From: a virus
DNA: 29,920 nt
IMG/VR virus record: IMGVR_UViG_3300009551_000100
Coordinates: 1-29,920 of that record
Strand: one strand, 5' to 3'
Below, one piece after another: positions 1-29,920 of this stretch. The position numbers and the translations under genes were made by a program. The notes beneath the pieces are model-generated. The model saw only the letters and a program-made list of their open reading frames with translations. It was not told the DNA's origin and did no database searches. Each line of letters opens with the position of its first letter. Position 1 is the stretch's first letter.

Positions 1-38
1 ATATTTCTTGTAAATATTAATATTTTTTTGCATGTTAG

Positions 39-64
39 GGGGATGGGAAACCATCCCCTTTTTT
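39..64 (+). terminator. Rho-independent terminator
   Basis: GGGGATGG at 39-46 and CCATCCCC at 51-58 form a perfect 8-bp stem closed by a GAAA loop, followed by six T (59-64). It would end transcription entering from the left, most likely the coat-protein transcript, and lies directly in front of the ribosome binding site of the next gene. Confidence 0.9.
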
Positions 65-73
65 AGGAGAGAA

Positions 74-499
74 ATGGCTACGCCTCCGTTAATTTTTGGG
101 CCTATACCGCCCTATAGCAATGTTCCTATCAATGCTCAGTTTTACCAACCGAGTCGATTTGTTATATCTGATGTTGCTTTAGGTCAAACAACTCTCGTAA
201 CGACAACAGCTAATCTAAATTATGTCATAGGTCAACTGGTTAGATTGATCATTCCACAAGAAAATGGGTGTAGTCAATTGAATGAACAGACTGGATATGT
301 GTTAAGCATTCCTAATCCTAATCAAGTAGAAATAAGCATTAATTCATCACAGGCGAACTCATTCATTTCATCCTCAGGACAAGTTTTACCCCAAATATTA
401 GCCGTCGGAGATGTTAATAGCGGCCTGACTAGCTCAACTGGAGTTAATCAGACATCTACTAATGTTCCCGGCGCTTTCATTAACATTTCACCACTATAG
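74..499 (+). CDS. Hypothetical phage structural protein with FCCH-like beta module (141 aa)
   Basis: Start chosen at ATG 74 because TTAGGAGA lies 4-10 bases upstream; an in-frame ATG at 32 lies ahead of the terminator hairpin and has no ribosome site. The protein is rich in Ser, Thr, Asn and Gln with no charged core, as in virion proteins. Residues about 28-95 follow the pattern of the small beta module often labelled FCCH in phage tail proteins (hydrophobic strand, GQLVRL turn, QTGYVLSI strand, ending in Asn/Ser-rich loops). The 989-residue tail protein downstream has similar modules. Its place between the coat region and the adaptor suggests a head or head-decoration role, which is an inference. 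Confidence 0.75.
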   Translation: MATPPLIFGPIPPYSNVPINAQFYQPSRFVISDVALGQTTLVTTTANLNYVIGQLVRLIIPQENGCSQLNEQTGYVLSIPNPNQVEISINSSQANSFISSSGQVLPQILAVGDVNSGLTSSTGVNQTSTNVPGAFINISPL

Positions 500-506
500 G
501 TACATT

Positions 507-1097
507 ATGACAGACGATAAAAGACCAAAAATGAAAACATCAGAAGCTGAAAAAGAGTTAGACAAAATCGCTGAATCTTCTAAGGATTTCGAAAATCAGC
601 TTAAGGAAATCAATCTTGATACATTATCAGCGGCACCAAAAAAAGATGTAGAACCAATACATAAAATAGCTCAGACAGATATTGAAAAATCAAACGTACT
701 TTATCTAAAGGCAAACAGGAGCTTTCAAGCCAATGAGAAATTTAACGAGAAGTACCGTCAAGATTATATTGAAGCGAAAGAATATGTAAAATTCATCGCA
801 GAAAATAGAGAGTGCATCGGTGAAGCAATCACATTATGGGTTAAACCTTTTGCGGGTGTTCCATGCGAAGAATGGATTGTGCCAGTAGGAAAACCTCTTT
901 GGGCGCCTAGATATGTAGCTGAAAGACTCAAAGGATGTACTTATCGTGAGCTTAAAATGGATGAAAGCAAGCCAGTCGGAACAAACCAATTTGGAACAAT
1001 GACAGGTCAACTAATAGTAGAATCAACAAAGAATCGTCTCGATGCTTTGCCTGTATCTAATAGAAAGTCGATCTTTATGGGTGCATCGAATTTTTAA
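507..1097 (+). CDS. Hypothetical protein, charged N-terminal helix region (196 aa)
   Basis: Start chosen at ATG 507, eight bases after the previous stop with TATAGG upstream; the longer reading from 462 would overlap the previous gene. The first 100 residues are strongly charged and predicted helical (Lys/Glu-rich, coiled-coil-like), followed by a compact part with EEWIVPVGKPLWAPRYVAERL near 130-150 that looks like a folded domain. A protein with such a basic and aromatic patch is often found between coat and adaptor in podovirus-like head clusters. I do not recognise the family; a minor head role is inferred from position only. Confidence 0.75.
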   Translation: MTDDKRPKMKTSEAEKELDKIAESSKDFENQLKEINLDTLSAAPKKDVEPIHKIAQTDIEKSNVLYLKANRSFQANEKFNEKYRQDYIEAKEYVKFIAENRECIGEAITLWVKPFAGVPCEEWIVPVGKPLWAPRYVAERLKGCTYRELKMDESKPVGTNQFGTMTGQLIVESTKNRLDALPVSNRKSIFMGASNF

Positions 1098-1147
1098 TGT
1101 AAAGCGGATTTACATGAACGTAAAATATAAATTCAAAGGAGAAAAAA

Positions 1148-1312
1148 ATGGCTAAACACCAAGAAAAGCATCATGCTAAACATCATAAAGAAGAACATCA
1201 TGAGCATCATGAAGAACATTCTCATGCCCATCATGCTAAAATGGCTAAACATCATTTAAGCGCTCTTCATAAGATGGCAAAAATGGGACATAAGCATCAT
1301 AAGGCAAAATAA
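1148..1312 (+). CDS. Histidine-rich microprotein (54 aa)
   Basis: Short open frame with an excellent ribosome site (AAAGGAG about seven bases before ATG 1148). Its TAA overlaps the ATG of the adaptor gene (TAATG at 1310-1314), which implies translational coupling. Nineteen of 54 residues are His, arranged as HH pairs separated by Lys, Glu and Ala (for example KHHKEEHHEHHEEHSHAHH); there is no Cys and no hydrophobic segment. The composition would suit binding of Ni, Zn or Cu, or pH-dependent charge switching. No known family is recognised. The position in the middle of the structural operon suggests a virion or assembly function, which is inference. Confidence 0.75.
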   Translation: MAKHQEKHHAKHHKEEHHEHHEEHSHAHHAKMAKHHLSALHKMAKMGHKHHKAK

Positions 1313-2562
1313 TGAATCTACTTAGCTCTATAATCACATATGTTCGAAGAATAATCAAATCACCGAGTGATTCTGATATCTCAGATTCTCTCATAATTGA
1401 TTATATAAACAGATTTTGGACAAATGATGTAGACGCTAGGATTCAGCTATTCGATCTTAAAACAAAATATCAGTTTCTAACTACTCCTGGGGTAGATCAG
1501 TACAATATGCCTCTTTATAGCATACAAACTGAATCTCCAGGAAATTTGCCACAGTCAATTAGCTACTATCCTGTTTATCAGGGATTTTTTGGTCCATGTT
1601 TTGTTAATGGTATAGAGATACCATTCTATACACAGAGAAGTCAGTTTAACAACATTTGGCCAAATTACGTACAACTCAACGTACAGGTTGGAACAGGTAA
1701 CGGGACAAGTGGTCCTTATACTCTCCCGTTTCCTTTTTTACCTGGTAATACGAGTCCTATCAATAATCCTATTTCTGCATGTATTATTAGAGGTCATATA
1801 GATATAGCTGGAATCATAGCTTTAAATAATGTAATTCCTGCAACGGTTCCTCAAGATCCACCAGTAGTTGGTAATTCTGGTTCTACTATTCCTCAGGTTC
1901 CTACGACTAGCGTTATCCCTTCAGTCTACTTTACCACTACTGGAGCTGATGGACAAAATATAACAGTTTGCGATAGTGGCCAATTCCTCACTGGAGCCAC
2001 TAATTACGGTCTTTTAATGGAACCGAGAAATCCTCCTTTTGGAAATTTACCTCTTACAAATACGCCTGCTCCTACTCCGTTTTATACCACTACTCAGAAT
2101 ACGATAAACTATTTTACAGGGGTGGCACAGAATGTTTATTTTCCTATTGCTATCCCTGATGGGATGCCTATTAACGGTCTGTGTTATTATTATCAGATGG
2201 GTATTCCCAGATCGGTATTGTATTATAATAATGTTCTTAGTTTTAGGGCTCCACCAAACACACAATATCTTGTAGAAATTGATGGCTACCTAACACCTGC
2301 AGCTTACTTACAAAGCTCTGATGCTATCCAATACGCTTATATGTCAGAATACATTGCCAGAGGAAGCGCTAGGAAGATACTTTCAGATACTGGAGATATG
2401 GAACAACTGCAGTTTTACGAACCTTTTTTCCGTGAGCAAGAAATGCTTGTATGGAAAAGAAGTCAAAGACAATTCACTTCAACTAGAACTCAAACAATTT
2501 ATTCTTCATCTATGTTTGGACAAACAGGATGGGGGATAGGAAATACAGCAGGATTTAACTAG
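1312..2562 (+). CDS. Head-tail adaptor / tail accessory protein (416 aa)
   Basis: The N-terminus (residues about 1-65: helix with YVRRIIKSP, then DSLIIDYINRFW, VDARIQLFDLKTKYQF and a YNMP turn) follows the pattern of phage adaptor proteins that sit between portal and tail, such as P22 gp4-type and related families. The C-terminal 100 residues (YMSEYIARGSARKIL..., then FFREQEMLVWKRSQRQ) are helical again, as in adaptors whose termini pack together. A long beta-rich insertion (about 125-235), with a GTGNGTSGPYTLPFPF motif, separates them; a related Gly-Asn motif occurs early in the 989-residue protein. Coupled to the His-rich gene by TAATG. The role is inferred from family resemblance and position. 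Confidence 0.7.
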   Translation: MNLLSSIITYVRRIIKSPSDSDISDSLIIDYINRFWTNDVDARIQLFDLKTKYQFLTTPGVDQYNMPLYSIQTESPGNLPQSISYYPVYQGFFGPCFVNGIEIPFYTQRSQFNNIWPNYVQLNVQVGTGNGTSGPYTLPFPFLPGNTSPINNPISACIIRGHIDIAGIIALNNVIPATVPQDPPVVGNSGSTIPQVPTTSVIPSVYFTTTGADGQNITVCDSGQFLTGATNYGLLMEPRNPPFGNLPLTNTPAPTPFYTTTQNTINYFTGVAQNVYFPIAIPDGMPINGLCYYYQMGIPRSVLYYNNVLSFRAPPNTQYLVEIDGYLTPAAYLQSSDAIQYAYMSEYIARGSARKILSDTGDMEQLQFYEPFFREQEMLVWKRSQRQFTSTRTQTIYSSSMFGQTGWGIGNTAGFN

Positions 2563-2563
2563 T

Positions 2564-3223
2564 ATGGTTAATTACCCTTATACGGAAAATATCCCATTTT
2601 CAACGAATAACCCTTCCGTTGATCAACCATTTATGCAGATTAACACTAATTCGATTAAGAATCTAATTGGTGAAGATCATGTGACCTTTGGAGACAATAA
2701 CGGTGGTTTCCATAATCAGATGCGTATTCCTAATCAAATTGTTATGCCAACAGGAACAATATCTGGTTCGACAACTATTTATACAAAGTCTTTTCAGGGT
2801 AACTCAAACATTTTTTCTTCAAACGGTACATCTGCTAATGAATATCAGCTGACTAGACAAACTTCGAATTCGACTCAATTTGGTTTATTTGGATCAGAAA
2901 CCAATTATGCCGCACCTGCAACAACATTAGGAGGGTGGACATTTCTTCCTGGAAATGGGGGTAATGTTGGTGCTGGAGTAGCTGCTTTGGGTGCTTTAAT
3001 GTTTCAATATGGGTCTGGTAAGTTAAATGGAACATCTACGGCTTTCACATTTCCTATTACATTTCCTACTTCTCTTTATTCTTTGGTAATAAGCTCAAAA
3101 ACTTTACCTTCTGGTCTTTCTGGTGGTCCATTTGTTTCTGCAGAAAGCACAACTGGTTTTTCTGTTGTAGCACCTGCCGGAACGTCTGGTATAACTGTTT
3201 ACTGGATGGCAATAGGTTTATAA
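2564..3223 (+). CDS. Tail fibre protein with gp53-like C-terminus (219 aa)
   Basis: Begins two bases after the previous stop. Residues about 18-53 (PSVDQPFMQINTNSIKN, then GEDHVTFGDNNGGFHNQM) match the short N-terminal attachment motif found in many phage fibres, where DQP...N...DH...FHN is conserved. The last 75 residues (FTFPITFPTSLYSLVIS ... GITVYWMAIGL) have the strand order and terminal YW.AIG signature of the gp53-like tail-fibre C-terminal domain. Short length suggests a trimeric receptor-binding or tip protein. It overlaps the next gene by TAATG, in line with co-assembly with the large tail protein. Confidence 0.75.
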   Translation: MVNYPYTENIPFSTNNPSVDQPFMQINTNSIKNLIGEDHVTFGDNNGGFHNQMRIPNQIVMPTGTISGSTTIYTKSFQGNSNIFSSNGTSANEYQLTRQTSNSTQFGLFGSETNYAAPATTLGGWTFLPGNGGNVGAGVAALGALMFQYGSGKLNGTSTAFTFPITFPTSLYSLVISSKTLPSGLSGGPFVSAESTTGFSVVAPAGTSGITVYWMAIGL

Positions 3224-6192
3224 TGGGTCAAAAACTTGTCATAGGTCCTTTAGATAAGGGTTTGCAGACAAATCGTCTCCCTTTCAATATAGACAATGAC
3301 TCATTTCCGTTTTTAATCAATGCTTATCAATGGCGTGGACGTGTTAAAAGAAAACGCGGTACTAGGTTCATTTGTAGACTTCAGAGACATTTTGACTCTA
3401 CTTCCACAGCCTATTCTCCTATAAGCACAATTACTTTAGACGCATCTGGAAATGGAAATTTACTTACGGGATTTTCTTTGGAAACGGATGGAGATATTGT
3501 TCCTGGATCGGTAACAATAGTGGGAACATTTAATACTTATACAGATCCTGCTAAAGACGGAACCTTATCACCTAGTGGAACGATTAACTATGCTACTGGT
3601 GACATTACTATATTGGCAGAAGCCAATCAAAATGTAACTGCTGTTTTCAATTACTATCCAAAGCTTCCCGTTATGGGATTAGAAGAAAGAGATCTTACAA
3701 ATACTCAAGAAACTGGTACGCTTGGCTTTGATACCGTATATTCATACAACATATCTCAATTCTTTCCCTTTACAGCAACTGATGTTAGCTGGTACAAGAA
3801 CCCTCCTACTGGTTCTTATCCTGGATATACCCAGAAAACTACAAGTACTCCTGTAAGATGGAATGGTCAAAATTATCAGCAATTTTGGACTGTGAATTAT
3901 GAGAATGCTCTTTGGGCTACAAATGGAATCACATTTCCATTTACAACTACAAATATCGGCATGCAATTTAAACCTATTCTTGTCGTCACAGTTCTTTCAC
4001 CAACTACTGCAAATCTTGAAATAACTACGCATGGACTAGTTGTTGGTGATTTTGTTTTTGTAAATGAGGTTTTAACCACTACTGGAATAAATTGGCAAAC
4101 CGGATATGTCACAACTGTAGTCAACGCTAACAATGTTATTGTCACTTTTCCTGATGCAACATTAGCAATAAATGGAACAGGAGGAATTGCTCAATATCTT
4201 ACAAATAATGCTGATAACACACTGGATTGCATTAGATGGTATGATGGCGACCCTACAAATGGAAGTTCAACAGCTCCGGTATTTATTCCAAATAAGGGAT
4301 GGGTTAATTTCATGCCTCCTTTATCTCAAAGTGCCTTTTCAATTGGTGACTTACCGCCATTGATCTATTATCTTGTTGGAGCAAGGATGATAGTCCCTTT
4401 CAAAGATAGACTACTTTTTATTGGACCTGTCGTACAAGCTTCAAGCGGACTGCCAATATATCTTCAGGATACAATCGTTTACAGTCAAAACGGTACACCA
4501 TATTATACCGCATCATTTACAGACGATGTCGATCTTCCAACAACTCAATTTTTCCCAATATTAGTACCAGAAAACCAAATTGCTACAGCTAATGCTTATT
4601 TTTGTGATCAAGCTGGATTCGGTGGATTCATAACATTTGGCTCTAATCAAAGGATAAATACAGTATCCTCTAATGAAGACGTTCTAATCTTAGGATTCGA
4701 TTCATTACAAGCCAGATTAATTTATTCTGGAAGCGATGCTGTCCCCTTTAATGCTTTTGTAGTTAATTCAGAATATGGATCAACTAGTACATTTTCAACG
4801 ATTAACACTGATGAAGGTGTAATGGCAATAGGATCTAGAGGCATTACTATGGCGGGTCAATCTCAAGTAGTTAGAATTGATTTACCAATTCCTGATGAGA
4901 TTTTCCAATTTCATCTTAACGACAACGGAACTCAAAGAGTCACTGCTCAAAGGGATTTTATAAATGAATGGGTATACTTCACTTACGTTGATAATGAATT
5001 TAATACAATTTTTCCTAACCAAACTTTACTTTACAACTATAGAGACAATTCTTGGGCAATGTTCCGAGAGTGTTATACAACTTATGGCCCTTTCTTAGAG
5101 CGATCTGGACTAACATGGGCAACAGTTGGTAGTATTTATGAGATTTGGGAAGATTGGAATACCCCATGGAATGCAGGAAATTCTACTGTTGGACAACCAA
5201 AAGTAATTGCAGGCAACCAACAAGGATTTGTGGTATCAAGAGAATCTGGAACGGATGAATCAGACTCTCTTTACATTACTTCATTCTCTGGTAGCATTGT
5301 AACTTGCATAGATCATTGCTTAAACGAGGGAGACTATATAATTATTTCTGGATGTATAGGAACGATTGCACAGGAAGTCAATAATCAAATCTTTTCAGTT
5401 GTTACAGATATAACTAATCCTGATGTATTTACATTGAATCCGACAATATCCTCAGGGACATACTTTGGAGGCGGTTACATTACTCGCATGTATGTCCCAT
5501 TTATTCAAACAAAGCAATTTCCTGTAGGATGGGATTTATCTAGAAAAACACGCATCGGTGTTCAACAATATTTGCTTACCAAGACAGACGATTCTCAAAT
5601 CACATTATTGATTTATCTAAGCATGAATGCAGCTTCTTCTTATTCAGAAGGACCTATTTTACCTGCTTTAAATACGCAGAATAGCTCGTTGATATACAGT
5701 ACTATTCTTTTTACATGTCCTGAGAGCACGAATATAGGGCTTACACCAGCCAATTCTAATTTACAGATGGTTACAGGAAAACAACAAGCACAAATATGGC
5801 ATAGAAAAAATACTTCGTTGATCGGGGATGTTGTACAGCTTGGATTTACTCTTTCAGATGCTCAAATGCGATCTTTTACTAAATCAGCCACATCATTTGC
5901 AATCACTGGAGCAACACAAGCTGATCCTTGCGTGTTAACTTGCTCAGCTCAATTTCCTACTGGGACGATTATACTCATAGAAAATGTTGTTGGAATGACT
6001 GACTTGAATAACAATAATTATTACGTAATTTCTTCAGATCCAACGACTGTTACGATCAATGTGGATTCAACTGGTTTTGGAGAATATGTTTCTGGAGGAA
6101 TTGCTACTGCTGTTAGTCCAGTTAACCAATTTGACGAAATAGAACTGCATGGAATAATCATGGATGTAAGTGCATCGCAGGTATTGGCGTGA
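3223..6192 (+). CDS. Large tail (nozzle/stabilisation-type) protein with FCCH-like modules (989 aa)
   Basis: The N-terminus (GPLDKGLQTNRLPFNIDND, then LINAYQWRGRVKRKRGT) matches the opening of tail hub/nozzle proteins of podoviruses, which start with a claim on a ring of partners and a basic RGxxxRKRGT stretch. A central region near 350-480 (WVNFMPPLSQ, PFKDRLLFIGP, YFCDQAGFGGFI) looks like beta-propeller repeats of the tail tubular B / P22 gp10 type. Three FCCH-like modules can be seen near 250-320, 685-745 and 895-965. P22 gp10 is about 470 residues and T7 gp12 about 790, so this is a large member; the assignment is by pattern only. Coupled to its neighbours at both ends. Confidence 0.65.
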   Translation: MGQKLVIGPLDKGLQTNRLPFNIDNDSFPFLINAYQWRGRVKRKRGTRFICRLQRHFDSTSTAYSPISTITLDASGNGNLLTGFSLETDGDIVPGSVTIVGTFNTYTDPAKDGTLSPSGTINYATGDITILAEANQNVTAVFNYYPKLPVMGLEERDLTNTQETGTLGFDTVYSYNISQFFPFTATDVSWYKNPPTGSYPGYTQKTTSTPVRWNGQNYQQFWTVNYENALWATNGITFPFTTTNIGMQFKPILVVTVLSPTTANLEITTHGLVVGDFVFVNEVLTTTGINWQTGYVTTVVNANNVIVTFPDATLAINGTGGIAQYLTNNADNTLDCIRWYDGDPTNGSSTAPVFIPNKGWVNFMPPLSQSAFSIGDLPPLIYYLVGARMIVPFKDRLLFIGPVVQASSGLPIYLQDTIVYSQNGTPYYTASFTDDVDLPTTQFFPILVPENQIATANAYFCDQAGFGGFITFGSNQRINTVSSNEDVLILGFDSLQARLIYSGSDAVPFNAFVVNSEYGSTSTFSTINTDEGVMAIGSRGITMAGQSQVVRIDLPIPDEIFQFHLNDNGTQRVTAQRDFINEWVYFTYVDNEFNTIFPNQTLLYNYRDNSWAMFRECYTTYGPFLERSGLTWATVGSIYEIWEDWNTPWNAGNSTVGQPKVIAGNQQGFVVSRESGTDESDSLYITSFSGSIVTCIDHCLNEGDYIIISGCIGTIAQEVNNQIFSVVTDITNPDVFTLNPTISSGTYFGGGYITRMYVPFIQTKQFPVGWDLSRKTRIGVQQYLLTKTDDSQITLLIYLSMNAASSYSEGPILPALNTQNSSLIYSTILFTCPESTNIGLTPANSNLQMVTGKQQAQIWHRKNTSLIGDVVQLGFTLSDAQMRSFTKSATSFAITGATQADPCVLTCSAQFPTGTIILIENVVGMTDLNNNNYYVISSDPTTVTINVDSTGFGEYVSGGIATAVSPVNQFDEIELHGIIMDVSASQVLA

Positions 6193-6671
6193 ATAATATA
6201 ACCAACCAAGTTGCATTTTTACCAACCACACGAGAATTTCCATCAGATGGAGAGCATTTATCCGTCGAGGTAAGTAGATCTTATATTAACGTAGCCAACG
6301 CAGTAAACGCACGCACAATTGGAATATTTACAACCAATAGGCCGGCTGCTAATGGAGAATACTGGTTTCTGTTTCAAAACAAACGACAGCAGGGATTTAG
6401 GCAAGCTTATAATATACCAGCGATTAGTGCTTATCCCCATCTCATACCACATGGGATAAATATTACTCGCATTGGTGGATTTGTAAGGATTTGGGGTACG
6501 TTTACAGATGGAACGATTTGGTATACATTGCCTTATGTAGATATTTTGAGTGCTACAAATCAAATAAAGATTACTGTAGATGCAACAAATATTATCATAG
6601 ATGCAGGCGCTGGAACTCCTCCAACTATTTCATCTGGAACGATTGTTTTGGAGTGGACCGCTCTCCCGTAA
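6189..6671 (+). CDS. Conserved phage tail-associated protein (160 aa)
   Basis: Starts with GTG at 6189, overlapping the previous TGA (GTGA). The sequence NNITNQVAFLPTTREFPSDG, a conserved NVANAVNARTIGIF segment, RQAYNIPAI in the middle and a C-terminus ending GTIVLEWTALP match a small beta-rich protein that commonly follows large tail genes in environmental podoviruses and some siphoviruses. The His-Gly-Ile-Asn segment and terminal beta strand suggest a jelly-roll or sandwich fold. Function is unknown; probably a minor virion component, by position. Confidence 0.7.
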   Translation: MNNITNQVAFLPTTREFPSDGEHLSVEVSRSYINVANAVNARTIGIFTTNRPAANGEYWFLFQNKRQQGFRQAYNIPAISAYPHLIPHGINITRIGGFVRIWGTFTDGTIWYTLPYVDILSATNQIKITVDATNIIIDAGAGTPPTISSGTIVLEWTALP

Positions 6672-6701
6672 TATGATAGGATAAAGAAAAAGAGGTGATT
6701 T

Positions 6702-7274
6702 ATGGCTAGAGATAGAGGTCAGTTATCTGGAGAAGTAATACCAAGGGGTTTTAGAGCCGCTCAATTACAAAATTTTACTCCTCAACAACAAAAGCTTTTC
6801 CAACGCAGTTTTGGTCAAGTTAGTCCTGAGAGTTATCTTTCAAGACTTGCCGGGGGAGATGAAGGTTTATTTGAGCAAATGGAGGCTCCCGCATTAAAGC
6901 AGTTCGGTCAACTTCAAAGAGGCATGGCATCTCAATTCAGCGGTGCTGGAAGCTTTGGGGCAAGACGTAGTAGTGGTTTCCAGAATCAACAATCACAGGC
7001 GGCCATGGATTTTGCTCAACAATTGCAAGGAAATAGATTGAATTTACAGAGACAAGCTTTGCAGGATCTGATGGGATATAGCAATATGCTATTAAATCAA
7101 AGACCATACGAAAGATCACTAATAGATAAAAAACAAAAAGAAAGTGGTCTTGGTGGATGGGGAAGCATCGGTGGGGGTCTTTTAGGAGGAGCTGCTGGAT
7201 TTGCTTTGGGAGGACCAGGAGGGGCATTTCAAGGGGCTTCCTTAGGCGCAGGTATAGGATCAGGTTTCGATTAA
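6702..7274 (+). CDS. Putative internal/ejection protein with glycine-zipper C-terminus (190 aa)
   Basis: Strong AGAGGTGA ribosome site. The first 140 residues are Gln/Arg-rich and helical (QQQKLFQRSFGQVSPESYL, then QLQRGMASQFSGAGSFGARR). The last 45 residues are a glycine-zipper membrane segment (GGWGSIGGGLLGGAAGFALG and following). This mix is seen in small phage virion proteins that are ejected and insert into the host envelope; P22 gp7 is a functional parallel. First of three consecutive genes of this kind. No enzymatic motif. The role is inferred from composition and order. Confidence 0.65.
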   Translation: MARDRGQLSGEVIPRGFRAAQLQNFTPQQQKLFQRSFGQVSPESYLSRLAGGDEGLFEQMEAPALKQFGQLQRGMASQFSGAGSFGARRSSGFQNQQSQAAMDFAQQLQGNRLNLQRQALQDLMGYSNMLLNQRPYERSLIDKKQKESGLGGWGSIGGGLLGGAAGFALGGPGGAFQGASLGAGIGSGFD

Positions 7275-7283
7275 GGAGATATT

Positions 7284-8624
7284 ATGCCAATACAAGTTAT
7301 TAGACGCACACCTCAACAAGGACCTACAAGAGGTGAGAAAATCGGTGCTGCTTTAAGAGGCGGTCTTAGTCAAGCTGCTGAAATGTATCAATCTCATCAA
7401 ATGAAGAAAGAAGCTGATCAGGCTAGAGAGGCTGAGGATATTTCTTTGAAAGAAAGAGGATATGATCTCCAAGGGGTAAGAAATCCTAAAATAAGAGAAC
7501 TTCTCATTCAAGGAAAAGATAAGCAAGCAATAGAATTACAAAAACAAGAAAATCAAAAGAAACTTGTTGAATTCAAGGATCTTACTCGAAGAAAACTAAT
7601 TGAAGACATATCAGGAAATGGTTTCAATAAAAGACAAGAAAGTAAATATTCTCCAGATGAATACAACAGAGCTATTTTTGAATCTGCTGAGGAATTAGGT
7701 ATTCCCTTAAATGAAAAACTATATCAGGATTCATTTAGAGATTTAGTACAAAATAATGAATTACCAAGAGAGGAAATGGAAAAAGATCCATTTCAAGAGG
7801 CAGAATTATATGCTGCTGCTGGTGAACATGATTTATCTAGGGTTGCATCTGAACGAGCAAGAGCTAAAAATAAAGCATTCGAAGCGGAAAGAGGATATCA
7901 CACAAAATTTTCTGAAAAACAGGAATCGCAAGCTGAGCAACTTAGAGAATCGATACCAAGAAAAGAAATGGCATTAAATCATGCTAGAGATGCCGTTGAA
8001 AGTGCAAATATGGAAACTTTTTCCTTAGATTATTTGGCCGATTTAACAGGAAAAGATGTTTTTAGAACTGCCAAAGGTGCTCAATTAATCACTGCCAGCA
8101 AAGAAAATCTGATGAGCAATATGGGTAGAGTAAGTGCACGTGCTCAAAACCAATGGTTTGAGCAAAGACTTAATTCCATGTTTCCTAAAATTGGACAAAG
8201 CAAAGAAGCTAATTTAACGGTACAGGAAATGCTTGAAGGAGAAGTGGCTTTAGATAAGGCATATCTTAACGAATTTGATCGTATAGCTGATGAAGACATG
8301 AAAAGATATGGATATGTTAAGAAAGACGCCTCAAAACGAGCGCATCAAGTTTTAAAGCCATTAGAGAAAGAGATATTTCAACGATCTACTTATCGAATGA
8401 AAGAAATTGAAGAGCAAGAAAAAGGCTTAAAATCAATGAAGTCAAATTTAGGTAAGACTGTTCCTAAAGGAACACCCTTAACTCTTGCAAATGCTAAACT
8501 TTTTAAAGAAAAGTATGGCGATAAAGCTCTAAAAATGGCTGAATCTTTAGGTTATTATGTCCCATCTATAGAAGAATTTGGTATCTATCAAATGACTCCT
8601 CAAGAATTTAGAGAAAGGTTTTAG
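7284..8624 (+). CDS. Putative ejection/internal virion protein, coiled coil (446 aa)
   Basis: AAGGAGATATT precedes ATG 7284. The protein is almost wholly helical and highly charged: a basic N-terminus (VIRRTPQQGPTRGEKIGAAL), then long Lys/Glu/Gln heptad-like stretches at about 45-110 and 190-240, and a C-terminal domain ending YYVPSIEEFGIYQMTPQEFR. The early segment QAAEMYQSHQMKKEADQARE resembles the start of other podoviral internal proteins. Between a glycine-zipper protein and a membrane-segment protein, it fits the middle member of a three-protein ejectosome, by inference from P22 (gp7, gp20, gp16). Confidence 0.6.
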   Translation: MPIQVIRRTPQQGPTRGEKIGAALRGGLSQAAEMYQSHQMKKEADQAREAEDISLKERGYDLQGVRNPKIRELLIQGKDKQAIELQKQENQKKLVEFKDLTRRKLIEDISGNGFNKRQESKYSPDEYNRAIFESAEELGIPLNEKLYQDSFRDLVQNNELPREEMEKDPFQEAELYAAAGEHDLSRVASERARAKNKAFEAERGYHTKFSEKQESQAEQLRESIPRKEMALNHARDAVESANMETFSLDYLADLTGKDVFRTAKGAQLITASKENLMSNMGRVSARAQNQWFEQRLNSMFPKIGQSKEANLTVQEMLEGEVALDKAYLNEFDRIADEDMKRYGYVKKDASKRAHQVLKPLEKEIFQRSTYRMKEIEEQEKGLKSMKSNLGKTVPKGTPLTLANAKLFKEKYGDKALKMAESLGYYVPSIEEFGIYQMTPQEFRERF

Positions 8625-8625
8625 T

Positions 8626-10002
8626 ATGCCAGAATCGATATTTGATCTTTTGGATGATGATATTAAGCCAGGGAAAGAGGGTTTTTTAGATGTGGCTTCT
8701 AGAGCTCCTATGCCTAATGAAAAATCATTCTTTAATGATATTGCTGATTATGGAAAGACTATAATTAAAGGCGGTATTGAAGGGTTAGGAAGATTAGGGA
8801 GAATAATGGGACCTTTGCAAGATTTTCCTGATATCACTGAAGAAGGAGAAATAATAAAGCCTAGATCTACTGAAGAACAGCTTGAGGAACAGACAAAAAA
8901 TTTAGATGTCTTATTACCTACTGTTGAAGGTGCCGTACAAAAAGGAATAAGGCGAGGGCTTAGAGAAACTCCAACGGCTTTGGCTTTCCCAGGTGCGTCA
9001 ACTTCTACTATTGGTAGATCTCTCGCAGCAGGTGGAGCGGGTCAACTGGCAGAAGAATTGGGAGCGCCTGAATGGGTTCAAACAGCAGCTGAATTTACTG
9101 CTTTTATGGGTCCTGATTTAACTAAAAAACTAATTTCTAGTGGAAGCAATAAAGAAATAATCAAAGAAGCTAGGAAAATGGGTTTGACTGATGAAGAAAT
9201 AACCCCGTTAATCCAGTCTGATTTTAAACAAAAATGGCTATCAAAAATTACTCCTAAAAGAGGCGCTACAGAAAGAGTTTTAGGTAAAACAAAAGAATCC
9301 TTAGGAACTGCCTATAAAAATTTATCTAAGTTGCCTGGTGCTAAAAATGAAATTTCAGAATTAAACAATGGAAAATTAATCAATTCGCTGAAAGAAAAAA
9401 TTGCACTTATGCCTAGAAAAGTGCAAGCCAAAGTCAATAAAGATTTTCAGGATTTACTTGGAAATAAGATAACGGGCGAAAGCCTAATGAACTTCTACTC
9501 TGATGTCAATCATAGTCTTGGTGGAAAGACTAAACAGCTATCCTTATTGAAGGGTCCTATCAAAGATGCTATAAAAACTTTATCTCCTGATCTTGCCAAA
9601 GACTTTGATACTGTCAATTTGCTATATTCAAAATATTCGAAAATAGCAGGAAAGCTAAAGCCTTCTCTGACATCGGATATTGTATCTGGAGTAGAAACTT
9701 TAGCGGCTGGAGGAGCTTTAGCATCTGCAGTAATGGGTAACCCTTATTTTTTAGGTCCAATTGCAACTAAAATTTCTTTTGGTAAATTGTCTCAGCAAAT
9801 GCTTACAAATCCTAGGTTGCAGCAAATAACAACAAAACTTGTCCAGGGGATAAATCAAAATAAATGGTATATAGTTAAGAATCTTTTGGGATTGTATGCT
9901 AGGGAAATTAAAAATGATTCTCCAGAAATGTATGATCAGCTCAAAAGCATTTCTGAAGAAGATTTGAAAGAGTTATTTAGTCAAAAAGAAGCGGGTAAAT
10001 AA
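8626..10002 (+). CDS. Putative ejection protein with hydrophobic segments (458 aa)
   Basis: Starts one base after the previous stop. Acidic N-terminus (IFDLLDDDIKPGKEGF), Gly-rich helix near 45-60, small-residue membrane-prone stretch near 115-135 (FPGASTSTIGRSLAAGGAG), a helical middle with Lys-rich repeats, then a second hydrophobic stretch near 355-375 (GVETLAAGGALASAVMGNPY) and a helical C-terminus ending in acidic residues. P22 gp16-like proteins share this shape, being stored in the capsid and entering the membrane on ejection. No peptidoglycan-hydrolase motif is visible. Last + strand gene before the convergent membrane-protein cassette. Confidence 0.6.
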   Translation: MPESIFDLLDDDIKPGKEGFLDVASRAPMPNEKSFFNDIADYGKTIIKGGIEGLGRLGRIMGPLQDFPDITEEGEIIKPRSTEEQLEEQTKNLDVLLPTVEGAVQKGIRRGLRETPTALAFPGASTSTIGRSLAAGGAGQLAEELGAPEWVQTAAEFTAFMGPDLTKKLISSGSNKEIIKEARKMGLTDEEITPLIQSDFKQKWLSKITPKRGATERVLGKTKESLGTAYKNLSKLPGAKNEISELNNGKLINSLKEKIALMPRKVQAKVNKDFQDLLGNKITGESLMNFYSDVNHSLGGKTKQLSLLKGPIKDAIKTLSPDLAKDFDTVNLLYSKYSKIAGKLKPSLTSDIVSGVETLAAGGALASAVMGNPYFLGPIATKISFGKLSQQMLTNPRLQQITTKLVQGINQNKWYIVKNLLGLYAREIKNDSPEMYDQLKSISEEDLKELFSQKEAGK

Positions 10003-10032
10003 ACCACCAAAATAAAAAACCTAAAATATAGC

Positions 10033-10263
10033 TCATTTATTTTCTCCCCTAACCCTTTCTTCAATTTTTATCATTCTTTCATGAAAATCTTTCATTTCAT
10101 CATGAATTGCCCTAACCAATTCTCTAGTTGATTCTAATTTAGCATCTACATGCCTTATGTCCGCTCTAGATTCCGATCTATTCCACAAAAATAAAGGAAT
10201 AATCATTGCTGAATTGGCAACTAATACGCCTAAAATTGTTAGTACTCCACTTGATTCACTCAT
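10033..10263 (-). CDS. Small membrane protein with charged C-terminal helix (76 aa), paralogue of the next gene
   Basis: Start chosen at 10263, whose ATG overlaps the upstream stop (ATGA) and follows GGGAAGGG; a longer reading from 10296 would overlap the neighbour by 37 bases. Residues 6-29 form one hydrophobic segment (TILGVLVANSAMIIPLFLW), followed by SRADIRHVD and a charged helix ending EMKDFHERMIKIEERVRG. Residue pattern LTILG...AN...LFLW...SR.D..H...EMK.FH.R....EE..G..K is shared with the 60-residue gene upstream, so the two are tandem duplicates. Function unknown; holin, antiholin or exclusion roles are possible. Confidence 0.7.
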   Translation of the reverse strand: MSESSGVLTILGVLVANSAMIIPLFLWNRSESRADIRHVDAKLESTRELVRAIHDEMKDFHERMIKIEERVRGENK

Positions 10264-10442
10264 TTTTTCCCTTCCCTTCTTTCTTCTAATGCACAAAGCC
10301 TACCATGAAAATTCTTCATTTCCGATTGAATAGTTTCGATTATTCTACAAGTGTGTAAGAAATCTGTTCTCGATTGCCTTACTGACCACAAGAATAAAGC
10401 CATGTTAGCGCCTAATATCGTTAAAACTTGCGTCCAATCCAT
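10260..10442 (-). CDS. Small membrane protein (60 aa), paralogue of the previous entry
   Basis: Residues 5-20 are hydrophobic (QVLTILGANMALFLW), followed by RQSRTDFLHTCRIIETIQSE and a terminal charged helix with MKNFHGRLCALEERREG. It matches the 76-residue neighbour at LTILG, AN, LFLW, SR.D, H, MK.FH.R and EER. Starts inside the upstream gene (38-base overlap) with a modest GAGA ribosome site, and its TGA overlaps the next ATG. A minimal one-segment membrane protein with a cytoplasmic or periplasmic charged tail. Confidence 0.7.
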   Translation of the reverse strand: MDWTQVLTILGANMALFLWSVRQSRTDFLHTCRIIETIQSEMKNFHGRLCALEERREGKK

Positions 10443-10665
10443 AATTTCTCACACATTTATTTTTTATTCTATATTTAGCAAAAACATCTTCTTCGCTTTT
10501 CTTTCTAAGAGATGATGGAAATTTAATGTTACATCTTTCTTCTGTGTTTAATTTTTCATATTTTTGTTTAGAGTGTATGTACAACTCAAAGCTAATTTTA
10601 AATATTAAAATCCAAGAGAAAATTAGAAGTGTTATTAAATAAGAAATTTTAATTTTTTCTTTCAC
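10405..10665 (-). CDS. Hypothetical membrane protein, GTG start (86 aa)
   Basis: Starts with GTG at 10665, overlapping the upstream TGA (GTGA), with GGGAAGGTAGGA upstream. Lysine-rich N-terminus, then one strongly hydrophobic segment at about 8-26 (SYLITLLIFSWILIFKISF), then a polar, Lys/Arg-rich tail with two Cys. The N-terminal Lys cluster could also act as an uncleaved signal anchor. No family recognised. The tail lacks the MK.FH.R signature of the two paralogues downstream. Confidence 0.6.
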   Translation of the reverse strand: MKEKIKISYLITLLIFSWILIFKISFELYIHSKQKYEKLNTEERCNIKFPSSLRKKSEEDVFAKYRIKNKCVRNYGLDASFNDIRR

Positions 10666-10892
10666 TTCCTACCTTCCCTAACTTCTTTCATAATTTCTAC
10701 GTACATTTGGTACAGTTGATCAATCCTAGCCATTTGCGCATCGACCCTTGCTGTTTCTGCATCAAGTCTATCGTGTATTGCATTGGTGTCGTTTTTTATC
10801 TCTCTACGAAAATAAAACGTTGATCCTACTACAGTAAATATGATGGAAGCAGTTTGTATCCATTGCTCTAAATGTACCCATGTTTCATTCAT
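10662..10892 (-). CDS. Small membrane protein with coiled-coil tail (76 aa)
   Basis: GAGGGGGAAATC precedes ATG 10892. Residues about 12-28 form a membrane segment (IQTASIIFTVVGSTFYF), followed by RREIKND and a heptad-patterned helix IHDRLDAETARVDAQMARID, ending EVREGRK. The overall plan (short N-terminus, one segment, long charged helix) is that of the other genes in this cassette and resembles the plan of phage i-spanins, though the order of charges and short length leave that open. Confidence 0.7.
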   Translation of the reverse strand: MNETWVHLEQWIQTASIIFTVVGSTFYFRREIKNDTNAIHDRLDAETARVDAQMARIDQLYQMYVEIMKEVREGRK

Positions 10893-11167
10893 GATTTCCC
10901 CCTCAAAGCAGCTTCGTTTATTTTTTTTCTTTCTTCTTCATTCTTAATCGCTGGAACAACATCATTTATTATAGTTAACCCTAAATACTTTACACCCTCA
11001 ATTCCTACTGTTTCATTAGTAAGATTAAGTATTGCTGTAAAATATGCGTCTACTGCTAAAACCAGGCTGATGTTGTTTTTTTCTGAAAATTTTAAAATGT
11101 TTTTGCATACTTCATTTAAAAAATATCCTTTTTTTTCTAGATATTCTTCTTCGCTTATTTCACTCAT
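10889..11167 (-). CDS. Hypothetical helical protein (92 aa)
   Basis: Start chosen at 11167, giving a short overlap with the 51-residue gene upstream; the reading from 11194 lacks a ribosome site. Acidic N-terminus (SEISEEEYLEKKGYF), then two moderately hydrophobic helices around 38-55 (ISLVLAVDAYFTAILNL) and 62-75 (GVKYLGLTIINDVV), then a Lys/Glu tail. Its TGA overlaps the next ATG. It may be soluble and helical rather than membrane-inserted. Not recognised. Confidence 0.6.
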   Translation of the reverse strand: MSEISEEEYLEKKGYFLNEVCKNILKFSEKNNISLVLAVDAYFTAILNLTNETVGIEGVKYLGLTIINDVVPAIKNEEERKKINEAALRGKS

Positions 11168-11315
11168 GCTTTTCTTTTGCCTTTTCTGAAGCATCCATCA
11201 TCATAATCTCTGTCTTAATAGCTGCTACATCTTGCTCCATCCTATCAAGCTTTTGATGCTCTTTATGTCCCAGAATTAGCAAGATTCCTGATAGTAAAAC
11301 TAATATTGCTGTCAT
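11160..11315 (-). CDS. Membrane microprotein (51 aa)
   Basis: Short frame opening the - strand cassette. AAGGAG sits eight bases before ATG 11315. Residues 2-15 are uniformly hydrophobic (TAILVLLSGILLIL), followed by GHKEHQKLDRMEQDVAAIKT, an amphipathic charged helix with heptad spacing, and a Met-rich, Lys/Glu-rich end. Stop overlaps the next start by eight bases. Too short for most gene finders; the ribosome site, coupling and shared plan with its neighbours support it. Confidence 0.7.
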   Translation of the reverse strand: MTAILVLLSGILLILGHKEHQKLDRMEQDVAAIKTEIMMMDASEKAKEKHE

Positions 11316-11339
11316 TTTCTGTCTCCTTGTTGACTAGAT

Positions 11340-11367
11340 TTGTTACTTGTGTTACCTTAGATACAAT
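11340..11367 (+). promoter_or_regulatory. Candidate promoter for the terminase transcript
   Basis: TTGTTA (11340-11345) and TACAAT (11362-11367) are 16 bases apart and lie just ahead of the first + strand gene of the terminase group. A further TTGACT lies at 11330-11335 but is too far from this -10. Confidence 0.5.
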
Positions 11368-11380
11368 ATATCAACACAAG
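11346..11380. promoter_or_regulatory. Inverted repeat around the terminase promoter -10
   Basis: CTTGTGTT at 11346-11353 and AACACAAG at 11373-11380 are perfect inverted 8-mers with 19 bases between; the candidate -10 lies inside. The same half-sites flank the -10 of the promoter at 20753-20782. Confidence 0.4.
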
Positions 11381-11386
11381 GAATTA

Positions 11387-11617
11387 ATGTCAATGGCAAT
11401 GATCAAAGAACGCGTACATAAGTACTGTACAACATATCAAGTGATGATTCGACGCAAGGGTTGTCCTACATTTTGCCTCACATTTGATGACTATGATGAG
11501 GCTAAGGAATGGATTCTTGAACATGAGCCTAAATATGTCGCTAATCCGGATAAATATATTAAGATTATGGAGAAGAGAAGAAGGTATGCATTAAGGCAAA
11601 GAGGGTGGAATGAATGA
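11387..11617 (+). CDS. Small protein resembling an integrase arm-type DNA-binding domain (76 aa)
   Basis: Start at ATG 11387 (AAGGA five bases upstream), although ATG 11393 or 11399 would also work; the longer frame from 11306 runs through the promoter. The segment YQVMIRRKGCPTFCLTFDDY, then DEAKEWILEHE, has the strand-strand-strand-helix pattern of arm-binding (AP2-like) domains at the N-terminus of tyrosine recombinases, but here it stands alone, followed by a basic helix (IKIMEKRRRYALRQRG). Could be a small DNA-binding or regulatory protein of the packaging transcript. Family resemblance by eye only. Confidence 0.65.
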   Translation: MSMAMIKERVHKYCTTYQVMIRRKGCPTFCLTFDDYDEAKEWILEHEPKYVANPDKYIKIMEKRRRYALRQRGWNE

Positions 11618-11656
11618 GTTATATTAAGTTATATATAGTTATAGTGGGATATATGT

Positions 11657-12940
11657 ATGGCATATGACAAACCACTCGCCCCAAAACAACTGCAATTTAT
11701 CCTTGAATCAACCAAAAAATGGAACATAGCTCATGGATCAGTACGCACAGGAAAAACGGTTTGTACGCTTATTCGATTCATGCAAGCCTGCTGGGAATGC
11801 CCTGACAACCAACTATTTATGGTCGGTTACACATCTGATACAATCTATGATAATGCCATTAGGCTGCTTTTGGAGTCCGAACAATTATCCATTTTTCGTC
11901 CATATCTCACCTGGTTTGCAGGAAAGAGAGAACTTCGTTTCGGAGATAAGGTTATATCGACTCTTGGGGCGAAAGATGAGGGGCATCTCGGTAAGTTTCA
12001 AGGACTCACGATGTCTGTTGTATATTGTGACGAGATAACTTTATATCCAACGTCAATTATTAATATGATAGATACACGACTATCAAATCCTCATAGCATT
12101 GCATTTGCAACATGCAACCCCAAACAACCTAAACACATTATGAAGGAATGGATAGATAAAGCAGATGACGGAGACCCTAACTATTACGCTTTACATTATG
12201 TTTTGGACGATAATGTATTTCTTACCAAAGAATATAAGGACCGCATTAAGCATAGTTCGGCTGGCATTTTTTATAAACGTAATGTGCTGGGTTTGTGGTG
12301 TCTTGCAGAGGGAGCAATTTTTGAGTTTTTTGATCCTGCTTTGCATGTCTTATGCCGTCCTCCTTGTTCGGCAGAATATTGGATCGCTGGAATAGATTAC
12401 GGCACAAACAATCCATTTTGCTGTCTTTTGATTGGTGTATCTACAGGGAGATATACGCAAACAGGTAAACGTATATGGGTCGAAAAAGAATATTATTGGG
12501 ATCATAAGAAGAAAGGTAGGCAAAAAACTAACAGCGAGCTAGCTGATGACGTTCAAAAGTTTTTGGAAGATTATCCGGTTAGAAAAGTATATATTGACCC
12601 AAGCGCAGCATCTTTTGAATTAGAATTACGGCGTGCCGGTTTGCCCGTTATACATGCTGATAATGATGTAGAAAAAGGAATACAGATCATGACAGATTTA
12701 ATGTATAAGGGCGTATTGAGTGTTCTAGATTGCTGTCCAAATTTGATAAATGAGATCGAAGGATACGTATGGGACCCAAAACTAGGTGAAAAAGGCGTCG
12801 ACGCACCATTGAAGAGGGATGACCACGCAATCGACAGTTTACGCTACGCGGTATGTACGCATAAAGTCACAGAGTATAATCCGTATGAAGATGACAATAA
12901 AGGAAGATTTAGGAATAGATATGACCCATTCGGAAGATGA
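11657..12940 (+). CDS. terL: Terminase large subunit (427 aa)
   Basis: DNA-packaging motor and headful nuclease. Walker A at residues 27-34 (GSVRTGKT), Walker B at 121-126 (VVYCDE with catalytic Glu126), coupling motif ending CNP at 153-155. The C-terminal RNase H-like nuclease shows GIDYGTNNP (Asp247), a second acidic strand in VRKVYIDPSAASF and DDHAIDSLRYA at 388-398 (Asp393). Length is normal for the PBSX/P22-type terminases. The ribosome site is weak (GTGGG at long spacing). The usual partner, a TerS-like gene, is encoded on the opposite strand just beyond two small genes. Confidence 0.95.
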   Translation: MAYDKPLAPKQLQFILESTKKWNIAHGSVRTGKTVCTLIRFMQACWECPDNQLFMVGYTSDTIYDNAIRLLLESEQLSIFRPYLTWFAGKRELRFGDKVISTLGAKDEGHLGKFQGLTMSVVYCDEITLYPTSIINMIDTRLSNPHSIAFATCNPKQPKHIMKEWIDKADDGDPNYYALHYVLDDNVFLTKEYKDRIKHSSAGIFYKRNVLGLWCLAEGAIFEFFDPALHVLCRPPCSAEYWIAGIDYGTNNPFCCLLIGVSTGRYTQTGKRIWVEKEYYWDHKKKGRQKTNSELADDVQKFLEDYPVRKVYIDPSAASFELELRRAGLPVIHADNDVEKGIQIMTDLMYKGVLSVLDCCPNLINEIEGYVWDPKLGEKGVDAPLKRDDHAIDSLRYAVCTHKVTEYNPYEDDNKGRFRNRYDPFGR

Positions 12941-13115
12941 TGATATACTTTGGGATAATTGCTCTAATTGCGGAGAAAAAATAAAGAAGATGAGGTTTTT
13001 TTTGAAAATTAATAATCTAGAAACTTTTGAAGAACTACAAAGGGAATATTTTTGCTCTACTGAATGCCTAATGAAATGGTCGACTGAAGAACATGAGGTA
13101 CCAGTTGAGAAATAG
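12921..13115 (+). CDS. Small Cys-rich putative zinc-binding protein (64 aa)
   Basis: Start at ATG 12921 with AGGAAT upstream, inside the last 20 bases of terL in another frame. Acidic N-terminus (THSEDDDILWDN), then CSNCGEKIKK and, about 30 residues on, YFCSTECLMKW. The two Cys pairs (C-x2-C and C-x3-C) fit a single zinc site, and the CSTEC..KW end resembles treble-clef or MYM-type fingers. Coupled to terL and to the next gene, so probably expressed with packaging genes. Function unknown. Confidence 0.7.
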   Translation: MTHSEDDDILWDNCSNCGEKIKKMRFFLKINNLETFEELQREYFCSTECLMKWSTEEHEVPVEK

Positions 13116-13482
13116 AGCCAAATGCAAAATCTGCAAAGACATCATAGAATCTCTACAGAAAAACGATCACGTGTCTTGTAAATGCGATCAAATTAGCGTA
13201 TTCGGAGGCGAATCTTTATGCTGTCAAGCTAAAGACTGGGGTAATTTCATCCGAATAGACGATAATGGGAATGAGGTATTACCGACGATAGTTGACCCTG
13301 AGCCAAAGCGTAAGCCGACTAGAATTGAACTTATTGCAATGTTAGATGAGATGATTAAGTCTATTGAGGCATTGCCTGATCAGGCGATGATCGTGAGTAT
13401 CAATCAGTATGATTTTTACTCACTGCTTGTGTTGTTATCTTCTTTGTTTAAGTCAGAAGAATTGGATAAAGATTCAGTTTGA
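13093..13482 (+). CDS. DUF7695-like zinc-ribbon protein (129 aa)
   Basis: The N-terminus RNRAKCKICKDIIESLQKND, then VSCKCDQISVFGG, matches a phage family in which RNRAxCxxCxDxIES...CxCG...VDGG is conserved (DUF7695, recalled by pattern). Followed by a linker and a helical C-terminus (ELIAMLDEMIKSIEALPDQA, YDFYSLLVLLSSLF). It overlaps the previous gene by 23 bases, and its last 67 bases run antisense to the 3' end of the TerS-like gene. Function unknown. Confidence 0.75.
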   Translation: MRYQLRNRAKCKICKDIIESLQKNDHVSCKCDQISVFGGESLCCQAKDWGNFIRIDDNGNEVLPTIVDPEPKRKPTRIELIAMLDEMIKSIEALPDQAMIVSINQYDFYSLLVLLSSLFKSEELDKDSV

Positions 13483-13865
13483 TTTTGTTTTTCTTTTAAC
13501 ATTTCAACGAAAGCATCCATTTTATCAACATCTTGTTGAGTTAGTTCAATGCTAGTTCCGTCTTTTTGTTGCAGATATTGTTTACCTAGCCATACTTGCA
13601 TTTGTGGATTTCCTGCCATTGCTTTTTTAAATTGGGCAGCTCTTAATAAACTAAGTCCTTTACTCAGTTGTGTGGATGCATATAACGTAAATGTTGTTCC
13701 CGTATGCTCTTTCACACGATCGTAAAAGGTTTGTTCATGCATGTTGAAGTGACCAGCTATTTCTTTACCAGTACATTGCGATTCTAAAAGTCTATCTACT
13801 AATTCCCAGTCAATTGGTTTTTGTTTTCTTCCAAACTTTGTTTCTACTAAAATATCTACTGTCAT
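13416..13865 (-). CDS. TerS-like HTH protein, putative small terminase subunit (149 aa)
   Basis: N-terminal helix-turn-helix at about 18-50 (IDWELVDRLLESQCTGKEIA, HFNMHEQTFYDRVKE), then LRAAQFKKAMAGNPQMQVWL, GKQYLQQKDG and a charged tail. The LR..Q...A..GN..M..WLGKQYL.QKD pattern is common in phage proteins annotated as small terminase or DNA-binding proteins encoded near terL. A small terminase binds pac DNA and hands it to the large subunit. Here it is convergent with, not upstream of, terL. Starts by ATGA overlap with the paralogue upstream. Confidence 0.7.
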   Translation of the reverse strand: MTVDILVETKFGRKQKPIDWELVDRLLESQCTGKEIAGHFNMHEQTFYDRVKEHTGTTFTLYASTQLSKGLSLLRAAQFKKAMAGNPQMQVWLGKQYLQQKDGTSIELTQQDVDKMDAFVEMLKEKQNQTESLSNSSDLNKEDNNTSSE

Positions 13866-14089
13866 AAATATTTCATTATTCTTTTTAAAATTGCTTCTTT
13901 GTTTTTCTCTAATAAAATCATACTTGAATAATCACAAAAACATTTACCATATTTTCTAGTCATTTTATGTGTTAAGGTTATTCGATGAATTCCAAATATT
14001 TCTGCTATTTCTTTACACTTTTTCTTTTCAAGAATAAGTTCATCCAGTTTTTGCCAATCAATAGGTATTTCCTTAAAATATTCTATCAT
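13862..14089 (-). CDS. Short HTH paralogue of the TerS-like protein (75 aa)
   Basis: IPIDWQKLDELILEKKKCKE, then IAEIFGIHRITLTHKMTRKY and a GKCFCDYSSMILLEKNKEAI tail align with the N-terminal half of the 149-residue neighbour (shared IDW, LD.L, KEIA, F, H, T, G..F..Y.S). It ends before the WLGKQYL segment, so it is an HTH-only copy. It could compete with or modulate the full-length protein, or be a separate regulator. ATG overlaps the next gene's start region by ATGA. Confidence 0.7.
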   Translation of the reverse strand: MIEYFKEIPIDWQKLDELILEKKKCKEIAEIFGIHRITLTHKMTRKYGKCFCDYSSMILLEKNKEAILKRIMKYL

Positions 14090-14092
14090 TAA

Positions 14093-14227
14093 TTAGCATT
14101 TCCCTTTCTTAGCCATCTTCCCTTTTTCTACCAAAGCATCTCTTGCCTTATCCTTAGACAAAATACGTCTAGTGTCTTTTTCAACGGCTTTTTCTTTCTT
14201 CAAAAGTTTCTTATACTCTTTATCCAT
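14093..14227 (-). CDS. Lysine-rich microprotein (44 aa)
   Basis: Short frame three bases upstream of the HTH paralogue, same strand, with AGAGAA before ATG 14227. Eighteen of 44 residues are Lys or Arg (EYKKLLKKEKAVEKD, then TRRILSKDKARDALVEKGK) and the end is KMAKKGKC. Helical and basic, so nucleic-acid contact is possible. Support is the tight spacing and clean frame; no family known. Confidence 0.45.
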   Translation of the reverse strand: MDKEYKKLLKKEKAVEKDTRRILSKDKARDALVEKGKMAKKGKC

Positions 14228-14238
14228 AAATTCTCTTT

Positions 14239-14266
14239 TTGTCAATCACATTTATGTTGCAATAAT
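14239..14266 (+). promoter_or_regulatory. Candidate promoter for a short + strand transcript
   Basis: TTGTCA (14239-14244) and AATAAT (14261-14266), each one base from consensus, are 16 bases apart. No + strand gene follows, only a hairpin with a T-rich tail about 80 bases on. Confidence 0.4.
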
Positions 14267-14272
14267 AACAAA

Positions 14273-14350
14273 CAATGCACAATAGTGACATTATTCATCA
14301 ATGCGTCCTTGTTAGCGTCGCCCCTAGCATAGTGTTAGGGGCGTTTCTTT
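14273..14350 (+). ncRNA. Candidate small RNA antisense to the 3' end of the ParB-like gene
   Basis: The interval from the predicted start after the 14261-14266 element to the terminator at 14319-14350 contains no open frame of note. A transcript of about 78 bases would overlap the last 16 bases of the ParB-like gene, including its stop. The alternative is that only the terminator is real and it stops read-through from the terminase operon. Confidence 0.3.
14319..14350 (+). terminator. Hairpin terminator on the + strand
   Basis: CGCCCCTA (14319-14326) pairs with TAGGGGCG (14336-14343), extended by a G-T pair and CA/TG inside, followed by TTTCTTT. The T tail is on the + strand only. The - strand ParB-like gene ends with its stop codon in this stem. 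Confidence 0.6.
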
Positions 14351-14808
14351 ATCTTTTGACCGCAAGACTCACATTTTTCGCACTTAGGCTTTTCTTCATC
14401 TTCTTCATCGGTATCATTTATGTCAATCTCAAGTTCTTGTGGAGTAAAACCTACTTCGAGTAATAAATCAACATCCCAGCAATCGCCAAGCACGTCAAAG
14501 TCCCAATCGCCGCTAATACGATTTGAAATAAGTACATACTTTTTCCTCTCTTCATCAGTTAGAGGACGGTTCGGTACTCGCACATCTATTAATCCTTTAT
14601 GACCCATTTTCTTTAGGGCCCTAACGCGCATATGTCCGGCGAGTATCGTATTGTCTGCGTCAACTGCTATGATCTCGACGTAGCCAAAATCAGTCAAGCT
14701 TTTTTTTAATCTTTCAAAATCGTTTTCATGGATCTGTCGAGGATTATGTTCAAATTCTTTAAGTGCAGATATTTTTCTTTGTTGAGTGGTCCAAGTAAGA
14801 TCAGTCAT
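14335..14808 (-). CDS. ParB/Srx-fold nuclease-domain protein with Cys-rich tail (157 aa)
   Basis: Residues 14-75 carry the ParB-type fold signature: EFEHNPRQI (Asn-Pro-Arg 22-24), a middle GYVEIIAVDADN and ILAGHMRVRALKKMG (58-69) that forms the nucleotide-binding loop in the family. The remainder includes RKKYVLISNRISGDWDFD and an acidic stretch (NDTDEEDEEKPK) followed by CEKCESCGQKIKK, three Cys in a zinc-ribbon-like spacing. Phages often carry this domain alone or fused to a DNA methylase; here there is no methylase. Possible roles are DNA binding, nicking or transcription control. Coupled to the 45-residue gene upstream by ATGA. Confidence 0.75.
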   Translation of the reverse strand: MTDLTWTTQQRKISALKEFEHNPRQIHENDFERLKKSLTDFGYVEIIAVDADNTILAGHMRVRALKKMGHKGLIDVRVPNRPLTDEERKKYVLISNRISGDWDFDVLGDCWDVDLLLEVGFTPQELEIDINDTDEEDEEKPKCEKCESCGQKIKKRP

Positions 14809-14942
14809 CTATCAATTTCCGTGATTTCGCCATTATGTATGATGGTGATCTTATTTTTTGTGACTTCAATCACTGAATCATTAGGGATGGTATAAGTATT
14901 ACAACCAATCACGATCCTTATTTGATCATCTCCAAATAACAT
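14805..14942 (-). CDS. Small beta-rich protein (45 aa)
   Basis: ATG 14942 to a TGA that overlaps the ParB-like ATG (ATGA). The sequence alternates hydrophobic and polar residues (DQIRIVIGCNTYTIP, then SVIEVTKNKITIIHNGE), predicting four short strands, perhaps a small barrel. The ribosome site is weak. The coupling and codon pattern are the main support. No family recognised. Confidence 0.5.
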   Translation of the reverse strand: MLFGDDQIRIVIGCNTYTIPNDSVIEVTKNKITIIHNGEITEIDR

Positions 14943-14970
14943 AAAAAACACTCGTCATACAACTTTGGCC

Positions 14971-15012
14971 GATAAAATAAAAATCCCTCAACACGAAAAA
15001 ACGCATTGAGGG
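14971..15012 (-). terminator. Rho-independent terminator of the lipoprotein transcript
   Basis: Reading the - strand, CCCTCAA (15012-15006) pairs with TTGAGGG (14991-14985) around a 14-base loop, followed by ATTTTTATTTT. It lies 25 bases after the lipoprotein stop and would separate the upstream - strand genes from the ParB-like pair. Confidence 0.65.
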
Positions 15013-15036
15013 AAACTAACAAAGAGAGGGCTCAAT

Positions 15037-15198
15037 TCAAATCCCTTTAACAGGAACTGTCAGACTCGGCGATACATTGGGTTGATTGCTCGCTGTATCG
15101 TCGATTGTATCAGTTGCAGTACCCTGAGTATGGGCCATGCTCACGTTATACGTGCAACTACACAAAAAAACTAACAAAAAACATGAGATAAATTTCAT
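15037..15198 (-). CDS. Small lipoprotein, candidate outer spanin-like protein (53 aa)
   Basis: The N-terminus KFISCFLLVFLCSC is a type II signal peptide: Lys at 2, hydrophobic core 3-12 and a lipobox-like LCSC with Cys13 or Cys15 as acceptor. The mature part (TYNVSMAHTQGTATDTIDDT, then Pro-rich NVSPSLTVPVKGI) is short, polar and without helix, as in Rz1-type outer spanins. Gene length is at the small end for spanins. Ribosome site is weak (AGAG at eight bases). The partner would have to be one of the small membrane proteins at 10033-11315, which is speculative. Confidence 0.6.
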   Translation of the reverse strand: MKFISCFLLVFLCSCTYNVSMAHTQGTATDTIDDTASNQPNVSPSLTVPVKGI

Positions 15199-15218
15199 TC
15201 TTAAACTCTATTAAGGAG

Positions 15219-15647
15219 TTAAACACGTGTGAGCTTTCTGGTTTTTGGTCTACTTATTCCTGAAGAAGTTTCCCATTCCATTAAACCCGCATACATTTTA
15301 CCATATGTAAAAAACCAATCAGCGTCAATCAAAAAAAGCATTTCTTTCGGATAATATTTCTTGAATCGCTTAATCTTGGTCATTGATTTTGAGTCGTAGT
15401 ATCCCTTAACTTCATACCAAATTATTTTTCCGTCTGCTTCTTCTACACAAAAGTCTGGCTTGTAGCTTCTAACTCCCCTTTTAATCTCTTCAAACCAGAA
15501 ATCTTTTGGCTCATATAACCAATCTTTGATCTGTCCTTTCTCTTTCTTAAACTGCAGGTATCTAGCAAAATTAGATTCCCAGATGCTTTTATAATAGTGC
15601 TTTTTACCGCCTATTTCTCTCCATGCTGCTTTATTCGTTCGAATCAT
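15219..15647 (-). CDS. PDDEXK endonuclease, T7 endonuclease I-like arrangement (142 aa)
   Basis: Start chosen at ATG 15647; a TTG at 15668 extends it by seven residues into the neighbour. Catalytic pattern: Glu24 in SIWESNFARYLQF, Asp65 in SYKPDF, Glu79 and Lys81 in YEVKG, with YEPKDFWFE in between. This spacing is close to endonuclease I / Holliday-junction nucleases and to DUF1064-type phage nucleases. Likely job: cutting branched replication or recombination intermediates before packaging, in line with the ERF-exonuclease pair downstream on the other strand. Confidence 0.75.
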   Translation of the reverse strand: MIRTNKAAWREIGGKKHYYKSIWESNFARYLQFKKEKGQIKDWLYEPKDFWFEEIKRGVRSYKPDFCVEEADGKIIWYEVKGYYDSKSMTKIKRFKKYYPKEMLFLIDADWFFTYGKMYAGLMEWETSSGISRPKTRKLTRV

Positions 15648-15942
15648 AGCATAATCCCATTTCAGCAAGAACGTCTTTCCATTCGAGAAAATCCTCTAGA
15701 AGAAATCCTATCTTTTCCCCTAGATGATATATTTCTTTATCTTTGTAGTAATCCTGTTGTAACTCTTGAAACTGATCTTTTACCAGAACCATGATGTCTT
15801 TTGCTAAATCTTGTGCGATGTCGATATCTGGGTTATTGATAAGCTCGTAAATGTAAAGATACATAGCGCCTAATTCGATCATGCTTACACCGCATGAGTG
15901 CATTGCGTCGAAGTCGATGTCTTTAATGTCAATATCGCTCAT
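15631..15942 (-). CDS. Acidic hypothetical protein (103 aa)
   Basis: ATG 15942 overlaps the upstream stop (ATGA), and its 3' end overlaps the nuclease start. Acidic and helical: DIDIKDIDFDAMHS, then ELGAMYLYIYELINNPDIDI, DQFQELQQDYYKDKEIYH, ending DFLEWKDVLAEMGL. No Cys or membrane segment of note. Not recognised. Acidic helical phage proteins of this size can be inhibitors or assembly partners, but nothing shows this directly. Confidence 0.7.
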   Translation of the reverse strand: MSDIDIKDIDFDAMHSCGVSMIELGAMYLYIYELINNPDIDIAQDLAKDIMVLVKDQFQELQQDYYKDKEIYHLGEKIGFLLEDFLEWKDVLAEMGLCYDSNE

Positions 15943-16214
15943 TTGTCACCATGGGTTAAAGTGTAGTTGTCTACTGCTTCAAGGACTTTTTGGCTAAAAC
16001 GAACATAAAGCTCTTTGTCGGCGAATTTTAGCAATGGGTAGTACTTTGTCTCACCTTCAACCTGAAAACTCAATGCTGGGAAGTTAATCCACCTAGAATC
16101 GCCTTTTTTGAAGATCTGCATCTTATTAATGATGAGTTCCCACTTTGGGACCTTGATGCAGATCTCCGCGACTAGGCTTCCTTTGCCTACCGGTTTGTAT
16201 TCGAGTATTTCCAT
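15939..16214 (-). CDS. Conserved phage protein with SpoVG-like pattern (91 aa)
   Basis: MEILEYKPVGKGSLVAEICI, then KMQIFKKGDSRWINFPALSF, GETKYYPLLKFADKELYVRF and a terminal helix. This strand order with RWINFP near the middle and KY.P...F..K at the end occurs widely in phages next to replication and recombination genes and resembles the SpoVG fold (a nucleic-acid-binding beta structure). A role in handling single strands is plausible from context but unproven. Start overlaps the upstream TAA. Confidence 0.7.
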   Translation of the reverse strand: MEILEYKPVGKGSLVAEICIKVPKWELIINKMQIFKKGDSRWINFPALSFQVEGETKYYPLLKFADKELYVRFSQKVLEAVDNYTLTHGDK

Positions 16215-16390
16215 TAACCGTAAACCTTAGCGTATATGGCTGTTTCGTGAATCCCTAAGAGTTCCAGATCTTTCTTAAATCTGTTTATCTCTTCATGATA
16301 TTGGGTCTGTATGTAACTTTCATACAGTTTGCTTCTTGGTTGGTCAATGTTTTTTCTCTTTCGAGATGATTTAGGTTTGATTTCTAGCAT
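16214..16390 (-). CDS. Small basic protein (58 aa)
   Basis: ATG 16390 follows AAGGAA at six bases; TAA overlaps the next ATG (TTAATG). Very basic N-terminus (LEIKPKSSRKRKNIDQPRSK) then an amphipathic helix (YESYIQTQYHEEINRFKKDL) and a LLGIHETAIYAKVYG end. It may bind nucleic acid. Missed by a 60-residue cut-off; the ribosome site and coupling make it credible. No family recognised. Confidence 0.7.
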   Translation of the reverse strand: MLEIKPKSSRKRKNIDQPRSKLYESYIQTQYHEEINRFKKDLELLGIHETAIYAKVYG

Positions 16391-16406
16391 TTTAGGTTCC
16401 TTATAG

Positions 16407-16589
16407 TTAAGTTTTAAAAATTTGTGAAATAAGGTCGTTTAGACCTTCTAAATATCCTTCTTTAAAACCATTGATAAAATCTTCGTTTACTATACACTCA
16501 TCTGGCCTAAAGTGAATGAATTCTATATGGTTTTTTAATTTTTCTTCAATATATTGTTTTACATAAATGTCTAATTTTAAATCTTTCAT
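16407..16589 (-). CDS. Small helical protein (60 aa)
   Basis: ATG 16589 overlaps the initiator's stop (ATGA). KDLKLDIYVKQYIEEKLKNH, then a short middle with FIHFRPDECIVNEDF, and FKEGYLEGLNDLISQIF at the end. The FINGFKEGYLEGLND part resembles small phage proteins that follow replication genes. No function known. Confidence 0.65.
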   Translation of the reverse strand: MKDLKLDIYVKQYIEEKLKNHIEFIHFRPDECIVNEDFINGFKEGYLEGLNDLISQIFKT

Positions 16590-17539
16590 GTCGTTTTTTC
16601 CTTGATTGTTTCAATTTGAAAGCTTTCGCATAATTCTTCAAATTTCTTCCAACTGAAATATTGATCAAATTTTATCGAATTATTACGCATACCTCTCACA
16701 AAAGCAATGCCATCGGATTTTAAAAAACATTCCGCGTTATTATAAATTTCCCCGTTTTTGAAGATTTTTTTCACTTTCTCGTAAGGAGTTTCTGAGGTTT
16801 TTTTCTTCATTGATTCAAGGGATAAGCCCTTCTTGCATGCAAATTTTATCTGTGCAGCAAGACATTTATTTGGAGGATTATCAGGATGAAGGGACCATTT
16901 GACTGCGTTATATACTACTTCCAAAGGATATTTTTTTGTAATTTCCAATTGATCTTCGATAGGAATTTTTAATCCCCTGAGAGAAGGATAAATTATAGGC
17001 TTTTCTTCTTTTTCTAATTCAGAAAAAACAGCAGCAGCATCAGGAGGCGGCGCCTGATGCTGCTGCTGTTTTTCTTTAGGTATTGTATTTATGTTATTGT
17101 TATTAGTTACCCCGATTGGGGTCTCTAGTTGTCCCGTTTGGGGTAACCAGTTACCCTGTTTGGGGTTTCTAGAAAGATTTTTTGAAAGATATTCCGCAAT
17201 CTTTTGCAAATCAAGACGATAGTAATTTTTGCATGGAACACCAAATTTATATACTTGAATAAATTCGAGTTCTTGAAATTTTTTGATGATGGCTCTAAAA
17301 GGTTTTTCTTCAATGGCGCATTTATCCCATGCCCAGGAATGAGTATAATACATCAATCCATCTCCATGTTCTGGATGAGAACAAAGATTTTCATTTGCCT
17401 CAAGATATCCATATCGGTCGATAAAATCGGCTAGCAGCATAGCGCCTTCTATGCCGAGAATTTTAGCAATTTCTACGTGAATACTTACATATTTAGAACT
17501 CGGTAAAAGTGATGTAAGTAGATTAATTGAATGGTTCAT
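16586..17539 (-). CDS. Replication initiator-like protein, winged-helix N-terminus (317 aa)
   Basis: Strong GGAGGTGAAAGA ribosome site before ATG 17539. Residues 15-115 form a winged-helix pattern (VEIAKILGIEGAMLLADFID, HSWAWDKCAIEEKPFRAIIK, KFQELEFIQVYKFG, NYYRLDLQKIAEYL) of the type found in phage and plasmid initiators. Residues 125-165 are a low-complexity linker (NNNNIN, QQQHQ, PPPDAAA) whose DNA holds three iterons, an AT-rich stretch and a hairpin. The C-terminal part (180-230, then FFS-type end with YFSWKKFEELCESF) is helical. By analogy with lambda O, it would bind its own internal origin and recruit a host helicase loader; no helicase is encoded here. Confidence 0.7.
   Translation of the reverse strand: MNHSINLLTSLLPSSKYVSIHVEIAKILGIEGAMLLADFIDRYGYLEANENLCSHPEHGDGLMYYTHSWAWDKCAIEEKPFRAIIKKFQELEFIQVYKFGVPCKNYYRLDLQKIAEYLSKNLSRNPKQGNWLPQTGQLETPIGVTNNNNINTIPKEKQQQHQAPPPDAAAVFSELEKEEKPIIYPSLRGLKIPIEDQLEITKKYPLEVVYNAVKWSLHPDNPPNKCLAAQIKFACKKGLSLESMKKKTSETPYEKVKKIFKNGEIYNNAECFLKSDGIAFVRGMRNNSIKFDQYFSWKKFEELCESFQIETIKEKTT
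17024..17073. repeat. Perfect 21-bp inverted repeat inside the initiator gene
   Basis: Arms 17024-17044 and 17053-17073 are exact reverse complements (core CAGCAGCAGCATCAGG) with an 8-base GC-rich loop. On the coding strand the arms encode KQQQHQ and DAAAVF. It borders the AT-rich part of the proposed origin. Confidence 0.85.
17074..17164 (-). other. Candidate replication origin: three 22-bp iterons plus AT-rich stretch
   Basis: Reading the - strand, three head-to-tail copies start at 17164, 17142 and 17120, each opening with CCCCAAACAGGGTAAC, CCCCAAACGGGACAAC or CCCCAATCGGGGTAAC and spaced exactly 22 bases. They are followed by an AT-rich stretch to 17074 and the hairpin. Because 22 is not a multiple of three, each copy is read in a different frame, so the repeat is kept as DNA and not as protein. 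Iterons inside the initiator gene next to AT-rich DNA is the layout of the lambda origin. Confidence 0.65.
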
Positions 17540-17772
17540 TCTTTCACCTCCACCAGATATCCGGCTTCAATCAAATTCTTTATTACACTTATTGGCAAAT
17601 CTATTTCATCTTCTAAAAGCATCAAATAGGATAAGCATCCTTTTGATTCCCATGAGATATTTGCATCTTTTAATAGGTTGTAGGGATGTTTAGATATTAA
17701 TTGATATTCTTTTTCATCGTGTCGAATTAATCCAAGAAAATGATTATCTTCTCTTAAAATTTTTAAAGGCAT
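17536..17772 (-). CDS. Small winged-helix protein, replication-linked (78 aa)
   Basis: Start chosen at ATG 17772 with AAGGG upstream; a reading from 17841 would begin inside an inverted repeat. PLKILREDNHFLGLIRHDEK, then LLKDANISWESKGCLSYLML and LEDEIDLPISVIKNLIEAGY. The ISW.SKG.LSYLM segment resembles the first helices of DnaD-like replisome organisers and phage replication proteins. Its stop overlaps the initiator's ATG (ATGA), so the two are probably made together. Role inferred. Confidence 0.7.
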   Translation of the reverse strand: MPLKILREDNHFLGLIRHDEKEYQLISKHPYNLLKDANISWESKGCLSYLMLLEDEIDLPISVIKNLIEAGYLVEVKE

Positions 17773-17798
17773 AGCAAACCCTTGTGTAAAATTGTTAG

Positions 17799-17843
17799 GT
17801 TTGCTACTATGGAGACAACCGCTTGAGCTCCATAGTAGCAAAC
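17799..17843. promoter_or_regulatory. 16-bp perfect inverted repeat in the leader of the replication operon
   Basis: GTTTGCTACTATGGAG (17799-17814) and CTCCATAGTAGCAAAC (17828-17843) are exact reverse complements, 13 bases apart. A third TAGCAAAC lies at 17771-17778 over the start codon. A weak - strand promoter (TTGTCT and TAACAA, 15 bases apart) would have its -35 between the arms, as an operator would. Confidence 0.6.
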
Positions 17844-17848
17844 TTCGT

Positions 17849-17870
17849 TCCCCCGAGAAATCTCGGGGGA
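17849..17870. repeat. 10-bp perfect hairpin next to the operator-like repeat
   Basis: TCCCCCGAGA (17849-17858) and TCTCGGGGGA (17861-17870) are exact reverse complements with two bases between. GC-rich but with no T tract on either side, so not a canonical terminator. It sits between the upstream gene's stop and the replication operon leader. Confidence 0.65.
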
Positions 17871-17894
17871 TGAATCTTTTCTATCTTAAGTCAT

Positions 17895-18092
17895 CTATTT
17901 TGGCAAATCTTTTCCTGAATTTTTTTTTAGTCCTTCTAAATATTCATAATACTCACCCATAAATGTTTTCCCGTTTTCTTCATTTGATAAAAAACCATCT
18001 ATCAAACATGATACAGCTATATCAAAATCTTCATCAAAAAGAGCGGTTATAGCTTCTTTAAAATGGTCCTTCTTCATTTCTTTTTCATTCAT
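17895..18092 (-). CDS. Acidic hypothetical protein (65 aa)
   Basis: NEKEMKKDHFKEAITALFDE, then DFDIAVSCLIDGFLSNEENG and YYEYLEGLKKNSGK. Helical and acidic, one Cys. The ribosome site is poor (AGAG very close to ATG 18092). It lies between the zinc-ribbon gene and the replication operon, with the two palindromes directly downstream. Not recognised. Confidence 0.55.
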   Translation of the reverse strand: MNEKEMKKDHFKEAITALFDEDFDIAVSCLIDGFLSNEENGKTFMGEYYEYLEGLKKNSGKDLPK

Positions 18093-18104
18093 TCTCTAAC
18101 CACT

Positions 18105-18293
18105 CTATGATTTTTTCATCTTAACATTTTGAAAAGAAGGCATGTTCCCTGGTCTCTGAGGCCTATCCTTGCAATACCAACACTTCTCGTCACCGCAAGC
18201 CTTCTCTTGCCATATATTGCATTTATCGCAATAAAATGAGTCATACCTTTCGTTATAAGATAGACGTCCTATGCACTCTTTACATTGCTTCAT
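18105..18293 (-). CDS. Zinc-ribbon protein with three Cys pairs (62 aa)
   Basis: GAGGT precedes ATG 18293. Cys pairs at 4/7 (CKEC), 22/25 (CDKC) and a cluster 33/38/41 (CGDEKCWYC). LSYNERYDSFYC, W..KACGD and a following CKDRPQRP match a small family common in phages, where two zinc sites are likely. Probably a nucleic-acid-binding or protein-adaptor protein of the early region. Function unknown. Confidence 0.75.
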   Translation of the reverse strand: MKQCKECIGRLSYNERYDSFYCDKCNIWQEKACGDEKCWYCKDRPQRPGNMPSFQNVKMKKS

Positions 18294-18316
18294 TTTAACC
18301 TCGCATGTAATATAAT
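18289..18316 (+). promoter_or_regulatory. Candidate promoter with consensus -10 for a small RNA
   Basis: Perfect TATAAT at 18311-18316, with a poor -35 TTCATT at 18289-18294 (16 bases). No protein gene follows on the + strand; a hairpin with seven T ends 68 bases later. Confidence 0.45.
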
Positions 18317-18321
18317 CCTAT

Positions 18322-18384
18322 AGCCGCTTGGGTTGACCTAAATGCCAAGACTGGATGGTTTAGTCGATTTGAGCGGCTTTTTTT
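18322..18384 (+). ncRNA. Candidate small RNA antisense to the 3' end of the HTH regulator
   Basis: Predicted to start about 18322-18323, six bases after TATAAT. AGCCGCT (18322-18328) pairs with AGCGGCT (18372-18378), GAC(C)TAAA pairs with TTTAGTC inside, and CCA with TGG near the tip, making one long imperfect hairpin, followed by T at 18378-18384. The last 25 bases are antisense to the end of the HTH gene, like lambda OOP RNA over cII. There is no tRNA T-loop motif. Confidence 0.45.
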
Positions 18385-18626
18385 CTGTCTTCCCTTATCT
18401 TCCTAAGTAGTTCTTTTTCTTCCCTTAATGTCATGACACCCTGATTAAGTATATCCTCTTCACTAACCATTCCCCTACTCCACTTAGATATCGACTTTGC
18501 TAATTTAGATCCAGGTATCAATCGTCTATTCACTATCTTTCGTACATATTGAAAATCGTATCCGATGCTATCTGCTAACTTTTTTATGGATATTTTCTTA
18601 AGTTCTAAGTATTTGTCTAAATCCAT
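18360..18626 (-). CDS. Cro/CI-type HTH regulator (88 aa)
   Basis: AAGGAGGT before ATG 18626. DLDKYLELKKISIKKLADSI, then GYDFQYVRKIVNRRLIPGSK, have the helix-turn-helix order of XRE/Cro proteins (helices about 12-19, 23-31 and a third at 40-50), followed by a charged tail (LREEKELLRKIREDRKK). Divergent from the early + strand genes across a 186-base region with a promoter on each strand, so a repressor of that region is the simplest reading. No integrase is in the window, so lysogeny cannot be claimed. Confidence 0.8.
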   Translation of the reverse strand: MDLDKYLELKKISIKKLADSIGYDFQYVRKIVNRRLIPGSKLAKSISKWSRGMVSEEDILNQGVMTLREEKELLRKIREDRKKAAQID

Positions 18627-18646
18627 GTTTTACCTCCTTTTTCTCT

Positions 18647-18675
18647 ACTCTAACTTAACTCAGAATAAATTTCAA
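18647..18675 (-). promoter_or_regulatory. Candidate promoter of the HTH regulator
   Basis: On the - strand TTGAAA (18675-18670) and TAGAGT (18652-18647) are 17 bases apart, 20 bases ahead of the HTH gene's start. Confidence 0.45.
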
Positions 18676-18700
18676 CCGTGAATTGTTTTTGCTTTTTTCC

Positions 18701-18729
18701 TTGCGTTAAATTTACCGTTTTGTTATATT
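18701..18729 (+). promoter_or_regulatory. Candidate early promoter
   Basis: TTGCGT (18701-18706) and TATATT (18724-18729) are 17 bases apart. The transcript leader to 18813 contains a CTGGG...CCCAG hairpin at 18759-18775 ahead of the first ribosome site. Confidence 0.5.
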
Positions 18730-18812
18730 GAAGATATCAAAGCCAAGCTCCTTGTCGACTGGGTTAACAGCCCAGCAGGTTGAGCGGTGAGATACTAACA
18801 AGAGAGGTGAAT

Positions 18813-19022
18813 ATGAATGCAAAGCAAGTGTACGAATTTCTCGTACAACTGAAATTAGGAAGTAGTTATACAGGAGCTATATTTCAATGCTTCGACAATA
18901 AGCGAAGCGGCGTATGGAATGACACTGTCTTTAATGCAGTGAAGCAAGGATTAAAGCTCTACTGGAGCAATAAAGAAGGTTTTGAAATTTACTTAGGTGT
19001 TTGGAGGGGGTTAGTATGTTAA
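18813..19022 (+). CDS. Early hypothetical protein (69 aa)
   Basis: Start chosen at ATG 18813 with AGAGGTGAAT upstream; the longer frame from 18780 lacks a site. NAKQVYEFLVQLKLGSSYTG, AIFQCFDNKRSGVWNDTVFN and a WSNKEGFEIYLGVWRG end. Aromatic-rich and small; no known family. First gene of the early + operon leading to ERF and exonuclease. Confidence 0.7.
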   Translation: MNAKQVYEFLVQLKLGSSYTGAIFQCFDNKRSGVWNDTVFNAVKQGLKLYWSNKEGFEIYLGVWRGLVC

Positions 19023-19294
19023 ATAGATGGATTGATCTGGAAGAATATGACTACTGGCTTGACAACAAGCGTTGGGAATACCAAAAAGAAGCTGAGTTGA
19101 AGATTAAGGAACTTGTAGGATATATCATTTACGAAGACTTTCTTGAAATGTTAAAAATTGCATTATGTAACGAAGAGCCTGTGTACGATGATGTGTGGAA
19201 TAAGTTAGATCTTAACTGGATGCACTGGGTTGCTTTGACTATGACGGATAAAAAGTTTGAAGAAGAATTAACAAAATGGAATGAGGTGGAGTAA
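19016..19294 (+). CDS. Early hypothetical protein (92 aa)
   Basis: ATG 19016 lies in the previous gene's last codons behind GGAGGGGG. Acidic, Trp-rich and helical (LNRWIDLEEYDYWLDNKRWE, then KIKELVGYIIYEDFLEMLKI and NKLDLNWMHWVALTMTDKKF). TAA overlaps the ATG of the ERF gene. Not recognised; might be a recombination accessory or host-factor inhibitor, by place only. Confidence 0.7.
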   Translation: MLNRWIDLEEYDYWLDNKRWEYQKEAELKIKELVGYIIYEDFLEMLKIALCNEEPVYDDVWNKLDLNWMHWVALTMTDKKFEEELTKWNEVE

Positions 19295-19899
19295 TGAGAA
19301 CATCTGAAACAATTAACGACTTAGCTAAAGCAATGTCTGAAGCTCAAAAGAACATGAAACCCGCATCTAAGGATGCGGTTAATCCATACTTTAAGTCTAA
19401 GTATTCTAACATTTCATCTGTTTGGGAAGCTATCAGAGGTCCATTAACAGAAAACGGGTTGACGGTATGGCAAGATGTTGTAACCTGTGATAAAAGCGTA
19501 TCTGTCACAACTAGAGTTGTACATCAATCAGGTCAATGGGTAGAATTTGGCCCCTTGATTATACCTTTAACAAAGTTAGATGCTCAGGTTATTGGCAGCG
19601 CTACAAGTTACGCTAAAAGATATGCTTTATGTGCTGCAATTGGCGTTGTTTCTGACGAAGATGATGACGGTAATGCTGCAACTAGAGCTGTTGTACATAA
19701 TGTCCCCGAACAAAAGCCGGAATTCATCACAATAGGACAACTTCAACAAATCGAGCTAATGATTAAAGGACTAGACGAGGAAAAGAAACTAATCCTAGAT
19801 CATTACAAGATCACAAGCTTATCGATGATTCCTAAGGATCACGGTAAGGCAATCATCAATAAGCTAGCCGGAATGCAGAAGAAAGAGGTTGAAGTATGA
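19294..19899 (+). CDS. erf: ERF-family single-strand annealing protein (201 aa)
   Basis: Residues 1-128 show the ERF core: ETINDLAKAMSEAQKNMKPA, NPYFKSKYSNISSVWEAIRG (30-49), LTENGLTVWQDVV, and GSATSYAKRYALCAAIGVVS (101-120) followed by DEDDDGN. These proteins form rings on single-stranded DNA and anneal complementary strands in phage recombination and end joining. The C-terminal 60 residues (IKGLDEEKKLILDHYKI..) are helical and likely partner-binding. Overlaps the exonuclease gene by ATGA, its usual functional partner. Confidence 0.9.
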   Translation: MRTSETINDLAKAMSEAQKNMKPASKDAVNPYFKSKYSNISSVWEAIRGPLTENGLTVWQDVVTCDKSVSVTTRVVHQSGQWVEFGPLIIPLTKLDAQVIGSATSYAKRYALCAAIGVVSDEDDDGNAATRAVVHNVPEQKPEFITIGQLQQIELMIKGLDEEKKLILDHYKITSLSMIPKDHGKAIINKLAGMQKKEVEV

Positions 19900-20744
19900 C
19901 TTATATCAAGCAAGGATCTCAGGAATGGCACGAATTGAGAAGAAGACACATTGGAGCATCCGACAGTGCGGCAATCCTCGGCGTTTCACCATGGAAAACA
20001 CGATATCAGCTTTGGCAAGAAAAGCTAGGTCTATACGAAACGAAAGAAAACGATGCGATGAGAAGAGGTAAGGCATTAGAAAATGAGGCTAGAGAGTTTT
20101 ACTCTAGCCTATTAGGTGAATATTTCGTGGATGATGTAAAAACTAAAGGGATCTTCCTCGCTTCTTTAGACGGAATCAATCTAGATAAAACGATTGCCGT
20201 TGAGATCAAGTGTCCAAACTTAAAAAGAGTTGAAATTTTCTCAGACACTTTAGAGGTGCCTGGTTATTATTATTCTCAATTACAACACCAGATGTACGTC
20301 TATGATTTAGATTCGATTTGGTATGGGGAATATCATCCAGAATTTAAGGTTAATCCGATTGAGGTTGAAAGAAATGACGACTTTTTAAGGAACTATATAG
20401 AAAAAGCTGAGGAATTTTGGAGATTCGTAATCACAGGAGTTCCTCCAGAAATGTCAGATAAGGATTGCGTTATCAAAGAAGATATCCGTTGGCAAACGAT
20501 TGCCCAAGAACTTAAGATTTGCAAATCAAAAATAGATCAGTTAATTCATGAAGAAGAATATCTCAAGGAAGCCCTTATAAATCTCGCTGGTGACCAAAAC
20601 TCCAAAGGATCTGGGGTAAGTGTCACAAAGACAAAAAAACTTGGCTCAATTAAATATGATGAGATTCCTGAATTAAGATCAGTTGATCTTGAAAAATATC
20701 GTAAAGAAGAAAGTTTTTATTGGACTGTTAGATTAGAGAAATAA
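19896..20744 (+). CDS. YqaJ/lambda-exonuclease-type 5'-3' exonuclease (282 aa)
   Basis: PDDEXK exonuclease that resects double-stranded ends to give substrate for ERF. Motifs: GSQEWHELRRRHIGASD (Arg and Ser-Asp lead, 7-23), RGKALE (57-62), Leu-Asp-Gly at 91-93 with Asp92 as metal ligand, VEIKCP with Glu103 and Lys105, and QLQHQMYVYD (128-137). Length is normal. C-terminal 60 residues are helical with Lys-rich ends. Last gene of the early operon. Confidence 0.9.
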   Translation: MTYIKQGSQEWHELRRRHIGASDSAAILGVSPWKTRYQLWQEKLGLYETKENDAMRRGKALENEAREFYSSLLGEYFVDDVKTKGIFLASLDGINLDKTIAVEIKCPNLKRVEIFSDTLEVPGYYYSQLQHQMYVYDLDSIWYGEYHPEFKVNPIEVERNDDFLRNYIEKAEEFWRFVITGVPPEMSDKDCVIKEDIRWQTIAQELKICKSKIDQLIHEEEYLKEALINLAGDQNSKGSGVSVTKTKKLGSIKYDEIPELRSVDLEKYRKEESFYWTVRLEK

Positions 20745-20752
20745 ATATAGTA

Positions 20753-20800
20753 TTGACTATAATTATATGTTTGTGTTAAGATGTTTATCTCAACACAAAC
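20753..20800 (+). promoter_or_regulatory. Promoter with overlapping palindromic operator
   Basis: TTGACT (20753-20758) and TAAGAT (20777-20782) are 18 bases apart. GTTTGTGTTAAGAT (20769-20782) and ATCTCAACACAAAC (20787-20800) are inverted repeats with 13 of 14 bases paired, covering the -10. The TTGTGTT...AACACAA half-sites recur at 11346-11380. Confidence 0.6.
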
Positions 20801-20814
20801 CTCTAAGGGTTAAT

Positions 20815-21054
20815 ATGGACATCCAACAAGATCTATTCAACAACACTGAATTAGATTTATTCAAAGAAGAATTTAGACGTGAATTGTTAGTCGTTAAACA
20901 AAGAAGCGATAACGTACGCCGTGGTTTATTCGCAAGACACAACGAGCTGGTTAAGACTCATCAAAACCAGCAAGTTGAATTGGATATCCAAAAGAAAGAT
21001 TTGGAAGAATTGAAGAGCTTCGTTTACTCTATGGGTATGCAAAAAGTTGGTTAA
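20815..21054 (+). CDS. Small helical protein (79 aa)
   Basis: AAGGG precedes ATG 20815; the longer frame from 20767 runs through the palindrome. DIQQDLFNNTELDLFKEEFR, then RELLVVKQRSDNVRRGLFAR and a coiled-coil-like QQVELDIQKKDLEELKSFVY. Basic and helical. It has its own promoter. The pattern is like small phage DNA-associated or regulatory proteins. Not recognised. Converges on the fibre operon with a 4-base overlap of stops. Confidence 0.7.
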   Translation: MDIQQDLFNNTELDLFKEEFRRELLVVKQRSDNVRRGLFARHNELVKTHQNQQVELDIQKKDLEELKSFVYSMGMQKVG

Positions 21055-22106
21055 CGTGGTGTCGTTAATGTCTGTGTCATAGTAAATAAATCGATGAGAA
21101 TATCAGTAGTTGCATTTGTTCCCGCCACGTTTCCTAAAAAAAAGATTGGTGCGACTGCTGCTATTGGTATATTTGTTGCTATAGGACTAACGTTTATTGC
21201 AACTCCATCCATAGAATATGCTATAGATGTAGCAGCTGCGTTTACTGTTACATTTGCGTGATGCCATCCCGTTGCTGCTGCTAAGTTTGAGTTGCTAGTT
21301 GTTCTAGTTGAAGCTTTTGCGGTTATGATTTGCCAGCTCCCTGAATTTAAGTTATCGCTATACTTAAAATAAGCTCCATTTACTTGATCGGCGGCTGTAC
21401 TAGTATCACCCAATCCTATTACTAAATTATATCTATTTGTACCTGTTGACAAAGTATTTATTTTAAAATACCAGTCTACGCTCATAGCTCCCCCACCTAA
21501 TATAAAAGGTGGAAAATTTGAAATTCCAGTAAGATTCGTTAGAAAGCAAACACACGAAGCTGACCCTGTAACTCCTGCAGCAGTTAATTGCACAATGCCC
21601 GGGTGACCTGATTCAGTGACTGCTCCTGAAATGAATGAACTTTGCCAATTATATAAAGATAAATTTGTCCCAGTAACTCCTAGAAAATCATCTGCTACTT
21701 GAATTACTGCTGAAGGATTAAATGTTCCTGAAATGGTCTGAAAAGTAGGCAAACTACCTGTTCCTGTACTAGTTAATACAGTTCCAGAAGCTCCCAGTGT
21801 CGTGCTTTGTAATGCTCCTGTTGTTGTTGTTCCTCCACAAATAGGAGAATATGCAGTAAAAGAAGTATCTCCAGTTCCTCCCCCCGCTACTTCTGCCGTT
21901 CCAAATATAGGATCAGCAGAAGCTCCTTGTGAAATAACTGGCACTCCAGAAGTTGCACTTGGTGCCGCCTGAGCTAATGTACTGGATGTACTTCCACCAA
22001 TAATTATATTATGAGCGGTTACCGGTGTTCCTGTAAATCCTGTACCTGTAAAACCGGTTATTCCTGTTGTTGTGCAATTGATTGCGTTTCCTGGTGTCGT
22101 TGCCAT
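21051..22106 (-). CDS. Tail fibre-like protein with lectin-like C-terminus (351 aa)
   Basis: AAAGGATT precedes ATG 22106. Residues 25-110 hold the Gly/Thr/Ser-rich repeat motif SATSGVPVISQGASADPIFG, VAGGGTGDTSF, TTTTGALQSTTLGASGTVLT, also present in the 255-residue neighbour. From about 135 on (VADDFLGVTG, NWQSSF, GGGAMSVDWYFKIN, NRYNLVIGLGDTS, GWHHANVTVNAAATSIAYSM, TTDILIDLFTMTQT) it has the strand order of a concanavalin/jelly-roll carbohydrate-binding domain. Probably an adhesin or receptor-binding protein. The shared repeat suggests common trimer assembly. Confidence 0.75.
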   Translation of the reverse strand: MATTPGNAINCTTTGITGFTGTGFTGTPVTAHNIIIGGSTSSTLAQAAPSATSGVPVISQGASADPIFGTAEVAGGGTGDTSFTAYSPICGGTTTTGALQSTTLGASGTVLTSTGTGSLPTFQTISGTFNPSAVIQVADDFLGVTGTNLSLYNWQSSFISGAVTESGHPGIVQLTAAGVTGSASCVCFLTNLTGISNFPPFILGGGAMSVDWYFKINTLSTGTNRYNLVIGLGDTSTAADQVNGAYFKYSDNLNSGSWQIITAKASTRTTSNSNLAAATGWHHANVTVNAAATSIAYSMDGVAINVSPIATNIPIAAVAPIFFLGNVAGTNATTDILIDLFTMTQTLTTPR

Positions 22107-22116
22107 AATTAATCCT

Positions 22117-22884
22117 TTATGATGTTACTAATGTCCAAGTTCCTATCACTGAATCCGCTCTCCAGACTGTACTAGCACCTGCAGTTATGCATATAAGTTC
22201 TATACAATCACCTGCATTATTTGCAGTTGCTGTTCCTGTTGCTCCAGCTAGTCCAGATGTTGAACCAATAAGAATTTGTTGGTTAGCATTAGGTGTAATG
22301 ACTGCTATTCCGGATTTTCCTACGATCTTTATCATGTCTCCAAGTGTTCCAGATGCTGGTAAAGTGTATGTTACACCTCCTGCCCTATCTGTCACATAAC
22401 CATTTTGAGCGGCTAATGTTTGAGTGGCGCTTGTTACATCCGTCCAAGCAAAGCTTCCCCCTGTTCCTGATATTGTAATGGAATTATTTCCGTTAGAGAT
22501 GGAAATACCGCTTCCTGCCGTTAATGTAGCTGCCGCTGGGGTTGTTGTTCCACCAATTAAAAGTTGTCCTGAAGTAAGAGTGGCTGCTTGAAGAATACCT
22601 GTTGAAGTCGTATTACTAAATACAGCTCCATTTATATTGAATGATGTAGATCCAGTTCCTCCACCTACGACCAACGCTGTACCAAATAGTGGATCAGCAG
22701 AAACACCGTTAGAAATAAGCGGTATACCACTAGTAGCTGATGGTGCTACATTGGTAATGCCATTATTTGTTGCTCCAACTAAAACATCATGCTGTGTCGT
22801 AGTTACAGGAGTAAAAAAATTGGTGGTATCAAATCTTACCAAACCATTCTGAGAAATATTTAGTGAATTCGCTACGCCTGCCAT
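22117..22884 (-). CDS. Tail fibre-like protein (255 aa)
   Basis: TAGGTAAAAA precedes ATG 22884. Residues 45-115 share SATSGIPLISNGVSADPLFG, VVGGGTGSTSF and TTSTGILQAATLTSG with the 351-residue protein. Residues 145-255 are a second domain (FAWTDVTSATQTLAAQNGYV, TLPASGTLGDMIKIVGKSG, NNAGDCIELICITAG, ending WRADSVIGTWTLV) that also makes up most of the 166-residue neighbour. So this gene joins the N-terminal module of one neighbour to the C-terminal module of the other. Confidence 0.75.
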   Translation of the reverse strand: MAGVANSLNISQNGLVRFDTTNFFTPVTTTQHDVLVGATNNGITNVAPSATSGIPLISNGVSADPLFGTALVVGGGTGSTSFNINGAVFSNTTSTGILQAATLTSGQLLIGGTTTPAAATLTAGSGISISNGNNSITISGTGGSFAWTDVTSATQTLAAQNGYVTDRAGGVTYTLPASGTLGDMIKIVGKSGIAVITPNANQQILIGSTSGLAGATGTATANNAGDCIELICITAGASTVWRADSVIGTWTLVTS

Positions 22885-22891
22885 TTTTTAC

Positions 22892-23392
22892 CTATGATAA
22901 AGGCCAAGATCCAACACTAGCAATAACATGCCATGCTGTATCTGATAATTTATATGTTAGTTCTAATATATCCCCTATATTAGAGCTCGTTGCAGTTCCA
23001 GCAACGGAAGATAAATCAGTTCCAAATTGGATTCTTTGACCGGCTCCTGTTTGCACGGTTACTGTAGCTCCAAAATCGTTGTAAATGAGAACAGTATCCC
23101 CAGTTACAAGAGATGCAGTTGGAAGATTGACGGTCATTGCTGCATTACAAAATACTCCGTGGTCTACGGAAATGTTATAGGTGGGTCCAACTTCTTCACT
23201 CCAATCAAATCCGTCAGTTACGACAGTTACTGTTATTGTGCTTCCAGATCCTGAAGTTGAAATTCCATCTCCACCAAAAACATTAAGGTTATTGGCAACT
23301 GGAACTGCAACCCCATTATCAGTTGTGAATTGTGTAGGAACTGAGGGAGGAACTGGGCCTGCTGTTGAACTTATATCACCTGCTTGACTCAT
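22892..23392 (-). CDS. Fibre-associated protein with the same C-terminal domain (166 aa)
   Basis: GAGGTAACG precedes ATG 23392. Short Pro/Ser/Thr-rich N-terminus, a NLNVFGGDGISTSGSGSTIT strand, then FDWSEEVGPTYNISVDHGVF, TVNLPTASLVTGDTVLIYND, TSSNIGDILELTYKL and the ending WHVIASVGSWPLS. The last 110 residues align by pattern with the 255-residue neighbour. Probably a short trimer tip or side fibre. Confidence 0.7.
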   Translation of the reverse strand: MSQAGDISSTAGPVPPSVPTQFTTDNGVAVPVANNLNVFGGDGISTSGSGSTITVTVVTDGFDWSEEVGPTYNISVDHGVFCNAAMTVNLPTASLVTGDTVLIYNDFGATVTVQTGAGQRIQFGTDLSSVAGTATSSNIGDILELTYKLSDTAWHVIASVGSWPLS

Positions 23393-23399
23393 CGTTACC

Positions 23400-23732
23400 T
23401 CAGTTTGTGACTAGATATTGAGATACTAAATATAATGAACCAGCCGTTGCTGCAGATCCTGTCTCAAGCTTAACGAAAATTCTTGTTCCGGCTGGAAGAA
23501 ATTCTCTTCCTAGATCCTTATATTCGTCATATAACCAGAATGATCCGCCTGGTAAAATATCTATGTCATCAACTCCATTTATTGATATGACGACAATAGA
23601 GGATGATGTATTCACCATCTTCAATATATAAGAAGGAAAAGAGAGCGGGGATGGAAAAAATTGATACGATCCTGTTAAAGTTGACGTATCAAATCTTTGC
23701 ATTGTCTCCCAATTAACACGATTTGTATACAT
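23400..23732 (-). CDS. Conserved phage structural protein (110 aa)
   Basis: Start chosen at ATG 23732 (AAAGGA upstream); a GTG directly before it is also open. YTNRVNWETMQRFDTSTLTG, SYQFFPSPLSFPSYILKMVN, STSSIVVISINGVDDIDILP, SFWLYDEYKDLG and a C-terminus ending LYLVSQYLVTN. This pattern, with N..NWE, FPS.I.K..N and SFWLYDE, is common in environmental phages next to fibre genes. A small beta-barrel virion protein is likely. Function unknown. Confidence 0.75.
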   Translation of the reverse strand: MYTNRVNWETMQRFDTSTLTGSYQFFPSPLSFPSYILKMVNTSSSIVVISINGVDDIDILPGGSFWLYDEYKDLGREFLPAGTRIFVKLETGSAATAGSLYLVSQYLVTN

Positions 23733-23929
23733 CACTCATCCTTTGGTTCTTCTAATTTCTCTAAATGTTTTTCTGACATTTCATTCGCTTCAATGATCTT
23801 ATTAACGATAAACGTGCGCATCTGAAATAGTGCGTCGTGAATCTCTCCATAAGTAGATTCTATTGGTAGATGTAAGGTGAAGATCTTTTCACCGAGCTTT
23901 ACTTCTAGTGTTGGATTTGTCTTAATCAT
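23732..23929 (-). CDS. Small protein of the fibre operon (65 aa)
   Basis: AAGGA precedes ATG 23929; its TGA overlaps the next start. IKTNPTLEVKLGEKIFTLHL, then ESTYGEIHDALFQMRTFIVN and a charged end. The two short strands plus helix and small size suggest an assembly helper or chaperone for the fibre made just upstream; this is inferred from order only. Confidence 0.65.
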   Translation of the reverse strand: MIKTNPTLEVKLGEKIFTLHLPIESTYGEIHDALFQMRTFIVNKIIEANEMSEKHLEKLEEPKDE

Positions 23930-23947
23930 ATTTTTTCCTTAAATTTT

Positions 23948-23985
23948 CGATTTCCATGTTATCTTATTAGATAACATGGAAATCG
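23948..23985. repeat. 17-bp perfect hairpin between the long fibre and the following genes
   Basis: CGATTTCCATGTTATCT (23948-23964) and AGATAACATGGAAATCG (23969-23985) are exact reverse complements around TATT. There is no T tract on either side. On the - strand it lies between the 839-residue gene's stop and the AAGGA of the next gene, so it could act as an RNA processing, stability or attenuation element. Confidence 0.8.
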
Positions 23986-24001
23986 TACGTCGTCAATCTA
24001 A

Positions 24002-26521
24002 TTATGTAGGACGAACGATGAAATATGCGTAGCTTGATACATCGCCGGTCTGCGTCGAACCTGGTGTCCCCAGTATAACGCTAGTTACAGTAAAGCTTGC
24101 TCCAGCACTAATAGTGTAAGTCAATACACCAAGTGTAGTTGAGGCATTAACCGCTGTTCTTGTAATCAAGATCACATCACCAGCTGCTATGTTTGTATTT
24201 GAAATAGTTTGTGTTCCTGCTGTAAGAACACCAGTGCCTATGAAATCTGTGGCAGCACCACCATTAACAAGCAATGTTTTAGCAACGCTTGCAATAGAAA
24301 GATGTCCTCCAGTAACGTTAACATTGCCACTTCCCGAATTGATCGTGGTAGTACTTGTTGTGTTGGTAGAACCAAGAGTAACAGTTTGAGCTCCTGCACC
24401 TGTACCAATCTTGATTACGTTAGCAGATGTAGCACTATCACCAGCAATGTTTATCGTTTTAATACCTGTGTTGTTAGCAATATTAATTGTTTGAGCACCA
24501 GTACCACCCAAAATTGTTGCTGTACCTGTGTTTGCACCTGTTCCACCAAAATTAATCGTTCCTGATGTAGTACTAGGAGCAAACGTATAAGCTGTAGTTG
24601 CAGCACCATCTAAAGAGAAGTTGCCTGTACCTGCAAGTAAGGATAAAGATGAAGCACCATTGCTACTTCCTATTGTGATTAAATTAGCACCTGCACCATC
24701 TCCAATATTGATTGTTTTACCGCCAGTTGAATGACCAATATTGATTGTTTGTGCACCGGTTCCTGGGCCAATCGCGATTGTACCTGTATGAGCACCTGTT
24801 CCACCGACAGTAATTGTTCCTGTCGTCATTGCGGTACCCATATTAATTGCACCAGCTGTTTGAACAACCCCTAAAGAAAGTGTTCCAGCTCCAGCACCAT
24901 TCATAATCTTAACTGCGTTAGTTCCGCTAGAAGAACCTAATATAATATCACCAGTTTGAGCAGTACCGCCTATTGTAATCGTTCCTGTTGTTGTTGATGC
25001 GCCTACTGTATATGTAGAACCAGCTACACCATCAAGAGTATAATTACCAGTTCCTACATGTTCTGTTAAGCTTGCGGCTCCATTAGTTGTACCAATTGTA
25101 ATAACATTAGCCGATGCTCCATCACCAATTTGGATTGTCTTAACCCCAGTTCCTCCATGACCAATCGTAATTGTCTGAGCTCCTGTGCCTGGTGCAATTG
25201 CAACTGTTCCTGTTTGAAGTCCTGTTCCTCCAATAGTGATAGTACCAGTAGTCATTGCAGCGCCAATATTTACAGCACCACCAACTTGAACGTTAGCAAT
25301 ATTAACGGTAGACGCACCGGATCCATTAGCAATTAATAAAGAGTTGGTTCCAGAAGAACTTCCTAAAGTAATTGTTCCTGTCTGGGCTGTACCACCTATT
25401 GTAATCGTTCCTGTAGTCATACCAGCACCAGCGCTTATTGAACCACCTGTCTGTGTATTTGCTAAATGAAGAGTAGTTGCTCCTGCTCCATCCGCAATCA
25501 AAACAGAATTTGTTCCACTTGAACTACCAAGTGTAATTGTGCCTGTTTGAGCAGTACCACCTATTGTAATCGTTCCTGTAGTCATTCCTGTACCGGCATT
25601 AATTGCTCCGCCGGTTTGAACCACGCCTAAACTTAAAGTACCAGCACCAGAACCATTCATAATTCTTACGGCATTTGTACCTGAGGATGAACCCAATGTT
25701 AAGTTTCCTGTTTGGGCAGTTCCACCTATTGTAATCGTCCCTGTCGTTGTAGAAGTACCTATAGTATAAGCAGTTCCAGTTGTTCCATCTAAAGTAAAAG
25801 TTGTTCCAGCTTTCATTACCAAAGAAGTAGCAGATGCACTTCCAAGAGTAATAACGTTAGCTGCTGCATCATCGAATAATTTTATTGTATTACCTCCACC
25901 GACTGCAGTAAGCCCTCCAGCACCAGATGTTAATGTAATCGCTCCGGAAGATCCTCCAATTGTTGTAGTTCCTGCTCCTGAAGCATTTAATGATACCGTT
26001 CCAAGTGCTGTTAAATTAGTAAATGTACCAGCTGCCGGTGTCGTTCCTCCTGTTGCTGGAGGTGCAGCAAAAACAGCAGCTAAATTACTAGGTTGAACGG
26101 CTAAGGCTGTAACTCCGGGAACTGTGGCAGTACCCGCTACCGCTTGAGCATCTGTAGCTAAATTTGTTATACCTGTTACAGTTGTTTGAGCAATATTAGC
26201 ACCACCTAAAACAACGCTTTGAACATAGGTAAATACGTCATTTGCTAAAGGAACATATGCTCCAGATGGGGCCGTTCCTGCTTCTAATTGAGCCAAAGTT
26301 GAAAGAGTGACAATACCAGGTGTTGATGTTGTTGCCGCACCATTACCCCCCGCCTGCCAAGTTACTCCATTAAAGACATATTCCGTAGGAGGTGATGTCA
26401 ATGTGTCGAAATATTGTTGTCCTAATGCTCCTTGTAAATTAGCCGATGGTACTCCTCTTCCTGAAATTGCTGGGGGAGGAACTGCTACTAAACCACCAAT
26501 GCCATAAACTGATATACTCAT
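24002..26521 (-). CDS. Long tail fibre with tandem repeats (839 aa)
   Basis: CACAAGGAGAT precedes ATG 26521. The first 90 residues (RGVPSANLQGALGQQYFDTL, WQAGGNGAATTSTPGIVTLS, GAYVPLANDVFTYVQ) look like an attachment domain. The middle is a Gly/Thr/Ser-rich repeat array with TGTITIGG, TGTITLGSSSGTN and GAGMT units; adjacent copies are 55 residues (165 bp) apart. The end (VNGGAATDFIGTGVLTAGTQ, NTNIAAGDVILITRT, STTLGVLTYTISAGASFTV, YAYFIVRP) matches a terminal domain seen in many phage fibres. The array should form a long trimeric beta-helical shaft. First gene of the operon, with its own promoter. Confidence 0.8.
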   Translation of the reverse strand: MSISVYGIGGLVAVPPPAISGRGVPSANLQGALGQQYFDTLTSPPTEYVFNGVTWQAGGNGAATTSTPGIVTLSTLAQLEAGTAPSGAYVPLANDVFTYVQSVVLGGANIAQTTVTGITNLATDAQAVAGTATVPGVTALAVQPSNLAAVFAAPPATGGTTPAAGTFTNLTALGTVSLNASGAGTTTIGGSSGAITLTSGAGGLTAVGGGNTIKLFDDAAANVITLGSASATSLVMKAGTTFTLDGTTGTAYTIGTSTTTGTITIGGTAQTGNLTLGSSSGTNAVRIMNGSGAGTLSLGVVQTGGAINAGTGMTTGTITIGGTAQTGTITLGSSSGTNSVLIADGAGATTLHLANTQTGGSISAGAGMTTGTITIGGTAQTGTITLGSSSGTNSLLIANGSGASTVNIANVQVGGAVNIGAAMTTGTITIGGTGLQTGTVAIAPGTGAQTITIGHGGTGVKTIQIGDGASANVITIGTTNGAASLTEHVGTGNYTLDGVAGSTYTVGASTTTGTITIGGTAQTGDIILGSSSGTNAVKIMNGAGAGTLSLGVVQTAGAINMGTAMTTGTITVGGTGAHTGTIAIGPGTGAQTINIGHSTGGKTINIGDGAGANLITIGSSNGASSLSLLAGTGNFSLDGAATTAYTFAPSTTSGTINFGGTGANTGTATILGGTGAQTINIANNTGIKTINIAGDSATSANVIKIGTGAGAQTVTLGSTNTTSTTTINSGSGNVNVTGGHLSIASVAKTLLVNGGAATDFIGTGVLTAGTQTISNTNIAAGDVILITRTAVNASTTLGVLTYTISAGASFTVTSVILGTPGSTQTGDVSSYAYFIVRPT
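24962..25740 (-). repeat. Tandem 165-bp repeats within the long fibre gene
   Basis: On the + strand ACCACCTATTGTAATCGTTC starts at 25391 and again at 25556, exactly 165 bases apart. Related copies follow at about 24969, 25228 and 25728. They encode the GTITIGG unit. Confidence 0.7.
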
Positions 26522-26548
26522 GATAAATCTCCTTGTGAATAAAAACTT

Positions 26549-26576
26549 AACATAGCATATTTAAGGTAGATGTCAA
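26549..26576 (-). promoter_or_regulatory. Promoter of the fibre operon
   Basis: On the - strand a perfect TTGACA (26576-26571) and TATGTT (26554-26549) are 16 bases apart, 28 bases ahead of ATG 26521. This is the best -35 in the window. Confidence 0.65.
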
Positions 26577-26637
26577 ATAATTTTTAATATGTTAACAAAC
26601 ATTGTATTTTAATCATAAATAGTGAAGAATAGTCACA

Positions 26638-26871
26638 ATGATAAATCTAGATAAAGATTTCTATAACATCGTTGAATTTGCTCTAAAGTTAGGCTTGCAC
26701 CCAAATACGATAAGGCAATACATTAGATCTGGGTTGATAAGTGCGCTTAAGCTTGGAACTGAGAAAAGGACGGTTTATAGAATTCCACATAGTGAATTTG
26801 AAAGACTTGCTAGATGTAATATGAGAGATGTTTTAAAGAAAATGGTGAAAGAAGGGGTTAAGGATGTCTGA
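26638..26871 (+). CDS. Small HTH protein, excisionase/MerR-like (77 aa)
   Basis: INLDKDFYNIVEFALKLGLH, then PNTIRQYIRSGLISALKLGT and RTVYRIPHSEFERL follow the winged-helix layout of excisionase-family DNA-binding proteins (helix-turn-helix over VEFALKLGLHPNTIRQYI, wing at LGTEKRTVYRIP). Divergent from the fibre operon, so a regulator of that promoter is possible; there is no integrase nearby to support an Xis role. Ribosome site weak (GAAG). Confidence 0.75.
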   Translation: MINLDKDFYNIVEFALKLGLHPNTIRQYIRSGLISALKLGTEKRTVYRIPHSEFERLARCNMRDVLKKMVKEGVKDV

Positions 26872-27091
26872 AAAAGAATTCATAAAAAAACAACTTGAAG
26901 AAATCAAAAATATTGAAAATAGCCTATATCCTCCTGAAAAATTCGATTGGCCAGATAATATTTTAGACTTAAGAGGAGATTGTTGTTGGAAGAATTTGAG
27001 AATAATCTCAGACGAAGAAGAAATTATTATTCCTAGAGAAAAGCTATTTGCTAAGGTTAAGGAGATTTTTTCTGATGATTCGAACTTGTAG
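26864..27091 (+). CDS. Hypothetical protein (75 aa)
   Basis: ATG 26864 overlaps the previous gene by eight bases behind AAGG. Acidic: SEKEFIKKQLEEIKNIENSL, then YPPEKFDWPDNILDLRGDCC, and IISDEEEIIIPREKLFAKVK. Helical start, then a short strand region with two adjacent Cys. No family recognised. Confidence 0.6.
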   Translation: MSEKEFIKKQLEEIKNIENSLYPPEKFDWPDNILDLRGDCCWKNLRIISDEEEIIIPREKLFAKVKEIFSDDSNL

Positions 27092-27437
27092 AGGATATAA
27101 ATGGGACAATCCATATCAAGAACAAGTACATAAAATAAATACAAAACTTAATCTTGAAAATTATTTTTTTGTAATGATGAAGTTTTACCTTGATCCTAGT
27201 TCTATTTCATTTAAAACTCTTATGAATGCTAAAAGAGCAAAGCAGATGTCTATAGCGGATATTAGGAAGTTGGATTACAGCATTAATGACATTAATATGA
27301 TTTTTAGAGAGATATCTTTTTCAATGCATCAAGATTTATATAAACATTTTCCAATGTATAGCGAAAGAAAAAAAATTGAGACAATGGAAATGATATCTAG
27401 AATTTCAGAAAAACTCTATCAATCCGTCTTGCAATAA
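27075..27437 (+). CDS. Basic hypothetical protein (120 aa)
   Basis: Start at ATG 27075, overlapping the previous gene by 17 bases, with AAGGAG 12 bases upstream (long spacing); a TTG at 27048 is the only earlier start. IRTCRGYKWDNPYQEQVHKI, NTKLNLENYFFVMMKFYLDP, then NAKRAKQMSIADIRKLDYSI, ending MEMISRISEKLYQSVLQ. Basic and helical, no motif. Lies directly before the portal. Not recognised. Confidence 0.55.
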   Translation: MIRTCRGYKWDNPYQEQVHKINTKLNLENYFFVMMKFYLDPSSISFKTLMNAKRAKQMSIADIRKLDYSINDINMIFREISFSMHQDLYKHFPMYSERKKIETMEMISRISEKLYQSVLQ

Positions 27438-27479
27438 TAAAAATTTTTAGATATCTTCAGATTTTAATTTGGAGGTACC

Positions 27480-29627
27480 TTGTCTCTCTACCTTCCGCCT
27501 TGGAATAACACTCTTGAGCCGTCGCAAAACAATATTAGACAGTGGTTGGATAACCTCCAAGCCAAATGTATGCCTGTCGAACAATCCCGTTGGAACCAAT
27601 CTAACATCGACAGCCTATTCTATGCGGGTTCTCAAACATTTGTAAATCGATATTTTGGATTTCAACCGACTTCTAATGCTTCGCAATATTACTTCAATCT
27701 AGTCCAGCAGCCTGTCAATATGATTACTGGATATCAAAGACAGCACAGAAAATCTATTAATTATGTTCCCACTGAGGGTTCTGATCCAAATACTACAGAT
27801 CAATATACGAGATTAATGACTCACGTATGTAATACTAATGGCATACATGAGCAGATGTCAAAAGCTTATGAATTGTCGGCTATTTCTGGTCTTGTGATGG
27901 TCCAACCTTATCTTGATTATACTACTGATGATCATGCTCAAGGAGAGCTTAAGTTAAAAATCTGGGAGTATAACTCTTTTTTAGTAGATCCATATGCTAG
28001 AGAGCCTGATTTTTCTGATGCTCAATACATGTGGTTTCAGGAGTATATTTCTAAACAAGTCGCTAGAGATAGATTTGGAGAAAGGGCACAAGAAGTTTCT
28101 AATATGGTTAGTGCTCCTAAAGCCTATGGAAATTTCTACTTCCTTCCTGAAAATTACAACATGGCTAAGAACGATCTATTAGTCCTTTCTTATGTTTGGT
28201 ATAAATGGAAGACTAGAAAGAAAAGACTATATAGCCGATCACAAAACATGTTTTTTGATTTCGCTGGTGGTGAAGAAAATCTAGAAAAGATTCTCTATCA
28301 TATAGAAGATATGGAAGCGGTTACGGTAGAAGTTCCATGCTGGAAGTTGGCAACTGTTTTAAATGATCAGCTCATGTATTTGGGTGAAAATCCCATGGGA
28401 GATATTGGAGTTCCAGCTGTTCCTGTATATTGGAACTATGACCCGCATGTGAATCAATATGACTTGAGGGTAAGAAGCTTGGTCCGCACTATGCGTGATG
28501 CTAATTTCCTTTTCAATTATAAGGTTATCCAAAATAACGATATAGCAGCTGCTACAATTAATGCCGGATGGAAAAGAAAATCAGGCGCTGTTGCAAATGA
28601 AGACAATCTAAAGAAATCTGGTCAAGGATGGGATATCATTATTAATGATGGCTATGAAATGGATGATGTACAAAAGATCATTCCTAGCGCAGTTCCTGAA
28701 TCTGATTTAGCATTAGCCGAACAAATGGCAAAACTAGTTTTCCAAACGAGTGGAATTGATCTTGAGAATTGGTCTGGTCAAAATGATAAAATGATTAGTT
28801 CTCTTACAATGATGCTTAAGCAAGCTGCCAATCTCATGGTCTTCCAAAAGTATTTTGATCAATGGGATTATGCTTTTAAAAAAGTAGGAAGCAAATTACT
28901 CCAACTTGTCCTTTATAATTGGAACGCAGCTAAGGTAGGTATGCTAATTGGACAAGAGCCCTCCCCTCATTTCTTTTCTCGTATCTTCGCAAAATATCAA
29001 GTCATCATTGAAGAAGGCCTTTTAACTCCTACTCAAAAGAACTTCCAAGCTCAGCAAATGCTTGAGATCAATGAAAGGTTTGGTAGAGAAGTATTGCCTG
29101 CCTCCATGATCATTAAAGATATGAATATTCAAGGAAAGACTGAGATTATGGAATACTTGCAACAGCAAGAAATGCAGGCTGCAGCTGTTCAGAATGAAGC
29201 ACAGAATATCCAACATGCCTTTGAAGAAATGAAGATGAAAGAGCTGATTGCTAAGATTCATAATCAGCTTTCAATGGCAAGGGAAAGGGATTCTAGGGCT
29301 GAATCTAATGTAGGTTTGTTTGAAGAAAGAATGTCAATGATATCTAAGAACCACGCATTAGCATCAAAAGAAAAAATGGCTGCTCTCACTGCATTGTTAG
29401 AGTCTATTCAGAAATTTGGTGAGATTGAAACATTTTTACAAGCTAATAACCTTGAATCAATAAAATATGACGATGAAGAAACAGAAAAGATCTCAAGACA
29501 GCAAGTAGAAAGAACAGAAGCTTCTAAAAAGTTTATGCAGCAAATAATGATGGCTAAACCTCAACAACATACTCAAGAGATGCAAGGACAGCCTCAGCAA
29601 GAAATGGCTGGACAAGCAATGCAGTAG
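27480..29627 (+). CDS. Portal protein, P22-type (715 aa)
   Basis: Starts with TTG at 27480, four bases after GGAGG; no ATG is in frame nearby. The first 250 residues (NQSNIDSLFYAGSQTFVNRY, PVNMITGYQRQHRKSINYVP, YELSAISGLVMVQPYLDYTT, DPYAREPDFSDAQYMWFQEY) match P22-family portals, as do DPHVNQYDLRVRSLVRTMRD and the SGIDLENWSGQNDKMISSLT segment (near 420-440). The C-terminal 150 residues are a helical, Gln-rich barrel (EYLQQQEMQAAAVQNEAQNI, ending QGQPQQEMAGQAMQ). P22 gp1 is 725 residues. Dodecameric gate for DNA packaging and ejection. Confidence 0.9.
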   Translation: MSLYLPPWNNTLEPSQNNIRQWLDNLQAKCMPVEQSRWNQSNIDSLFYAGSQTFVNRYFGFQPTSNASQYYFNLVQQPVNMITGYQRQHRKSINYVPTEGSDPNTTDQYTRLMTHVCNTNGIHEQMSKAYELSAISGLVMVQPYLDYTTDDHAQGELKLKIWEYNSFLVDPYAREPDFSDAQYMWFQEYISKQVARDRFGERAQEVSNMVSAPKAYGNFYFLPENYNMAKNDLLVLSYVWYKWKTRKKRLYSRSQNMFFDFAGGEENLEKILYHIEDMEAVTVEVPCWKLATVLNDQLMYLGENPMGDIGVPAVPVYWNYDPHVNQYDLRVRSLVRTMRDANFLFNYKVIQNNDIAAATINAGWKRKSGAVANEDNLKKSGQGWDIIINDGYEMDDVQKIIPSAVPESDLALAEQMAKLVFQTSGIDLENWSGQNDKMISSLTMMLKQAANLMVFQKYFDQWDYAFKKVGSKLLQLVLYNWNAAKVGMLIGQEPSPHFFSRIFAKYQVIIEEGLLTPTQKNFQAQQMLEINERFGREVLPASMIIKDMNIQGKTEIMEYLQQQEMQAAAVQNEAQNIQHAFEEMKMKELIAKIHNQLSMARERDSRAESNVGLFEERMSMISKNHALASKEKMAALTALLESIQKFGEIETFLQANNLESIKYDDEETEKISRQQVERTEASKKFMQQIMMAKPQQHTQEMQGQPQQEMAGQAMQ

Positions 29628-29631
29628 GTAT

Positions 29632-29829
29632 ATGAATGTCGTTTACGAAAATGAAGACTTTCTGTTACTTAGTAATGGGAATTATATCTATCAGGGTGCG
29701 AATATGGTTTCTATATGCGGTCAGTATCATATTGAAGACTGTGAGAGAATTGAAGAAAATTTTAAGAAAATGAAAAAAGAAAACCCAAACTACTTCAGGC
29801 AAGATATTCTATGCCTTGAAGAAAAATAA
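29632..29829 (+). CDS. Small hypothetical protein after the portal (65 aa)
   Basis: AGGT precedes ATG 29632, four bases after the portal stop. NVVYENEDFLLLSNGNYIYQ, GANMVSICGQYHIEDCERIE and a Lys/Glu helix (NFKKMKKENPNYFRQ), ending ILCLEEK. The first half looks like a small beta sheet. No family recognised. Confidence 0.65.
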   Translation: MNVVYENEDFLLLSNGNYIYQGANMVSICGQYHIEDCERIEENFKKMKKENPNYFRQDILCLEEK

Positions 29830-29840
29830 AGGAGAATATT

Positions 29841-29920
29841 ATGAGTGGTGGTCAAAGAATTGATGATCATTCTTTCTGGGCCGGAGGTAGATCAAAGGGA
29901 TCTCCTTTTCCAGAAGGTGC
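29841..29920 (+). CDS. Conserved post-portal protein, 5' part only
   Basis: AAAGGAG precedes ATG 29841; the frame is open to the window edge. The visible 26 residues include SGGQRIDDHSFWAGGRSKGS and PFPEG, a signature opening of a small phage protein that commonly follows the portal. Its length and role cannot be seen here. Confidence 0.75.
   Translation, partial: MSGGQRIDDHSFWAGGRSKGSPFPEG

Follow-up and report, generated by a model that had tools for sequence, protein, structure and literature searches.

The window, by which we mean the whole 29,920-nucleotide stretch of DNA analyzed here, is a 29.9-kb fragment of a phage genome. The same virus is also present as a 36,656-bp record, IMGVR_UViG_3300025924_000059, which looks circularly closed because window bases 10552–10693 map to both of its ends. 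On the minus strand of the window, positions 16586–17539 hold the gene for a 317-residue protein, assigned as a replication initiator from its open reading frame, a match to phrog_9773 and its AlphaFold model, and consisting of a winged helix, a linker and a low-confidence C-terminal part. An upstream ORF of 101 residues (17536–17841, minus strand) overlaps the initiator gene and weakly resembles the DNA-binding domain of DnaD-type phage replication proteins (phrog_11718, E 7e-5), a profile that also matches TP901-1 ORF13 (E 1e-16). Upstream of the initiator operon lie two adjacent inverted repeats, one at 17799–17843 with 16-bp perfect arms and one at 17836–17883, a CCCCCGAGA/TCTCGGGGG hairpin after which the sequence is T-rich. 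Other phage genes encode a P22-type portal, a terminase, an ERF annealing protein and a YqaJ exonuclease; identity to named phages is at most 36% for the terminase and 22% for the portal, and apart from the same virus no close relative was found in viral contigs, GTDB genomes or phage and plasmid records. No helicase, loader (P), primase or polymerase was recognized among the phage proteins scanned, which included the neighbors of the initiator gene; some small ORFs there have no assigned function.

In the AlphaFold model, which was based on 29 sequences, residues 21–120 form a winged helix with pLDDT values above 90, and this prediction supports the preliminary description of the locus, in which the protein had been called a winged-helix initiator. 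The domain, counted as residues 1–120 (17180–17539, minus strand), is predicted from the AlphaFold and Foldseek results to bind DNA. After residue 120, a low-confidence, mostly loop segment leads into a poorly modelled helical C-terminal part, for which searches gave no relatives and no convincing families. This low-confidence segment is what the DNA elements described below encode: the iterons, the AT-rich stretch and a large part of the hairpin. The best PDB matches in Foldseek are the N-terminal domains of the RepA_N plasmid initiators 5kbj and 4pql (E 3e-3 to 7e-3), modest fold matches with a probability of 1.00, an rmsd of 6.5–6.9 and a TM of target of 0.50; the DnaD N domain 2v79 was matched further down the list. 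Among predicted viral structures, the nearest are a 'Replication protein', A0A6J5LH09 (34% identity, E 8e-17), and the replication protein of Ld17.

A sequence search of the PDB gave weak generic matches only, and no Pfam family, RepA_N (PF06970) included, matched the window protein at E 0.01. The DnaD N-terminal domain PF21984 is matched by 3 of 32 family members, the window protein not being one of them, and the lambda O domain families phrog_277, phrog_2365 and phrog_678 were not matched by the window domain alone. The sole profile match of the 317-residue protein is to phrog_9773, 'replication initiation O-like' (E 7e-4), a match that is weak since it spans the linker and vanishes when the DNA-binding domain alone serves as query. 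The same profile is matched by 31 of the 32 aligned family members at E 1e-3 or better.

Inside the initiator gene, three 22-bp units stand head to tail, gapless and at an exact spacing of 22 bases (17101–17166, minus strand): iteron 1, ACCCCAAACAGGGTAACTGGTT (17145–17166); iteron 2, ACCCCAAACGGGACAACTAGAG (17123–17144); and iteron 3, ACCCCAATCGGGGTAACTAATA (17101–17122). Such an array had been proposed in the preliminary description, and both a repeat search and TRF confirm it, TRF giving it a score of 82, the highest of any tandem array in the window (next, 45). The placement given earlier, 17074–17164 with the AT-rich stretch included, was sound, but its borders shift slightly, to 17101–17166 for the array itself. 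In the register of the repeat search, identity to the first copy is 77% and 82% for the other two, so the core quoted earlier, CCCCAAACAGGGTAAC, is exact in only one of the three. Despite this divergence, all retain an ACCCCAA.CRGGG core and a dyad. The unit is itself an inverted repeat (dyad p = 0.001, window alone) of the form ACCCC-N4-GGGGT, perfect in copy 3 and imperfect in copies 1 and 2.

Copy 1 begins in frame 1 and is read as NPKQGN, copy 2 in frame 2 as LPQTGQ, and copy 3 in frame 0 as TPIGVT. That the same repeat is read in three frames had been taken to show selection on the DNA. The three frames are indeed there, but frames alone are no proof, and the case is carried by the relatives discussed below and by synonymous-codon shuffles of the gene, none of 200 of which reached the observed self-similarity of the iterons. 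No further iteron copies were found outside the array in the window or in the 36,656-bp record, and no tandem pair of the iteron pattern was found in the viral contigs searched, where two single matches were taken as chance. The second-best tandem array of the window (1151–1235) repeats in 24-bp steps, a period divisible by three, and is apparently low-complexity, CATCAT-rich sequence.

The iterons are followed by an AT-rich stretch coding for NNNNIN, as had been described: VTNNNNIN comes next in the protein, and 17074–17100 (minus strand), a candidate unwinding element, is 78% AT and codes for most of NNNNINTIPK. The stretch is short (27–32 bp), and its AT content is only moderately above that of its surroundings. 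Directly beyond it lies a feature absent from the preliminary description, a perfect 21-bp inverted repeat with an 8-nt loop (17024–17044 / 17053–17073, minus strand), which is a candidate origin palindrome. This hairpin (17024–17073) lies within the coding sequence, where it encodes KQQQHQAPPPDAAAVF, and carries (CAG)3 in its arms. Folded as single-stranded DNA it has an energy of −25.8 kcal/mol (z −8.2), and its stem of 21 is the longest perfect one in the gene, compared with at most 15 in 60 synonymous shuffles. A and T runs flank it on both sides, so placed that T runs occur on both strands. It is a candidate cruciform, priming signal or terminator, the last being as likely as the other two. 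A comparable hairpin was found in none of 15 relatives tested.

Distant relatives of the window protein were found by tblastn among the replication initiators of Flavobacterium, Fusobacterium and Lactobacillus phages, with 25–29% identity over the first 110–135 residues, and a search with an alignment of the N-terminal domain added 40 further viral and 9 genome loci. The linker of each gene was searched for tandem repetition at lags of 16 to 30 bp, with 100 synonymous-codon permutations of the same gene as the null and a threshold of p 0.01. About 22 loci pass this test, corresponding by hand count to about 17 of about 34 distinct genes. The period is 23 bp in nearly all passing genes, 22 bp in the window phage and in Dulcicalothrix, and 27 bp in one; the periods of 22 and 23 are not divisible by three. 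The repeats of the relatives sit in or just after the linker, and while the iteron sequences vary between lineages, their spacing and place are nearly constant. When 13 distinct iteron-bearing genes were pooled, inverted repeats exceeded those in column shuffles (combined p 6e-7). In the linker test, roughly half of the distinct relatives gave no in-gene repeat at a significant level; among these non-passing genes, the best lag is 23 more often than expected by chance (6 of 17, hand count; P 6e-4), and in one locus, L056, a strong array with 23-bp steps lies immediately outside the part of the gene examined. In L049, an array of 24-bp steps upstream of the gene was considered as a set of external iterons and rejected as a low-complexity coding-type repeat. 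Homologues with the same protein linker but no repeat in the DNA, which the preliminary description held would speak against an origin, did not appear as such, since linker sequences are not conserved in the family; the half of the relatives in which a repeat was not detected nevertheless tempers this result.

Comparison of iteron bases across relatives, which had been suggested as a check, was informative within two clusters of related genes. Members of the cluster L029/L031/L035/L041 are 87–96% identical over the iteron region, whereas identity in the rest of the gene falls to 62–63% in the most distant pairs. Between L031 and L041, 23 of 24 codons are identical in the iterons and 50 of 118 elsewhere (Fisher 5e-7), and between L014 and L033 the corresponding counts are 27 of 29 and 49 of 84. 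At the level of sequence comparison, these near-frozen codons are direct evidence for DNA-level selection on iterons in the family. This evidence comes from the relatives and not from the window's own iterons, since no close relative of the phage was found in the collections.

The genes adjoining the initiators of the relatives support an initiator role. The initiator gene is followed by a DnaB gene in L048, L059 and Fusobacterium phage phiBB, by a gene for an SPP1 gp39-like helicase loader in L031, L035 and L041, by one for a DnaC-like loader in Ld17, and by one for a Prim-Pol in L046. L059 is a cyanobacterial contig, from Dulcicalothrix desertica PCC 7102 (L059:2276–4988), in which a 413-residue initiator of the window protein's family, with 22-bp in-gene repeats at gene positions 458–544, directly precedes DnaB; the arrangement resembles the replication module of a phage or plasmid.

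The layout is of an established kind, with lambda O, SPP1 gp38, TP901-1 ORF13 and pSK41 Rep as precedents. The iterons of lambda are each inverted repeats to which O binds as a dimer (PMC5043065, PMC7466680). Gene O presents four iterons of 18 bp (ATCCCTCAAAACGAGGGA), then an AT-rich stretch, then a palindrome whose arms measure 12 bp. With lambda O, as found in lambdoid phages and in P22 gene 18, the window gene shares in-gene iterons between the DNA-binding and C-terminal parts, inverted-repeat iterons with C-rich and G-rich arms and an A-rich center (ATCCCTCAAAACGAGGGA in lambda, ACCCCAAACAGGGT here), an AT-rich flank and a palindrome beyond that flank. It differs in that its 22-bp units number three and are evenly spaced, against four at 20/24/23 in lambda, and in having a perfect 21-bp palindrome where lambda has 12-bp arms at 92%; moreover, the window protein has no direct match to an O family, and no P or helicase gene was recognized downstream. 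The protein had been described as unrelated-looking. This agrees with the lack of a Pfam match, but is too strong in view of the weak O-like match to phrog_9773 and of the relatives that match phrog_678: the domains of phiBB and L034 do so at 7.5e-8 to 4e-9, and the DNA-binding domain of lambda O at 3e-33. Comparison of lambda O and window-family alignments by hhalign gave a weak probability of 57%. Because phrog_678 is common to relatives and lambda O, the window protein likely shares a distant ancestor with winged-helix initiators of the O, DnaD and RepA_N types, an ancestry suggested by these profile matches but not proven.

The remaining systems resemble the locus in other respects. The 319-residue Rep of plasmid pSK41, the RepA_N prototype, binds four Rep boxes in its own gene; the stretch of protein encoded by the origin is a linker that joins the N-terminal domain to a DnaG-binding C-terminal domain and can be dispensed with (PMC5703833). 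RepA_N proteins provide the best solved fold for the winged helix, and pSK41 Rep has nearly the length of the window protein, the same order of N-terminal domain, origin-encoded linker and C-terminal domain, and its sites likewise inside the gene; in contrast, the window belongs to a phage and not to a plasmid, its protein has no Pfam RepA_N match, and the modest fold match (E 3e-3) covers the N-terminal domain only. In SPP1, gp38/oriL is described as having direct repeats and an AT-rich unwinding element within the initiator gene (PMC6316719). By this published description both features are shared with the window, and a gp39-like loader is shared with L031, L035 and L041; SPP1, however, has a second origin, oriR, whereas only one iteron cluster was found here. 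TP901-1 ORF13 and Tuc2009 ORF16 bind repeats within their own genes, and for ORF13 and Tuc2009 Rep2009, DnaD-like replisome organizers of lactococcal phages, the repeats in the cognate gene serve as ori (PMC8965321). ORF13 shares phrog_428 and phrog_270 with relatives of the window protein; its repeats, unlike those here, come in 15-bp steps and are not significant by the shuffle test, and the window protein has no direct match to it.

Taken with these precedents, the features at 17024–17166 very probably constitute an iteron-type theta origin within the gene of its own initiator, with binding and activity predicted. The locus is a new, very divergent case of the already known origin-in-initiator arrangement. 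The preliminary reading of a lambda O-like in-gene origin is well supported by the anatomy, by the relatives and by their replication-gene neighbors, but the kinship of the protein to O is indirect. GC skew, which had been offered as a further check, was uninformative: across the whole genome, the skew reaches its minimum 1.6 kb from the iterons, coinciding with a change of gene direction, so it provides no evidence for an origin.

In the mechanism that we propose, the N-terminal winged helix would bind the three 22-bp iterons, probably as dimers, and the bound protein would bend the array and melt the adjacent AT-rich stretch at 17074–17100. The C-terminal part would then recruit a helicase or its loader, presumably that of the host, and theta replication would start. 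The hairpin may aid extrusion or priming, or limit transcription across the origin. Because what the iterons encode is no more than a loosely folded linker, their DNA sequence can be preserved at no cost to the protein.

Winged-helix proteins often autoregulate, and the repeats might accordingly be operators through which the protein blocks its own transcription, with the replication origin elsewhere; the T-run-flanked hairpin beside the array could then end transcription. We regard this as improbable, if the best of the alternatives. The sites are some 370 bp inside the gene, away from a promoter position, a search of the 36,656-bp record of the same virus yielded no other cluster of iterons, and the relatives adjoin helicase, loader or primase genes, all of which argues against an operator-only role. 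Furthermore, known in-gene initiator sites serve as origins (PMC6316719, PMC8965321, PMC5703833).

Less probable still is a recent tandem duplication devoid of DNA function, its repeats drifting in an unconstrained linker. Linkers do tolerate insertions, and three 22-bp units add up to 66 bp, which keeps the frame; however, copies that have diverged to about 77–82% identity still hold the core and the dyad, the 22/23-bp spacing recurs at the same place in relatives whose iterons differ in sequence, and the codons of the iterons are frozen in a comparable cluster. Equally hard to credit is that array and hairpin together are RNA structures in the initiator mRNA, acting in termination, attenuation or translational control: the 21-bp hairpin is very stable, has T runs on both strands and could have such a role on its own, but the array folds barely better than shuffles (z −2.3), Rfam gave no family match, and in-register direct repeats are a pattern of protein binding.

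The in-gene origin favored here gives an uncultivated phage with almost no recognizable relatives a testable origin. An origin inside the initiator gene also appears to be recurrent, given that about half of the roughly 34 distinct relatives carry repeats at a similar place and at nearly the same 22/23-bp spacing. Pairs of initiator and cognate sites can thereby be predicted from sequence alone, which is of use for studying binding specificity, phage and plasmid incompatibility and replicon evolution. More speculatively, and with rather less than even confidence, we suggest that the window protein belongs to a widespread, largely unnamed branch of winged-helix initiators, each with private 22/23-bp linker iterons, that binding domain and sites travel as one cassette, and that the window's hairpin acts in priming or replication control. 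Just as tentatively, this branch might span phages and some cellular mobile elements, with a Fusobacterium phage, clostridial genomes and a cyanobacterium as examples.

Two unrelated features were noted in passing. At L010:11869–13644, a LAGLIDADG endonuclease ORF (12608–13198, plus strand) lies between two minus-strand ORFs that may be parts of the coat gene; an Rfam search found no intron at this locus. In the window itself, an 839-residue ORF at 24002–26521 contains many degenerate GTITIGG/TGTITLGSSSGTN repeats and probably encodes a tail fiber or spike.
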